Shown here piece after piece: positions 1-64,000 of a stretch of DNA of 64,000 nt (within the stretch, counting starts at the first letter, position 1; each line of letters opens with the position of its first letter). The stretch is from an uncultured Pelagibacteraceae bacterium. Lineage in GTDB: Bacteria > Pseudomonadota > Alphaproteobacteria > Pelagibacterales > Pelagibacteraceae. Position numbers and translations under genes: made by a program. Location of the stretch: the NCBI GenBank assembly GCA_902619595.1, contig CACNFE010000002.1, positions 1-64,000 of the forward strand. The letters run 5' to 3'. Under the pieces are notes generated by a model, which was not told the origin of the DNA, did not search any database, and saw nothing but the letters and a program-made list of their open reading frames with translations.

Positions 1-404
1 CCAATTTTATTTAATATATTATGTGATCTTGTATAGTCACTATAATTAAATCTAGACCCTAAAATTACATCAGCATTAAATTCTCTAAAAACTTTTATAA
101 ATTTTTTAAATTCAATTGGATCATACTCAAGGTCAGCATCTTGAAAAATTATATATTCTCCTGTTGATATCTTTAATCCTTGTTTTACTGAAAATCCTTT
201 TCCTGAATTTCTTGAATTATTTATTAAAGAATTATAAAGTGTATTATTCTCTTCAAGTAATTTTTTTGTACCATCAGTTGAGCCATCATTAATTACTATA
301 ATCTCATAATCTATATCATCTACTTTAGTTTTTTTAATTCTTTGAAGAACATCAATAATAGTTTTTTCCTCATTATAAACAGGGATTAAAATTGAAAGTT
401 TCAT
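1..404 (-). CDS. Glycosyltransferase family 2 (partial, runs off the left edge)
   Basis: Manual reverse translation from ATG at 404: MKLSILIPVYNEEKTIIDVLQRI...YEIIVINDGSTDGTKK...GKGFSVKQGLKISTGEYIIFQDADLEYDP; GT2 motifs NDGSTDGT and DAD. Not in the ORF track, probably because it lacks a stop in the window. Confidence 0.93.
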   Translation of the reverse strand, partial: MKLSILIPVYNEEKTIIDVLQRIKKTKVDDIDYEIIVINDGSTDGTKKLLEENNTLYNSLINNSRNSGKGFSVKQGLKISTGEYIIFQDADLEYDPIEFKKFIKVFREFNADVILGSRFNYSDYTRSHNILNKI

Positions 405-575
405 TATAATTAATTCAAATTAGATCTAAATAACCATAATTCAAGACAAATCCTTAGCTTTAAAAGCAAGATATTAGGGGTTTCATGCTTAATAAAATTT
501 AAAATTTTATTGAAAAACTCCAATAATCATAATTAAATTATATTTTTATAAAATGTTAACAAATAAAGGAAAACT

Positions 576-1769
576 ATGAAAAAATTAATTATAGCTGTAT
601 GCATGTTTTTTACTAGCATTGCATCAAACGTATATGCGGATGGTCACGGCAATATTAAAATGGGTATAATTTTAGGTTTTACTGGACCTATTGAGTCACT
701 TACTCCGGCAATGGCTGCATCTGCTGAATTAGCATTTAATGAAGCATCAGACTCTGGTTCTTTATTAGGTGGAAAGAAAATTAAAGTTGAAAGAGCTGAC
801 TCTACTTGTGTAGACTCTGCAGCTGCAACTTCTGCTGCGGAAGGATTGATTTCAAATGGTGTTGTGGCAATCATGGGTGCAGACTGTTCTGGTGTTACTG
901 GAGCAATTGCATCTAATGTTGCAGTTCCAAATGGGGTAGTTATGATTTCTCCATCTGCAACATCGCCAGGACTTACAACTTTAGAAGATAAAGGATATTT
1001 TTTTAGAACTGCTCCATCTGACGCAAGAGGTGGACAGATTTTAGCAGATATTACTAAAGATAGAGGTGTGAAAAGTGTTGCTATAACTTATACAAATAAT
1101 GACTACGGAAAAGGTTTAGCAGATGTTTATAAAGCCGCTGTAGAGGCTCATGGTATTAAAGTTACAACAACTGCAGCTCATGAAGATGGAAAAGCAGATT
1201 ATGCAGCTGAAGTAGCAACTTTAGCTTCTGCTGGCGGTGATGCTGTTGCTGTAATTGGTTACTTAGACCAAGGTGGTAAAGGTATTATTCAAGGATCTCT
1301 AGACTCTGGAGCTTTTGATACTTTTATTTTATCTGATGGTATGATTGGTGACTCTTTAACAGATAATTTTGGTAAAGCTTTAAATAAATCATTTGGTTCA
1401 ATACCAGGATCTACTGGAAAAGGAGCAGGAGTCTTTGCAAAAGTTGCTAAAGCTGGTGGAATTGACTCTTCTGGACCTTACACAGGAGAATCTTATGATG
1501 CTGCTGCTTTAATAACATTAGCTATGCAAGCGGGTGGTAAAGCAGATAGAGCAACTATTCAAAAAAATGTAATGTCAGTGGCAAACGCACCGGGGACTAA
1601 AATTTATCCAGGTCAACTTAAAAAAGCTTTAGATCTTCTATCTAAAGGTAAAGCTGTAAACTACGAAGGAGCGACTGGAGTAGAATTTACTGATGTTGGA
1701 GAAGCTTTTGGATCTTTCCTTGAAAAAGAAATAAAAGGTGGAAAATTCAAAACTAAAAAACAAAGATAG
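576..1769 (+). CDS. ABC transporter substrate-binding protein, branched-chain amino acid (LivK/HAAT) type
   Basis: Signal peptide, then IKMGIILGFTGPIESLTPAMAASAELAFNEA; periplasmic binding protein family architecture. Confidence 0.9.
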   Translation: MKKLIIAVCMFFTSIASNVYADGHGNIKMGIILGFTGPIESLTPAMAASAELAFNEASDSGSLLGGKKIKVERADSTCVDSAAATSAAEGLISNGVVAIMGADCSGVTGAIASNVAVPNGVVMISPSATSPGLTTLEDKGYFFRTAPSDARGGQILADITKDRGVKSVAITYTNNDYGKGLADVYKAAVEAHGIKVTTTAAHEDGKADYAAEVATLASAGGDAVAVIGYLDQGGKGIIQGSLDSGAFDTFILSDGMIGDSLTDNFGKALNKSFGSIPGSTGKGAGVFAKVAKAGGIDSSGPYTGESYDAAALITLAMQAGGKADRATIQKNVMSVANAPGTKIYPGQLKKALDLLSKGKAVNYEGATGVEFTDVGEAFGSFLEKEIKGGKFKTKKQR

Positions 1770-1780
1770 TTTTATATTTA

Positions 1781-1817
1781 AAAACCCTAGCGTCACTTAA
1801 CGCTAGGGTTTTTTTTT
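1781..1817. terminator. Rho-independent terminator
   Basis: AAAACCCTAGCG / CGCTAGGGTTTT 12-bp perfect stem with 8-nt loop and T-run; lies between convergent genes. Confidence 0.9.
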
Positions 1818-2971
1818 AAGTAAATTTCAGCTCTTATTGTTGCTAATACAATTAAAAGCATAAAAGGAATACAAATTAAATTCATTATTTTCCAACTTGT
1901 AAGTGTAATAAAAATCCCTGCCGATAAACTACCTATTGCATGTATTGAATAAACTACAAAATCATTTAGACCTTGTGCCTTGAATTTTTCCTCTTCTTTA
2001 TAAGTCAAAACAAGTAAACTTGTTCCTGAGATAAACAAAAAGTTCCAACCTAATCCTAAAAATATTAAAGCAACCATATAATTTAAAAAAGTTTGGTCAA
2101 AAGAACTCACAATTAATGTAATACTATAAAGAAATATACCTGCATAAATAATATTACTATTACCAAATTTTTTAATTAAAAAACCTGTCATAAGAGATGG
2201 TAAAAACATTGATGCAACATGAAACTGAATAACAATACTTGTTTTGCTCAAGCTCATATTTTCCATTACATGCATGCTGATCGGAGTTGCAGTCATAAGA
2301 AATGTCATAATTGCATATCCAAACGCTGATGCACATACAGCTTGAAAAAATCTTGGCTGTGAAATTAATTCAATATAACTTCTTCCTTTATATTGTAAAT
2401 TAATTTCTAATTTTGAATTATCTTTATAAAATAAAAAAAGAATTGATGGAATAAAAGTTAATAGAGCGAGAGCAAGATATGATCCAACATATAAGTTTTC
2501 ACTAATCAAATCTTTTGAAAAATTTGCTAGACTTGGTCCTAAAAATGCAGAAATGATCCCGCCAAATAATATTATTGATATTGCTTTTGGTGCAATCTCT
2601 TTATTTACACTTTCAGCTGCTGCAAAACGGTACTGATGTGTAAATGCCATTCCAATACCTATGAATACATTTGCAAAACAAAATAAAATAAAGTTTTGGC
2701 TGTATATAGAATAGGCTGCTAAAATAGAAAATAATGAATTGCCAATTGATGCTAATATAAATCCATATTTTCTACCAATCAAACTCATTACCCTTGTAGC
2801 AATAATTGCTCCTATGGCTATGCCCACTACAGAAATTGACATTGGTAAAGTTGCTAATGATTTAATTGGACTTATTTGAGAGCCAATTATTCCACTTAAG
2901 AAAACAGTAACTGGTGCTGCCGTAAAACTAAAAATTTGACTAAGAGTTAATAAAAAAAGGTTTTTATTCAT
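1793..2971 (-). CDS. MFS transporter
   Basis: 392 aa, about 12 hydrophobic segments, MFS-like loop 'RVMSLIGRKYGF'. Confidence 0.8.
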   Translation of the reverse strand: MNKNLFLLTLSQIFSFTAAPVTVFLSGIIGSQISPIKSLATLPMSISVVGIAIGAIIATRVMSLIGRKYGFILASIGNSLFSILAAYSIYSQNFILFCFANVFIGIGMAFTHQYRFAAAESVNKEIAPKAISIILFGGIISAFLGPSLANFSKDLISENLYVGSYLALALLTFIPSILFLFYKDNSKLEINLQYKGRSYIELISQPRFFQAVCASAFGYAIMTFLMTATPISMHVMENMSLSKTSIVIQFHVASMFLPSLMTGFLIKKFGNSNIIYAGIFLYSITLIVSSFDQTFLNYMVALIFLGLGWNFLFISGTSLLVLTYKEEEKFKAQGLNDFVVYSIHAIGSLSAGIFITLTSWKIMNLICIPFMLLIVLATIRAEIYLKKNPSVK

Positions 2972-3035
2972 TAGAAGATGTATTTATCACTTAAATACAT
3001 CGCAAATGCTAAAGCCATTCCAAGTAATATATATT

Positions 3036-4412
3036 TCATATTTTTTTGACGTTTATTTTTTCTGGAATTAATCCCTTTGGACGATATCTCATTATTACTA
3101 ATAGTCCAACTCCAATCATTAAAAATCTAAAATAAGGTGCGCTCTCAATAAGATGAAACTTTAATGCATTAGTTTCATCTAAATGTGTAGTAAAAAAATT
3201 AATTAAATATAAAGCTATTGGTCCTGCTTCTACCCATAAAAACCACACAACAAATCCACCTAAAATTGCTCCAAAATTATTACCAGTACCACCAACAATT
3301 ACCATTACCCAAATAACAAAAGTATATCTCATTGGTCTATAGCTTCCAGGGGTAAACAAGCCATCATTAGTCACCATCATTGCGCCCGCCAAACCAACAA
3401 TTGCTGATCCTAGAATAAAAATAAGCAAATGCTCCTTAACTACATTTTTGCCCATTGCTCCTGCAGCTTCTTCATTATCTCTAATTGCTCTCATTTTTCT
3501 TCCCCATGGTGAATAAAGAGCTTTTTGAGTAAGGATTAATAGAATTATAACAACTGTTAAAAATAAACCAGTCATACAGAGTTTTACATACACGGATGAT
3601 GCATCAATGACTAATTGGTTTAACACATCTTTTTTATCAGAAACCGAACTTAATAAATTTAATTTTCCTTGATGCAGTTTTTCAACTAAATTTATAAACC
3701 AGGGAGAGGTTTGTAAATCTATCTCGTAGGGAACTGGTCTTTTCAATCCAATCACATTTTTAACTCCCCTTGCTAACCAATCTTCATGTTTAATAATTGA
3801 TACAACTATCTCAGCAATTAGTAATGTTGCTATAGCAAGATAATCAGCTCTTAACCCTAAGGCTATTTTACCAACAATAAATGCTAATCCAGCTGCAAAG
3901 ATTGCTCCAATAATCCAAGAAAATAATACTGGCATTCCAAGTCCACCAAGAAAACCGGTTTTTGCAGGATTAACTGCTTCAATTGCTTCAATACCTGGGA
4001 ATGCAACAAACCTAATTAAAATTACCCCAAATATAATCGAAAATGTAATAAAGTAATTTTTATATTTGTGATTTTTATATTTTTTTAAAAAAAATCTTAC
4101 TATTAAAACCAAACTAATTATCAAAATTAAACTACCTATAATATTTAATCCTCCTGCACTCCAAGCTTCGGGAACAGGCGCAACTGAAACTAAAACTACA
4201 GCTAACCCTCCAAGAGCTGTATAACCCATAATGCCAAAGTTTATTAAACCTGCGTATCCCCATTGAATATTCGCTCCCATAGTCATCACTGCAGAAATTA
4301 AACAGTAATTTAGAATCGATAAAGCAATCGACCATGATTGGAATATTCCAACCATGATTATTAAAAATAACATAATCGAATAAGCAGCTATAATATTAAA
4401 ATAATTTCTCAT
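3036..4412 (-). CDS. Branched-chain amino-acid ABC transporter permease (LivM-like)
   Basis: Polytopic; 'GLRADYLAIATLLIAEIV', 'GRKMRAIRDNEEAAGAMGKNV', 'GGTGNNFGAILGG'. Confidence 0.9.
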   Translation of the reverse strand: MRNYFNIIAAYSIMLFLIIMVGIFQSWSIALSILNYCLISAVMTMGANIQWGYAGLINFGIMGYTALGGLAVVLVSVAPVPEAWSAGGLNIIGSLILIISLVLIVRFFLKKYKNHKYKNYFITFSIIFGVILIRFVAFPGIEAIEAVNPAKTGFLGGLGMPVLFSWIIGAIFAAGLAFIVGKIALGLRADYLAIATLLIAEIVVSIIKHEDWLARGVKNVIGLKRPVPYEIDLQTSPWFINLVEKLHQGKLNLLSSVSDKKDVLNQLVIDASSVYVKLCMTGLFLTVVIILLILTQKALYSPWGRKMRAIRDNEEAAGAMGKNVVKEHLLIFILGSAIVGLAGAMMVTNDGLFTPGSYRPMRYTFVIWVMVIVGGTGNNFGAILGGFVVWFLWVEAGPIALYLINFFTTHLDETNALKFHLIESAPYFRFLMIGVGLLVIMRYRPKGLIPEKINVKKI

Positions 4413-5431
4413 ATTTTTTTTCCCTCAAAAATACCTGAAGGTCTAAACAACAAGACTATGACTAGTATTGAAAAAGAAACAGCAAATTTATAATCTGTTG
4501 ACAATAATTGTACTAAAGAATCTGGCTCTAAAAACTCGGGCAACAAATAAATAAAAAACTTTTTATAAGCATAGGTAACCAAAATCTCAGCAAATGCGAT
4601 TACATAACCACCTAAAAATGCACCGTAGGGATTTCCAATTCCTCCTACAATTGCTGCAGCAAAAATTGGGAGCATATTATTAAAATAAACAAATGGTTTA
4701 TAACTTTTATCTAAGCCGTATAAAACTCCTCCAACTGTCGCCAGAAATCCAGCTATAATCCATGTGATCATAACAACTTTTTTAGGGTCTATACCAGATA
4801 GTAAAGCTAAGTCTTCATTATCAGAGTATGCTCTCATACTTGTGCCAGTTTTAGTTTTATTTAAAAACCAAAATAATGTTGAAACTAAAATAATTGTAAC
4901 CACAAGTGTTATTGCCTGTGTAGATTTGATAGTAAGTCCCTCGCTTAGTCCTGTCATTTCTTTAAACTCTGACGCTTTAAGTATAAATTTTTCACCATCC
5001 ATAAATCTTCTATCAAATGGTCCTATAATTATTCTTATAATTGCCTGAGTAACAAACATTACACCAACACTAACCATAGCTAACTGAACGGGTGCACTTT
5101 TACTTATTCTGTAATATTTAAAAACAAATTTATCAATAAATAACATGTATAAAATCATAGCAAGGATCGCTAAAGGCAGTGTCAATAATGCTGTAGGTAA
5201 AAATCCTAATCCAACTCCAACTGATTGAAAATAATATGTAAGTAAAACAGCGAACATTGTCCCAAAAGACATCATGTCTCCAGTTGCAAAATTAGCAAAT
5301 CGAAGTACTCCATAAATTAATGTCACAAAAATTGCACCTAGTGCTAATTGAGATCCATAAGTAATTGCTGGTATTACAGTGTAATTTAATAATAAAATTA
5401 CTGCATTTAATAATTCCAAATTATCCTCCAA
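4409..5431 (-). CDS. Branched-chain amino-acid ABC transporter permease (LivH-like)
   Basis: 'GAIFVTLIYGVLRFANFATGDMMSFG', 'MRAYSDNEDLALLSGIDPKKV', 'AAIVGGIGNPYGAFLGG'. Confidence 0.92.
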   Translation of the reverse strand: MEDNLELLNAVILLLNYTVIPAITYGSQLALGAIFVTLIYGVLRFANFATGDMMSFGTMFAVLLTYYFQSVGVGLGFLPTALLTLPLAILAMILYMLFIDKFVFKYYRISKSAPVQLAMVSVGVMFVTQAIIRIIIGPFDRRFMDGEKFILKASEFKEMTGLSEGLTIKSTQAITLVVTIILVSTLFWFLNKTKTGTSMRAYSDNEDLALLSGIDPKKVVMITWIIAGFLATVGGVLYGLDKSYKPFVYFNNMLPIFAAAIVGGIGNPYGAFLGGYVIAFAEILVTYAYKKFFIYLLPEFLEPDSLVQLLSTDYKFAVSFSILVIVLLFRPSGIFEGKKI

Positions 5432-6128
5432 GAAAAGATCTTCTTACTTCTGGATCTTCCAATAGTTCACTTCCAGAACCTTCAAATTTATTTTGTCCAG
5501 TAACTAGAACATAGCCTCGATCAGATATGCTTAGTGCTTGTTTGGCATTTTGTTCGACCATAATTATTCCCACATTGGTCTCTTTTACTTTCAATATATG
5601 TTGAAATAATTCATCCATTACTATCGGTGAGACACCTGCAGTTGGCTCATCTAACATTAATACTGATGGCTTTATCATTAAAGCTCTGCCCAAGGCTACC
5701 TGTTGTCTTTGCCCACCAGACAACTGTCCTACAACTTGAGAACTTTTTTCTCTAAGTATTGGAAAAAGATCATAAATTTCTTCAATAACATCATTAATAT
5801 TATCTTCTCTTAAAAATGCTCCGACTTCTAAATTTTCTCTCACTGTCAGTTCAGAAAAAACATTTTTTGTTTGTGGCACAAACGAAATACCAGATTTAAC
5901 CCTTTCTTGTGGAGAAAGTTTTGAAATATCTGTTCCATTTATTTTAATATTTCCAGATTTTAAATTAAGCAAACCAAGCATTGCTTTCATTGCTGTAGAT
6001 TTGCCTGCACCATTTGGTCCTAATATTGCAACTATTTCTCCTTTATTAACTTTAATTGTACATGATGAAATAATATCTGGTCCATTACCGTAACCAGCTG
6101 TCATTTGATTTCCCTCAAAAAAATACAT
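5421..6128 (-). CDS. Branched-chain amino-acid ABC transporter ATP-binding protein (LivF-like)
   Basis: Walker A GPNGAGKST, signature LSGGQRQQ, Walker B VLMLDEPTAG. Confidence 0.93.
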   Translation of the reverse strand: MYFFEGNQMTAGYGNGPDIISSCTIKVNKGEIVAILGPNGAGKSTAMKAMLGLLNLKSGNIKINGTDISKLSPQERVKSGISFVPQTKNVFSELTVRENLEVGAFLREDNINDVIEEIYDLFPILREKSSQVVGQLSGGQRQQVALGRALMIKPSVLMLDEPTAGVSPIVMDELFQHILKVKETNVGIIMVEQNAKQALSISDRGYVLVTGQNKFEGSGSELLEDPEVRRSFLGG

Positions 6129-6922
6129 TATTGGACATCCATAGTTTTTTGATTGCTTCTTCCTAAATAACTATCAATTACTTTGTCATTTTTCTTTACC
6201 TCATCAGAAGTGCCTTCAAATAGCACTGATCCCTCAGACATAACTATAACTGGATCACACATTCTACTAATGAAATCGATATCATGCTCTATCATGCAAA
6301 AAGTGTAACCTTTTTCTTTGTTAAGTCTTAGGATGGCGGTTCCTAAATCTTTTAGTAATGTACGATTAACTCCAGCCCCTACCTCATCTAGTAATACAAG
6401 TTTTGCATTAACCATCATTGTTCTTCCAAGCTCAAGAAGTTTTTTTTGACCTCCAGATAGATTTCCTGCAAGTTCATTTGATAGGTGTTTTAAATTTAAA
6501 AATTCTATTACCTCTAAAGCCTTTTCTTTTAATTGATCCTCCTCTCTCTCAACAAGCTTTGGATTAATAAGTGCTGTAATTAAATTTTCTCCAGATTGAT
6601 TGCTAGGTACCATCATTAAATTCTCTAATACAGTTAAATTTGAGAATTCGTGAGCAATTTGAAAAGTTCTCAAAAGTCCTTTTGAAAAAAGTTGATAAGA
6701 TGGCATATTGGTAATATTTTCATTATTGAATATTACACTTCCTTTGGAAGATTTTAAATTTCCTGCAATTAAATTAAATAGTGTTGTTTTTCCAGACCCG
6801 TTAGGTCCAATAATACCTGTAATAGACCTTTTTTTAATTTTAAGAGAACAATTATTTACAGCAGCTAAACCACCAAAATACTTTGAGACATTTTCAACAT
6901 GTAAAATTTCTGTTTCACTCAT
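6128..6922 (-). CDS. Branched-chain amino-acid ABC transporter ATP-binding protein (LivG-like)
   Basis: Walker A GPNGSGKTT, LSGGQKKLLELGRTMM, LVLLDEVGAGV. Confidence 0.93.
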   Translation of the reverse strand: MSETEILHVENVSKYFGGLAAVNNCSLKIKKRSITGIIGPNGSGKTTLFNLIAGNLKSSKGSVIFNNENITNMPSYQLFSKGLLRTFQIAHEFSNLTVLENLMMVPSNQSGENLITALINPKLVEREEDQLKEKALEVIEFLNLKHLSNELAGNLSGGQKKLLELGRTMMVNAKLVLLDEVGAGVNRTLLKDLGTAILRLNKEKGYTFCMIEHDIDFISRMCDPVIVMSEGSVLFEGTSDEVKKNDKVIDSYLGRSNQKTMDVQ

Positions 6923-6925
6923 TCT

Positions 6926-7696
6926 CTATTTTGTTTTTTTTAATCTTTTTAAAATAATCCCAGTCGTTTTATTTAATGAATTGTAAAAACCAAGTTTTTT
7001 CAATTCTTTGAGAGATTGTTCATTTAATCCTTTCGGTGTTTGCGATTCCTTCACCAATTTTTTTAAATCGTTAGATTTTTCATTAGCACCTTCTGCCAGC
7101 GCAAGAAACAAAGAAGTTATATATTTTTGAGAATTGTATTTTTTAACACCTTTTTGAACTAACCATGATGATAGACACTGTAAAATTTCATAAAATGGAG
7201 CCATCATAGATGATGTAGCCCAAAAATTTAAAGATAAATTCTCACGATTTATCTCAATTGTATTTCCTAATTTGTTAAAAAATTCTTTAACTTTTCTATT
7301 TGGTGGAAAAATCGGCACTGGTCCTTTTTTGAGTGATATAGGTGGCAAAGGTATTGCTCTAACAATTTTAGCTTTTACTCTAATTAATTTTTTCAGATCT
7401 TTCATTTTTATTGTAGAGATAAAACTTATTATCAAATGTTTTTTTTTAAAAATTAATTTTTTTATGATTTCATTTCCGACTTTTGGTGTCAAAGCTAAAA
7501 AAATCCAATCGCTGGAATCTAAAATTTTTTGATTATTATCATAAATTATTATTTTTTTACTTTTTTTGCTTAATAACTTCGAGATCTTGGGACTACGTTT
7601 AGAAATGAAAATTTTTGAGTATTTTATTTTAGATTTTAAAATTCCCAATATAACTGCTTTTGAAATTTGACCAGTTCCTATAAATCCAAGTCTCAT
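6926..7696 (-). CDS. Pyrroline-5-carboxylate reductase-like NAD(P)-binding protein
   Basis: MRLGFIGTGQISKAVILGIL (Rossmann) and P5CR-like C-terminus; ORF track extends to 7732 but the ATG at 7696 fits the fold start. Confidence 0.7.
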   Translation of the reverse strand: MRLGFIGTGQISKAVILGILKSKIKYSKIFISKRSPKISKLLSKKSKKIIIYDNNQKILDSSDWIFLALTPKVGNEIIKKLIFKKKHLIISFISTIKMKDLKKLIRVKAKIVRAIPLPPISLKKGPVPIFPPNRKVKEFFNKLGNTIEINRENLSLNFWATSSMMAPFYEILQCLSSWLVQKGVKKYNSQKYITSLFLALAEGANEKSNDLKKLVKESQTPKGLNEQSLKELKKLGFYNSLNKTTGIILKRLKKTK

Positions 7697-7738
7697 GAGA
7701 ATATATCTATAAGAGTTACCAAAATAAATCACCCAAAA

Positions 7739-7765
7739 AAAAAGCCCTCATAAGAGGGCTTTTTT
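7739..7765 (-). terminator. Rho-independent terminator downstream of the 7787-8440 gene
   Basis: AAAAAGCCCTC-ATAA-GAGGGCTTTTT stem-loop with flanking A/T runs. Confidence 0.88.
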
Positions 7766-7786
7766 AGATTTTATTTTAAAAATAAA

Positions 7787-8440
7787 TTAGAATGATCTTC
7801 CAAATGATACTGTTAAGTTAGTACTGTCAATATCAGCTGTTACTTTAGTAGCATTAGAAGTTGTTGCAGAAACTGGATCGTAGTCATTATCAGATAAAAC
7901 TACTCTCATAAAACCTTCTCCCATATCTCTTTCAATTCCAATACCTAGTTTAGTACCTTGAATGATCACATCACCAGTTCTATTTGTTGATGAAACTGAT
8001 TTAAGGTCGTATTCACCTTCCGCATACATCATTCCAGCAAGTGCAAAAACATGATTACCAGCTACATCACCTCCAAGAGTTGCGTATGCAGTAATATGGT
8101 TGCTCGCATCAAGAGTACCACTGTTAGTACCAGATGTTCCATCTGATGATTGAGTTGTTGATCTACTTTCTAACTCAGCACTCATAGGAATATAATCTAC
8201 TCCAAATGAAGCTTTTGCGCCATTTGGTAAATCAGTAGCAAACTCCAGGAATAATGAAGGTATAATCACATCATTGCTAATATCTTTTGTAGTATCGATT
8301 GACCCGTTACTGTCAATGTCGTCCGTTACAGTAGTATCCAACATCGCCATAGATGCAGAAAAACCAATCTTTCTCTCAAAAGCGTTGGCTGAAAAACAAA
8401 ACAGTGACAAACCAAGGATCGCAATTAATATTTTTTTCAT
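7787..8440 (-). CDS. Outer-membrane beta-barrel protein (hypothetical)
   Basis: Signal peptide ending ANA, alternating beta pattern, C-terminal aromatic 'LTVSFGRSF'. Confidence 0.7.
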   Translation of the reverse strand: MKKILIAILGLSLFCFSANAFERKIGFSASMAMLDTTVTDDIDSNGSIDTTKDISNDVIIPSLFLEFATDLPNGAKASFGVDYIPMSAELESRSTTQSSDGTSGTNSGTLDASNHITAYATLGGDVAGNHVFALAGMMYAEGEYDLKSVSSTNRTGDVIIQGTKLGIGIERDMGEGFMRVVLSDNDYDPVSATTSNATKVTADIDSTNLTVSFGRSF

Positions 8441-8595
8441 TTTAAACCTTATAAATATTTGTTAATTAACAATGTCTTAGTACCAAATTTAGTTTAAATA
8501 GTACACAGATTTGATGATAAACAGATAGTTGAATTTAAAAAAATCCCTCTAAAAAAAGGTTTTTGTGTTGCATTTTTGTCACTTTTTTAATTTTT

Positions 8596-9201
8596 TTACA
8601 AAATACTTATTAATATAGCAATAACAACTAAAGCAAATGCTGAAACTCTATTTATCTTTTGTGGATTCGCTTTGATCCAATGTATTAATTTATTAGCGAG
8701 TACGGCATATCCCATCAATGATAAGAAATCTAAAAAAACATAAGTTGAAATTAAGATAATAAATTGAATTACATAATTACCTTGAAAATCAATAAATTGT
8801 GGAAAAATAAAAGGAAAAAACATCCAAGCTTTTGGGCTAGTGCCAGCAATAAAAAAGCCATCATTAAAAAAGGAAAAGATATTTTTTTTTTTTGAGGATT
8901 TTGAATTAAATTTATTTAAACTCGAATTGTATAAATCATATGCTAAGTAACATAAGTACATAATCCCAGCCCATTTTAAGATTATCAAAAATATTGAATA
9001 ATCAGAAAAAAACGAACCAATAAAAAAAATTACTAAAGTTGCTTGAATTATATTGGCAGTTATATCTCCCAAAGCAGTCCATATACAATTTTTTACCCCA
9101 TAATTTATTGAATTAGATATTATTACTATTCTAGGAGTACCTGGTGTTATAAATAAAAATAAAATAATTTGTAAAAAAAGGAAAAATTCGAGAGGTAGCA
9201 T
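8596..9201 (-). CDS. LysE/RhtB-family amino-acid exporter
   Basis: 'LFLFITPGTPRIVIISNSINYGVKNCIWTALGDI' typical N-terminus; about 6 TM segments. Confidence 0.85.
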   Translation of the reverse strand: MLPLEFFLFLQIILFLFITPGTPRIVIISNSINYGVKNCIWTALGDITANIIQATLVIFFIGSFFSDYSIFLIILKWAGIMYLCYLAYDLYNSSLNKFNSKSSKKKNIFSFFNDGFFIAGTSPKAWMFFPFIFPQFIDFQGNYVIQFIILISTYVFLDFLSLMGYAVLANKLIHWIKANPQKINRVSAFALVVIAILISIL

Positions 9202-9320
9202 TTGAGTGATAGTCCTAAAAAACCGGGAGCTAAAGATGGCTAGATAGGACTATCTTTTTCCAATATAACACATGTTGAAAGAAAAGCATCAATCATTTAT
9301 TTAAATTTAGTAATTTTTAT

Positions 9321-9614
9321 ATGAAAAAAAGTCACAGACCCCAAACAAAGGTTAAAAATCCTGAGCCAAATCGCATGAGTCCAGATTGGGTTATATGGGC
9401 AGCTTGGGCCGATCGGATAACTTTTGAGGATATCAAAAAAATTGCAGGGAAAACTGAAAATGAGGTTATAAAAATAATGAGAAAAACCTTAAAGCCATCC
9501 TCATTTCGACTTTGGAGAAAAAGAGCAAAAAATCAAAGTATTAAACATAGAAAAAAATTTGAGATTTCTAGAAAAGAAATAAGAAGAAAAATAAAAAAAA
9601 ATGATTATATATAA
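9321..9614 (+). CDS. TIGR03643/DUF2805-like small protein
   Basis: 'MSPDWVIWAAWADRITFEDIKKIAGKTENEVIKIMRKTLKPSSFRLWRKR'; family named from memory. Confidence 0.7.
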   Translation: MKKSHRPQTKVKNPEPNRMSPDWVIWAAWADRITFEDIKKIAGKTENEVIKIMRKTLKPSSFRLWRKRAKNQSIKHRKKFEISRKEIRRKIKKNDYI

Positions 9615-9617
9615 TTA

Positions 9618-9872
9618 ATGAAAAAAATAATTATGTATACAGGTCCTATGTGTAATTTCTGTGACGCTGCAAAAAGATTACTCGCAAGAAACAATGCCAC
9701 TTTTACAGAAATTGATATTGCATCAAAAGAAGGTTTGATGGAGGAAATGATTAAAAAAGCCAACGGCAAAAGAACTGTTCCACAAATATTTGTAGATGAA
9801 TATCATGTGGGGGGATATCAAGAGCTTAGAGAACTTGAAAAACAAAATAAATTACAAGAATTAATAAATTAG
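9618..9872 (+). CDS. grxC: Glutaredoxin 3
   Basis: MYTGPMCNFCDAAKRLL, KRTVPQIFVDEYHVGGYQEL: CxxC, TVP and GG motifs. Confidence 0.93.
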   Translation: MKKIIMYTGPMCNFCDAAKRLLARNNATFTEIDIASKEGLMEEMIKKANGKRTVPQIFVDEYHVGGYQELRELEKQNKLQELIN

Positions 9873-9876
9873 ATTT

Positions 9877-10581
9877 TTACTGAATATCGATACTGACTAA
9901 AGGTTCTTCTGGGTACATAGAACAAACATCAGTTGCCGCATCAAGTCTAAAGGCGCCAACTGCATCCTTTGTTTTAAATTTAACCTTTATTAAAGGTGAC
10001 TTAAATTTTACTGTATAAGGATTTGCCAATTTGTAAATCATAACTGCTGTAGATCCTGAAACTGTCATTGATATTGCATATTGTGGTGATGAGTAATCCA
10101 TGTCAATATTTGATGAACCAACATCACCATCTCTTGTGCCATCTGTAGCACCATAACTACCTGTATTCGGCAAAAACATTGATGTTGAGACTGCCGATCC
10201 GGTGAGTTTACCAACTAAAAGCTGAGTTGCGCTAGCGTCAGTACCACCATCAGTAATACAATCACCATTATCTGTTGTAACTGATCCTGAAATCGTAAAA
10301 GTTCTGCTAACCGTAGCCCTTAAATGTGTAAAAGTTGTGCCTAAAGGCAAACCAGTTGTTTTAGCAAATTTTCCTACTTCGGCTCCTGCAGAGCTTGAAG
10401 CTATATTAAAAGATGCTGATGTATCGCCGACTGTTGTGCTCGTTGAACATGCACTGTCTTCACATAATTCAACTTTTTGAAGTTCTACAATATACTCAGT
10501 AGCATCACCAGTTGCAGGATTTGCTGAATAAACTTTTGTTGTAAAAAAAATAATAAATAAAAATAAAAATATTTTTTTCAT
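9877..10581 (-). CDS. Hypothetical secreted protein
   Basis: Signal peptide MKKIFLFLFIIFFTTKVYSA; Thr/Ser/Ala-rich beta-like body. Likely start 10581 instead of 10602. Confidence 0.7.
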   Translation of the reverse strand: MKKIFLFLFIIFFTTKVYSANPATGDATEYIVELQKVELCEDSACSTSTTVGDTSASFNIASSSAGAEVGKFAKTTGLPLGTTFTHLRATVSRTFTISGSVTTDNGDCITDGGTDASATQLLVGKLTGSAVSTSMFLPNTGSYGATDGTRDGDVGSSNIDMDYSSPQYAISMTVSGSTAVMIYKLANPYTVKFKSPLIKVKFKTKDAVGAFRLDAATDVCSMYPEEPLVSIDIQ

Positions 10582-10582
10582 A

Positions 10583-11470
10583 TTAGTTTCCATTAACAAC
10601 AACTACACCGGATGACTCTAATTCAAGAACTAATAAATTACTTCTCTCAACTCTCTGTAACATTTTTTCTCTTACATCTGAGTTTAAAAAAGCTTTACTT
10701 GAGTGTCCATCAGCCATAGTTGGCCTTTCTTTGCTATAAGGTAAATAAATTAATTTTACAAAATACTGATCTTTATTGATATTATTATCATCAAGCCCAA
10801 ATTCAAAAGTGAAATTATTTGTTACATAAAATTCCCCTTTAAATTTGTCTCCTGATGAGTCATCAGAATTTTTTTCTGAAAGCCATTTATAATTATTATA
10901 GGCTATATTAGCCCAAGGTGTATAGGGCACTTGGCCTTTAATATTTAGCTCTCTACCATCTAACACTCTTTCGGTATTGTCTCTTACATGATTACCACCA
11001 CCAAAACCAAAATAATAATTTCCATTAAATTCAAAATTTGATGCATATAACTCTGCACCAAGACTTAATCTTTTATTGAATTTATGATCTAAGTCAAAGA
11101 AACTGTTCAGACCCATAAAATAACTTTTATCATCGGATAAGATTCTTTTTCCCAATCCATAATTAATAGATTTTCTATTTTTGCCAGATATATAGGAATT
11201 ATTAAACTGAGCTTGATAAAATAAAACACTGTCATCTTCAATTGAAAAGGGTCTCACAAACATAATTGATCCAGTTGGTTTATTATCTTGCTTAACTTGT
11301 ATTGATACTTCTGTATCACCAGGGCCATCTGGTAATAAATTAAATATGAATTTTTCTACAGTCTCTGAACCTTTGCTATAAACGTTATCTAAAACTTTTT
11401 GTGTGCCACTCTCTGCATTTAATGGTGAAAATAAAATTAGAGAAATTAAAATTATTAATGTTTTATTCAT
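10583..11470 (-). CDS. Inverse-autotransporter/intimin-like beta-domain protein
   Basis: Signal peptide; 'SINYGLGKRILSDDKSYFMGLNSFFDLDHKFNKRLSLGAELYASNFEFNGNYYFGFG' resembles the intimin/invasin beta-domain pattern (GxGxR..MxGxNxFFDxD...RxSxGxEyxxxxxxxxxNYY). Confidence 0.65.
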   Translation of the reverse strand: MNKTLIILISLILFSPLNAESGTQKVLDNVYSKGSETVEKFIFNLLPDGPGDTEVSIQVKQDNKPTGSIMFVRPFSIEDDSVLFYQAQFNNSYISGKNRKSINYGLGKRILSDDKSYFMGLNSFFDLDHKFNKRLSLGAELYASNFEFNGNYYFGFGGGNHVRDNTERVLDGRELNIKGQVPYTPWANIAYNNYKWLSEKNSDDSSGDKFKGEFYVTNNFTFEFGLDDNNINKDQYFVKLIYLPYSKERPTMADGHSSKAFLNSDVREKMLQRVERSNLLVLELESSGVVVVNGN

Positions 11471-11512
11471 AATATAAAATATTGTATTATATTAATTTAA
11501 GTAAATAATCAT

Positions 11513-13588
11513 TTATTTTTTTTCTGTCTTTTTTTGGGGATTTTTTTTGATTAATTCTGTATTTTTTATATTTATTGCCATGCAAGTGATATCATCTCTT
11601 AATTTTTCCGCACCCCAATTTAATTTCTTTTCTATAGATTCAACTATAGCTTTTGGAGTTACTTCTGAAATATTATTTATAATATTCTGAACTCCCTCAC
11701 TTCCTAATTCCTCTCCATTCTTAAGATATCCTTCGGTAACTCCATCAGTGTAAACTACAAAAGTCTTATCTTTCATATTTATAGTGTTTGATTTGACCAT
11801 GGAGTCTGAAAAATATTTTACAATTCCGATTGGTGGCATTTCAGATTTTATATACTCATAATTTTTATTTTGATCGAAAGTTAAAATACTTTCATGACCA
11901 GCGTTAATAAAAACCATTTCACCAGTTTTAATATTTAATTTTCCAAAAACAGCAGTAACAAACATTCCTTTGAATTTAGCTTCAACTAATTCATTGTTTA
12001 CTCCAAAAACAACTTTTTCAATTGGATATTTGAGATTGGTAAGGGTTCTAAAGATTGAAGAAGCTTTTGCCATATACATTCCAGCTTTTATTCCTTTTCC
12101 AGACACATCTGCTAATGTAAAAAAATATTCTTCTGGTGTAGATCTTACAACATCAAAATAATCCCCCGAAACATCTCTTGCAGGTACATTTCTTGCAAAA
12201 ATAAAATTTTCAAATTTAGATATATCTGGAAATAAACTTTTTTGAACACCCGCAGCCAATTCTCTTTCTTTTAAAAGTTTAGCTTCTTTTTGTAAGTTTT
12301 CTAAGGCAAGTTTATTTTCCTCAATAAATCTAAAATATAATCCAGTTAAAAATGTTACAGTTACAATGAAAAGTGGGTAACTTATATCAATTAGTTGGGA
12401 TTTAAATTTATAAACAGAAAATCCAATAATTATAATAGCTAAAATATTTCCGAAAAAAATTGATAGACTGTACCTTGGTTTTATTTTTTGAGATAATATA
12501 AAAGTAACAAGAGCAACAATTATAGAAAACAATAACTCAAAAATATAGGTGTTTGGATTTCTAACTAAATAAGATTTATCTAAAATATTTTCAATAACGT
12601 TAGCGTGAACTTCTACTCCTGGAATAGTTATTCCTAAAGGTGTTTTTACTAAATCAAAAAGTCCTTGTGCAGATGCACCTATCAGCACATATTTATTCTG
12701 AAAAAATGATTTATCAAAGTTTCCCTCGTAAACATCACTAGCAGAAATATATTGCTTCTTTTGAGACTTTTTATATTTAATCCAAATTATTCCATTTGGA
12801 TCAGACTCAATTTTGTGAGGCCTTGCACTAATTCTATTTATTCCAACCTCGTTTAATTCAACATAAATATTTTTTTGTTTTTCGCCTACCCGGACCATTT
12901 CTAGTCCAATTGTTGGGTATAATTTTTTATTCAATTGAACAATAAGTGGCAAGGATCTAATGATGCCATCTAATTGATCTAAAAAAGATATTGAGCCTAA
13001 ACCTTTTACATTATTTTCTAATACTTCAAGTGATCCAATAGAAAAAGGATAGGAGTATGTGAATTCAAAAGGGTCTCCACCTTTTGACAAAAATCTAGCC
13101 TTAGCTTTTCTATCATAATTTGAATGTGATGGTACATTGCTTCCTAACACTGCAATAATAGATTTGGATTCTTTTAATTTTTCAGCAAAAAGATCATCTG
13201 GACTTTTCAAATTTTGAAGTTCGGCAACATCAGATGGTATTAGACCGTAAGATTTTATTATTTCTTCAGGTGATTGTTTATCTTTCTCTGTAAAAAATAT
13301 ATCAAAACCAATTGCCTTTGGATCTGATGTATTTAATTTATCTAATATTTTTGCAAAAACTGTCCTGTTCCAAGGAAACTGTCCAAACTTTCCAAGACTT
13401 TTTTCATCAATATCAATTATTACTACATTGCTATCTTTTTTTTTTGCAAATACTTTCTGATACAAATCAAAACTTAAGTATGAAACTGATTTTATAAATG
13501 GTGGATTAATAATCTTTAGTGAAATTAGTAGTAATAGTATTGCAAAAAAAATAAAATAATTTGTATTTTTTTGAAGATACGCTTTCAC
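11513..13588 (-). CDS. CHASE2-domain sensor with C-terminal SpoIIE/RsbU-type PP2C phosphatase
   Basis: N-terminal TM, CHASE2-like 'VVIIDIDEKSLGKFGQFPWNRTVFAKIL...IGFDIFFTE', three TMs, then 'ARDVSGDYFDVVRSTPEEYFFTLADVSGKGIKAGMYMA', 'INAGHE', 'YTDGVTEG'. Confidence 0.92.
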   Translation of the reverse strand: MKAYLQKNTNYFIFFAILLLLISLKIINPPFIKSVSYLSFDLYQKVFAKKKDSNVVIIDIDEKSLGKFGQFPWNRTVFAKILDKLNTSDPKAIGFDIFFTEKDKQSPEEIIKSYGLIPSDVAELQNLKSPDDLFAEKLKESKSIIAVLGSNVPSHSNYDRKAKARFLSKGGDPFEFTYSYPFSIGSLEVLENNVKGLGSISFLDQLDGIIRSLPLIVQLNKKLYPTIGLEMVRVGEKQKNIYVELNEVGINRISARPHKIESDPNGIIWIKYKKSQKKQYISASDVYEGNFDKSFFQNKYVLIGASAQGLFDLVKTPLGITIPGVEVHANVIENILDKSYLVRNPNTYIFELLFSIIVALVTFILSQKIKPRYSLSIFFGNILAIIIIGFSVYKFKSQLIDISYPLFIVTVTFLTGLYFRFIEENKLALENLQKEAKLLKERELAAGVQKSLFPDISKFENFIFARNVPARDVSGDYFDVVRSTPEEYFFTLADVSGKGIKAGMYMAKASSIFRTLTNLKYPIEKVVFGVNNELVEAKFKGMFVTAVFGKLNIKTGEMVFINAGHESILTFDQNKNYEYIKSEMPPIGIVKYFSDSMVKSNTINMKDKTFVVYTDGVTEGYLKNGEELGSEGVQNIINNISEVTPKAIVESIEKKLNWGAEKLRDDITCMAINIKNTELIKKNPQKKTEKK

Positions 13589-13648
13589 AACTTGAGCTTA
13601 TAATGAATTTATATAAAGTAAATAAATCTTAGTTAAGAAGAGATCTAA

Positions 13649-14902
13649 TTACTTCTTTTTTCTTCTTTTCTTCTTAGCTTTTCTCTTCTTGGCTGCTTTT
13701 TTCTTCTTAACTACTTTTTTCTTTTTAGCTATTTTCTTTTTCTTTTTAGGCTTCGGCTTAGCTTTTTTCTTTTTCTTTGGTTTTGCTTTTGCTTTTTTCT
13801 TAGGCTTAGCTTTTTTCTTAGCTTTTGGTTTTGCTTTTTTCTTAGCTTTTGGTTTAGATTTTGCTTTTGCTTTTTTCTTAGGTTTTGCTTTAGCTTTTTC
13901 TTTTTTCTTAGCTTTAGGTTTTGCTTTTTTCTTATCTGCTTTTTTAGCTTTTTTCTTTTCTCCTTTTTTAGCTTTTTTCTTTTTACCTTTTTTCTTATCT
14001 CCTTTTTTAGCCTTTTTCTTTTTACCTTTTTTATTTTCTGCTTTGGCTTTTTTCTTAGCTTTTTTCTTCTCTGCTCTTTCAGCTTTAATTTTTACTTTCT
14101 TCTCTTTATCTTTTTGAATGTTTTGCTTAATGATAGTTTTAATTTCTTCCTTTTCAAAACCTAATGACTTTAACTCTTTTCTTAATTCTTTTTTAATTGC
14201 TTTTCTTTGAACTTTCTTGTCATCTTTAGAAAGCTTCGCAACTCTCAAAGCTTTCATTTTTTTGTTAAATTTCTTTAATTGATTTTTTGTAATTTTTTTA
14301 GCTTGTCCTGGTGCTTTATTTTTTGTCATTGAGGTAATGCTATATGGATTGTTCAATAAAGTTTGACCAAATTTATTACCAACCAGGACTGCTCCAGGTC
14401 TCATTCCTAAAGTATTATTTTTTCCTGGACCTATTAATAAAGTATCTGTTTTTCCTCTTGAAACTATTGTTTGAAACTCAGTTCCTCTTGAACCTAATGT
14501 TCCCTCTGGAACTTCAACGGTTAAACTGTCGGGATTTTTTTTACTTATTAGTCCAGAAATAACTTTTAAACTTCCTTGTTTAACGCTTGCTACTATTTTT
14601 CCATCATTTGTCTCAGGATCAAACACAAACGTATCCATTACTACTTCTGAGTCTTCACCAATCGTAAAAGTGGATTGATCTAAAAGTAATATTTGAGTAC
14701 CAGCGCCAACTCCCGCATATATTGTTTCATTTAAATAAATTTTATCGCCTGCTTTTAATTCTCTAGTTTCGGTTTTAACTGTTCCTGAAATAGCTCCAAC
14801 AATTCCAACTAATTGTTTTTCTATAGTTAATTTTTCCTCAGCGTAAGCACTTAAGTTGAGTGCAAATATAATTGCTATAATCGACGATATTAGTTTTTTC
14901 AT
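13649..14902 (-). CDS. FecR-domain secreted protein with long Lys/Ala-rich C-terminal tail
   Basis: Signal peptide; 'VGIVGAISGTVKTETRELKAGDKIYLNETIYAGVGAGTQILLLDQSTFTIGEDSEVVMDTFVFDP...VKQGSLKVISG...VEVPEGTLGSRGTEF' (FecR); C-terminal half KKAKPKAKKK repeats. Confidence 0.88.
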   Translation of the reverse strand: MKKLISSIIAIIFALNLSAYAEEKLTIEKQLVGIVGAISGTVKTETRELKAGDKIYLNETIYAGVGAGTQILLLDQSTFTIGEDSEVVMDTFVFDPETNDGKIVASVKQGSLKVISGLISKKNPDSLTVEVPEGTLGSRGTEFQTIVSRGKTDTLLIGPGKNNTLGMRPGAVLVGNKFGQTLLNNPYSITSMTKNKAPGQAKKITKNQLKKFNKKMKALRVAKLSKDDKKVQRKAIKKELRKELKSLGFEKEEIKTIIKQNIQKDKEKKVKIKAERAEKKKAKKKAKAENKKGKKKKAKKGDKKKGKKKKAKKGEKKKAKKADKKKAKPKAKKKEKAKAKPKKKAKAKSKPKAKKKAKPKAKKKAKPKKKAKAKPKKKKKAKPKPKKKKKIAKKKKVVKKKKAAKKRKAKKKRRKKK

Positions 14903-15002
14903 TTCCTTGAAACTAGCAAAATTCTCGAAAAATTAAATGAAAAAAAACTCATACTGGGCAGCATAAAAAACACCATTTTTCAACGATAAATTGCAAATTT
15001 TA

Positions 15003-16352
15003 TTAATTTAGCCTGAATGATCTAGAGAAACTTAATGAAAAGGAATCGGATATGTAATCGTAGTTTATGATATTAGCTTCAGAAATAACTTTTTCATAAG
15101 ATAAGTTTATAAATAAACTTCTATTTGGATCAATTGCTGGAAAAATATCTCCTATTGCCTTTGTTAACATTATATCAAAAGTATTTGTATAATCTGATCT
15201 TAATTTATTTGAATTAACTGAAGTATCCTCTTTTTTATAATCATTAAAACTCATAGCGTTACTAACTGCAATATACGCCCATGGGAAAGCAAAATTTAAT
15301 CCAAAACCTATATCATAAGTTTCATAATCATTTCCTGCATCCACTCTTGCATCAGTGTCACTATATCCTAAACTTAAACTTGTAGATATTAATTGAGTTA
15401 AAATATAATCATGACCTAAAGTGTAGCCATGTACAATGGAGTTTGTATCCATTGCTGTATCGTCAGTTGAATTATGATTTCCTTTTGAGTCAGCAAATGA
15501 ATATCCATAACTAAAAGAATTTCTTTCACCTACTGAAAAGAAACCTCCTATACCATACATTGTTGAAAAGCTATCTGCATCTGTTTGATAATCCGATTTA
15601 CTAAACATCATGTAAGGACTTAAACTTTGATTACCGTACACTGTATCAAAAGCAAATGTTAAACCATAACTTTGATAGTCATCGTCAGTTTCTGCATATT
15701 GTTCTGAAGAACTATGATTTAAATTTATTAAAAAAGATGACTCTTCGCCAATTGGTCTTGAGGCAGATATACCAAGACCACCACTTAATGTTCTGTCATA
15801 TTTTGCAGAATTAAAACCAGTTATTTCATCAGAAGAACTTTGTAATCTTTTTTTAGAAACACTATTAACATTATCTGTATAAACTACACCGGTAGAAATA
15901 TCTGCTGTTAAATTCCAGAGACTTGGCTCTCTATCTCTTAACTCTTCTTCTATTTCTATTAGAGTTTCTAAATCTTCAGGATCTAGATCTCTTCTTAATT
16001 TCATCTCTTCAATTATTGTGTTTGCTTTTTCAGGAGAGTCGACCTGAACTAATACTGACAGTAAATATAATTTTATCTCAACATTATCTGGGTAAAGCAT
16101 ATTTAATCTTTCAAGAGTTGAGATTGTTTGTTTAAAGTTTCCCATTTTCCCTTGTTGTTGAGCGTACTTTAAATTTAAATCTAGATCATTTGGGTTCTGC
16201 AAAATTTGCATGTAAGTAACATTTTTCTCAGATGAAAATACAGGTTTAATTACAAAACCAAAAAAAACTAATAAGCCGAAAATTATTTTTAATAATTTGG
16301 TCTTTTTAATAAAATTATTCAGTCTAATAGAACTCATAAAAACAAAGAACAT
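15003..16352 (-). CDS. TPR-like plus outer-membrane beta-barrel protein
   Basis: N-terminal 'NPNDLDLNLKYAQQQGKMGNFKQTISTLERLNMLYPDNVEIKLYLL' (TPR-like), C-terminal beta-barrel ending 'SFSLSFSRSFRLN'. Confidence 0.7.
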   Translation of the reverse strand: MFFVFMSSIRLNNFIKKTKLLKIIFGLLVFFGFVIKPVFSSEKNVTYMQILQNPNDLDLNLKYAQQQGKMGNFKQTISTLERLNMLYPDNVEIKLYLLSVLVQVDSPEKANTIIEEMKLRRDLDPEDLETLIEIEEELRDREPSLWNLTADISTGVVYTDNVNSVSKKRLQSSSDEITGFNSAKYDRTLSGGLGISASRPIGEESSFLINLNHSSSEQYAETDDDYQSYGLTFAFDTVYGNQSLSPYMMFSKSDYQTDADSFSTMYGIGGFFSVGERNSFSYGYSFADSKGNHNSTDDTAMDTNSIVHGYTLGHDYILTQLISTSLSLGYSDTDARVDAGNDYETYDIGFGLNFAFPWAYIAVSNAMSFNDYKKEDTSVNSNKLRSDYTNTFDIMLTKAIGDIFPAIDPNRSLFINLSYEKVISEANIINYDYISDSFSLSFSRSFRLN

Positions 16353-16473
16353 AGATCAAATAATTGAAAATTCAATTTTTTTTAAATTTGAAAAATAAGG
16401 ATTAATTTCAATAAAATTAAAGATTAAAAGGTATTTATGATCAAAATAGGCTGTCTTAGATTTTAATTTTGAA

Positions 16474-16764
16474 TTATCTATAGATACTCATTGGATCATG
16501 AACACAATCCATATCATCTAATGTCTCAAAAAATATTTCACTTAGCTCTGAGGTGTGAAATTTTTTGCAAAAATTATCACTTTTAACTTCTTGAATAAAA
16601 TTTGATTTAACTTTATTTGCCGCAATCGAACTTGATAGAGATGTTGTTGTTTGTAAGAAATTTCCTGTTTCTGCTAAAGTATAACTTGGGCCTATCATAG
16701 CAGAGTACTGTGTACAATTACTTAGAATTGGAAGTAGCAACAAAGTAATAATTATTTTTTTCAT
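16474..16764 (-). CDS. Hypothetical lipoprotein
   Basis: Lipobox-like MKKIIITLLLLPILSNC. Confidence 0.6.
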   Translation of the reverse strand: MKKIIITLLLLPILSNCTQYSAMIGPSYTLAETGNFLQTTTSLSSSIAANKVKSNFIQEVKSDNFCKKFHTSELSEIFFETLDDMDCVHDPMSIYR

Positions 16765-16836
16765 AAATAAAGTTTATTTACTTATCAATTTTTTAAAAAG
16801 GAATAAAGTATCCATTTTGGGGGTTGACAGATTTAA

Positions 16837-17265
16837 TTAAAAATTTCTTGCGCCTTTAGTATTTAATGTAAGTACTTCTTCTCCAGCTTTGCATGATGAT
16901 AGTGTTGCATCCCACTCACAAGCTTTTACTACAAAACCTGTTGTATGCGTATCTACACAAACTCTCCATCCATCAAGATCAACAACTGGTTCATCCGCGG
17001 TGGTTTCAAAAAGATCAGTGTTGATTTCCTCGACATTTTCATCACTTGGTGAGCAAGAAGCTTGTATAAAGTAACTTCCATTAATAGACTCGTACTCTTG
17101 TTCTTGTAATGCTATTTGCTGCATCGCATTTGTTGCTGCAGATTTTTTAGCTCCACCTACATATCCAGTGTAAGCAAGAGTTCCAATTGCTGCGAGGGCT
17201 CCAATAATTGCGACTACTACTAATAGTTCAATTAAAGTGAACCCTCTAAAATTTTTTTGCACCAA
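16837..17265 (-). CDS. Type IV pilin (PilA/PilE-like)
   Basis: Class III signal 'RGFTLIELLVVVAIIGALAAIGTLAYTGYVGGAKKSAATNAM'. Confidence 0.93.
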   Translation of the reverse strand: MVQKNFRGFTLIELLVVVAIIGALAAIGTLAYTGYVGGAKKSAATNAMQQIALQEQEYESINGSYFIQASCSPSDENVEEINTDLFETTADEPVVDLDGWRVCVDTHTTGFVVKACEWDATLSSCKAGEEVLTLNTKGARNF

Positions 17266-17288
17266 GGATACTTCTCTACTTTAAGACT

Positions 17289-17759
17289 TTACTCAATTGT
17301 GACAGTACCTGTCACAGTGTTATCGTCTTTATCTATGTAAGTAGTAAGTGTTATCACATCGCCGGAAGAAGTCATAACAACATTACCTCTTTTCATTGAA
17401 GTAGTACCCTCGTCAGCTGGCGCTGAAGCCACAACTGCCATCCCACCATCATAAGGGTCTTTGTCTTGAAGAGGAGACGTTGACGCTGTAAGTGCTGTAA
17501 CAACATCTGAAGCCTCACTAGAACATGTAGCAACTCCACCCATGATAGTCGCGTCTTCATCGAGTGCACATTTTCCTCTCTCGTTAGCTATATACTTAAG
17601 TACGTTGTTATGAATTGCTTTTGTAGAATTAACTCTAGCAGCTCCAATATATCCATTATAAGCAACTACTCCTACAGCTGCTAATGCACCAATAATTGCA
17701 ACTACAACTAACAATTCGATTAGTGTGAAACCTTTTTTGTTTTTATTTTTATTAGTCAT
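17289..17759 (-). CDS. Type IV pilin (PilA-like)
   Basis: 'KGFTLIELLVVVAIIGALAAVGVVAYNGYIGAARVNSTKAIHNNV'. Confidence 0.93.
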   Translation of the reverse strand: MTNKNKNKKGFTLIELLVVVAIIGALAAVGVVAYNGYIGAARVNSTKAIHNNVLKYIANERGKCALDEDATIMGGVATCSSEASDVVTALTASTSPLQDKDPYDGGMAVVASAPADEGTTSMKRGNVVMTSSGDVITLTTYIDKDDNTVTGTVTIE

Positions 17760-17938
17760 AGACCTCCCTATAGTCTTAATTTTTTAATACCCATATTCTT
17801 AATATTTATAATCATTATGTAAAGAATGAAGTTTTATTAAATTTGCTTAAAAAACTAGTTTTTTTTTAAAAAATATGCTCATTTTGGCCCAAATTTGAGA
17901 TTTTAATAATTTATTAATAATGTTATCAGTATCCTTTC

Positions 17939-18238
17939 ATGAGTTATAAAATTACAGAAGAGGGAAATATATCTACAGTTTTTCTTAATGGAGAAATTGA
18001 TATGGATGTAACTGAAAAAGCAAAAGAGGTAATTTTACCAATTGTAGAGTCTGGTAAAGAGGTTCACCTTAATCTCAAAGACGTTTCCTACATGGACTCT
18101 TCAGGAATATCAGTTCTCATTGAAAGTCATCAAAAAGCTTTAGAAAATAATACCAAAGTAGTTGTTAAAGAGGTTAGTAAATCTGTTTTAAAAGTAATAA
18201 TGATGGCTAAGTTGGAGCAAATACTAAACTTAGAATAA
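17939..18238 (+). CDS. Anti-sigma-factor antagonist (STAS domain)
   Basis: 'LNGEIDMDVTEKAKEVILPIVESGKEVHLNLKDVSYMDSSGISVLIE': canonical STAS with phosphoacceptor-like DSSG. Confidence 0.93.
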   Translation: MSYKITEEGNISTVFLNGEIDMDVTEKAKEVILPIVESGKEVHLNLKDVSYMDSSGISVLIESHQKALENNTKVVVKEVSKSVLKVIMMAKLEQILNLE

Positions 18239-18651
18239 TGGATTTGTCAGAGTCTAAAGATTTTCTAGTACACACTGCGAGTTTAAAAGAGGTTAGAGTT
18301 TTTTCTAGAGAAGTTTTTGATAAACTAAAGTTAGACAATGATCTTAAAGAGGAATTAGTTTTAGCGATTGCAGAAGCTGCACAGAATATAGTTAAACATG
18401 CATATAAAGGTGTTGAAAATACAACAGATCATATGCAAATAAAAATTTCTTTAAAGGAAAATAATTTAGAAATTGGATTTTTTGATAAAGGAAAACCTGT
18501 TGTTGCTGAAAATATTCAACACAGAAAATTAGATGATATAAAACCTGGTGGTTTAGGCACTTTTTTTATTAAACAAATCATGGATGATGCAGTTTTTAAA
18601 AAAGACCAACAACAATGGGTAAACCATTTAATTTTATCTAAAAAAATTTAA
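18238..18651 (+). CDS. Anti-sigma regulatory factor (HATPase_c, RsbW-like)
   Basis: 'KEELVLAIAEAAQNIVKHAYKG' (N box), 'IGFFDKGKPV', 'DDIKPGGLGTFFIKQIMDDAVF'. Confidence 0.92.
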   Translation: MDLSESKDFLVHTASLKEVRVFSREVFDKLKLDNDLKEELVLAIAEAAQNIVKHAYKGVENTTDHMQIKISLKENNLEIGFFDKGKPVVAENIQHRKLDDIKPGGLGTFFIKQIMDDAVFKKDQQQWVNHLILSKKI

Positions 18652-19892
18652 CCACCCATAATTGCACCAACATTGAATATTGGTGAATACATCGCAATCA
18701 TAAGCCCACCGATCATAATACCCATGAAAACAATCATTATTGGTTCAATTAAACTCGACATATTATTTACAGCTGTATCAAATTCAGCTTCATAATATCT
18801 TGCAACTGAATTGAACATTTCATCAAGTTGTCCGGTTTGCTCTCCAACCGATACTAATTGGCTGAAAGTTGGTGGAAATAATGGTTCTTTTAAAAATAAT
18901 TTTGTCAACGTCTCGCCTGAAAAAACACCTTTTTTGACATTCTCTAAAGCTTCAGTGACCACCACATTTTTACTAACAGATTTTGCAATTTCTATACTTT
19001 CTAATAAATTTACCCCAGCTGCACTCAAATTTCCCATAATCAATGAAATTTGCGCAATTAATGATTTTAGAATTAAATCTCCAAATACAGGTAATTTTAA
19101 AACTTGTTTGTGCCATTTATATTGTATTGCAGCATTTTTAGTAGTTAGATACTTAAATAAGAAATAACCTCCAACTAAACTTAAAAAGAGAATTTTTCCT
19201 CCGGTTCCTCTAAGAAAACCACTCATGCTCATAATTATTGCTGTAGGCTTAGGCAGGTCGAGGCCCATACCCTCGTACATTTCAGCAAATACTGGAACAA
19301 CTTTAATTAACATAAACGCACTTACAACCATTGCTGTAGTAAACATAATACCAGGATACATAAGAGCACTTTTAATTTTCTTTTTAATTTTTTCTTTTTT
19401 TTCTAAATCATCAACAATTTTGAGTAAAAAAACATCTAATTTACCACTGGCCTCACCTGCTTTTATCAAGTTAACATATACGTTATCAAAGTATTGAGGA
19501 TATTTTTCGAAACATTTTGATAATGTAACACCACCCTCTAAACTTTTTCTAATGTCTTCAATTACTTCTTTTATTGCAGGAGACTCTAATTGATCTCTTA
19601 ACATTGCGAGTGTTTGCAAAATAGGCAACCCAGCTTTTACCATGGTGGCAAACTGCTTTGAGAAAATTAAAATATCCTCCACTTTTATCTTTTTTTTCCC
19701 AAATAAAGAGAAACCTTTACCTTTGGCTTTTTCTTTTTTTTCGCCTTTTTTCTTATTAGTTTTGATTAAATTAGTAATAATTACTTTTTGCTCTTTAAGT
19801 TTAAAAGATGCCTCATCTTGATTGAGAGCCTCAATTTCTCCCTCAACGTACTTACCTGATGATATACCTTTATAAGTAAATACTTCCATCAC
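18648..19892 (-). CDS. pilC: Type IV pilus inner-membrane platform protein
   Basis: GspF repeats 'FSKQFATMVKAGLPILQTLAML...', 'LVSVGEQTGQLDEMF'. Confidence 0.93.
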   Translation of the reverse strand: MMEVFTYKGISSGKYVEGEIEALNQDEASFKLKEQKVIITNLIKTNKKKGEKKEKAKGKGFSLFGKKKIKVEDILIFSKQFATMVKAGLPILQTLAMLRDQLESPAIKEVIEDIRKSLEGGVTLSKCFEKYPQYFDNVYVNLIKAGEASGKLDVFLLKIVDDLEKKEKIKKKIKSALMYPGIMFTTAMVVSAFMLIKVVPVFAEMYEGMGLDLPKPTAIIMSMSGFLRGTGGKILFLSLVGGYFLFKYLTTKNAAIQYKWHKQVLKLPVFGDLILKSLIAQISLIMGNLSAAGVNLLESIEIAKSVSKNVVVTEALENVKKGVFSGETLTKLFLKEPLFPPTFSQLVSVGEQTGQLDEMFNSVARYYEAEFDTAVNNMSSLIEPIMIVFMGIMIGGLMIAMYSPIFNVGAIMGG

Positions 19893-21643
19893 TAGCTAGC
19901 TGATAAAACTCGCTCAAATTCCCTAAAGTTTAAGTCTCCATTGGCAATCATTCTTCTGCCCATATCTTGCATGGTTTGAAAACCTTCTTTGATTGCAATT
20001 TCTCTTAACTCTGGCGTTGTAGCTTGTCTTAGAATTGCTTCTTTGATTGGTTTTGACACTACCAATATTTCATAAATTCCTTGTCGTCCTTTATAACCAC
20101 TATTTTTACATTTTGCACAACCTTTGCCTTTAATTGCTTTTACTCTAGATGCTTTTTCTGGAGTGAAACCTAAGTCAGTTAAAACTTTTGGTGTAACATC
20201 TTCGTCTGGAACTCTACAATCTTTACAATTTTTTCTAGCTAATCTTTGCGCAAGTACCATTTGAGTTGCTGCACTGATTAGATAATCTGGTGTTCCCATA
20301 TTTTGTAATCGTGTGATAGTGCTTGGCGCATCGTTGGTATGAAGTGTGCTAAATACTAAGTGACCTGTTAATGCAGCCTTTAATCCTATATCAACCGTTT
20401 CTTTATCTCTCATCTCTCCTACCAGAATTATCTCTGGGTCTTGACGTAAAAAAGATCTCAAAGCAGAGGCAAACGATAAACCAATGTCATCTTTAATTTG
20501 TACTTGGCCAACACCATCTAATTCATATTCAACAGGATCTTCTGCAGTCAAAATATTAAGATGTGGTTTGCTTACTTCTTTTAAAATACTATAAAGAGTT
20601 GTTGATTTACCTGATCCAGTCGGTCCAGTTACTAATACAAGACCTTGGGTACTATGAATAGCTTTTCTTAAATTTTTAAGATCTTGATCTTCAAAATTTA
20701 ATTGTTCCAAAGTTATATCACCTGCGTCTTTGTTAAGAATACGCATTACAATTCTTTCGTTGTTTGCTGTTGGCAATATAGACAATCTTAAATCAACAAC
20801 TTTACCATCAATTTTAAAATTAATTGCGCCGTCTTGCGGTAATCTTCTCTCGGCGATGTCTAATTTACCCATGATTTTAAAACGTGTTACGACCGCACCA
20901 TAGTTATCATGTAAAAATTTTTTATATTCTTCTTGTTCTTGAAGCATTCCATCAAGTCTATATCTGACCCTTGATGAAAATCTGTATGGCTCAATATGAA
21001 TATCACTAACACCTAGTTTAATCGCATCCGCTACAACAGCGGTACTAAACTTTATTACCTCAGACTCGTTTTCTATTGCTTCGATTTCCTCTTCAGGTTT
21101 ATTTTCTAAAACTTCTCCAGCATCTCCAAGCTCTGAGTCAAAAGTTTTTACTTTTTCCTTATTTTCTTTTCTTATAGTTTCAATTTTAACATCACCACTT
21201 TCACTTTGTAACTTTTGAATAAACTCAGAAATCTGAGATACTTTAGCTGCATGAAGTTCAATATTTTTTTTTGTAATTGCTTTTAAATTTCTCATTAATC
21301 CAAGTTTTGAACTATCAGAAATCGCTATATGTAAATTTTTTCCCTCAACTTTAAAAGGTGCAACAAAATTCATATTTATGTAGTTTGATGGCAAAACAGA
21401 TTTAATATCATCTGTAATTTCAATCTTTGATAGATCTACAATATCTAGACTCTGCTCTTTAACTAAAACATCTAAAATTTTGTCCTCATCACAAAGTTTT
21501 AATTCAAAAACTGCATCGATTTGTGATTTGTTTTTTTCAGTGCTTACTTTTTTTATATTTGGTAAATCTTTTCCAGAAATAATATCGTTGTCAATTAAGA
21601 CGTTGATTAAATTTATTTCACTTTCTCTGCTTATTTTCAACAT
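19892..21643 (-). CDS. pilB: Type IV pilus assembly ATPase
   Basis: GspE: 'VLVTGPTGSGKSTTLYSIL', 'TAEDPVEYELDGVGQVQ', 'ILVGEMRDKETVDIGLKAALTGHLVFSTLHTNDA', tetracysteine CKDCR/CAKCK. Confidence 0.95.
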   Translation of the reverse strand: MLKISRESEINLINVLIDNDIISGKDLPNIKKVSTEKNKSQIDAVFELKLCDEDKILDVLVKEQSLDIVDLSKIEITDDIKSVLPSNYINMNFVAPFKVEGKNLHIAISDSSKLGLMRNLKAITKKNIELHAAKVSQISEFIQKLQSESGDVKIETIRKENKEKVKTFDSELGDAGEVLENKPEEEIEAIENESEVIKFSTAVVADAIKLGVSDIHIEPYRFSSRVRYRLDGMLQEQEEYKKFLHDNYGAVVTRFKIMGKLDIAERRLPQDGAINFKIDGKVVDLRLSILPTANNERIVMRILNKDAGDITLEQLNFEDQDLKNLRKAIHSTQGLVLVTGPTGSGKSTTLYSILKEVSKPHLNILTAEDPVEYELDGVGQVQIKDDIGLSFASALRSFLRQDPEIILVGEMRDKETVDIGLKAALTGHLVFSTLHTNDAPSTITRLQNMGTPDYLISAATQMVLAQRLARKNCKDCRVPDEDVTPKVLTDLGFTPEKASRVKAIKGKGCAKCKNSGYKGRQGIYEILVVSKPIKEAILRQATTPELREIAIKEGFQTMQDMGRRMIANGDLNFREFERVLSAS

Positions 21644-21644
21644 T

Positions 21645-23192
21645 TTATAAAACTCTTGGTGCTATAAATATTAATAGCTCATCTAAGTTATCACTTTTTG
21701 TTGTACCTTTAAACAGATTTCCTAAAATAGGTACATTTCCTATGCCCGGTAACTGAGCTTTTGTATCAAATACTTTATTTTTCTTAATTCCACCAATTAC
21801 AACGATGTCTCCATCAGCAACTAAAAGCTTAGATTTTATCTTCATTGTGTTAACACTTGGCTCGCCTCCTGTAGCTCTATTTACAGAGTCGTTGTTTACA
21901 CTAACATCCAATAATACATTTCCATCACCGATAATACTCGGGGTAACTGATAGTTCTAAAACAGCAGGTTTAAATTGTGTTTCTGAACCACCGTCACCTG
22001 TTGATTGGTATGGAATTTCCTCACCCTGAGTAATAGTTGCTTCCTGATTATCTATAGTAAAAACTTTTGGATTAGATATTGTTTTTCCTAAACCAAGAGA
22101 CTCTAAAGCTTGTATTTGAGCTTTTAAAATTGAGGTACCTGTCCTTTTAATTATACCGATACCGCTTGTTGCCCCAGCGGCAGCGGCCGTAAAATCTGTA
22201 ACTGATCCTCCTGCATCACTGATAGACCCTGTCTCCTGATCGAAAGTAGTTGATGTCAAAGCATCCCCACCAACAACACCACCAACAACTCTCTGATTTT
22301 TTACGTATGTGCCACCTAATCTTGTCCCTAAAGCTTTTTCAAATGTAGAGTCTGCTTCAACTATAAACGCCTCTATCAAAACCTGTTTAGTCCTTACATC
22401 AATTTCACCAATAATTTTATTTACAACATCTAAATCTTCACTTTTACCTCTAACAATAATAGATCGTGTTGTAATTTCCTCAGTTATTTGAATTGGTGAA
22501 AAACCAGCCTCGCCTGTTGAAGTAAATAATTCATTAATAGTAGTCTTAGCTTCTGCAGGTGATATATAATAAAGTCTAAAAATTTCTGAGACAATTGGTT
22601 CAACGGAATCTTCTAATTCTACTTTCTTTTTAACTGCTGCTGCCCTTGTTGATTTATATGTTTCTTGTGCAGTTAAAGTTGAGGGAGTGTGTACTCTTAT
22701 TAAATTACTTGAAACATCGATATCGGCTGCAAAATTTTTCATATCTAATAGAGCATTAAAGGCTTTATCCCATGGAACATTAATTAGTTCAGCCGTAATC
22801 GATCCTGCTACCTCATCACCTACTAAAACATTTATATCTCCTACCTTACCCATTAATTGCATTGCTTCTGCGTAATCTAAATTTTTAAATTTGAATGAAA
22901 CATTTTGCTTTAAAGTTTTAAATTCGTCAGGAATTAATAAATAATTTCTTTTTTGTTGAGATGATATTTTTTTTCGTTTTTGTAATGCTTTTGTATCTCC
23001 GATCACGGGTTTTGGTCCCATTTTTATAGTTTTATCAATTTCCATTTTTCCTGATTTTCTAATGTCGTCTTTAATCAGTGGTGTATTATGTTTAAATTTT
23101 TTATTAGTTTTTATGTTTGGTTTTGCACAAGCATTCAGTAAAAGTAATAATATTGAAATTACAGAAAATATTTTTAAAGAATTAATATTCAC
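21645..23192 (-). CDS. pilQ: Type IV pilus secretin (PilQ/MshL-like)
   Basis: Secretin C-terminus 'ISNPKVFTIDNQEATITQGEEIPYQS...IVVIGGIKKNKVFDTKAQLPGIGNVPILGNLFKGTTKSDNLDELLIFIAPRVL'; lipoprotein signal. Confidence 0.93.
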   Translation of the reverse strand: MNINSLKIFSVISILLLLLNACAKPNIKTNKKFKHNTPLIKDDIRKSGKMEIDKTIKMGPKPVIGDTKALQKRKKISSQQKRNYLLIPDEFKTLKQNVSFKFKNLDYAEAMQLMGKVGDINVLVGDEVAGSITAELINVPWDKAFNALLDMKNFAADIDVSSNLIRVHTPSTLTAQETYKSTRAAAVKKKVELEDSVEPIVSEIFRLYYISPAEAKTTINELFTSTGEAGFSPIQITEEITTRSIIVRGKSEDLDVVNKIIGEIDVRTKQVLIEAFIVEADSTFEKALGTRLGGTYVKNQRVVGGVVGGDALTSTTFDQETGSISDAGGSVTDFTAAAAGATSGIGIIKRTGTSILKAQIQALESLGLGKTISNPKVFTIDNQEATITQGEEIPYQSTGDGGSETQFKPAVLELSVTPSIIGDGNVLLDVSVNNDSVNRATGGEPSVNTMKIKSKLLVADGDIVVIGGIKKNKVFDTKAQLPGIGNVPILGNLFKGTTKSDNLDELLIFIAPRVL

Positions 23193-23631
23193 TTGTCTCC
23201 TTAATCTGGTTTTTAAAATTCATGATTAAATATTTTTCGTCGGTTTGAAAAATTGCTTCTTTGGTTGTCATATCTACTAGTTTGACACCATCATTTAGCT
23301 CCTCAAACATACCTACCGTAATTACTTCACCATCTTGATTTATAAGAGAAATAAAACTATCTGAATCTGATTTTATTATTCCAACTAACTTGTAAGTGTA
23401 TAAATCAATTCGCTTTTTTTCTGCTAAACTATTTCCATCTTCAGTTATAACTTTAACTCCACCTGAAAAAGATGAGTCTCCAACAAAAGGATCGTTTAAA
23501 GGTAACGGTTCCTCTTTATTTTGACTTGATGATTTGTCTTTATCATGAGTGTCAGCATAAATATTATTGCTAAATAATACTATTAGAGTTGTTAATAATA
23601 GTTTTACAAATATTTTTTTAAAAGAACTCAT
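23182..23631 (-). CDS. PilP-like pilus assembly protein
   Basis: 'LNDPFVGDSSF...RIDLYTYKLVGIIKSDSDSFISLINQDGEVITVGMFEEL'; position between pilQ and pilO. Confidence 0.75.
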   Translation of the reverse strand: MSSFKKIFVKLLLTTLIVLFSNNIYADTHDKDKSSSQNKEEPLPLNDPFVGDSSFSGGVKVITEDGNSLAEKKRIDLYTYKLVGIIKSDSDSFISLINQDGEVITVGMFEELNDGVKLVDMTTKEAIFQTDEKYLIMNFKNQIKETSEY

Positions 23632-24310
23632 CTGTTAGCCCCACTATTGTTAAAGTTCCACTTACTTTTATCGCTCCAGTTGAATCTCCTAACTCTACTT
23701 GTATCTTTTCTGACTCAAAATTCAACATCTTATTAGATAACGATAAAGCCCTCTTAAATTTAATGTATCCTAAAAAATTACCATTGATCTGAAATTTAAC
23801 GGGAATTGAGTAATATGCTATGTTTTTCATTTGGTCTTTTTTAGACACTGCTTTTTTCCTTTTCTTTTTCTTTTTCTTTTTCTTCTTACCTTTATTTAAA
23901 ATTTCCGACTTTGACACTTGCTGAGGTTTGCCTTTTTCTATTACTGAAATAACCAAACCATTTATAGTCGCAAACTCACTTAGGTTTTGATATAAACCCT
24001 CTACTTCTGCTTTTGAATGAAATAATGTTGAATAGTTCTCATACTTAGGTTTAATTTTTTTAATCTTTTGCTTTATTGATACAATATCTTTTTCAAATTT
24101 AGCAATCTCCTCTTGTTTGGTATTCATATCAGAAATTTGAGCCCTCTTTTGTTTTACAATTGGATTTAAAATTGCATAATAAATTATTAAAAAGATAATA
24201 ATTGAACCCAAACTTATACCAATCTTAATCAAAGTTTTTTTATCAGCAAAAGCTAAAATTTTTGCTTTCAAATCATCTATGTTTAAATTTTTTAATTCAT
24301 TCAAATCCAT
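23618..24310 (-). CDS. PilO-like pilus assembly protein with internal poly-Lys tract
   Basis: Single N-terminal TM, coiled coil, 'FHSKAEVEGLYQNLSEFATINGLVI'; KGKKKKKKKKKRKK insertion. Confidence 0.8.
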   Translation of the reverse strand: MDLNELKNLNIDDLKAKILAFADKKTLIKIGISLGSIIIFLIIYYAILNPIVKQKRAQISDMNTKQEEIAKFEKDIVSIKQKIKKIKPKYENYSTLFHSKAEVEGLYQNLSEFATINGLVISVIEKGKPQQVSKSEILNKGKKKKKKKKKRKKAVSKKDQMKNIAYYSIPVKFQINGNFLGYIKFKRALSLSNKMLNFESEKIQVELGDSTGAIKVSGTLTIVGLTDEFF

Positions 24311-24312
24311 AA

Positions 24313-26766
24313 TTATCCTTTAACTTTTACAAATACTTTAAATCCTTTCATTACTTGGTCTCCCGCTTGTACCCTTGGCATTTTCATTGATGATAGAGAT
24401 GCTTGTGTGATGTAACTTTTTGATTGTAAGTTTCTGATCAACTGTAAGATATCATTATCGCCTGCTGCAATTCCTGTAATAACTACCTGTCTCTTTCCAT
24501 CATAATCTACAGAGTCAAACTTAACTCTATTTGGAACGCTGCTCGCAATCTGTGCTAACACTCTGTAGCTCAAATCTTTATTAGATTTAAGACTATTGCT
24601 TAATTTAAGAGTAGTTGTCATTTTCTTTAATTCTTTTGAAAATTTCGCAACTTCACCTTGCTTAGCTAAATGCTCAGCTACTACAGTATCGTATACTTTT
24701 AATTTATTGTTATAGGAATAAATGTTCCAAAATGATAAAGCGAATAAGATTAAATATATGCCTGCAACCGCACCCACTACTCCTTTATAAGCGAAATCAG
24801 AGAATGCTTTCATTTTCTTTTGCTTAATCATTCCTTCCCTATTCGGAAGAAGATTTATATTTTTTACAGCTGTAACAAATTTGTAATATCCAAATACATC
24901 GAGTTTTCTAAAAGCAAGACCAACAACAGTCGAAAAATAGGATCTATTTTCTATAGTTATTTTATTTTCTAATTGTTGAGGTATTTTTAAACCATCAAAC
25001 GGGTCAAACAAATTAAAGCCAGTATTTACTAAACTTTTTCTAAAGCTAGATAGATAATCATCAACGTTTGGTAAATTGGAAACTACTTTTATATTTCTAA
25101 CCCTTTTTTCATATTTAGTTTCAAAATCCTGTACAGCTTGTTTTACCTGTGTCATAAAACGTCTAACTAGAGCATCTTTTTCCTCTTGATCTTGAGACTC
25201 TTTCAGAATTTTTCTATCCTGACCACGTAGGAAAATATCGGTAATTATTGGGTTATTATTATACAATATCATTACATAATTCTCGTCTAATCCAAATTCT
25301 AACATTGCAGTGAAATTTGTATCCTCTGTTTTATTTGAAATTTGGTTGATTTGATCAACAGCAGACTTTAATGCAAAACATTTAACATCAATAATTACAG
25401 GATTTAATCCACTGTTTTTAATTATTGATGTGTAATTGTTAATATCAGCTAATTTTGAAGCAACAAATAATATATCCATAGTATTTTCTTTTGAACTTCT
25501 GTTAATAACTTGATGAAAAATTGAATAATCGTCAAGGTTATCAGTTAATTGAATTAAGTTTTCCCATAATGAATTTGTATCTACTGCTTTTTTTAATTCT
25601 TCATCATTCATTAATGGAGCAGTAACAACTCTTATAATTGCGTTTGTAACTGGAATTGCAATTGCTGCATTTGGTGTTGATATTTTTGATTTTTGCAATG
25701 CTATGTTTAATTCTTCGCTTACCTTTTTTTCGTGATCAATAATTGCAGAGTCTTCAGGAAGGTCGATTGCATGAGTATAAAATCTATCTAATACCCATTG
25801 ATTTGCTTTGTTTGATGAAATTTGTGCAAGTCTAATTTCTTTATTAGTAATTTCAACACCAACTATTTCCTCACCTTGCGCAGTTTTTTTACCAAGCCGC
25901 GATTTTAAAAAATTATTAAATTTTTCTTTTACTTTATTTTTATCAAAATTTAATTTTGGAGAAGCTGAGTCTTTTTTTCCAAAAGAGGGGGTATTTAGCT
26001 TAATATTTTTTAATTTATTAAAAATGTTTTGAACTTTTGATCCCCCAGCATCAGTTTCTTCTTTTTGGTTTAAAGAAATATTATTTTGTTCTTGTTGTTT
26101 TATCTCGTTTATTTTTTGATTAATGAGCTCTTGAGTAGATATCTCTGGAGATTTTGGTTTTATTTCCTCATTGGGGCCTGGTTTAACCTCAGGATTTTCT
26201 AAATTTGGTTGTGATGAAACATTATCTGGTTTTTGTTGTTCTAATTGTTTTTGTTCTCTCTCTTTTTGCTTATGGACATCATCAAACCATTTCTCCAAAA
26301 TTGGTATTGCTTCCTCTAAATTTGGAGTACCTGATGAAGAAATCTTTTGTTTTCCATCAATATAAAGTCTCCCAACCCAATTCCTTGATTTTAATTCACC
26401 TTTATATTTATCTTGCCTCACATAGATATGTAATCTTCCGTCTTTTTTGTGAATTACTTGATGCTCTTTCTTTTCTTCTGAAGTTTCAGCTACAACATTG
26501 CTTTCATCAGGCTTGTCTTTTTCTGGACTTTCGTCTTTATTTTCATTTAAATTGCCCTCTGACTGAGTTGTTGCATCTGTTTCGGTCTTTATATCACTCT
26601 CAGGTTGTTTTTCTTCAGAAGGTGTATTGTTTTCTAGCTCAGAAATTTTGCTCTCTTTATTTATATCGGGATTTACCGAAGCATCATCAACTTTAGGTTG
26701 ATTATCGGTTCCTTGGTCATTCTTATCTATAATGACACCAAATTTTTCTTTCTCTTTATCGTCCAT
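24313..26766 (-). CDS. PilM-PilN fusion with acidic N-terminal extension
   Basis: PilM actin-like region ('EEIVGVEITNKEIRLAQISSNK...LMNDEELKKAVDTNSLWENLIQ'), then PilN hallmark 'INLLPNREGMIKQKKMKAF' plus TM. Probable start 26766 (MDDKEKEKF), not 26817. Confidence 0.82.
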   Translation of the reverse strand: MDDKEKEKFGVIIDKNDQGTDNQPKVDDASVNPDINKESKISELENNTPSEEKQPESDIKTETDATTQSEGNLNENKDESPEKDKPDESNVVAETSEEKKEHQVIHKKDGRLHIYVRQDKYKGELKSRNWVGRLYIDGKQKISSSGTPNLEEAIPILEKWFDDVHKQKEREQKQLEQQKPDNVSSQPNLENPEVKPGPNEEIKPKSPEISTQELINQKINEIKQQEQNNISLNQKEETDAGGSKVQNIFNKLKNIKLNTPSFGKKDSASPKLNFDKNKVKEKFNNFLKSRLGKKTAQGEEIVGVEITNKEIRLAQISSNKANQWVLDRFYTHAIDLPEDSAIIDHEKKVSEELNIALQKSKISTPNAAIAIPVTNAIIRVVTAPLMNDEELKKAVDTNSLWENLIQLTDNLDDYSIFHQVINRSSKENTMDILFVASKLADINNYTSIIKNSGLNPVIIDVKCFALKSAVDQINQISNKTEDTNFTAMLEFGLDENYVMILYNNNPIITDIFLRGQDRKILKESQDQEEKDALVRRFMTQVKQAVQDFETKYEKRVRNIKVVSNLPNVDDYLSSFRKSLVNTGFNLFDPFDGLKIPQQLENKITIENRSYFSTVVGLAFRKLDVFGYYKFVTAVKNINLLPNREGMIKQKKMKAFSDFAYKGVVGAVAGIYLILFALSFWNIYSYNNKLKVYDTVVAEHLAKQGEVAKFSKELKKMTTTLKLSNSLKSNKDLSYRVLAQIASSVPNRVKFDSVDYDGKRQVVITGIAAGDNDILQLIRNLQSKSYITQASLSSMKMPRVQAGDQVMKGFKVFVKVKG

Positions 26767-26786
26767 ATTTAAAAAATTTATAGTTT

Positions 26787-27101
26787 CTCTAACACAAACA
26801 TAGCTTATCTCTAACACAATTTTAAAAAATGTCTAACACAAAATACAACCTATGGTGACCATTTTAGGTCAAAATGTCTATAAGTGTTGATTTTATTGAC
26901 TTTTTTTAAATTCTTGAAAAAAATTATTTTCTTTTTAAAGAAATATTTATTTTTAATAACTCTAACACAAAATGGTAAAATTTGTTGTGTTAGAGTTAAT
27001 TATTATTAAATAAAAACCAAAATATCACAAAAATCAACACTTTTATTAAAATCCTTGTATATGCGATTCTTGTGTTAGAGATAAATTTTTTTGTGTTAGA
27101 G
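26787..27101. repeat. Array of seven 11-bp CTCTAACACAA motifs (four forward, three inverted)
   Basis: Forward: 26787-26797, 26809-26819, 26831-26841 (GTCTAACACAA), 26960-26970; reverse complement TTGTGTTAGAG: 26985-26995, 27070-27080, 27091-27101. Read directly. Confidence 0.95.
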
Positions 27102-27449
27102 TGGTTTAATTTTTGTAAAATTTTCATATTTCAGTCTTAAATTTTTTATTTTTTTTTTTATTTCTCTAAATAATTTTTATCATTTTTGGTCAAATTTTCA
27201 TAATTTTCTTTATTTCAATCAAAAATTGTATTTTTTTTTCTTTGTAAGATAGTTTTTTTTAAAAAATCATCAAAAATTTTCATTAAGCTTACTTTATTAA
27301 AAGATTTAATAAAATTTTAAACTAAAGAGAAATTTTTTTTAAAAAAGTAAATATTTTTTATGTTTATTATAAAATTAAATAAAATAATTATTTTAAATTA
27401 ATTAAAAAATAAAATTTTGTTAATTAAATAATAAATAAACAAAATAATA

Positions 27450-27749
27450 TTATTCAACTAAAGATCTCCCAGTTATATCTGTTGTAAACGATTGATATAC
27501 CATTACTGTTAATGTCTCAATATTTTTAACAACTCTATTATAATCAAAAGACCAATCTACTTTAGTGCAATCTAATTCTTTATAATAATAAACTTGTGCT
27601 TTTTTAATTGAAGGACCAATTTCTTCTGAAAGAATATTTAACATATTTGTTTTCTTATCAATTGCAAAATTGTATTTACAAACATTTGCTGTTGTCCAAT
27701 ATAATACAACCGAAATTAATATTGCAATGAGCGACATAAATTTTGTCAT
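27450..27749 (-). CDS. Hypothetical small membrane-anchored protein
   Basis: 99 aa, N-terminal TM; 4-nt overlap with the upstream phosphatase gene. Confidence 0.6.
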   Translation of the reverse strand: MTKFMSLIAILISVVLYWTTANVCKYNFAIDKKTNMLNILSEEIGPSIKKAQVYYYKELDCTKVDWSFDYNRVVKNIETLTVMVYQSFTTDITGRSLVE

Positions 27750-29032
27750 TGTATACTATCGACTGTAACAATTGTTAAATCATCTTTTTGTATCATGCCT
27801 GCTTTCACTATATCCTCAATCATTAATTTTAATCGTTTATTATTTGGTGCGTGTTGATATTTTTTTATATATTTTTGAAAACCTTCAACTTCAAGCATAT
27901 CACCTGATGGACTTTTTATTTCGGTTATACCGTCAGTAAAAATATACATTGAACTGTCTGAAAAGTTTGTAGTTGTCTCTTTATATTTTATTTTAGAAGT
28001 TATACCTAGTGGTGGACCGGCTTCAGAAAAGTTTGAAAATTTTTGTTCTTTATCAATTACAAGTGGTGGTTCATGTCCAGCATTTGATAAAAGTAATTCT
28101 TTTTTATTACTATCATAAATTCCAACCAACATTGTAACAAACATTCCTCTTGCAGCTGTTTCACAAATTTCTTTGTTAAGTAAGTTTAAAAGATCTGATG
28201 TAGAAAAAATAGTTTTACTAAGGCAACGATAGAGACTAGATGCCTTCGACATAAGTAAAGATGATTTAATTCCTTTGCCTGAAACATCAGCAACTCCAAA
28301 ACCATACATTCCTTTTCCAATCTCAGAAAAGTTATAGAAGTCACCTGATACAACTTTTGCAGGGATATTTATTCCAGCTATTGGAAAATTTTCATCTTTA
28401 TTCTTAGATAATAATGTTTTTTGTATTTCCCCAACAATTTCTATTTCCTTTTGCATTCTATTTTTTTCAACTAGTTCTTTTGCCATTTTTGCATTACGAA
28501 TTGCTAAAGCAGCAGGTGCAGATAAAGTTTCAAGTAATTTTCTATCATTCTCCTCAAATAATTTTCCATTCGTTTTTTTATTAAGACAATGAATAACACC
28601 GATGCATTCATTCGCAGCAATTAATGGTGAACAAAGAACTGAATAAGTTGTAAAATTAGTTTTGTTATCTAAGTCAAAATAAAATTCAGCAATTTCTCTA
28701 ACATCTTTTCTTACATCTCCAACTCTAATACATTTTTTTTGAAGAACAGCCTTGCCCATTACGCCTTGCGTTAAAGGAATTTCATATTCATCAAGATATG
28801 ATTGATATTTTGATGCGATACATTGAAACACTTGTTTTTTTTCATCAATTAAAAAAATATTTGCTGCTTGAGCATTTATTCTTTTAATTATTACTTCTAA
28901 AGCTGTTTGTAGGGTTTCATTTAAATCTAAAGATGTTGCGAATTCCTGGTTCATTTGTGTAATAATCGCAAGATCCTCGTCCAAAGAGTTATCTTTCTTT
29001 ATTGGCTCAATTTTTTTTGTTTTAAAAAACAT
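27746..29032 (-). CDS. GAF-domain SpoIIE/RsbU-type PP2C phosphatase
   Basis: GAF-like N-terminus ('IKRINAQAANIFLIDEKKQVFQCIAS...GVMGKAVLQKKCIRVGDV'), then 'VVSGDFYNFSEIGKGMYGFGVADVSGKGIKSSLLMSKASS', 'LSNAGHEPP', 'FTDGITE'. Confidence 0.93.
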   Translation of the reverse strand: MFFKTKKIEPIKKDNSLDEDLAIITQMNQEFATSLDLNETLQTALEVIIKRINAQAANIFLIDEKKQVFQCIASKYQSYLDEYEIPLTQGVMGKAVLQKKCIRVGDVRKDVREIAEFYFDLDNKTNFTTYSVLCSPLIAANECIGVIHCLNKKTNGKLFEENDRKLLETLSAPAALAIRNAKMAKELVEKNRMQKEIEIVGEIQKTLLSKNKDENFPIAGINIPAKVVSGDFYNFSEIGKGMYGFGVADVSGKGIKSSLLMSKASSLYRCLSKTIFSTSDLLNLLNKEICETAARGMFVTMLVGIYDSNKKELLLSNAGHEPPLVIDKEQKFSNFSEAGPPLGITSKIKYKETTTNFSDSSMYIFTDGITEIKSPSGDMLEVEGFQKYIKKYQHAPNNKRLKLMIEDIVKAGMIQKDDLTIVTVDSIQ

Positions 29033-29100
29033 ATTTTATAATATTTTTTGTATTCTTTTATAATTGGCATTCTAATGCTTTTTTGGTAATTTTAATAGAT

Positions 29101-29214
29101 ATGGAAATTATAATTAATTCGCCAAGTTTCTATTTGCATATTCAGGATGCAGTAATTTTTATTCAATATTGTATCGATGGGATCATAAATATTGCATCAC
29201 AATTTAAAATCTAA
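29101..29214 (+). CDS. Possible 37-aa small ORF upstream of pilD
   Basis: Manual translation MEIIINSPSFYLHIQDAVIFIQYCIDGIINIASQFKI*; stop 3 nt before the GTG of the next gene. No homology evidence. Confidence 0.3.
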   Translation: MEIIINSPSFYLHIQDAVIFIQYCIDGIINIASQFKI

Positions 29215-29217
29215 TTA

Positions 29218-29988
29218 GTGATATTTGCTTTTTTTTTTATTTTAGGAAGTGTCTGGGGTAGTTTTTCTAATGTTTGTATTTTTAGATTACCACAAGACAA
29301 AGGTGTTGTATTAGATCGATCCTTTTGTCCTAAATGTAAAAGTGTTATAAGATGGTTTGATAACATTCCTATAGTATCTTTTTTATTTTTAAAAAGAAAA
29401 TGTAGAAATTGTGAATATAAAATTGATTTTCAATACTTTATTGTAGAATTATTAAGTGCAATAACATTTTGTGTTATCTATTACGTATATGGATTGAGTG
29501 TTACAACATTATTATTAATAATTTTAAGTATATTTTTTATTATTATATTCTTTATTGATCTCAAACATTCAATAATTCCAAATGAATTATCTTTTCCTTT
29601 AATGTTTATTGGTTTTGCAAAATCTTTTTACCCTAATTTAAATTTGGATATTTTTCCAAACCTAATTAATTCATTAGTTGGAGGAATAGTTGGCTATGTA
29701 ATAATATGGATAATTATTTTTTTATTTGAAAAAATAAGAAAGAAGGAAGGAATGGGCTTGGGTGACGCAAAACTTTTATCGGCGATAGGATTTTGGTTTG
29801 GATGGGTGAGTGTTCCTATAATAATTTTTTTTTCATCCTTAATAGGGTTGTTATATGTTCTTCCGTCTTTAATTAACAAAACAAAAAATTTATCAACACC
29901 GATTCCTTTTGGTCCTTATCTTATAATTGGAACAGTAGTTTATATTGCCTTTGGTAACCAAATTAAATTATTATTATTTAATAACTAA
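29218..29988 (+). CDS. pilD: Prepilin peptidase (A24), GTG start
   Basis: 'GSVWGSFSNVCIFRLP', CPKC..CRNC tetracysteine, 'DLKHSIIPNELSFP', 'GMGLGDAKLLSAIGFWFGW'. Confidence 0.95.
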   Translation: MIFAFFFILGSVWGSFSNVCIFRLPQDKGVVLDRSFCPKCKSVIRWFDNIPIVSFLFLKRKCRNCEYKIDFQYFIVELLSAITFCVIYYVYGLSVTTLLLIILSIFFIIIFFIDLKHSIIPNELSFPLMFIGFAKSFYPNLNLDIFPNLINSLVGGIVGYVIIWIIIFLFEKIRKKEGMGLGDAKLLSAIGFWFGWVSVPIIIFFSSLIGLLYVLPSLINKTKNLSTPIPFGPYLIIGTVVYIAFGNQIKLLLFNN

Positions 29989-32900
29989 AAATTCTCTCGC
30001 CAAGAATTTCTGAAAGATCTAAATTGTTTTTCGCTGGCAAGTATTTGTACAAGAGTATCTTCTGCTTCTTCTGGTCCAGCTAAGTTTGCAAACATGCTAC
30101 CACCGTAAACAACAAGTTTGGATAAAATACCACTTCCTACTTCATAACAACTTCCTTGTGCAACACTAGGATCGATATGTGTAGAGTCTAATGAGCCACA
30201 CTCATCATCATACGCACAAACATATGCCGTTCCTAATTCACAAACTTGTTCAGCTGGTTCATAGATTGGAAAATAAACTTTACCTCTATAAACAGTAGGT
30301 GCTGCTGAAGTTTTTCTAAATTTATTGCCTGTAGTTGATTTAGGGTTACTATCTGGTTCACCTAAATGATATTTCCATGCATCATCATTAGTTCCAACAC
30401 TGCAGGTCGGATAGTTTTCTCCTGTTGTATCAACACAGTCAGAACTTTTATCTATTTTTGGAGTATTTGAACTATTAAATGCTGTCGCTGAATTAAGAAT
30501 AAAGTCTGTACTTCCACTTATAAGTTTAGGATTATTTCTTGAAACAAAGTTTGGAAAATCACGATCTCTTATCCCATAAACTATATTATCCATTAAGCTT
30601 TTTCCATCTTCACCTACTGTTTCAGATATTCTATTAAAGTTCCCTGTTCCCCCAAATAACCAGAGATTTCCGGAGTCTCCTCCAATTGCTGCATCCATTT
30701 CAAAAAAACTAAACCTCTTATTTATATTGTCTGCTTGCAAGTTCATAAGAAATTGCTGCTCATATAGAGTACCATCTGAGGTTAAGTTAATTTTAATTAC
30801 TTTTCCCTCTAAATCATTAATGTAAACCATTGCTCCTCGCCAATCAGCCTGTGGTACATTATCTGCCGTTATGACTATAGGTGTAGCTGGAACTGAATTA
30901 ACTATAGGACTTGCATGTTCATACTCTCCCGTAATTCCTATTTTATACCCTTTCTTTTCACTGTCTAATATCCTCATAAATCCGTCATTTTCAGTTGATC
31001 CAAATAATCTTCCAGCTTTATGTCCAAGCTCTGAATTGTCCTCAAGCGGACCGGCTTCTAAATCAACGATAAAGACACCAGAACCTACACATTTAGTTCC
31101 AGATCCCATTCCTCCACCCATAACTGCAACGTATCTATCATCCTTATGATCTAAGCTTCCACTGGTAGATGGCATTCTAAAAATTCTTGGTGTGGACCAA
31201 GTCTCACCTAATCCACTATAATCGAACTCTATATTATTTATTCCTTGGCCATCGCAAGTCGTCTCTATTTTAATTTTATCAGATTGCCCTGCAATACCTT
31301 GGTCAATAGTGAATTTGTTCGTAGCACCGAAATTTATTGTCAATATAGCGCCGTCATAAGTTGCTGTAACATCATTATCAGATATCTCTATCCAATCGTC
31401 GCTAACTAATTCAGAAATTGACAGTACACCATCCTTTACCGTTCCATTACTTACTGCGCTGTCTGGTAATGTTATATCAAATGTAAAAACATTATCTTTG
31501 AAACATGTTGTTGCTCCACTAGCGTAGGATGTATTTACAAAGCCACCTCCTGCATAATCACTATTACCCTGACATGTATCTTTAGCATCCCTATTAGTAA
31601 AATAATCTGCCTCAAAGTCATCTGTAGTGTCGGCTGGAGTACCGTTATCATTTGTGTAAGTACCTAAAGCTACATCTCTCGTCTCAGCTTCCTCATAGAT
31701 ATTAGCTGCGTGAACCCCCTCAAAAGATTCTTCTAATGAAAGAGTCGCTCTTTGATATGGAAGTCTTGTCATTTTACCATTATGATCTACTCTTATAACC
31801 TCTTTATTATAAGAGTCGTTATATATAGAAAACATATGCAGAGGTCCTGTCCCTGTTTCATATGTACCATCATCCTTTTCTGTTCCAGCTGTTACAGTTG
31901 GTACAGTTATATCCAGTACTGAAAATCCTGCTCCACCACGACCATAAGGAATGAATAATAAAGTCCGCCAGGATTTTCCTGTTTCATATTCTGTCCCGCC
32001 TGGATTTAACCCCTTGATAAACACATCATGAACAACAGGTGATCCATCAACAGCAAATATAGGATTAGTACCTCCAGCTTTATTTCCTCCACCAAATTTT
32101 CCATCCATATTTTTGTTCACCAAGAGCGGGAGCTGGGCTGCAATCAATGGAGGTACAAATGCCCATTCCTCATCTCCAGTTTTCGCATTAAATGCGTGCA
32201 ACGTTCCCCCATTTGAACCTGCGTAAACAATTGTTGTTCTATCTTTGAGAGATGTTTGAAAAGCTCCATAACCTTTAGTTGATCTCCAGTATTTTTCTTG
32301 GTTGTTGCCAAAAAAGTTTGTACTTGCATTAGGTGGACCAACTTCGATTAGTTGAGAATGATAAATATCACCTAAAATCCAATCTCTATCCTCAGTAATA
32401 TTACACGCTCCACTTCCTGAACTTCCATCGTAATCAAAGTAATCGACACCTCTAACAAAATTTATTAATCCTTTTACATCATCCTCAATTCCATCTTCCA
32501 CACCTGGTGTATTTTTAATACCACAAGTTGATTGAGAATTATGATAATCTCTTACTACGTTACCGGTTGCCTCAAATAATTCTTGAATTGCAGCTGCATT
32601 ATTTGTATTCCAGTTATTCCATCCTCCGCTTCCAGTGTAGCCTGCGCTTCCATATTGATCAGTATCAATTGCAGTCCAGATTTTTCTATTCACAGATCCT
32701 TTAGAAGCTTTAACAAGTTCAGCTCCAGCATCCCAGTTACCAGCTGCCTTACCCTCATCGGTATCCAAGTCATCGTTAATGACATTATTATCAATACTAT
32801 ACCTATATAAGTGCCCCTTCCATTCAGTGTTTGACCTATAATTAAATTGCGCTTGATAAATAGATCCACCTTCTTCAAGAGTTGCTGTTATTGATGGAGC

Positions 32901-34931
32901 TGTAAATGATAACCTTTCCGCAATGATTTGTCTGATTTTTGACTCTATCTCTGTCTTTAAATCAGCTGGTGTTTCTGCATCTATTGGAGCTTCACAACCC
33001 GTTTTATTCGTAAGTGGGTCATAAGTAATTGGATCTACAGTATCACCATATTCGCCAGGGCTTTCGCATGATCCTGCTCTTGCAAGCCTATCAAATATTA
33101 CTTTAGCACTTGTTTGATAAGAACCGCCATATCCAACCATAAGAGTAGTAACTTTAAATTCATTTTTCAGTTTTTTCAGAGTTTCAAACGACTCAGTGTT
33201 GTTCCGTATATATCCATCACTTATAACGATTACATAATTTTGCTGACAAGGTTTACCCACCTCATCTATAACTGGTGTCTCTCCTGTTCTATTGCCATAA
33301 TATTGATATGCAATATCTGCGAAAGCATTTCCATCTGTTCCCCATGCCATACCGATTGTTGGGAGCACATCAACAATTTCAGAAGCTCCAGTAGCACTAA
33401 CTCCTACCTCTAGACAGTAATCATTAAGACATCGGTCAGATGTACCTACAGGATGAGTGCCTCCCATCCAACCATTATCCATATAATAACACCAATTAAC
33501 AAAGTGACACCATTTTTCACCGCCACCTCTTGCTCCATCAGGGTTCCAAGCAGCTCCACCACGTGAGTCATTTGTACCTGAATTCCAATGACCAAATCCA
33601 AAGTTTGCTCCAGATGTTAAAGAACTATCTGTTACTATTTCCGCAATAGCATCTTTAGCTCCATCAAATTTTGATACTTTAGCACCGCCATATCTCGCTC
33701 GCCAGGCTGTATTTTTTAAAGCATCTGTCATTTTATTTTCATCGAATTTATGTATGAACGAGTTTCTATCACCCACTAAAACTCTTGTAGCGCTAGTAAA
33801 TATATTATTTGCGAAAGTAGAACTCGAAGCCTTTCCTGGCATATTGAATTCAACATCAGCAGCATTAACAGCCCCTGGGTCTTTATCACTTAAACTCTTG
33901 GCATTTCCACTTTTACCAATAGTAAAATCTAAACTAGCTGTAATATTTGTGTGGTCTATTGAAATTTTTTGGAGAAGATGAGAGTTTTTACTTGTTGCAT
34001 AGATCTTGTTATCTTCTGCTACAGAATATTTGATCGCGTAAATATCTTTTATATCATCTGCAAGAGAATTTGTTTGGCTAGGAGTTCTTGCTTGGTTTTG
34101 TCCTGTGTTAATAAAATAATCCCAATTACCGTCAGTAGGACAATAAAGGTCGTTACCATCTTTTGTTAAAGTATAGCCTACAAGGTGCTGACCTGCTGCA
34201 AGATAAATATAATCACCATTGTTACTAATGGTCATCGACATAGCTGCATTTCTATTTAATAGTTTTCCAAAATGTTGATTATTATTTATCGAACATCTTT
34301 TTTCTCTCCCGTTCGTCAAGTTCTTGACATATAACTTTCCTTTCTTACCACCACCTTCATGAGTTCTACCTCCGACAAAAAGAATTTCATCATTATCAAT
34401 CTCTCTTATCTCAAGTAATGCTGGCATTGCAATTTTTGTTTTATTAAACCCAATAACATCAACGCATTTGCCGTCTTTATCAATTGCAATTATCTGCCCG
34501 CTATTTTGAGTTGAAACTCCATAAACTATATCGCTTGACGTTACAGCCCCGGCCCAACTTTTATTAACTTTTGAATTTTTATTTCCACAATTTGAATCTC
34601 TATTCGCTCCTCTAAAATTGATAGCACCACCAGCAAATGTTAAATCTCTTTCGCCCGTTTCAGCAATAATTTTAGAAAAACCTCTTCCGTTCTCAGCAAA
34701 AATTATATTGCCATCACTTAATTCTACTGCCCAGTCCACACCATAGGTTCCCATTCCACCTGATGCTATATTTCTCATACTCACTGAGCTATCTAACAAT
34801 ATTAATATATTAGCTGGAACATCGCCCTTTCCTGATCCAGGGGGAATTGGTTTTGTAAAAGATTTTGAACCTGTTAAAGATAATAGTATTAAATTAATTA
34901 TAATTATTTTAAATAAATTTTTTATTTTCAT
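29985..34931 (-). CDS. pilY1: PilY1-like pilus tip/adhesin protein with VWA-like N-terminus
   Basis: 1648 aa; 'PANILILLDSSVSM' MIDAS-like; C-terminal propeller 'TTIVYAGSNGGTLHAFNAKTGDEEWAFVPPLIAAQLPLL...FAVDGSPVVHDVFI...WRTLLFIPYGRGGAGFSVLDIT'. Confidence 0.92.
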   Translation of the reverse strand: MKIKNLFKIIIINLILLSLTGSKSFTKPIPPGSGKGDVPANILILLDSSVSMRNIASGGMGTYGVDWAVELSDGNIIFAENGRGFSKIIAETGERDLTFAGGAINFRGANRDSNCGNKNSKVNKSWAGAVTSSDIVYGVSTQNSGQIIAIDKDGKCVDVIGFNKTKIAMPALLEIREIDNDEILFVGGRTHEGGGKKGKLYVKNLTNGREKRCSINNNQHFGKLLNRNAAMSMTISNNGDYIYLAAGQHLVGYTLTKDGNDLYCPTDGNWDYFINTGQNQARTPSQTNSLADDIKDIYAIKYSVAEDNKIYATSKNSHLLQKISIDHTNITASLDFTIGKSGNAKSLSDKDPGAVNAADVEFNMPGKASSSTFANNIFTSATRVLVGDRNSFIHKFDENKMTDALKNTAWRARYGGAKVSKFDGAKDAIAEIVTDSSLTSGANFGFGHWNSGTNDSRGGAAWNPDGARGGGEKWCHFVNWCYYMDNGWMGGTHPVGTSDRCLNDYCLEVGVSATGASEIVDVLPTIGMAWGTDGNAFADIAYQYYGNRTGETPVIDEVGKPCQQNYVIVISDGYIRNNTESFETLKKLKNEFKVTTLMVGYGGSYQTSAKVIFDRLARAGSCESPGEYGDTVDPITYDPLTNKTGCEAPIDAETPADLKTEIESKIRQIIAERLSFTAPSITATLEEGGSIYQAQFNYRSNTEWKGHLYRYSIDNNVINDDLDTDEGKAAGNWDAGAELVKASKGSVNRKIWTAIDTDQYGSAGYTGSGGWNNWNTNNAAAIQELFEATGNVVRDYHNSQSTCGIKNTPGVEDGIEDDVKGLINFVRGVDYFDYDGSSGSGACNITEDRDWILGDIYHSQLIEVGPPNASTNFFGNNQEKYWRSTKGYGAFQTSLKDRTTIVYAGSNGGTLHAFNAKTGDEEWAFVPPLIAAQLPLLVNKNMDGKFGGGNKAGGTNPIFAVDGSPVVHDVFIKGLNPGGTEYETGKSWRTLLFIPYGRGGAGFSVLDITVPTVTAGTEKDDGTYETGTGPLHMFSIYNDSYNKEVIRVDHNGKMTRLPYQRATLSLEESFEGVHAANIYEEAETRDVALGTYTNDNGTPADTTDDFEADYFTNRDAKDTCQGNSDYAGGGFVNTSYASGATTCFKDNVFTFDITLPDSAVSNGTVKDGVLSISELVSDDWIEISDNDVTATYDGAILTINFGATNKFTIDQGIAGQSDKIKIETTCDGQGINNIEFDYSGLGETWSTPRIFRMPSTSGSLDHKDDRYVAVMGGGMGSGTKCVGSGVFIVDLEAGPLEDNSELGHKAGRLFGSTENDGFMRILDSEKKGYKIGITGEYEHASPIVNSVPATPIVITADNVPQADWRGAMVYINDLEGKVIKINLTSDGTLYEQQFLMNLQADNINKRFSFFEMDAAIGGDSGNLWLFGGTGNFNRISETVGEDGKSLMDNIVYGIRDRDFPNFVSRNNPKLISGSTDFILNSATAFNSSNTPKIDKSSDCVDTTGENYPTCSVGTNDDAWKYHLGEPDSNPKSTTGNKFRKTSAAPTVYRGKVYFPIYEPAEQVCELGTAYVCAYDDECGSLDSTHIDPSVAQGSCYEVGSGILSKLVVYGGSMFANLAGPEEAEDTLVQILASEKQFRSFRNSWRENF

Positions 34932-35485
34932 TATTCTTCCTGTTCAAGTAATACTTCAAAATAATCTGGTGAAGTTACTGCAACGCCCTCTATAATTTCT
35001 TTATCAATATTTTTTATCTTATAGTAATAAATTTGTTTATTCCCGAAATTCCAAAACTTATACCCTGGCCAAGATTTATCTTCAGTGTTTACTGCTCCAA
35101 AACTTGATTGAACATATTTATTGAGCAAACCCTTTGCACTCTCATCATTGTTTTGACCATTTTGCAATTCGATTTCTACTGCACCAACTTTGTTGTTTAC
35201 AACATATCCTTTAATTAAAACTTCTCCAAAGTCTATATCTTCACAGAAAGCATTTTTTTCTGTAACATAAACTGAAACATCTCCCCCGAGACCACTAGAA
35301 CCACTTCCTCTAGTTGTTCCAAGGACTCCTTCTATTTGGGACTGTTCATCCTCAATTGTTCCAAAAATATTTTCAATTGTTGATTTATCCGAACCTATTT
35401 CAATTCCTAGTAAATCACATGCCCATGATATTTGTGAGCTAAATAAAGAAATTATAAAAAATAAAGTAAAAGTTTTTCTTTTCAT
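34931..35485 (-). CDS. Hypothetical secreted protein in the pilY1 operon
   Basis: Signal peptide; located between PilX-like and PilY1 genes. Confidence 0.65.
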   Translation of the reverse strand: MKRKTFTLFFIISLFSSQISWACDLLGIEIGSDKSTIENIFGTIEDEQSQIEGVLGTTRGSGSSGLGGDVSVYVTEKNAFCEDIDFGEVLIKGYVVNNKVGAVEIELQNGQNNDESAKGLLNKYVQSSFGAVNTEDKSWPGYKFWNFGNKQIYYYKIKNIDKEIIEGVAVTSPDYFEVLLEQEE

Positions 35486-35488
35486 TTT

Positions 35489-36163
35489 TTATTCCGGTAA
35501 AACTACCATACTTTCAAGAGGGATTATAATTTTATCTTCATCAAAAATACCGCAGGAATAAACCCTGAAAGCAGTTCCTCTATTAACAACATCGGTAGCT
35601 GACGCTTGAACACTATTTCCAGTCTCAAAGGAGTCCGCTGGGCCAACATTAACCATAAAGTATTCATAAGTAAATCTTTGTAAAAAGCTAATCTCTCCAT
35701 CTCTATACTTGCTCTCTCTTCCAGATGCAGATGAATAGACAGATGCAACTATTGGTTCCACGATTTGATAAAATGAGCCCTCAGTATAATGTGTAACTAC
35801 ATTTTCTAGATTTATGATGTTTTTAAAACTTTTGTAGCACGGGGTTCTATCAGCAGCAGGGATCGTAAAGGAATTTGCTGGAGGTATATTTTTCGATAAC
35901 TCGTCATCTTCTCGAGATACTGTTCCAGCAGTTTTTACTCTTCTTGGTTTTCCCATAAACTTATTTAACAAGTATTTTTCAGCCTCTAATAATCCAGTTT
36001 CAGCAACGTAAAAAGCTTGCTGATATAAATCATCAGTATTATTATCTCGGTGATCACTCGAAGATAACACAACTAGAGTTCCACCCATTAATGACATAGC
36101 TATTAAAAGAACTAACGATAAAATTAGTGTAAATCCTTTTATATTTTTATTTTTATTTTTCAT
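35489..36163 (-). CDS. PilX-like minor pilin
   Basis: 'IKGFTLILSLVLLIAMSLMGGTLVVLSSSDHRDNNTDDLYQQAFYVAETGLLEAEKYL'; lacks Glu5 as expected for PilX. Confidence 0.85.
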   Translation of the reverse strand: MKNKNKNIKGFTLILSLVLLIAMSLMGGTLVVLSSSDHRDNNTDDLYQQAFYVAETGLLEAEKYLLNKFMGKPRRVKTAGTVSREDDELSKNIPPANSFTIPAADRTPCYKSFKNIINLENVVTHYTEGSFYQIVEPIVASVYSSASGRESKYRDGEISFLQRFTYEYFMVNVGPADSFETGNSVQASATDVVNRGTAFRVYSCGIFDEDKIIIPLESMVVLPE

Positions 36164-37110
36164 CTTCCTATGTTTCTTGTAGCAATACTTACAACTACAT
36201 TGTCTCTTAAATATCTATCATCAAGACCTAATCCTGAATATCTGTCATTACTTAATGTTTTTAAAAATTGCTTTTGTTTTGGTTTATTTTTATAAAATTC
36301 TTTATTTGATCTAAACATTAGTGACATATCCACTTGTTTAATATTATAAAGATCGGATCTATGAGCATTATTTGGTAGAGGATAATCTCCATTTTTCCAT
36401 AAATGATGTCCATTGCCATCAAATAATAAAAATTCCATATCGACTAAATGTGATCTGACAAGTTGATTTGTGTAACACTCAGTACATTTACTTGTCCAAT
36501 TACCAAATGTATTCTCATCGTTTTCAATCCAGCTTTCTTTAGTTTTATAAACCCCATAAAAATCATTATCAGGATTTCCATCCTCATTGTTTATTGGTAA
36601 TGCAAAATATGAAATTTTATATCTTTTATATTTTTGTATTGGATCATTTTTATCAAAATCACCATAGACAATAGATATGCTATCGCAACAAGTATCTGTA
36701 GATCGATTTTTTTGTGGAATTGGAAGATCGCTATCTGGATCCACAGTAAAATCTGCAGGATAATAACCAAGAGTATTTCTAAAGACTATTATTGGATCGT
36801 GGGTATCTATTATCCCTCTGCCCTGCTCTAGTCCTGAGATATGAGTTAGATTATCTGATGGTGGAATTCCTTCATCATTCCGACCATAATAATATTTGTA
36901 TCCTGCTAATCTTATATCTCTCATCATCATTCCAACTATGTCTCTGCTCGAGCTACTAATTCTCGCTTTATCAGTTACTTGTTTATAGCTACTATTAACT
37001 GCAGTATAAGATGCAAACATTGCTCCCATCATTATAGCGGTTACTGCAACTCCTACTAATAACTCAATTAATGTTACACCTGATATCTTTGTTAATTTTT
37101 TTTTCATCAT
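36160..37110 (-). CDS. PilW-like minor pilin
   Basis: 'ISGVTLIELLVGVAVTAIMMGAMFASYTAVNSSYKQVTDKARISSSSRDIVGMMMRDIRLAGY'. Confidence 0.88.
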   Translation of the reverse strand: MMKKKLTKISGVTLIELLVGVAVTAIMMGAMFASYTAVNSSYKQVTDKARISSSSRDIVGMMMRDIRLAGYKYYYGRNDEGIPPSDNLTHISGLEQGRGIIDTHDPIIVFRNTLGYYPADFTVDPDSDLPIPQKNRSTDTCCDSISIVYGDFDKNDPIQKYKRYKISYFALPINNEDGNPDNDFYGVYKTKESWIENDENTFGNWTSKCTECYTNQLVRSHLVDMEFLLFDGNGHHLWKNGDYPLPNNAHRSDLYNIKQVDMSLMFRSNKEFYKNKPKQKQFLKTLSNDRYSGLGLDDRYLRDNVVVSIATRNIGR

Positions 37111-37811
37111 TCCTTAAAAATATAATCTGCTTGAAAGTATAACGTTCTTCTTTTATTGCCCGCATTAGTATTAATTTCAACTCTACCAATGTAAATTTCG
37201 TCAAAAATCATATCCCAACTCCCTGGAAGACATCCTGTACCTGTGCAAATTTTATAAACATTAATAGTTTTTCTATCACCTACACCATCTGGGTTATCTC
37301 TACATTTTAAATAACGATCTTCACCTAAAATAACTCCCCATCTATTTAACTTATTTTCTGGAGCACCTTCTGTTAATGAATTTTTGTAAATACTTGTCAT
37401 ATTGTCTTTTGAAAAAATAGGACCTCCTTTTCCACTACATGAATCATATCCTATTGGGCTTTGATTAATATGCTGTGCGAATTTTTTTATATTATCCGGA
37501 CATACACCACCATCCAAAGCTGTTGGTACACCATAATCATTAATCAAACATTGTTTGGAATTTGGATTAGTATTTGTCGTCTCATCTCTTGAGCCAATCA
37601 TATCCTCTGCTATCATACTTGTAATATAATTTATTTTTGTTCGCTCACCTGAAACTCCAATTGAGTTAACTGAATAATTTACTAATTGAAATACTGCAAG
37701 AAAACCTATTGCAACTATTGCAGTTGAAACTAAAGCCTCAACTAAACTAATACCCTTGATAAGTTTATCTTTAGAAAAATTTCTCATTGAGTCACCCAAT
37801 CGTTTGCCCAT
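37107..37811 (-). CDS. PilV-like minor pilin
   Basis: 'IKGISLVEALVSTAIVAIGFLAVFQLVNYSVNSIGVSGERTKINYI'. Confidence 0.87.
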   Translation of the reverse strand: MGKRLGDSMRNFSKDKLIKGISLVEALVSTAIVAIGFLAVFQLVNYSVNSIGVSGERTKINYITSMIAEDMIGSRDETTNTNPNSKQCLINDYGVPTALDGGVCPDNIKKFAQHINQSPIGYDSCSGKGGPIFSKDNMTSIYKNSLTEGAPENKLNRWGVILGEDRYLKCRDNPDGVGDRKTINVYKICTGTGCLPGSWDMIFDEIYIGRVEINTNAGNKRRTLYFQADYIFKE

Positions 37812-38512
37812 TTATATAAATTAATACTACCAAATCTACTCCATTCTATACGAAAAAAATTACTCTGAGCAGGGCCGTTATTATTTAATACACAATGATT
37901 ATCTTCATCTGTTTTTCTTTGACAAATAAATAAATTTTCATTGGCTAAAAAATCTGATCCCTCATTCATTAAAAACATACCACTTGCACTATAAAAAGTT
38001 CCATCTTTTGAAAAACAAATATTACCGCCGTCATTTGGTATAGTCATAGGATTATCATTATTATCTAGCATTCCTATTAAGACTTTAGTTTCATCAAGTC
38101 TAATTTGTTTCACAGTCAATTCATCGCTTGATGCTCCTTCATCATCCCAGTCAATATCCATTGAGCATCTCTGCTCAAATCTGTGAAAAGGTTTTTCAGT
38201 TGTTCCGTCCCACTTATCTCTTACAAGGTTAATAAACTTATTTTGCCCTAAACCATTTGTCTCAACAACTATTTCTTCGTTATCAGTATCTCTATAAACA
38301 CTAAATTGTACAAAACTATATTGTCCTCTTTGAACTTGTGAAAAAATATTTCTCATTAGGGAAGCTGTCTCTGTTGCTTGAGCTCTAACCATTCGTTCAG
38401 TTCTCCACTTTAGGAATGGTTTAAAAGCTGCAGCTGACATTGCACCAATAATTGCTATAACTACGATGAGCTCTAATAAAGCGAAACCTTTAATTTTCTT
38501 TTCCTGCATTTG
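37784..38512 (-). CDS. FimU/FimT/GspH-like minor pilin
   Basis: 'IKGFALLELIVVIAIIGAMSAAAFKPFLKWRTERMVRAQATETASLMRNI'; likely start MQEKKIKGF near 38512 rather than 38536. Confidence 0.85.
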   Translation of the reverse strand, partial: QMQEKKIKGFALLELIVVIAIIGAMSAAAFKPFLKWRTERMVRAQATETASLMRNIFSQVQRGQYSFVQFSVYRDTDNEEIVVETNGLGQNKFINLVRDKWDGTTEKPFHRFEQRCSMDIDWDDEGASSDELTVKQIRLDETKVLIGMLDNNDNPMTIPNDGGNICFSKDGTFYSASGMFLMNEGSDFLANENLFICQRKTDEDNHCVLNNNGPAQSNFFRIEWSRFGSINLYKWANDWVTQ

Positions 38513-39503
38513 CATCAATCTTTCCAGCTGTAACAAGATTTTCTAATGATTTTGACATGGTGATCATTCCATCTTTTACTGCGGTCTGCATGATGCTTGG
38601 GATTTGATGAATTTTTGCTTCTCTAATTAAGTTTTGAATCGGAGCAGTACATTTCATAATTTCAAAAGCACCTACACGACCTTGGCCATCTTTTGTTTTT
38701 AAAAGTCTTTGTGTTACAACCATCTTTAAAGAAGTTGAAAGCTGCGCTCGTATCTGAGCTTGTTGTTCTGGTGGGAAAACGTCTATGATTCTATTTATTG
38801 TATTTGGTGCTCCACTCGTGTGTAGTGTTCCAAAAACCAAGTGTCCAGTTTCAGCAGCTGTAAGTGCAAGACTTACTGTTTCCAAATCCCTCATCTCTCC
38901 AACTAAAATCACATCAGGGTCTTCTCGTAGGGCTGCTTTTAGTGCACTTGCAAAAGTTTGTGTTTGCTTTCCAACTTCTCGATGTGAAACGATACTTTTT
39001 GAATCTGTATGAATAAATTCTACTGGGTCTTCTACAGTTATAATATTTGCAGTTCTTGTTTTATTTATTTCATTAACTATAGCTGCAAGTGTAGTTGATT
39101 TTCCAGAACCTGTTGGTCCAGTGACTAAAACTAAACCCTTATGCATATCGATTATGTCATAAAGGGCATCTGGTAAATCAAACTGTCCCATCTCTGGTAT
39201 TTTGCTTTCTACTCTTCTAAGAACTGCAGCTGGTCCATTTAATGTTTTATAAAAATTAGCTCTAAATCTTAGTCCACTAATATTAACTGCAGAGTCTAGC
39301 TCGTGTGTATCCTGGAATTTTTTTGTCTCATGCTCATTACAATTCGTGGTCATTAAATCTATAAGATCTTGTGGTTTTACCATAACATCTTTAACCATGA
39401 TAATTTCTCCAGTTTGCCTGTATGCTAAAGGAGAGCCTGATCTAATATGAAAATCAGATATTTTTTTGTTATTTTTTGCAAGTTCTTCTAATTTTTCAAA
39501 CAT
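38490..39503 (-). CDS. pilT: Type IV pilus retraction ATPase
   Basis: 'DFHIRSGSPLAYRQTGEI', 'LVTGPTGSGKSTTLAAIV', 'VGEMRDLETVSLALTAAETGHLVFGTLHTSGAPNTINRIIDVFPPEQQAQIRAQLS'. Confidence 0.95.
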   Translation of the reverse strand: MFEKLEELAKNNKKISDFHIRSGSPLAYRQTGEIIMVKDVMVKPQDLIDLMTTNCNEHETKKFQDTHELDSAVNISGLRFRANFYKTLNGPAAVLRRVESKIPEMGQFDLPDALYDIIDMHKGLVLVTGPTGSGKSTTLAAIVNEINKTRTANIITVEDPVEFIHTDSKSIVSHREVGKQTQTFASALKAALREDPDVILVGEMRDLETVSLALTAAETGHLVFGTLHTSGAPNTINRIIDVFPPEQQAQIRAQLSTSLKMVVTQRLLKTKDGQGRVGAFEIMKCTAPIQNLIREAKIHQIPSIMQTAVKDGMITMSKSLENLVTAGKIDANAGKEN

Positions 39504-39576
39504 ATTAAATTTGTATATATAAATGTGAAAAAAAACAATATTTACTTCGGCCTAAGCGACCAAAATAAGCAATTAT

Positions 39577-39918
39577 TTAATAAATAAAATAATATAAAAT
39601 CCAAATAATTAAAGAGTATTCAAAAAAACTTTTTGTAAGATTCAATTGCTTTTCTGTAAATTTTGATTTTAAGAATTTACCCAAAAATATAAAACCCAAA
39701 TGTACTAAAATGATTGAAAAAATAATTCCTATAAGAGTAAACTGAAAAGAGAAGTTTTTATATCCAAAGTAAACAGCAGCTATAAAAGTAAACCATGACA
39801 CTTTTGTGATAAATAATTTAAAAATAAGACCAGCTTTTTTACTAAATATAGACTGTGTTTTTATTAAAGAGTAAGACCAAGTTAAACCAATTAAAAAACT
39901 CAAATATTTTAAAATCAT
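39577..39918 (-). CDS. Hypothetical membrane protein
   Basis: 113 aa, about 4 hydrophobic segments. Confidence 0.55.
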   Translation of the reverse strand: MILKYLSFLIGLTWSYSLIKTQSIFSKKAGLIFKLFITKVSWFTFIAAVYFGYKNFSFQFTLIGIIFSIILVHLGFIFLGKFLKSKFTEKQLNLTKSFFEYSLIIWILYYFIY

Positions 39919-39919
39919 T

Positions 39920-40294
39920 TTATTTTTTTTCCTTAAAAACTAAACAAACCCCGTTATTACAGTACCTTTTTCCGGTTGGCTTTGGCCCATCATCAAATAT
40001 GTGTCCATGATGACCTCCACAATTTTTACAATGATACTCAGTCCTCGCATAACCAATGAGATGATCGGTTTTAGTTTCAAACACATCGGGCAAGGATTCA
40101 AAAAATGACGGCCAACCAGAGCCACTCTCGTATTTTTTTGAGGACTCAAAAAGTTTAATATCACAATTTGCACAATGATATGATCCAGCTCTTTTTTCAA
40201 AATTTAATTCACTTGATCCAGGAGGTTCAGTTCCCTCCTCAAACAAAACAAGTTTTTGATCTGAGGATAATTTAGAATTAATTTTTTTGACCAT
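39920..40294 (-). CDS. msrB: Peptide-methionine (R)-S-oxide reductase
   Basis: 'GSYHCANCDIKLFESSKKYESGSGWPSFFE', 'YHCKNCGGHHGHIFDDGPKPTGKRYCNNGVCL'. Confidence 0.95.
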   Translation of the reverse strand: MVKKINSKLSSDQKLVLFEEGTEPPGSSELNFEKRAGSYHCANCDIKLFESSKKYESGSGWPSFFESLPDVFETKTDHLIGYARTEYHCKNCGGHHGHIFDDGPKPTGKRYCNNGVCLVFKEKK

Positions 40295-40295
40295 C

Positions 40296-41195
40296 TTAAT
40301 TTAGTTTAGTTTTTTTATTTGATAATGAAATTCCTATTATAATAAATATTGCACCTAAAATATGATAAAACATAAATTTTTCATCAAATATTAACATAGC
40401 CATTATCGCACCAAATATTGGCATTAAGTGTAAAAATATTCCAGCTCTATTTGCACCAATTATTCCAATTCCTTTAATCCAAAAGAAAAATGAAGCTAGT
40501 CCTGGAAATAATACAACGTATGCTAAAGTTAAGAAAAAAGGTTGATTGAATTGAATATTATTTCCCAAAGACATTTCAATTATAAATATTGGTATTAAAA
40601 AAAACAAACCAGATATTATTACTACCTCAAGTAAAGCAATTTGAGATATTTTTATTTTATCTTTCTTCAAAAAAGATGAATAGATTGCCCAGGCAAGCAT
40701 TGCAACCACCATAGTCAAATCCCCTCGATTAAAATCAAGATTACGAATTAAATTAATATCTGCTTTAGTAATAATAAAAATTACACCAATCAAAGAAAGT
40801 GCAACTCCTGACAATTGAAAAATATTTGTTTTTTCAATTTTTAACATAGATGAAATTAAAATTATCCATACTGGTATTGTTGAAATCATTAAGACCCCGC
40901 TAATTACCTGGGTATGATAAAGTGAATAATAAACAATTGAATTAAATATAGTGATACTAGTGAAACCTAATAATATGAAATGACTAATTTTTGATTTAAT
41001 ATAATTTAAATTGTTAATTATTTCTTTATAAGTAAAAGGTAAAAGTATTACTCCAGCAAACAGCCAACGATAAAAATTTAATGAGAATGGTGGTATTTGA
41101 TAAATACTTGCGGCTTTACCAACTATAAAATTTCCTGACCAAAATAAAGTTGCAAAAATTAATAATAAATATGCAAGTCCATTTTTATTACGCAC
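40296..41195 (-). CDS. EamA/DMT-family transporter
   Basis: 10-TM pattern, 'ATLFWSGNFIVGKAASIYQIPPFSLNFYRWLFAGVILLPF'. Confidence 0.88.
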   Translation of the reverse strand: MRNKNGLAYLLLIFATLFWSGNFIVGKAASIYQIPPFSLNFYRWLFAGVILLPFTYKEIINNLNYIKSKISHFILLGFTSITIFNSIVYYSLYHTQVISGVLMISTIPVWIILISSMLKIEKTNIFQLSGVALSLIGVIFIITKADINLIRNLDFNRGDLTMVVAMLAWAIYSSFLKKDKIKISQIALLEVVIISGLFFLIPIFIIEMSLGNNIQFNQPFFLTLAYVVLFPGLASFFFWIKGIGIIGANRAGIFLHLMPIFGAIMAMLIFDEKFMFYHILGAIFIIIGISLSNKKTKLN

Positions 41196-41198
41196 AAA

Positions 41199-42434
41199 TT
41201 ATGAAAATCTTAAAGAGCTATAAGGTTCTAAGCTTAAATTTGTTTTTTCGTCTAAAATCATTTTAGATACAATCTTTCCAGAAATGGCTCCTAATGTCCA
41301 TCCTAAATGATGATGACCAAACGAATAAAACACATTTTTATAATTCTTTGATGGTCCAATAACCGGTAAAAAATCAGGTAGTGTTGGTCTAAATCCTAAC
41401 CATTCGTCATCATGTTCTGGTAAACCATCTAGCATATACTTTGCATTGTTTATTAAATTTCTTACTCTTTCTGCAGATGGCGGATTTTTCAAACCTCCAA
41501 ATTCAACTGTTCCAACTACTCTTAAACCTTGTTCCATTGGGGTCATACCAAAACCTCTATTTGAAAATACAACAGGTCTTGATATCAAATTTTCACAACC
41601 CTTAAAGTGTATGTGATAACCTCTCTCAGTTTCAAGTGGTATGTCTTCATATAAGTTATCAGAAATTCTTTTTGAAAATGCTCCACAGGCAATAACAACT
41701 TTATCAAAAATAAATCTTTGGGTTTGTGATCTTATAATTGGTTTTTGATCATCAAAATTAAGTTCGTTTATTTCCTGCTTTAGAAATTTTCCACCCTTTT
41801 GAATAAATAAATCAAAAAGTTTTTGAAAAACTCTTTTTGGGTTATTGGTGTGTCTTGCATACGAATAAAATACCCCGCCATCATATATTGGTTTGATATT
41901 GGGTTCTAAATCGTGAATTTCTTTTGGATTAAGAAGTTGTTGATCAACACCAAGCTCATTTCTAATTTTGATTTCCAAATTTCTGCTTTCTATGTTTTGA
42001 TTATTCCAAATATACATAATTCCATTTTTAATCACTAAATTTTCTAAATCTAGCTCTTCAAACAATTCATCATATGCTGGTAAAGCTAGGTCTAAAATTT
42101 GATGCATATATTTTGCTGTATGCATCATATTTTTTTTGGAACAATTTCTTAAAAATTTAAAAAACCAAGGTATCATTCTTGGAACGTAGTTCCATTTTAG
42201 GGCAAGAGGTCCTGTAGAACTTAATAGCATAGCAGGAACATCAGTCAGAACGTCTGGTCTATTTAATGGTACAGATGCATAAGGTGAAAAATGACCAGCA
42301 TTACCATACGATGCACCACTACCAGGTTCGTTTTTATCAAAAATTATAACTTCGTGACCTTTTTTTTGAAGAAAAAGTGCATTGCAAACACCTTGAATAC
42401 CTGCTCCGATTATACCTATTCTAAATTTGCTCAT
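41199..42434 (-). CDS. D-amino-acid dehydrogenase-like FAD oxidoreductase (DadA family)
   Basis: 'RIGIIGAGIQGVCNALFLQKKGHEVIIFDKNEPGSGASYGNAGHFSP', C-terminal 'GHHHLGWTLGAISGKIVSKMI'. Confidence 0.88.
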   Translation of the reverse strand: MSKFRIGIIGAGIQGVCNALFLQKKGHEVIIFDKNEPGSGASYGNAGHFSPYASVPLNRPDVLTDVPAMLLSSTGPLALKWNYVPRMIPWFFKFLRNCSKKNMMHTAKYMHQILDLALPAYDELFEELDLENLVIKNGIMYIWNNQNIESRNLEIKIRNELGVDQQLLNPKEIHDLEPNIKPIYDGGVFYSYARHTNNPKRVFQKLFDLFIQKGGKFLKQEINELNFDDQKPIIRSQTQRFIFDKVVIACGAFSKRISDNLYEDIPLETERGYHIHFKGCENLISRPVVFSNRGFGMTPMEQGLRVVGTVEFGGLKNPPSAERVRNLINNAKYMLDGLPEHDDEWLGFRPTLPDFLPVIGPSKNYKNVFYSFGHHHLGWTLGAISGKIVSKMILDEKTNLSLEPYSSLRFS

Positions 42435-42488
42435 GATAAATAATACATCAAATTTATGTTTAAATTCTAGCGACAAATTAAACAAAAA

Positions 42489-43613
42489 TTAGTGTATTAT
42501 TTGTTTGCTGTGAATTTTTGTACTCATTACTATACTTAAACCAATCATCGTTGCTAACATTGATGATCCACCATAAGACATAATTGGAAGTGGAGAACCA
42601 ACTATAGGTAGTAAGCCTAAAACCATAGACATGTTGACTGCAACATAAACAAAAATTGCAGATCCAAAACCATAACAGAAAAGTTTTCCAAAAAAGCTTC
42701 TAGAATGAGAACCGATATTTAATATTCTAAATATTAAAATTCCGTACAGAATTAATAATATAACTGAACCAATAAATCCATGTTCTTCTGAAAATAATGT
42801 GAATATAAAGTCTGTATGTTTTTCAGGTAGAAATTCAAGATAACTTTGGGTACCCTTAAGAAATCCCTTTCCTGTAAGACCGCCAGAACCAACTGCAATC
42901 TTTGATTGGATAATTTGATAACCTGCACCTAATGGATCTCTATCTGGATTAAAAAAAGTTAATACTCTTTGTTTTTGATAAGGCTTGAGCATTGAAATTA
43001 CAAAAGGTAATGAGATAATTAAAGTTAATCCAGAATAAATAAAATATTTTATATTAAATCCAGCTAACCATAAAACAATTACACCACTTATAGCAATTAA
43101 AATAGAAGTACCAAGATCAGGTTGGCTTACAACCAGAAGAATTGGTAAAAGCAAAATAGCCATTGATAAAATAATATTTTTAAAACTATTAATATTAGAC
43201 ATTTGTTCTCTGTGAAAATATCTTGCAAAACAAACTATTATCGCAATTTTCATAAGTTCAGAGGGTTGAAGATTTATAAAATATAAATTTATCCATCTTT
43301 GAGAGCCAGATGCAGTGACACCATACATTGAAGCCCAAATTAAGAAACCTAAAGTAATTGTATAAAATAAATAAGCTGTTGAATGCCAAAATCTCAAATT
43401 AAAAAAAGATAGAAATATCATCATGGAAAAAAAAGTTACAAATCTTATAAAATGACTTTTAGAGTGGTATAAAAATTCGCCACCATCCGTTGAGTACATA
43501 GAAAAGTTACTAATTATACCTAAACAAAGTACACAAAAAATTAATACAAAATCAAAAGATCTTAATTTTTGAAAAAATGTATATTGTTCTGAATATGAAG
43601 ATTGCTCAAACAT
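42489..43613 (-). CDS. rodA: Rod-shape determining protein RodA
   Basis: SEDS family: 'QPDLGTSILIAISGVIVLWLAGF', 'QSKIAVGSGGLTGKGFLKGTQSYLEFLPEKHTDFIFTLFSEEHGFIG'. Confidence 0.95.
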   Translation of the reverse strand: MFEQSSYSEQYTFFQKLRSFDFVLIFCVLCLGIISNFSMYSTDGGEFLYHSKSHFIRFVTFFSMMIFLSFFNLRFWHSTAYLFYTITLGFLIWASMYGVTASGSQRWINLYFINLQPSELMKIAIIVCFARYFHREQMSNINSFKNIILSMAILLLPILLVVSQPDLGTSILIAISGVIVLWLAGFNIKYFIYSGLTLIISLPFVISMLKPYQKQRVLTFFNPDRDPLGAGYQIIQSKIAVGSGGLTGKGFLKGTQSYLEFLPEKHTDFIFTLFSEEHGFIGSVILLILYGILIFRILNIGSHSRSFFGKLFCYGFGSAIFVYVAVNMSMVLGLLPIVGSPLPIMSYGGSSMLATMIGLSIVMSTKIHSKQIIH

Positions 43614-43616
43614 TTT

Positions 43617-45620
43617 TTAAATATCCACTAAATTATTTTTTCTAATTTTTTCTCTTTCCTCATGTCGGTCAATAATTTTTTTCATAAGTTTTTTTGCTAA
43701 AGGTGCTGCAGTAGCACTTCCAGATCCCCCGTGTTCAACTAAAACACATAATGCATATCTTGGATCTTTATAAGGCCCAAAAGCAACATACCATGCATGA
43801 TCTCTTTCCTCGTATGGAATTTGTGCTGTATCTAAATCCAGCTCTCTTTGCAATTTTGTAATTTTTTTAACTTGAGCTGTACCAGTTTTGCCAGCAAATC
43901 TATATTTTGGATCATCAATTCTTGACCGATAAGATGTACCTCTAACTTCGTTGGTAGAGGCAGACATTGCTTCCAAGACAAACTTAATATTCTCTTGGTT
44001 TCGGAAAAGTTTATTATATTCCTTTTCACCTGTAGAAAAAATTTCCTCAGCAGATCGAATTAAAGATGACGAGTTTTCATTTGTTATTTTAAGGCTCTCT
44101 TTCATTTTATATTTTATCTTCTCAAGTGATTCTTGATTTTTGTCTACTGTTATTCTTGGAAATATTTTAAATCCTCCATTTGCCAACTGTGCTGTCATTA
44201 GACATAGCTGTAATGGTGTAGTTTGAATATATCCTTGGCCTATTCCAGTTATTAAGGTTTCACCTAGAACCCATCCTTTACCTAACGCATTTTTTTTCCA
44301 TTTTGTTGACGGCACCAAACCCTTTTTTTCCTCAGAATATAAATTTTTAAATACTGTATTCCCTAGTCCAAATCTTTTTGCAGTTATATTAAGTCTATCA
44401 ACACCAAGTCTCCTGCTCATCTCGTAGAAATAAGTATCACAAGATTGTTTTAGTGCATCTCTTAGATCTACTATGCCATGACCCTTTTTTTTCCAGCAGT
44501 GATATGTTTGACCATACATTTCCATTTTGCCAGTGCAATTAACTTTAAATTTTGTAGAGATGACATCATTCTCTAGGGCTGATAAAGCAACAATAGGTTT
44601 TATAGTTGAGCCAGGCGAATACAAACCAGAGATAGTTTTATTAATCAAAGGCTTTAAAGGATTTTTTCTGATCAAGTCCCAATCTTTATAACTTATGCCA
44701 TACATAAATAAATTCGGATCGAAAGATGGTGATGAGTGCATGGCAACAATTTCACCTGTATATATATCCATCACACTTATAGAACCCGACTTTTCTGCTA
44801 AAAGTTCGTTACACAATTTTTGTATTTCAGTATCTATGGTGAGTTTAACTTTTTGTCCTTTCTCGCCTTCTTTAAAGTCTACTTGATTTATTCTTTTACC
44901 AAATGCATTTACCTCATATCTTTTGACGCTATTTGTACCAATTAAGGAATTTTCAAATGTTTTTTCTAATCCAGTTTTTCCAACCCTTAAACCTGGAACA
45001 TGTTTATTTTTAATTTCCTCATTTTCTAGTAAATCACTTTCACTTGCTTGAGCCACATAGCCAAGCACATGAGTATAATTTGCTTTATAAGGATAACTTC
45101 TTGCTACAGACAATACTGGTTTTGCTCCAGATAATTCATGTAAGTAGAAATTTACTTTAGAAAATTGATCCCAAGTCAAACTTTCAGATATGATAAGTGT
45201 TTCCCAAGGTTTTTGCTGTTTTTTCTTTTTTACTATTTTGCTGAATTGTTTATCTGATAAAGATAATATATTTTTTAATCTAACCATTAAATACTTAAAG
45301 TCCTCAACCTGTTCAGGGACTACGTGAAGTTGATAAACTTTAGTATTGCCAGCAACTACATTACCAAAATAATCCTCAAATTCACCTCTGACTGGAGGTA
45401 ACCTCCATTCTCGTAATCGATTTTTGTCTGATAGTGTTAGGTATTTTTTATTTTCAGTTATCTGCAAACTAAATAATCTTGCAACTATACCTGTGAAGAT
45501 AATTCCTTTTGCAATTTTTAATATAAATACTCTTCTATTAACAGTATTAAATTTTCTAACATTTGAGTCACCACCATCAAACACTGGAAGCTCCGTAAAC
45601 AAAATTTTTGTATAATTCAA
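43617..45620 (-). CDS. mrdA: Penicillin-binding protein 2
   Basis: 'NKTISGLYSPGSTIKPIVALSALE' (SxxK), 'KQSCDTYFYEMSRRLG' (SxN-like), 'FAGKTGTAQV' (KTG). Confidence 0.95.
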   Translation of the reverse strand: MNYTKILFTELPVFDGGDSNVRKFNTVNRRVFILKIAKGIIFTGIVARLFSLQITENKKYLTLSDKNRLREWRLPPVRGEFEDYFGNVVAGNTKVYQLHVVPEQVEDFKYLMVRLKNILSLSDKQFSKIVKKKKQQKPWETLIISESLTWDQFSKVNFYLHELSGAKPVLSVARSYPYKANYTHVLGYVAQASESDLLENEEIKNKHVPGLRVGKTGLEKTFENSLIGTNSVKRYEVNAFGKRINQVDFKEGEKGQKVKLTIDTEIQKLCNELLAEKSGSISVMDIYTGEIVAMHSSPSFDPNLFMYGISYKDWDLIRKNPLKPLINKTISGLYSPGSTIKPIVALSALENDVISTKFKVNCTGKMEMYGQTYHCWKKKGHGIVDLRDALKQSCDTYFYEMSRRLGVDRLNITAKRFGLGNTVFKNLYSEEKKGLVPSTKWKKNALGKGWVLGETLITGIGQGYIQTTPLQLCLMTAQLANGGFKIFPRITVDKNQESLEKIKYKMKESLKITNENSSSLIRSAEEIFSTGEKEYNKLFRNQENIKFVLEAMSASTNEVRGTSYRSRIDDPKYRFAGKTGTAQVKKITKLQRELDLDTAQIPYEERDHAWYVAFGPYKDPRYALCVLVEHGGSGSATAAPLAKKLMKKIIDRHEEREKIRKNNLVDI

Positions 45621-46095
45621 ATAAAATACTAAAAAGTATATAGAATAAAAATGTAAATAACATATTTACCAGGATATCTTCATAAACAATTTGTACATTA
45701 AAAAAGATATTTGATATTGCAAACATTAAAGAGTTTACAACAAGAATTGTGAAACCAAAAAATAACCAGTCGTTCATTCTGCTTGGCCTTAAAGTAATAT
45801 TTCTTAAATAAGATGAAAAACCACAAATAAATAAATAGCTTAATGAGCTCACTCCAATTGGAAGTCCAACTACTGCATCGTTAAATAATCCACTTAAGAA
45901 AATTAGACCATATCCTAGACTACCAGGTCTTTTAAGACTCCAATAATAAATAAGAATGAAAGGAAAATTAAAAGAGAAATACTTCAAACCAAGATAGTTA
46001 AAATCAAATTCATTTAAAGTAGCTATAAATAATAAAATAATAGGACCTTTTTCTAAAAGTTGTTTGAAAATACTTAACTTAGATAATTCTGTCAT
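45577..46095 (-). CDS. mreD: Rod-shape determining protein MreD
   Basis: Small polytopic protein between mreC and mrdA; 'GYGLIFLSGLFNDAVVGLPIGVSSLSYLFI'. Confidence 0.85.
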   Translation of the reverse strand: MTELSKLSIFKQLLEKGPIILLFIATLNEFDFNYLGLKYFSFNFPFILIYYWSLKRPGSLGYGLIFLSGLFNDAVVGLPIGVSSLSYLFICGFSSYLRNITLRPSRMNDWLFFGFTILVVNSLMFAISNIFFNVQIVYEDILVNMLFTFLFYILFSILFELYKNFVYGASSV

Positions 46096-46946
46096 TAATT
46101 TTCCTCTGCTTTATAAGATCTTAATTTCACAAATCTTAATTGAGAAAATTCAGAATAAAATTCAACGTTTATCTCAGAATTTAATTTGTTTTTGACTGTC
46201 CTGCCAATTGGTACGCCAGGTTTAAAAATACCACCTGCACCAGATGTATAAACTACACTTTCACTCTCGATTAAAGCTTCTTCTTTTATATACTGAATTT
46301 TTCCAATGTCACCACCAGTACCTGATAGTATAGATTGAATATTGTTTGGAAGTATATCAACAGGAATTTTACTATTTAAATCAGACAAAAGTAAAACTCT
46401 AGATGTAGTAAAATTAACTTCAACCACTTTTCCAACTAAGTACTCTTGATCTATAACACCCATTCCTAGTATTACACCATGTTTACTTCCCTTGTTTACT
46501 ATTATAGATTTTAAAAATGGACTTTGCTTATCAACTATAACTTTTGCAAGAATTTCGTCAGAGGAAAATTTCAATTCATTAAGTGTTTCTTTTAATCTTT
46601 CATTCTCTGTTTGTATGTATTGTGTATTATATTTTTTTATTTCTAAATCTTTTACTTTTTGTTTTAGGATCTTATTTTCCTCATAAACAAAGAAATGATT
46701 TTTGGTAGCAATAAATCCATTTTTAATAACGTTTTCAGGAGTAGAAAATATAAATGTAGATCTATAAGCAATCTCTTTCAAAGATAATTTTGCATAATTA
46801 ATAACTTTAAAGTCATATCTACCTAATATTAAAATACTTAATGTAAGAATAATTAGTGCTGAAAGAGAGAACTTTTGTTTATTTTCTTTTTTTAAAAATG
46901 CAGATCTTATAGCTATTATAAAATCATCTCTACTTGAGGGTTGCAT
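46095..46946 (-). CDS. mreC: Rod-shape determining protein MreC
   Basis: 'AKVIVDKQSPFLKSIIVNKGSKHGVILGMGVIDQEYLVGKVVEVNFTTSRVLLLSDLNSKIPV'. Confidence 0.93.
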   Translation of the reverse strand: MQPSSRDDFIIAIRSAFLKKENKQKFSLSALIILTLSILILGRYDFKVINYAKLSLKEIAYRSTFIFSTPENVIKNGFIATKNHFFVYEENKILKQKVKDLEIKKYNTQYIQTENERLKETLNELKFSSDEILAKVIVDKQSPFLKSIIVNKGSKHGVILGMGVIDQEYLVGKVVEVNFTTSRVLLLSDLNSKIPVDILPNNIQSILSGTGGDIGKIQYIKEEALIESESVVYTSGAGGIFKPGVPIGRTVKNKLNSEINVEFYSEFSQLRFVKLRSYKAEEN

Positions 46947-46954
46947 TTTTCAAA

Positions 46955-49568
<2,614 letters not shown>

Positions 49569-49661
49569 AATTTTTTTATAAATTTGCAAATCAATAATAC
49601 TACCTCTCGTGTAGATTGCAAAATAAAAGAGTTATATCAACTCAAATTGGAACAAAACTTT

Positions 49662-50696
<1,035 letters not shown>

Positions 50697-51245
50697 TTAT
50701 TTGAAAGTTTCTGCACCTCTGGTCATTGCAACCGCTCCCGTTCTTGAAACGCTTATAAGTCCAAACTTTTTTAAATTTTTTGACATTTTATCAATTTCTC
50801 TTCTAAGAGCTGTAATTTGTATTACACATGATTTTTTTGTTTTATCCAATATTACAGCATTATACTTTTTACAAGCATTTAAAGCCTTGCCTCTCTTATT
50901 ATTATTGCCAACAAATTTGAATAATGCCATTTCTTTAAAAATTACCTGTTTATCTTCTCTTTTGAAGTCAGCTACCTTATGGACTGGAACCAATTTTTTT
51001 AGTTGCAATTTAATTTGATCAATAACTTGGGGGGTTCCTGTTGTAACAATGGTTATTCTTGAGATATTCAATTTTGAGTCAATTTCAGCTACAGCTAACG
51101 ACTCTATATTATACCCTCTTCCAGAAAATAATCCCACAACTCTTGCTAAAACTCCAGCCTCGTTATCTACCCATACTACAATTATATGCGTATCTAATTT
51201 TTCCTTTTTTCCTGCTACGCTGTAGGCTGATTTAGATTTAGTCAT
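50697..51245 (-). CDS. ilvH: Acetolactate synthase small subunit
   Basis: ACT domain 'VWVDNEAGVLARVVGLFSGRGYNIESLAVAEID'. Confidence 0.95.
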   Translation of the reverse strand: MTKSKSAYSVAGKKEKLDTHIIVVWVDNEAGVLARVVGLFSGRGYNIESLAVAEIDSKLNISRITIVTTGTPQVIDQIKLQLKKLVPVHKVADFKREDKQVIFKEMALFKFVGNNNKRGKALNACKKYNAVILDKTKKSCVIQITALRREIDKMSKNLKKFGLISVSRTGAVAMTRGAETFK

Positions 51246-53011
51246 TAAACTAAAGTTTTACCTTTTCCAGTTATTTTATTCTGCTCTTGGTCTTTTGGTC
51301 CTAAAAGCATTTGGTTGTGAGGTTTTCCTGATGGTATCATTGGGAAACAATTTTCCTGTTTATCAACTAAACAATCAAATATTACAGGTCTATCAGTATT
51401 TATCATCTCGATAATTTTATCATCCAATTCATCTGGAGTTTTTGCTCTTATTCCAATACATCCATATGCCTCTGCTAATTTAACAAAATCAGGTAATGCA
51501 GCTGTATAGCTTTCTGAATAATTCTTTTCATGTAATAATTCTTGCCATTGTCTTACCATGCCCATGTACTCATTATTTAATATAAATATCTTTATTGGTA
51601 AATTATATTGAACTGCTGTAGACATTTCTTGTATGGTCATTAGAACCGACGCTTCTCCAGCAATATCTACAACTAGTTTTTTTGGGTGAGCAATTTGAAC
51701 ACCAACCGCAGCAGGCAAACCATATCCCATTGTTCCTAACCCTCCAGATGTCATCCATCTGTTTGGTTTATCAAATTTATAATGTTGGGCTGCCCACATC
51801 TGATGTTGACCAACCTCAGTCGTAATAAATGTATCTTTATTTTTTGTTAACTCGTAAAGCCTTTGAACAGCATATTGAGGTTTTATAGTCTCATTGCTGT
51901 TTATATAATCAAGTGATTTCTTTTCTCTCCACTTCCCAATTTGTTCCCACCATTTTGATATTTGTTGTTTATTAGATTTAACAAAATTAGGTTTTGTCTT
52001 CTTAATTGTTTTTATTATTGAAGAAATTACACTTTGAACATCCCCCACGATTGGTAAATCAACTTTTACGTTTTTATTTATAGATGATGGATCGATATCA
52101 ATATGAACCTTTTTAGACTTCGGTGAGAATTCATCTATCTTTCCTGTTATTCTGTCATCAAATCGAGCACCAATATTAATCATCAAATCACAATCATGCA
52201 TTGCATTATTAGCTTCATAGGTACCATGCATTCCTAACATGCCCAGAAAATTATTATCATCACCAGGAAAACAACCTAAACCTTGCAATGTAGATGTAAT
52301 TGGAAAACCAGTCGCAGCTACAAGCTCTCTTAATAACTCACTTGCTTTAGGGCCAGAGTTTATTACGCCCCCACCAGTATAAAAAATTGGTTTTTTTGAT
52401 TTTGACATCAACTTAACTAATTCATCTATTTCTTTTTGTGAAAAATGATTATGAACTTTTCCATTTAATTTATTTTTCTTTTTAAATTTTGGATAATCCG
52501 TTTTCTGAAATTGTATGTCCTTTGGGATATCAACAAGAACTGGTCCCGGTCTTCCAGTTGTTGCTACTTCGAAAGCTTTGTGAATTATTTTCGATAAATC
52601 TTTAATATCTTTAACTAACCAGTTATGTTTTGTACAAGGTCTTGTAATTCCTGTAGTATCACATTCTTGGAATGCATCTGTTCCAATTAAATGAGTTGGG
52701 ACTTGTCCTGAAATACAAACTAATGGAACAGAATCCATGTAAGCATCTGTTAATGCTGTTACTACATTTGTTGCACCCGGACCAGATGTAACAAGGACAA
52801 CGCCAGGTTTACCCGAAGATCTTGCATAACCCTCTGCTGCGTGACCAGCTCCTTGTTCATGACGAACTAGAATATGTTTAATTGATGAATGATTTTTTAG
52901 TTCATCATAAATTGGTAGAACTGCTCCTCCTGGATAACCAAAAATATATTCTACATTTTGGTCTTCCAAACATTTAAAAACAATTTCAGCTCCTGATAAC
53001 AATTTTGGCAT
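51245..53011 (-). CDS. ilvB: Acetolactate synthase large subunit
   Basis: 'GAEIVFKCLEDQNVEYIFGYPGGAVLPIYDEL', ThDP-binding C-terminal region. Confidence 0.96.
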   Translation of the reverse strand: MPKLLSGAEIVFKCLEDQNVEYIFGYPGGAVLPIYDELKNHSSIKHILVRHEQGAGHAAEGYARSSGKPGVVLVTSGPGATNVVTALTDAYMDSVPLVCISGQVPTHLIGTDAFQECDTTGITRPCTKHNWLVKDIKDLSKIIHKAFEVATTGRPGPVLVDIPKDIQFQKTDYPKFKKKNKLNGKVHNHFSQKEIDELVKLMSKSKKPIFYTGGGVINSGPKASELLRELVAATGFPITSTLQGLGCFPGDDNNFLGMLGMHGTYEANNAMHDCDLMINIGARFDDRITGKIDEFSPKSKKVHIDIDPSSINKNVKVDLPIVGDVQSVISSIIKTIKKTKPNFVKSNKQQISKWWEQIGKWREKKSLDYINSNETIKPQYAVQRLYELTKNKDTFITTEVGQHQMWAAQHYKFDKPNRWMTSGGLGTMGYGLPAAVGVQIAHPKKLVVDIAGEASVLMTIQEMSTAVQYNLPIKIFILNNEYMGMVRQWQELLHEKNYSESYTAALPDFVKLAEAYGCIGIRAKTPDELDDKIIEMINTDRPVIFDCLVDKQENCFPMIPSGKPHNQMLLGPKDQEQNKITGKGKTLV

Positions 53012-53049
53012 TCAATCAATCTAGCTGAAGTTGTGCTAATTGGTCAAGT

Positions 53050-53973
53050 TTAAGTGTGATATTTTTTAAATTTTTTTATGTAAGAAGTTAAATCTTGAGA
53101 TGGAACTTTTTGCCAATCTTTCATTTGTCCTCTTGCCCAAGTGCTTTGCCTTTTTGAGTATTGTCTTGTTTTTATGAATATTTGTTCTTTTGTCGAAATC
53201 AAATCCTGTTTATTTAACAAATATGAGCTGATTTCATTAATTCCAATGATTTTACTAGAGCTTTTATCTTTATTAACCCTCAATTTTAAAAATTTTTTTA
53301 CCTCTTTAATAGCTCCATCTTTAATCATCTTATTAACCCTCTTTTCTATCTTTTGAACAAGATCTTCTCTTTTGGTATCTATCAATATTTTTACTAACTC
53401 CTGATCATCGAACGGTATAGTCGTTTTTTTAAACCATTGGGTTAAAGTTTTTTTGGTAAATTTTTTTACTTCATATGCTCTTATAGATCTTTGGACATCA
53501 GTTGGATTTATTTTATTTTTTACATTTGGATCGATTTTAACTAGTTTTTTATAAAATTGTTCTTGACCTAAATTAGACTGTATTTTTCTAATTTTATTTC
53601 TAAAATTTACTGGTATTTTCGGTATTTTTACTAATCCACTTGTTATCGATTTAAAATATAATCCTGTTCCACCAACTATAATTGGAATCTTATTTTTTTT
53701 TTTTAATTCCTTAATTTTTTTTTGAGCTATTTTCAACCATTGTCCTGTTGAAAAATTTTTTTTGGCATTTAAAAATCCATACAGATGGTGTTTAACTATT
53801 TTTAAATCTTTATTTTTTGGTCTATCAGTTAAAATTTTAAGTTCTTTATAAACTTGCATACTGTCAGCATTAATGATTTCTCCATTTATTCTTTTTGCAA
53901 GTTGTATAGCAAATTTAGATTTTCCTGATGCGGTAGGACCAAAGATAAGAATTATTTTGGACTGTATGTCCAT
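53050..53973 (-). CDS. miaA: tRNA dimethylallyltransferase
   Basis: 'LIFGPTASGKSKFAIQLAKRINGEIINADSMQVYKEL', 'IPIIVGGTGLYFKSITSGL'. Confidence 0.95.
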   Translation of the reverse strand: MDIQSKIILIFGPTASGKSKFAIQLAKRINGEIINADSMQVYKELKILTDRPKNKDLKIVKHHLYGFLNAKKNFSTGQWLKIAQKKIKELKKKNKIPIIVGGTGLYFKSITSGLVKIPKIPVNFRNKIRKIQSNLGQEQFYKKLVKIDPNVKNKINPTDVQRSIRAYEVKKFTKKTLTQWFKKTTIPFDDQELVKILIDTKREDLVQKIEKRVNKMIKDGAIKEVKKFLKLRVNKDKSSSKIIGINEISSYLLNKQDLISTKEQIFIKTRQYSKRQSTWARGQMKDWQKVPSQDLTSYIKKFKKYHT

Positions 53974-53976
53974 TTA

Positions 53977-55380
53977 TTATTTTAATTTGATACCAATATA
54001 GCTTATTTGGTTTTTGTTATTATAAATGACTACTAAAATTGTTTTGTTGTTAGCCACTAAAGATGATTTTACTATATTTTGTAAGTCTCCAGGTGTTTTA
54101 ATTTTTTTCTTTTGTGCCTCAACAATTATATTATTTACCATTAAGTTTTTAACAGGACTATCAGCGTCAATACTTGTAATTACAACTCCTGTAGTATCTT
54201 TTGGTAATTTTCTTTTTTCAATATCCTCATCATTTAAAGGCCTTACTTCAATTTTTAAATCCTGAATTACTGTAGTTTTTAAAGCTTTTGGTTTTTTTGG
54301 TTTGAAATCACTAGATGTTTCTAATCTTCCTAATTTAATTTTTTTAAAAATCTCTTTTTTATTTCTCCAAATTTTTACCCTCACAGTTTTTCCAACTTCT
54401 GTTTGAGCAACAATCATTGGTAATTCTCTCATTTGATTGATAACGGTCCCATCAAATTCCAAAATTATATCCCCTGCTTTTATTCCACCTTTTTCAGATG
54501 GACTCCCGGGTGATACACTTGATACTAAAGCACCTCTTGGTTTATCTAGCTCCTCCGCATCTGCAATTTCTTTTGTAACATCTTGAATTCTAACTCCTAA
54601 CCAACCTCTTTTAGTTTCACCATATTTAATTAATTGATCTACAACTTGCTTTGCATTGTTTGATGGTATTGCAAAACCAATTCCTATAGAACCACCTTGA
54701 CTTAAAATTGCTGTATTCACACCCACAACATCTCCATCCATATTAAATAGAGGTCCACCTGAGTTACCTTGATTTATTGAAGCATCGGTTTGAATAAAAT
54801 CTTCGTATCTAGAAAGTCCAATGCTTCTATTTCTTGCAGATATTATACCTGAAGTAACAGTTCCACCAAGTCCAAAAGGATTTCCAATTGCAATAACCCA
54901 ATCTCCTATTCTTGCTAGATCTGAGTTTCCAAATTTTACGGGTTTAAAAGTATCATCTGACTCTATTTTTAATACTGCTATATCTGATAAAGGATCTGTT
55001 CCAATGATTTTTGCTTTATACTCTTTATCTCCGTTTACTCTTACTAAAATATCGTCTGCATCTTTAATAACATGATTGTTTGTGACTACAGTTCCATCTT
55101 TATCTATAATAAACCCAGATCCAAGTGCACTAGCTTTTCTTTCTTGTGGTGTACCAAATTCTTTAAACATATCCTCAAATGGAGATCCAGGTGGAAATTG
55201 AAAGTTAGGGAAAGGGTTAGTTTTTGTAACAACAGTTTGTGTTGTAGAGATATTTACAACAGATGGCATTAATTCCTCAGCCAAATCTGCAAAAGAACTT
55301 GGCACGTTTGATGAATTTGATGTGGTATTTAGATTAATTAAAAATAGAAAAATTAGACTGAATTTAAATATTTTGCTCAT
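53977..55380 (-). CDS. degP: Periplasmic serine protease DegP/HtrA
   Basis: 'GSGFIIDKDGTVVTNNHVIKDADDILV', 'SDIAVLKIE', 'TDASINQGNSGGPLFN', two PDZ domains. Confidence 0.95.
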   Translation of the reverse strand: MSKIFKFSLIFLFLINLNTTSNSSNVPSSFADLAEELMPSVVNISTTQTVVTKTNPFPNFQFPPGSPFEDMFKEFGTPQERKASALGSGFIIDKDGTVVTNNHVIKDADDILVRVNGDKEYKAKIIGTDPLSDIAVLKIESDDTFKPVKFGNSDLARIGDWVIAIGNPFGLGGTVTSGIISARNRSIGLSRYEDFIQTDASINQGNSGGPLFNMDGDVVGVNTAILSQGGSIGIGFAIPSNNAKQVVDQLIKYGETKRGWLGVRIQDVTKEIADAEELDKPRGALVSSVSPGSPSEKGGIKAGDIILEFDGTVINQMRELPMIVAQTEVGKTVRVKIWRNKKEIFKKIKLGRLETSSDFKPKKPKALKTTVIQDLKIEVRPLNDEDIEKRKLPKDTTGVVITSIDADSPVKNLMVNNIIVEAQKKKIKTPGDLQNIVKSSLVANNKTILVVIYNNKNQISYIGIKLK

Positions 55381-55382
55381 TT

Positions 55383-55568
55383 TTAACCTTTAGAAACCCA
55401 CACTATCGCAAAACCAATAAGAGCAAAAATAAAACCCGCAGTTCTTAATTGATTAGATTTAATAGTATCAATCTTCTTTAACATATTTTTCATTTTTGAT
55501 GGAAATAAGGCATAAAGAATACCCTCAATAAACAAGAACAGACCAAAAGCTATGATCAATTCACTCAT
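55383..55568 (-). CDS. DUF2065 family protein
   Basis: 61 aa, 'AFGLFLFIEGILYALFPSKMKNML'; typical neighbour of hflC/degP. Confidence 0.85.
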   Translation of the reverse strand: MSELIIAFGLFLFIEGILYALFPSKMKNMLKKIDTIKSNQLRTAGFIFALIGFAIVWVSKG

Positions 55569-55578
55569 TTTAATAATT

Positions 55579-56445
55579 TTATTGGACTGGTTTTAAATTT
55601 ACGTTTCCAAAGAATTTAAAAAATTCACTATCTGGTGATAATACCAACGAAGTTTCTCCTCCAATTAATGCTTTTTCATATGCTTGCATTGCTCGATAGA
55701 ATGCAAAAAAATCTGGATCTTGGCCAAATGCATCAGCAAATATTTTATTTCTTGCTCCATCACCTTCACCTTTCATAATTTCAGATTTTTTTTGTGCATC
55801 TGCTAAAATTACGGTTACTTCTTTATCTGCGGTTGAAGTAATTGTTATTGCCATTTCTGCACCTTTGGCTCTGAATTCTTTTGCTTCTCTTTCTCTCTCG
55901 GTTTGCATTCTTGCAAAAATTGCGTCACTGTTTGCTTGAGGAAGATCGGCTCTTTTAATTCTTACATCAACTATTTTTATACCAAATTTTTCCGCCTCTA
56001 TATTTACACCCTCTTGAATTAATGCCATTTGTTTAGTTCGGTCTTCAGATAATAAAGTTTGTAGTCTTTGAGTACCTAATACACTTCTTATTCTAGAATT
56101 AATAATTGTTGATAATCTTGATCTTGCCACTCTCTCGTTTCCAACTGATATATAAAATTTAAGCGGGTCTACAATTTGAAATCTAGCAAAAGCATCAACA
56201 ATCAATCTTTTTTGGTCTGAAGCAATTACTTCTTCAGGTGGAGCATCTAAATTTAAAATTCTTTTGTCTAAGAAAACTACATTTTGAATAAACGGTAGTT
56301 TGAAGTTTAATCCAGGTTTTAAAATTATTTTCTTTGGATCACCAAATTGAAGAACAATGGCTTGGTTTACTTCTTTAACAATAAATATTGAGAAAAATGC
56401 TACAACTGCGATCACTCCTATAACTGGTAATAAAATTTTTTTCAT
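55579..56445 (-). CDS. hflC: FtsH protease modulator HflC
   Basis: 'VKEVNQAIVLQFGDPKKIILKPGLNFKLPFIQNVVFLDKRILNLD'. Confidence 0.95.
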   Translation of the reverse strand: MKKILLPVIGVIAVVAFFSIFIVKEVNQAIVLQFGDPKKIILKPGLNFKLPFIQNVVFLDKRILNLDAPPEEVIASDQKRLIVDAFARFQIVDPLKFYISVGNERVARSRLSTIINSRIRSVLGTQRLQTLLSEDRTKQMALIQEGVNIEAEKFGIKIVDVRIKRADLPQANSDAIFARMQTEREREAKEFRAKGAEMAITITSTADKEVTVILADAQKKSEIMKGEGDGARNKIFADAFGQDPDFFAFYRAMQAYEKALIGGETSLVLSPDSEFFKFFGNVNLKPVQ

Positions 56446-56446
56446 A

Positions 56447-57541
56447 TTAGTTTGTTGCCTTTTTTAATTCAGGAAGTGGAAGGTATGGAACAACTCCAGA
56501 TCCTGCTTCTTTATCAATTATAACTTTATCAATATCTGCTAAAACTTTTTCCATTGTTTCCAAATACATTCTTTCTTGAGTTACTTTTTTTGCATTTTTA
56601 TATTCATTAAAGATTGCCAAAAATCTACTTGCTTCACCTTCAGCTTTAGCAACTACTTCTTTTTTATATGCTTCTGCAGCTTGTAAAATCTTTTGAGCTT
56701 CACCTCTAGCCCTTGGAATTACATCATTTGCGTATGCTTCAGCTTCATTTTTAGATCTTTCCATATCAGCTCTAGCAGCTTGTACGTCTCTAAATGCATC
56801 TATAACCTGATCAGGTGGATCAGCTTTTTGAGTTTGAACTTGTGTTATTTCAATTCCTGAACTGTATTCATCTAATATGTTTTGTATAATTTCTTGTGTA
56901 TCTATTTCAATTTTTGATCTTCCCTCTGTTAAAATTGGTTGAATGTCACTTCTTGCAATAACTTCTCTCATAGCTGTTTCTGCTGCAGCTTTAACCGTTC
57001 CTTCTGGATCTTGAATTTTAAATAAAAAATTTCCAGCATCTTTAATTACCCAAAAAACCGAAAAATCTATATTTACAATATTTTCGTCTCCAGTTAGCAT
57101 TAAGCTTTCCTCCGGTACATCAGCAACTCCGCTTGAGCTGAAACCGCTATCTCTTTCTGATCTAAAACCAATATCTATTCTGTTAACTTTAGTAACTTTC
57201 GGTGTAAGAACGCTTTCTATTGGAAAAGGGATATGGTAATTTAATCCTGGTTGAGTTGTTGACGTAAATTTACCAAATCTTAAAACCACTCCTTGTTCAT
57301 CTGGTAATACTCTATAAAGACCACTTAAAGCCCAAACAATTAAAAGAACTATTAAACCAAATAATATTGGCTTATTACCGCCTTGGAAATTACCGGGCAT
57401 AAATTTTTTAATTTTTTCTTGAGCAGTTCTTATAATTTCGTCAATATCTGGTGGTGTTGGTCCTTTTCTTCCTGAACCGTTTCCTCCACCTGGGGGTGAA
57501 CCCCAAGGACTTCCACCTCTGCTTTTAAAATCATCTACCAT
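56447..57541 (-). CDS. hflK: FtsH protease modulator HflK
   Basis: Gly-rich N-terminus, 'ALSGLYRVLPDEQGVVLRFGKFTSTTQPGLNYHIPFPIE'. Confidence 0.95.
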   Translation of the reverse strand: MVDDFKSRGGSPWGSPPGGGNGSGRKGPTPPDIDEIIRTAQEKIKKFMPGNFQGGNKPILFGLIVLLIVWALSGLYRVLPDEQGVVLRFGKFTSTTQPGLNYHIPFPIESVLTPKVTKVNRIDIGFRSERDSGFSSSGVADVPEESLMLTGDENIVNIDFSVFWVIKDAGNFLFKIQDPEGTVKAAAETAMREVIARSDIQPILTEGRSKIEIDTQEIIQNILDEYSSGIEITQVQTQKADPPDQVIDAFRDVQAARADMERSKNEAEAYANDVIPRARGEAQKILQAAEAYKKEVVAKAEGEASRFLAIFNEYKNAKKVTQERMYLETMEKVLADIDKVIIDKEAGSGVVPYLPLPELKKATN

Positions 57542-57618
57542 GAACTCTATATAGTGTCTTTAATTTGAAAAACAAGATAAGTTACTTATATAAAGTACAA
57601 ATAACATAAACTGAGACA

Positions 57619-58410
57619 ATGGAACCTAAAATCAAACAAAAGAAGTTTATAAAAAACCCTATAAACGGTACAAAATTTACAATAGCTATATCGAGCGCAA
57701 AAGGTGGTGTTGGTAAATCAACTTTTGCAACTAATCTAGCGTTAGCACTTAAAAAAATTGGTTGTAAAGTAGGTTTGTTAGATGCCGATATTTATGGGCC
57801 CTCATTACCCAAATTATTTTCAATAAATGAAAAACCAAAGTCAGAAGAGGGGAAATTAATTCCAATTAATAAATATGATATACAGTGCATGTCAATTGGG
57901 TTTTTAACAGAAGAAGATACACCAATGATTTGGCGAGGTCCTATGGTCACCAGTGCAATTAAAACTTTTACCCAAAAAGTTGACTGGAAAAATCTTGATT
58001 TTATTATTGTGGATATGCCGCCTGGTACAGGTGATACACAACTTACTTTTGCTCAGGAAATAAAAGTGGATGGAGCAATTATAGTATCAACACCTCAAGA
58101 GATTGCTCTTCAAGATGTGATTAGAGGAATAAAAATGTTTGATAAGTTAGGTGTTAATATAATTGGTCTTGTAGATAACATGAGTTATTTTATTGGAGAT
58201 GATAAAAAAAAATACCCCATTTTTGGTGAGGGTGGTGTAAAAAGAACAGCACAACAATTTAATAAAACATTTTTAGGTGAAATACCTCTCGACCCAGATG
58301 TTGGAAAAAAAGGAGATGGTGGAAAGCCTATAGTTGAAAGTGAACCAGGCCATGAAGTATCCAAAATTTACAAAAATTTCGCAGAAAAAATTAAATCATC
58401 CTATCTTTAA
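57619..58410 (+). CDS. mrp: Mrp/NBP35-family Fe-S carrier ATPase
   Basis: '[46 protein letters not shown]', '[20 protein letters not shown]'. Confidence 0.95.
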
Positions 58411-59338
58411 GGTTCATAGCCTCCATTAATTCATTCCATTCCCTCCTTGAAAGTCCAGAGTCCTCTAAAGAAATTTTTTTATTTTGAATTAATTTTTGGA
58501 TCACAGCTTTTCCTTTAGAGGATACTTCTGTACCTCCTACCCTATAATCCATGAACGCTTCATAAGTAATTGGCACCCATCTTTTTAAAGTATCCAGCAT
58601 AGCATCTGCATAAGATCTTATTTCGTATTGAGCATGACTATCTGCCCTTAGTCTTAAAAAATTCATTAAATTTAATAAATCAGTTTTCCAGTACCACTGA
58701 GTGTATGTGTTTAATGTTAAATTCATTCTTGCGAGTTCTCTAGCGAGACCTGATTTTTTTTCGTCAATAATTGATCCATCATACCTTTGGTTCAACATTT
58801 TTTCGTAATTTTCATAGGTTCTTTCAGCATCAGATTTTAATAAATTTAAAACTTCTTTTGCTTGATCACCATCAATAATATCTCCACGTCCCTGTCTATT
58901 ATTTCGAGATTGGGCTGCAAGATTTTTATTAGAAGGAAGATAAAATTCTTTATCTAAAATTGAATACCTTGCAGAATACTCATTAACATTTGCTGTTCTA
59001 TGTCTAATCCATTGTCTAGCTATAAATATAGGAAGCTTTACATGATATTTGATCTCACACATTTCAAAAGGTGTACTATGCCAGTGCCTCATTAGATATT
59101 TTATCAAACCTGAGTCTGTTGAAACTTGCTTAGTACCTTTTCCATATGAAACTCTTGCTGCTTGAACAATAGACGTATCATCACCCATATAATCAATCAC
59201 TCTTATAAAACCGTGATCTAATATCGGTATTGCTTCAAAAAGTATTTCCTCTAGTTTCGGTACTGTAACTCTTTTTGTTTTATTTGACTGAGATTGTTGA
59301 GATTTTATTTCTTGTTCTTGTTCTTTTGTAAGTTTCAT
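58391..59338 (-). CDS. thyX: Flavin-dependent thymidylate synthase
   Basis: '[31 protein letters not shown]' contains the ThyX RHR...S motif. Confidence 0.95.
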
Positions 59339-59389
59339 GAATAATTTATTGAATCTTTAAATTAAGGTTTTATATTATAAATGTTGGAT

Positions 59390-59642
59390 TTCCAACTACG
59401 ACGATAAACGAATTTCGTAATAAACATTGCGGACGTGGGGGCAGTACCCACCACCTCCACCATTACAACTTATGGGGGTGAACTAGGATCGACGGATGTG
59501 TAAAAGTCTTTCTTTCGTTCGGGATTGTTCCACCGTGACGGGCTATTTTATAATTGCAAATGATAAATTTGCTCTTGCTGCTTAATTAATTTATTAATTA
59601 AGTAACGGGGTTTTGGGGCACCTGGCAACAGAACGCCCCTTT
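59390..59642 (+). ncRNA. ssrA: Circularly permuted (two-piece) tmRNA
   Basis: Acceptor piece ends ...CACCTCC-A-CCA (to 59462); 11-nt IVS; coding piece starts GGGGGTG (59474-59480), forming a full 7-bp acceptor stem with CACCTCC (one G-U). Tag ORF GCA AAT GAT AAA TTT GCT CTT GCT GCT TAA (59556-59585) = ANDKFALAA*. 3' end GGGGCACCTGGCAACAGAACGCCCC. The 5' end is approximate. Confidence 0.95.
59615..59642 (+). repeat. att-like direct repeat copy 1 (ssrA 3' end)
   Basis: GGGGCACCTGGCAACAGAACGCCCCTTT, identical to 60887-60914. Confidence 0.95.
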
Positions 59643-59709
59643 CTTATAAAAAAATCTTTAACCATTTCAATAATTTTAGAAAATTATTTTTGTTTTGACC
59701 ACATTTATA

Positions 59710-59876
59710 CCGCAGTTCAAATATTTTTGACTTCTGTCTTCTCATACTAAGTATTTATCTCTTTAGTATACTTTTTGATAAATATGCATGCCGCACTAAT
59801 AAATCTAGCCGCAGTTTGACCGCAATTATTTACAATTTCAAATATTTTTAACTTTGGGCACACATAGGTCGCAGTG
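59710..59876. repeat. Cluster of CCGCAGTT-like octamers plus 18-bp imperfect direct repeat
   Basis: CCGCAGTT 59710, CCGCACTA 59791, CCGCAGTT 59809, CCGCAATT 59820, TCGCAGTG 59869; TTCAAATATTTTTGACTT (59716-59733) vs TTCAAATATTTTTAACTT (59837-59854). Confidence 0.8.
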
Positions 59877-59886
59877 AAAAAAGAAA

Positions 59887-60483
59887 TTAATTAATTTTGC
59901 TATAATAGAATTCAGGTTGATTATTAATTTTGTTAAACGAACGCGGCCACTTTTTTTGGATTATTCTATTTTTAAAATTATTTAGAATAAACTTTCCCTC
60001 GTCTCTATAAGTGAAATGGAAACCTGCAACTTTTTCTGATTTAAATAAACCGTTCTCCCATTCAACATTAAAGAGAAAACTTTCTGAATTTTCTTTAGTT
60101 AAACCAGTTAATTCAATTTTATCAACGTAGCTATGTTCAAATTTAGTCATAATAATTGTTCTATCGTTGTCCCAGAATTCTCTCCAATAAGATGTGTAAT
60201 CGTATTTTTTGCTTAGTAGATTATTTGAAGTTTTAGACCTGCTTTGAAAAAAATGGTCTCTAACAAGTTGAGATTTAACCCTTGCATGTCCATCGTTCTC
60301 AACTATTGCTCCAACAGCGTTTGCGGTAATACCTACTACTCGCCAACTCCAAGGTTCCCAGCCTGTAATAGATGTTAAAAGATTTTTCTTTTTTTGATGA
60401 TCAAATGAGGAGTCAAAAACTTTAACATAAAATTCATACATCTCTTTTTTAAGTTTTTCACTTGGTTCAATTCCTTTGGACAT
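59887..60483 (-). CDS. Hypothetical protein in ssrA-linked module
   Basis: 198-aa ORF with plausible composition; no recognised family. Confidence 0.6.
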   Translation of the reverse strand: MSKGIEPSEKLKKEMYEFYVKVFDSSFDHQKKKNLLTSITGWEPWSWRVVGITANAVGAIVENDGHARVKSQLVRDHFFQSRSKTSNNLLSKKYDYTSYWREFWDNDRTIIMTKFEHSYVDKIELTGLTKENSESFLFNVEWENGLFKSEKVAGFHFTYRDEGKFILNNFKNRIIQKKWPRSFNKINNQPEFYYSKIN

Positions 60484-60775
60484 CTTTTGATTCTTTAAAA
60501 TTTAATTCTGCACCTTCAAGGTAATAACATCTCCAACCAAAATTCAATGCTTTTATTCTATCGTTTTTTGAAAGCCAAATTCTTGGATATTCTCCTTTAT
60601 AATCTTTAATAACTTTATCCACTTTCCAGCCATTATAAACATAACGATATAAATCTTTTTCATCCGAACAATCTATCCAAGCTTGATCTTCTGGTGCAAA
60701 AATTAAGGCTAGTGAAATTGCTATAAAGATTAATAAAAATATTGAGTAGAAAAAGTACTTAAAAATTTTAATCAC
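60467..60775 (-). CDS. Hypothetical membrane-anchored/secreted small protein
   Basis: 102 aa, N-terminal TM 'FKYFFYSIFLLIFIAISLALIFAP'; overlaps the downstream ORF. Confidence 0.6.
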   Translation of the reverse strand: MIKIFKYFFYSIFLLIFIAISLALIFAPEDQAWIDCSDEKDLYRYVYNGWKVDKVIKDYKGEYPRIWLSKNDRIKALNFGWRCYYLEGAELNFKESKDVQRN

Positions 60776-60886
60776 TAAACTTTTTTAATATTTAACTTGG
60801 GCACAATTAGGGTCCAATTTGGACACAGCTGCCAAAGAAATTTGAGTATTTTAAACTCTAGAATTGTTATATAACGTTAAAGGTTC

Positions 60887-60914
60887 GGGGCACCTGGCAA
60901 CAGAACGCCCCTTT
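60887..60914 (+). repeat. att-like direct repeat copy 2
   Basis: 28/28 identity to the 3' end of ssrA (59615-59642). Confidence 0.95.
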
Positions 60915-61736
60915 TTAATTATAATAACCAATCTCCTTTAAATATTTCTTGGACATGATTGGTAATAAAAATGCTTTTGGATTTTTAGGATAATTTTCCC
61001 ATAGAAATCCATGATCTTTACTTTCTGGGGATTTTAAAAAACCTTTGCTATTAGGACTTATGTTGAAAGAAATATGGTCGTTGGTTGCGTGACCTACATA
61101 ACCAATAAGTTCTCCTTTTTTAACAAATTTTTTTTTTATACCACCACAACTTTCTGGACCCACAATTTCATTTAGTCTTTGATTGGAATAAAATTTTTTA
61201 TAAAACATTCTAATTTTACATTTACCTTTACCAAATCCGGGAACCAAAGGTGTTTGAGGCATTAAATGATAATACAATACCATGTCATTATTTACTGTTC
61301 GAAATGTTAATGAAAGCGCATCAAAAGGATATCTGCATTTAAGTTTTTCATTCGTATCTGGATGAACAATTTTCTTAAATTTTGCACCTTTAATATTTCT
61401 TGCATGAGTATTATTTTCAACTAAACAATGATACTCAGAACTTCTCTCACTTGCTGAAACTAACTCCATATCCATAACTGCAAAAACTGGCGTACCTCTT
61501 TTAACTTCAATAGATGTGCCCATTTTTCCTGCGTATCCTTTTCCTGTTGTACATGGACCGCCTGTTACTGCTGGCAACCAAGAGTTAGGTTGAGCGGTTG
61601 CGGTTACTCTTGCTCCATTAAATTTGCAAGGTAGTTTGTTATAAGTCTTATATTTAATCTTAGTCTCAGCAAACGAATGTGAGGTAAAAAGAGAAAACAT
61701 CAAAACTAGAAAAAAATATAGAGATAATTTTTTCAT
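60915..61736 (-). CDS. Secreted M23/lysostaphin-like peptidase-fold protein (possibly degenerate)
   Basis: Signal peptide; 'VKRGTPVFAVMDMELVSASE', 'FVKKGELIGYVGHATNDHISFNI' resembles the M23 domain (GxxIGxVG...HxHFxI). Confidence 0.6.
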   Translation of the reverse strand: MKKLSLYFFLVLMFSLFTSHSFAETKIKYKTYNKLPCKFNGARVTATAQPNSWLPAVTGGPCTTGKGYAGKMGTSIEVKRGTPVFAVMDMELVSASERSSEYHCLVENNTHARNIKGAKFKKIVHPDTNEKLKCRYPFDALSLTFRTVNNDMVLYYHLMPQTPLVPGFGKGKCKIRMFYKKFYSNQRLNEIVGPESCGGIKKKFVKKGELIGYVGHATNDHISFNISPNSKGFLKSPESKDHGFLWENYPKNPKAFLLPIMSKKYLKEIGYYN

Positions 61737-62662
61737 TCCTTAACAATCTCATATTTCAATTTTTTGATTTTCATTTCTCCAATGCCATCCCATATTTCGG
61801 TAGTAACCTCTATTCCTGGCACGATATCAGTATTTTTAACTAATTTTCTTTCTACTAAATAATCAAAAACCTGTTTTAGATTGATATCTATAGAATAGTT
61901 TCCATCTTTGTTAATTTTTGTATTTCTTTCAAAAGAGTCTATAGAAAAGAAATATTCTAAACCTTCAATTTTTCTTTTCGATTCTTGTCCTTTATTCGAC
62001 CAAACTATAAATTCATAATTATTAGTTTTAAGATTTTTAAATCTTATTTTTTTATGTTTTCTTGCTGTAGCATCAAATTTTAACATAATTTCAATAAAAG
62101 GTTTAACATCATCAGGATGTCTCAAAAAAAAAGTTATGTTGTTGTTATAGGTTCCCTTAGATTTAAAATTATAATCGTAGGCAAGTTGGAATTTCTTAAT
62201 TTCTCCAATGGATATAGGAAAATCTTTATTTGTTTCCCCATAACGATTTCCAGAACTACCTGTCCATGCCCTTTTACCAATAAGAGATGTGATATTTACC
62301 CAGGATTGTTTTTTTCCTGCTCTTGCTGAATATGATTTTACAGCAGTATAATAAAAACCAGTACCATCTTGTTTTATACAAACACCTAAACTTTTGCCAT
62401 GTTTATATTTTTTTTCTATTCCTCTTTTATGTTTAATTCCCCATGCATCAAATAAATACCAATCTGTATCAATATTTTCGTTTTTACTGACCTGACCAAA
62501 ATATTTTGTTCTTGAAAAATTTTCATCATAAATATTACAGTCTAGTTTATTGTCTTTATTCATCTTAAATTTATCAATATTTTCAACAGCATACTTTTCT
62601 GCAAATGAATATGCTGTAAAAAAAGGAAATATTAAAATTATAATTAGTAAAATTTTTCTCAT
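61733..62662 (-). CDS. Hypothetical secreted protein
   Basis: Signal peptide MRKILLIIILIFPFFTAYSFAE; 4-nt overlap with the M23-like gene. Confidence 0.65.
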   Translation of the reverse strand: MRKILLIIILIFPFFTAYSFAEKYAVENIDKFKMNKDNKLDCNIYDENFSRTKYFGQVSKNENIDTDWYLFDAWGIKHKRGIEKKYKHGKSLGVCIKQDGTGFYYTAVKSYSARAGKKQSWVNITSLIGKRAWTGSSGNRYGETNKDFPISIGEIKKFQLAYDYNFKSKGTYNNNITFFLRHPDDVKPFIEIMLKFDATARKHKKIRFKNLKTNNYEFIVWSNKGQESKRKIEGLEYFFSIDSFERNTKINKDGNYSIDINLKQVFDYLVERKLVKNTDIVPGIEVTTEIWDGIGEMKIKKLKYEIVKE

Positions 62663-62682
62663 ACTAAATAATTATAGAAATA

Positions 62683-62720
62683 TTATTAAAACAAATAAAT
62701 GTATTTATTTGTTTTAATAA
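62683..62720. promoter_or_regulatory. 18-bp-arm perfect palindrome upstream of the 61733-62662 gene
   Basis: TTATTAAAACAAATAAAT-GT-ATTTATTTGTTTTAATAA read directly; function inferred. Confidence 0.55.
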
Positions 62721-62901
62721 ATCGTAATATCAATTTTAAAGGCAATTTCAGGTTTTAGGGTACGATAAGAGAGTAATTGCCCCCGATTTCAATGAAGTTT
62801 CAAAACAAGGTTTGGGACAAAAGTTAAAACTCTCAATGAAGTCCTCAATGAAGTCTTTCAAAAAAGTCTTATTTTCTGTTATAAACTGGTTTAAGGAGTA
62901 G

Positions 62902-62916
62902 AACAGAACGCCCCTT
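62902..62916 (+). repeat. Partial att-like repeat copy 3
   Basis: AACAGAACGCCCCTT, 15/15 identical to the 3' part of the 28-bp repeat. Confidence 0.85.
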
Positions 62917-62988
62917 AATTCTGACACTTTTATTTAATAAAGTTTAAATTGTTAAAGTTAATTTTCATAACTTTAATAACTCCAAAAT

Positions 62989-63321
62989 ATGCAACAACAA
63001 GATTTATTTGATTTCAGGAGAGATATTCTCTTTGAAAGAGAAAATCAAATCGCTTGTTTTTATGATGTCCTTAGCGAAACTGAAGACACAATAAGTTATG
63101 CTGAACATATAGATCCTAAAAAAAAATTCTCTATATGTGGTATGGAATATGAAGAGTATGTTGATGTTAAAAAGAAATACTTAAAGGGTTTGACTTATGA
63201 TCAAATACTCAACTACTTAAAAAAATTTAAGAAAGAAGAAAGATTAGAAAAATATAAAATCTTACTTAAATTTAGAAACATACCTTTTGATGCTGATTTA
63301 TTTACTTGGAACAGCGATTAA
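62989..63321 (+). CDS. Hypothetical protein
   Basis: 110 aa, soluble, charged; isolated between att-like copies 3 and 4. Confidence 0.6.
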   Translation: MQQQDLFDFRRDILFERENQIACFYDVLSETEDTISYAEHIDPKKKFSICGMEYEEYVDVKKKYLKGLTYDQILNYLKKFKKEERLEKYKILLKFRNIPFDADLFTWNSD

Positions 63322-63430
63322 TTAACTTTACAACAAAGTATAGAGAATAAAACCAACTGAAAAGAAAACATGTCGTTCTGGCAATGAAGTATTCAAATAA
63401 CCTAAGTATTATGTAATTATTTGGTTCTAG

Positions 63431-63449
63431 GGGGACACAGAACGCCTCT
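63431..63449 (+). repeat. Degenerate att-like repeat copy 4
   Basis: GGGGACACAGAACGCCTCT; shares ACAGAACGCC (63437-63446) and a G-run with copies 1 and 2. Confidence 0.6.
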
Positions 63450-63460
63450 ACCACGTTATA

Positions 63461-64000
63461 TTAGATTTTAAATTTATTTTTTAAAAATATAATTATAAAA
63501 AGCAGATTTGGCGCTGAAAACTCAAGCATTAATCTCATAGATCCAGTGCTTACCATAAAATCTAAATCATGAGGTGAACTAAGATAAATTAAGAAAATTA
63601 AAAATATACTTAAAATAAGATAGACATATAAAAAAATAAATTTTTTAAATAAGCGCTTGTCAAAAGCAATAGCTAAAGCAAAGAACATACTTAAAACTAT
63701 ATGTGGAAATTTAAATAATGAAAAAATAATATATTTAGAAATAAGTGCGAGATTTATTATTGTAAAATTGTTAAGAAAAATACTTATTATGTTAGAAAAT
63801 TCAAAATCTTTTGAGAGGTCAAAATCAAGTCCATTAAATTTAAATATTAAAAAACGCACTAGTATCATAGAAAAAAGTGTAGCTATTAAAGTTAATTTAA
63901 ATTTTGTAGTTTTTTTAAAGAAAATTACTAATATAAATAATATTACTAAACTAAGAACAATTCCCTCATTTTTCGTCCAAATTATTAAATTTAAACACAA
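63461..64000 (-). CDS. Polytopic membrane protein (partial, runs off the right edge)
   Basis: Multiple hydrophobic segments; 'WTKNEGIVLSLVILFIL' is seen in some membrane glycosyltransferases (weak). Confidence 0.6.
   Translation of the reverse strand: MCLNLIIWTKNEGIVLSLVILFILVIFFKKTTKFKLTLIATLFSMILVRFLIFKFNGLDFDLSKDFEFSNIISIFLNNFTIINLALISKYIIFSLFKFPHIVLSMFFALAIAFDKRLFKKFIFLYVYLILSIFLIFLIYLSSPHDLDFMVSTGSMRLMLEFSAPNLLFIIIFLKNKFKI

Follow-up and report, generated by a model that had tools for sequence, protein, structure and literature searches.

Upstream of the pilMNOPQ-like operon of an uncultured Pelagibacteraceae bacterium, in the 64,000-nt stretch of DNA analyzed here (the window), lies an array of short repeated sites, which raises the question of which protein recognizes it and to what effect. 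An earlier note, made from the sequence alone, had postulated a dedicated regulator. We propose that this regulator is most likely the product of the operon's own first gene, pilMN, and we put the probability that the array serves as operator for the pilMNOPQ-BC operon, with PilMN as cognate binder in an autoregulatory arrangement, at roughly 0.6.

A search of the window sequence found seven copies of TCTAACACAA at 26787-27101, in the interval that separates a small ORF (27450-27749) from the pilMN ATG (26766, minus strand; Table 1). The base preceding this 10-mer is C in six copies and G in one; six copies are extended to the full CTCTAACACAA, and the copy at 26831 reads GTCTAACACAA, so that the invariant unit is the 10-mer rather than the 11-mer that the earlier note had counted seven times, at positions that otherwise stand. 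Its description of the geometry was borne out as well, namely the 22/22-bp spacing of the three forward copies, the central dyad, and the 21 bp separating the two distal inverted copies, as was its claim that the window holds no further copy, the nearest being CTCTAACAAAA at 32450, with one mismatch. A mechanically listed ORF start at 26817 would run into the array, and orthologues start at the equivalent of 26766.

Table 1. Features of the pilus operon and its upstream array, in window coordinates.
Feature	Position	Strand	Basis or remark
pilC-like platform protein	18648..19892	-	sequence
pilB-like assembly ATPase	19892..21643	-	sequence
pilQ-like secretin	21645..23192	-	position, sequence
pilP-like	23182..23631	-	position, conservation
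pilO	23618..24310	-	Pfam PilO
pilMN fusion gene, 817 aa	24313..26766	-	Pfam PilM_2 1.4e-20, PilN 1.9e-9
Integrase-type arm-binding domain, ~aa 102-164 of PilMN	26275..26463	-	63% identity to tyrosine integrase N-terminus; invariant core; fold
Array site, proximal cluster, closest to pilMN start	26787..26797	+	exact CTCTAACACAA
Array site, proximal cluster	26809..26819	+	exact CTCTAACACAA
Array site, proximal cluster	26831..26841	+	GTCTAACACAA; contains predicted transcription start
Predicted -10 TTGTAT	26843..26848	-	abuts first proximal site
Predicted -35 TTGACC	26867..26872	-	best of all offsets, 67 unique arrays
Second IHF-like block, between dyad and proximal cluster	26886..26906	-	AAAAAAGTCAATAAAATCAAC, inverted copy
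Array site, half of central dyad	26960..26970	+	exact CTCTAACACAA
Array site, second half of central dyad	26985..26995	-	exact CTCTAACACAA
IHF-like block, midway between distal pair and dyad	27019..27045	+	A-tract plus AAAATCAACA; core AAATCAA at 27031
Array site, distal pair	27070..27080	-	exact CTCTAACACAA
Array site, distal pair	27091..27101	-	exact CTCTAACACAA

The genome-wide search that the earlier note had called for shows that the motif is specific to this locus rather than scattered, with seven of the nine exact 10-mers in the 1.0-Mb genome falling in the array. The two others both sit in long ORFs and, given that a reversed control pattern occurs three times genome-wide, are at chance level; with just these two strays, both within ORFs, a genome-wide regulon was ruled out. 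An RNA family or hairpin RNA was likewise discarded, since the array has no Rfam match and the dyad amounts to two sites in opposite orientation.

The array is conserved well beyond this genome. The spaced pair TCTAACACAA-N10-14-TCTAACACAA was found in 34 of 297 genomes of the family, covering 6 genera, and in 67 of 399 genomes of the genus, while its reversed pattern was absent (0) from the control rows listed for both of these large samples, which rules out a chance origin. Each array examined sits immediately upstream of pilMN. The usual layout in the window's genus is a distal pair (21 bp), then 85-86 bp, a central dyad (24-25 bp), ~127 bp, and a proximal triple spaced by 21-23 bp close to the start codon; in other genera, the same site occurs in different layouts. 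The number of sites is mostly 7 or 8 (78 arrays), and one locus (L223, in genome G437) carries ~14 sites upstream of pilMN, as if its array had been duplicated. Among 488 unique site instances, which were gathered at ≤1 mismatch so that conservation is slightly overstated, the 10-mer hardly varies, and the spacers of tandem sites are only ~50% identical. The sites are in helical register (phasing resultant 0.79-0.85 at 10.5-10.75 bp). Conservation across arrays thus supports the helical phasing and the switch of orientation to which the earlier note drew attention, as well as its suggestion of cooperative binding by a dedicated protein with looping, the part that it missed being the likely binder next door. 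A SAR11 pilMN gene with its array is also present on a contig labelled Gammaproteobacteria NAT271 (L156), a bin that is probably mislabelled.

The operon is assigned to a type IV pilus on the grounds that PilM_2, PilN and PilO score above the Pfam cut-offs and that the genes follow the pilMNOPQ order. PilM and PilN are fused in one protein (24313-26766), a fusion shared by SAR11 relatives that have no array. The predicted model of PilMN runs from a disordered linker through an arm-binding-like domain, a second linker, PilM and a transmembrane helix (~aa 662-682) to PilN, the linkers around the domain being long and of low confidence (pLDDT about 25-40). PilMN proteins encoded next to an array all carry such an N-terminal extension, of roughly 130-280 residues, in which a ~62-residue block, VIHKKDGRLHIYVRQDKYKGELKSKNWVGRLYIDGKQKISSSGTPNLEEAIPILEKWFDDV, is nearly invariant between variable, low-confidence linkers. 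In the window's PilMN, 39 of the 62 residues of this block (63%) are identical to the N-terminus of a tyrosine integrase, a homology that classes the extra domain with the arm-type DNA-binding domains of integrases. Tyrosine recombinases of mobile elements characteristically carry such a domain at the N-terminus, where it recognizes accessory arm sites (PMC8138268). AlphaFold (AF2) predicts strands plus a helix (pLDDT 79), and the arm-binding domains of integrases 3rmp, 3jtz and 3ju0 span the whole domain at Z 5.3-5.7 and ≤20% identity, scores that unrelated folds also reach. Foldseek with the predicted domain gave nothing significant, sequence searches of Pfam and PDB using just the domain gave nothing meaningful, and a PHROGs search returned just two weak families of unknown function. 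PilMN itself has no catalytic or core-binding recombinase domain, its Pfam matches being PilM_2 and PilN only, and in the G000 genome the domain is encoded once, in PilMN.

Outside PilMN, the domain was found in only three other proteins, each of 418 aa and 68-87% identical to one another, of which the one tested matches Phage_integrase (PF00589) above the Pfam cut-off. A tRNA-Leu 5′ fragment flanks their genes on one side and an intact tRNA-Leu(CAA) gene on the other, and these tRNA-Leu(CAA)-linked integrases (L205, L206, L202) may belong to undescribed small integrative elements. Upstream of the int genes we found tandem TCTTACACAA/TCTAACATCA sites at an 11-bp pitch together with an inverted TTGTGTTA. 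In the 125 bp upstream of the three genes, 3 sites lie within ≤1 mismatch of the pil motif, versus 0.10 in shuffles, and 9 within ≤2 mismatches, versus 0.98 expected; a single base separates the integrase sites (TCTTACAC) from the pil sites (TCTAACAC). In two unrelated gene settings, then, the domain is accompanied by this type of site. In some genera, the domain begins within ~ten residues of the PilMN start codon, as it does in the integrases, which suggests that the 5′ end of an int gene was captured along with its upstream arm sites. A phage source of the domain was rejected, as neither the integrase nor the domain has relatives in the phage collection or the viral contigs that were searched.

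In the family and genus samples, 97 of 97 SAR11-family genomes with the array also encode a domain-bearing PilMN. Conversely, the array was detected in 34 of 36 (family sample) and 67 of 74 (genus sample) genomes with the domain, and never where the domain is missing. The genomes that the array pattern missed are accounted for by integrase-only cases (G257, G429), imperfect arrays (G340, G437, G456), contig ends (G551, G605) and one spurious match (G496); G551 was rejected as a domain gene lacking an array, its contig beginning at the start codon. Every domain-bearing pilMN with upstream DNA available, including those with imperfect arrays, thus has an array. Among the 67 PilM-positive genomes of the family, none of the 32 that lack the domain has an array (0/32). 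In SAR11 relatives, operons whose PilMN has no N-terminal domain (L019-L025, L207-L216) keep the pilO-pilP-pilQ order and, within the genus, a core that is 65-71% identical; the array is never present there, and where it was read the region upstream is a short divergent intergenic region shared with pilT. The motif is hence found upstream of pilM orthologues only where PilMN carries the domain, so that the criterion of the earlier note, its presence there in close relatives, needs refining.

The Fisher values for domain against array, 1e-42 and 1e-68, ignore relatedness, and we therefore built a tree of the PilMN core, from which one locus was excluded (L209, whose contig ends at the region of the PilMN N-terminus). 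Grouping of the domain-bearing proteins into a single clade is rejected (p-AU 1.5e-64), and the tree contains two state changes, both common to domain and array, which makes only two independent events. The joint retention of domain and array across PilMN cores sharing ~48-50% is a stronger point than these two changes.

The spacers of the array hold a further conserved element. A block AAAAAA.TCAATAAAATCAACA, midway between distal pair and dyad, occurs in 54 of 61 unique arrays (2.8 expected), nearly always at a fixed position. Compared with an IHF consensus of WATCAA-N4-TTR with an upstream A-tract, the full consensus is present in 1 of 61 arrays and the A-tract with the AAATCAA core in 54, the 3′ TTR missing in nearly all; given this partial match, the block is best called a putative IHF-like bend site. 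It is commoner genome-wide than its reversed control, and genes for IhfA-, IhfB- and HU-like proteins are present, all under the NCBI equivalog cut-offs. In the lambda system, it is through IHF-induced bending that arm sites meet core sites (PMC4880445). The best sigma-70 fit over 67 unique arrays places a predicted -10 right against the first proximal site, which would consequently cover the transcription start; this -10 region reads TATAAT in 16 of 66 unique arrays, the TTGTAT of the window being weak.

In the model that we favor, the arm-type DNA-binding domain would have passed from the N-terminus of a tyrosine integrase to an ancestral SAR11 PilMN, probably along with the arm sites lying just upstream of such int genes, and seven or eight such sites would have become phased helically around IHF-like bend sites and the promoter. 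The cytoplasmic arm domains of membrane-anchored PilMN would bind these sites cooperatively, and IHF would fold the DNA to bring the distal, central and proximal sites into contact. Lying over the predicted transcription start, the proximal sites would repress the operon or tune its expression, depending on whether PilMN is free or assembled. The same contact could also keep the locus at the membrane machine. Judging by the sequence comparisons, PilMN very probably binds the array, and autoregulation is the somewhat favored main consequence of this binding. More tentatively, the pilus platform protein may use a domesticated integrase arm domain to grip its own operon, forming an IHF-bent complex similar to an intasome, with the state of assembly being read at the promoter or the locus being held at the machine. 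A point against the model is that pilMNOPQ relatives work without domain or array, so that this control is not essential to piliation.

The contact between PilMN and the array might instead be mainly mechanical, with a membrane-bound PilM ring keeping the locus at the pilus machine, either to have the operon expressed beside the site of assembly or to anchor the chromosome, and not to repress transcription. The membrane anchor of PilMN and the long, low-confidence linkers around its domain would suit such tethering, a single array per genome with 7-8 phased sites is closer to a small centromere than to a regulon, and PilM belongs to an actin-like fold family (Pfam PilM_2). However, the sites close on the predicted promoter and start codon, closer still in g7 genomes, as those of an operator would, and we regard a mainly mechanical role as unlikely. 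A still less probable alternative is that a separate regulator binds the array and the PilMN domain serves another role. Partner-switching regulators (GAF-SpoIIE, HATPase_c_2 and CHASE2-SpoIIE) are indeed encoded in the same cluster, but at many arrays (L028-L031, L034) no neighbouring GAF-SpoIIE gene was found, whereas the domain is present in every array genome and the integrases with the same domain have near-identical sites. Finally, that the array is what remains of the attP or arm region of an integrated element, now functionless and hitchhiking with the captured domain, would fit the integrase-like arm sites, the IHF-like blocks and their joint occurrence with the domain, but is highly improbable, as the near-invariance of sites and domain, set against the divergence of the spacers and of the remaining N-terminus, requires continued selection, and neither an integrase gene nor a tRNA att site adjoins the array.

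The proposed arrangement has parallels in several known systems. The array and PilMN resemble a lambda-type attP and its integrase in the small N-terminal domain, here putatively of the type with three strands plus a helix (PMC4880445, PMC8138268), in the short repeated arm sites on both sides of putative bend sites, with IHF-like sites between, and in the position of these sites beside the gene of their likely binder. They differ in that the domain is carried by a pilus platform protein without catalytic or core-binding domain, that the array has no core site and no int gene or tRNA att site beside it, that its sites are 21-22 bp apart instead of 11 bp, and that the likely outcome is regulation or tethering instead of recombination.

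CadC and ToxR are membrane-bound one-component regulators, dedicated sensors that use a winged helix. PilMN would likewise be a membrane-anchored protein whose cytoplasmic DNA-binding domain acts on a nearby promoter, but it is an expected structural subunit of the pilus, and its domain is of the integrase type. In the ParR-parC-ParM system, iterated ~11-bp sites surround the promoter from which an operon with a gene for an actin-fold protein is transcribed, and the binder can autoregulate. Iterated sites around the promoter of an operon with an actin-fold protein recur here; in contrast, PilMN unites binding and actin-like domains in one membrane protein, and its binding domain is not a ribbon-helix-helix.

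Arm-binding domains, arm sites, IHF and autoregulated operons are each already known. In the open-access literature that we searched, we found neither a report of a PilM DNA-binding fusion nor the combination of these elements on a type IV pilus platform protein. SAR11 bacteria are among the most abundant in the ocean and have few regulators; a plausible binder can now be named for one deeply conserved regulatory array, and a concrete protein, sites and promoter are available for testing how the SAR11 pilus is controlled. A pilus machine has apparently domesticated the DNA-binding module of an integrase together with its cognate sites. If membrane-anchored PilMN binds its own operon, surface assembly and transcription would be coupled without a separate sensor, a type of link from surface machine to chromosome that would be new.

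Other features of the window deserve mention. The CHASE2-SpoIIE, HATPase_c_2 and GAF-SpoIIE genes of the pilus cluster (11513-13588, 18238-18651 and 27746-29032) are likely a partner-switching signalling set. The gene at 13649-14902 encodes a protein with a FecR domain and a very long C-terminal tail rich in Lys and Ala, and an Rfam match to the rhtB sRNA (9190-9272) lies just upstream of a LysE/RhtB-type gene (8596-9201).

Follow-up and report, generated by a model that had tools for sequence, protein, structure and literature searches.

Integrase-less cassettes behind ssrA in a Pelagibacteraceae bacterium: a probable integron-like array mobilised in trans

Why should the 3' end of a tmRNA gene be repeated, copy after copy, directly behind the gene itself? 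Do the segments between the copies represent the residue of islands that once inserted there, or units that still move? SAR11 bacteria are among the most abundant bacteria, with streamlined genomes and few known mobile elements. We analysed a 64,000-nt stretch of DNA from an uncultured member of the Pelagibacteraceae, referred to here as the window. An initial annotation had reported an exact repeat of the final 28 nt of ssrA at 60887-60914, a 15-nt exact subset at 62902-62916 and a degenerate copy at 63431-63446; all of these were confirmed, the last as a variant at 63436.

The ssrA anchor and its copies in the window

The full Rfam model RF01849 (alpha_tmRNA; positions 1-355 of 355, 233 bits) places a permuted two-piece tmRNA at 59345-59642, and ARAGORN calls a tmRNA at the same place. 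The first 28-nt copy is therefore the true 3' end of ssrA. Upstream of ssrA lie hflK, mrp and thyX, named by sequence. All four att copies are on the + strand; the 15-nt core AACAGAACGCCCCTT is present at 59627, 60899 and 62902, and CACAGAACGCC at 63436-63446, inside GGGGGACACAGAACGCC. Allowing up to three mismatches, the 15-mer was found four times in the window, compared to 1.03 expected by chance. In the genome as a whole, which is 85% complete, the 13-mer AACAGAACGCCCC occurs at three exact places only. Features are listed below, the att sites and arm-like repeats as read from the sequence.

59345-59642, + strand: ssrA, permuted two-piece tmRNA (array anchor, putative attB)
59615-59642, + strand: att site 1, GGGGCACCTGGCAACAGAACGCCCCTTT, the ssrA 3' end, with core AACAGAACGCCCC at 59627-59639
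59643 to about 59850: putative cassette 1, no cargo, ACCGCA-type arms at both ends, closing core presumably lost
59694-59715, + strand: P'-like arm repeats (TTTGACCACATTTATACCGCAG) of cassette 1, of the same word type as the left arms of L118:0 and L141:1
59790-59824, + strand: P-like arm repeats GCCGCAC..GCCGCAG..GACCGCA, which, judging by arm pairing, would close cassette 1, the core behind them presumably lost
About 59850 to 60886: putative cassette 2, ORFs A and B
59854-59874, + strand: P'-like arm repeats (TTGGGCACA..GGTCGCAG) that would open cassette 2; TTGGGCACA again at 60797-60805
59887-60483, - strand: ORF A, 198 aa, no Pfam match
60467-60775, - strand: ORF B, 102 aa, homologues in arrays L049, L050 and L072
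60797-60827, + strand: putative P-arm repeats TTGGGCACAATTAGGGTCCAATTTGGACACA
60887-60914, + strand: att site 2, GGGGCACCTGGCAACAGAACGCCCCTTT, repeating the ssrA 3' end exactly over 28 nt
60915-62901: cassette 3, ORFs C and D
60915-61736, - strand: ORF C, 273 aa, probably secreted; weak similarity to Peptidase_M23 (25.1 bits, cut-off 28.7)
61733-62662, - strand: ORF D, 309 aa, probably secreted, no Pfam match
62790-62855, + strand: putative P-arm repeats, CAATGAAGT at 62790, 62834 and 62846; arm type as in L096, L045, L053, L055 and L115
62902-62916, + strand: att site 3, core AACAGAACGCCCCTT, the left half not that of ssrA
62917-63435: cassette 4, ORF E
62989-63321, + strand: ORF E, 110 aa, with homologues of 91-96% identity in arrays L045, L064, L072 and L096
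63331-63390, + strand: putative P-arm repeats CAACAAAGT (63331) and CAATGAAGT (63382)
63430-63446, + strand: att site 4, GGGGGACACAGAACGCC, a variant also present in L053 and L120

None of the cassette ORFs of the window has a Pfam match above the cut-off. Judging by its end repeats, the first segment (59643-60886) probably comprises two cassettes that have lost the core between them. The copies at 62902 and 63436 belong to att variants that recur in other genomes and are not simple decay products. Does their divergence reflect age, as was initially proposed? No age gradient follows, because the att types of sites 3 and 4 also occur in other genomes, distinct and recurring as opposed to eroded.

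Spread, movement and layout of the cassettes

The 13-mer AACAGAACGCCCC is present in 255 of 300 same-genus genomes, including 44 of 44 near-complete ones, whereas the reversed-pattern control yields a single match in all 300. Records that contain the 26-mer carry titles that are almost all Pelagibacteraceae (SAR11), many of them single-cell isolates. Two or more sites were found in 56 loci, and within an array the core sites share a strand. Arrays of five sites on one contig (G028) and of six sites (G154) occur, and the largest, L114 of G197, has seven if one-mismatch cores are counted. The 105 modules between successive sites range from 88 to 5810 bp, with a median of 815 bp. The ssrA gene was complete in all eight arrays tested.

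Do close relatives carry the same ORFs in fixed synteny, the outcome named beforehand as evidence against mobility? In the closest relatives, L050 and L096 (hflK 100%, thyX 86% and 91% identical to the window), homologues of the window's cassette ORFs occur in different order and company, so that this outcome did not materialise. Empty sites, anticipated in the initial annotation together with variable cargo, were likewise seen across same-genus loci: in L058, L090, L098, L065-L069, L074, L086 and L095, ssrA is followed directly by a conserved gene. This gene belongs to family F015, F012 or F007, the latter two of which look nadA-like and ppdK-like by sequence, respectively.

A single 650-bp cassette was traced to three loci in three genomes. 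In L077 it is second in the ssrA array, behind another cassette; in L128 it lies 3' of an rnhA-like gene, with the core 15 bp past the stop codon; in L048 it lies 3' of a pnp-like gene. The copies L077:1 and L128:0 are 99.5% identical, and that of L048 is 98.8% identical over 500 bp. Beyond the core, the flanks of L077 and L128 show about 50% identity, that is, they are unrelated and join exactly at the core. Likewise, the 331-bp cassettes L051:0 and L046:0 are 96.7% identical, with flanks at 44% and 47%. Identical right halves are found behind differing left halves of the core; 28 right-half families recur, 23 of them behind at least two left-half types. A related cassette family is located behind groEL. 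These loci beyond ssrA (pnp, rnhA, groEL), the array lengths elsewhere and the paired end repeats described below extend the initial annotation.

The modules share a recognisable plan. Most of their ORFs of at least 60 aa (132/168) are oriented towards ssrA. Among the 70 modules with a minus-strand ORF of 100 aa or more, start codon and right core are 110-157 bp apart in 50, and the stop codon follows the left core at 13-20 bp or, most often, at 77-123 bp. In other modules a plus-strand ORF begins soon past one core and stops shortly before the next (L134:8159, L146:5807). The cargo comprises small secreted or membrane proteins, as judged by eye, as well as a type I restriction system (L096), a DNA methyltransferase (L055), a trypsin-like protease (L115) and a GIY-YIG protein (L121). 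Promoters in the right ends that read into the next cassette were considered and dropped: when one array was scanned for sigma-70 promoters, 21 sites were found, with 27 expected.

End repeats and the search for a recombinase

The final 150-200 bp of the cassettes consist of conserved scaffolds of few types. Within these scaffolds, short direct repeats with a period of about 11-12 bp vary from cassette to cassette. The repeat word is private to the cassette, and in many cassettes the same word is found again at the left end: CGGGATATGTACGGG in L079, CACGAAGTTTTACAC in L096 and L072, CTACTATGTAC in L077 and L128, GGTGGCGTCAC in L145, and TGACTCGG in L132 and L144. The score between a cassette's own left and right ends is 14.07, compared to 11.22 +/- 0.17 for re-dealt ends (102 modules), and own ends have 405 6-mers in common, compared to 185 +/- 17 (94 modules; 0/2000) or, within one scaffold family (n=12), 73 compared to 39 +/- 7.1 (0/2000); since related cassettes are not independent, these statistics show pairing and not the number of events.

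In sequence, the repeats flanking the core have the layout of the attP arms of lambda-type tyrosine integrases. Of the hallmarks of a heterobivalent tyrosine-integrase att system, a common core with exact joins is present, as are arm-type direct repeats on both sides of it, the latter as judged by sequence. ICEMlSymR7A has a 283-bp attP with five P/arm-type motifs, all five of which are needed (PMC11963761); like such lambda-type sites, the SAR11 ends combine a core with short repeats on both sides, several in tandem. Unlike them, they lack an adjacent integrase gene, and the repeat sequence varies by cassette within a conserved scaffold.

Which enzyme could act on these sites? Profile and phmmer searches of 176 loci revealed no significant tyrosine recombinase, integrase or fragment thereof, whereas control loci were recovered; the segments of the window contain no tyrosine recombinase, and the 105 modules no integrase fragment. 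The earlier description of integrase-less units bounded by copies of the ssrA 3' end holds. As a candidate phage attP in IMG/VR, the 19-mer matched only eight phage contigs (L034-L041), with the same tmRNA-type 3' end. The 15-mer gave 15 IMG/VR matches with no common context, taken as chance, three longer end patterns gave none, and the arm pattern CAAYGAAGTTTNCAAYGAAG gave 21, none with the core, which look like coding repeats. Searching INPHARED phages and PLSDB plasmids with blastn returned nothing relevant. The cognate integrase may lie outside the collections searched (arrays, IMG/VR, INPHARED, PLSDB).

We consider it probable that the locus is an array of non-autonomous, site-specifically recombining cassettes anchored on the ssrA 3' end, integron-like in organisation and mobilised in trans by an unseen integrase. 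A cassette would consist of a cargo segment, flanked by a P'-like left end and a P-like right end, plus one core AACAGAACGCCCC, the ssrA 3' end. In circular form it would integrate into ssrA or any core of the array, whereby ssrA is restored and one core added; tandem insertion would make the array grow, and recombination between cores would remove cassettes. The private end repeats would serve as arm-type sites for a tyrosine integrase of the heterobivalent (lambda-type) class, which an element absent from these genomes would provide in trans. The gene for this helper would be expected beside AACAGAACGCC, with arm repeats of the cassette type. Mobilisation in trans, one of the options raised in the initial annotation, is our preferred reading, in which the helper itself is inferred. 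Several findings count against it: no recombinase with the matching attP was found in the arrays, IMG/VR, INPHARED or PLSDB; no left arm is visible in cassettes whose first ORF stops 13-20 bp past the core; and where pnp or rnhA lacks a cassette, a native core is missing as well, so that the model does not account for the copies at these genes.

A broader proposal is tentative, and we regard it as possible without holding it the likelier outcome. SAR11 may draw on a large common pool of integrase-less cassettes that use one core at ssrA, copies of which also occur at pnp and rnhA, with a related family located behind groEL. The two ends of each cassette would carry a matching, fast-changing repeat 'address', which would pair the correct ends among identical cores and link the cassette to a particular helper integrase out of many. 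The whole would be an integron-like system whose arm specificity has diversified.

Competing explanations and known systems

Could the host itself provide the enzyme? The initial annotation suggested searching for a cognate integrase elsewhere in the genome, and one tyrosine recombinase is encoded elsewhere (C6). This genus-wide 325-aa protein is the sole PF00589 match both here and in G012 (single contig, 100% complete), a PF00589 match is present in 35 of 37 near-complete genomes, and R, K, HxxR, H and Y motifs can be recognised by eye. Judging from its glycosyltransferase-like neighbours and from PMC2217521, it is probably SAR11_0551, the 'probable phage integrase' of hypervariable region 2; it scores far under the XerC/XerD cut-offs. 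However, all 27 of the 27 orthologues have, directly before the start codon, a conserved palindrome of the type TTACTAATGATAA-TTAATTG-TTATCAATAGTAA, which bears no relation to the ssrA core and resembles single-recombinase dif systems. The protein has no room for an arm-binding domain, as the XerD profile aligns from residue 28, and the many arm sequences are not easily read by one enzyme. It is therefore an unlikely agent of cassette movement, and because its own dif-like palindrome is unlike the ssrA core, we favour an unseen helper in trans. The segments could also be CIME-like leftovers of once autonomous islands or prophages at ssrA that lost their integrase, in line with 'remnants of serial integration and decay', the other option initially raised. 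Copies of the ssrA 3' end do flank integrase-less segments, some of which look eroded (the cargo-less 59643-59850 and, in L094 and L129, a remnant of some 128 bp), and decay to att-only elements is an established route (PMC5704250). Yet the 105 modules hold no integrase fragment, and compact, stereotyped cassettes recur at 98.8-99.5% identity at different loci. As the same compact plan recurs intact in many genomes, decay gives way as the main reading, and we consider it doubtful.

That the locus is a true but diverged integron, with attC cassettes and an integron integrase, is very improbable, even though both systems share an anchor and an array of small, reassorting cassettes with one recombination site each, and some plus-strand ORFs here span from core to core. 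No integron integrase gene is found near the anchor in 176 loci, the ends are two-sided and attP-like, with direct repeats seen on both sides of the core where one folded attC would be expected, and most cargo points towards the anchor. Moreover, the 2007 survey of SAR11 hypervariable regions reported neither attC nor an integron signature (Wilhelm et al. 2007, PMC2217521). We give hardly any credence to the view that homologous or illegitimate recombination has spread the copies as a terminator or structural RNA hairpin. The 28-mer is foldable (GGGGC..GCCCC with a GCAA loop) and followed by T, but the full copies have fold z-scores of only -1.8 and -2.1, and the other two score 0.15 and -0.5. 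Exact joins at a core of 11-15 bp between unrelated flanks leave too little for homologous recombination, and the paired end repeats would go unexplained. The hairpin is disfavoured because cassettes joined at the core are mobile.

How does the proposed array relate to elements already described? Cassettes at tRNA genes with repeats of part of the RNA gene (additive islands) and att-only units (CIMEs) are known. CIMEs and the tandem accretion of ICEs and IMEs are reviewed in PMC5704250. Like CIMEs, the SAR11 units are att-flanked, devoid of integrase or transfer genes, arranged in tandem at the 3' end of one gene and potentially mobilisable via a common att. Unlike CIMEs, which are decayed larger elements, they comprise one to few genes on a stereotyped plan with no trace of an autonomous parent, although the absence of an integrase fragment is no proof of another origin. 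Tycheposons of Prochlorococcus and others, as summarised in PMC10872708, span 4-200 kb and in Methylophilaceae carry a tyrosine recombinase; going by that summary, they share with the SAR11 units the link of marine cargo elements to RNA genes, but the latter are about 0.1-6 kb and lack such a recombinase. A literature search, which most subscription papers including the original tycheposon report lay outside, found no description of ssrA cassettes in SAR11 or of paired private end repeats in integrase-less cassettes; as far as this literature shows, the 'address' reading is new.

For SAR11, the array amounts to a concrete, countable system of gene exchange, in which both the site and the units are defined and the cargo recurs, among it secreted proteins, a type I restriction system and a DNA methyltransferase. 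It suggests how a streamlined genome may swap genes without an obvious mobile element, and the paired private end repeats raise the testable question of which enzyme reads them and what made them diversify.

A close likeness in plan is to the additive flexible genomic islands of streamlined aquatic bacteria, namely gene cassettes at tRNA genes in 'Ca. Actinomarinales' (PMC7771536) and fGI-2 of 'Ca. Methylopumilus', where the final 20 nt of tRNA-Lys are repeated (PMC10872708). There, too, small cargo of mostly unknown proteins lies behind an RNA gene, part of which is repeated directly. The SAR11 system differs in its permuted ssrA anchor, in up to seven sites, in cassettes down to about 200 bp, in a cassette traced to three loci and in paired private repeats at the ends. 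Repeated insertion at one RNA gene with direct repeats of its 3' part, variable content and empty sites are found in SAR11 as in these islands.

Cassettes and ssrA 3'-end copies at other host genes

Do related cassettes occupy sites other than ssrA? The P-arm scaffold, the repeat-bearing right end of the cassette, also lies 3' of groES-groEL, and copies of the ssrA 3' end lie behind two further genes.

P-arm scaffold 3' of groES-groEL: source genome, G000:C4:62207 (L346/L354); loci L355-L361
ssrA 3'-end copy at the pnp 3' end: loci L048, L063
ssrA 3'-end copy at the rnhA 3' end: loci L056, L057, L071, L128, L143, L389

At groES-groEL loci having this flank, the scaffold CAATGAAGTTTTCAATGAAGT..AAATAAGTGAG is that of the ssrA cassettes, and the sequence 3' of it (..GCGAATGTAGGCGAATGTAATCCC) differs from theirs. 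These elements probably represent a second cassette family that uses another site. At pnp and rnhA, the core starts about 11-22 bp after the stop codon, and part of the copies are accompanied by cassettes. A native core behind pnp/rnhA is absent from the other genomes compared; at locus L388, a core in this type of position is present in decayed form.

The host recombinase and phage-borne tmRNA ends

A ~33-bp palindrome, TTACTAATGATAA-TTAATTG-TTATCAATAGTAA, lies immediately upstream of the start codon of the genus-wide 325-aa tyrosine recombinase and is conserved at 27/27 loci.

325-aa tyrosine recombinase: source genome, G000:C6:59092-59616 (L042), plus 26 orthologues

Sister-family genomes each encode two distant homologues (25-28% identity), XerC/XerD-like as judged by size, and in complete genus members the 325-aa protein is the only strong match per genome. 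Recombinase and palindrome may constitute a single-Xer/dif system, for long annotated as a phage integrase.

Phages bearing SAR11-type tmRNA are already known (PMC9004378). A tmRNA 3' end identical to that of SAR11 is present on eight IMG/VR phage contigs (L034-L041), where it adjoins NrdA-like and other T4-like genes; a recognisable ssrA motif lies upstream in five of the eight.

Other variable content and RNA

Relatives also differ in the mrp-thyX-ssrA interval, upstream of ssrA, where insertions vary and can reach several kb (for example, L062, L081, L085 and L087). Family F028 (..FAGSCPMM..), a probably secreted protein of 68-80 aa, is found repeatedly beside cores (L051, L072, L083, L084, L049, L078). 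Elsewhere in the window, Rfam places an sRNA.

9190-9272, - strand: rhtB sRNA (Rfam RF01814, 73 bits)
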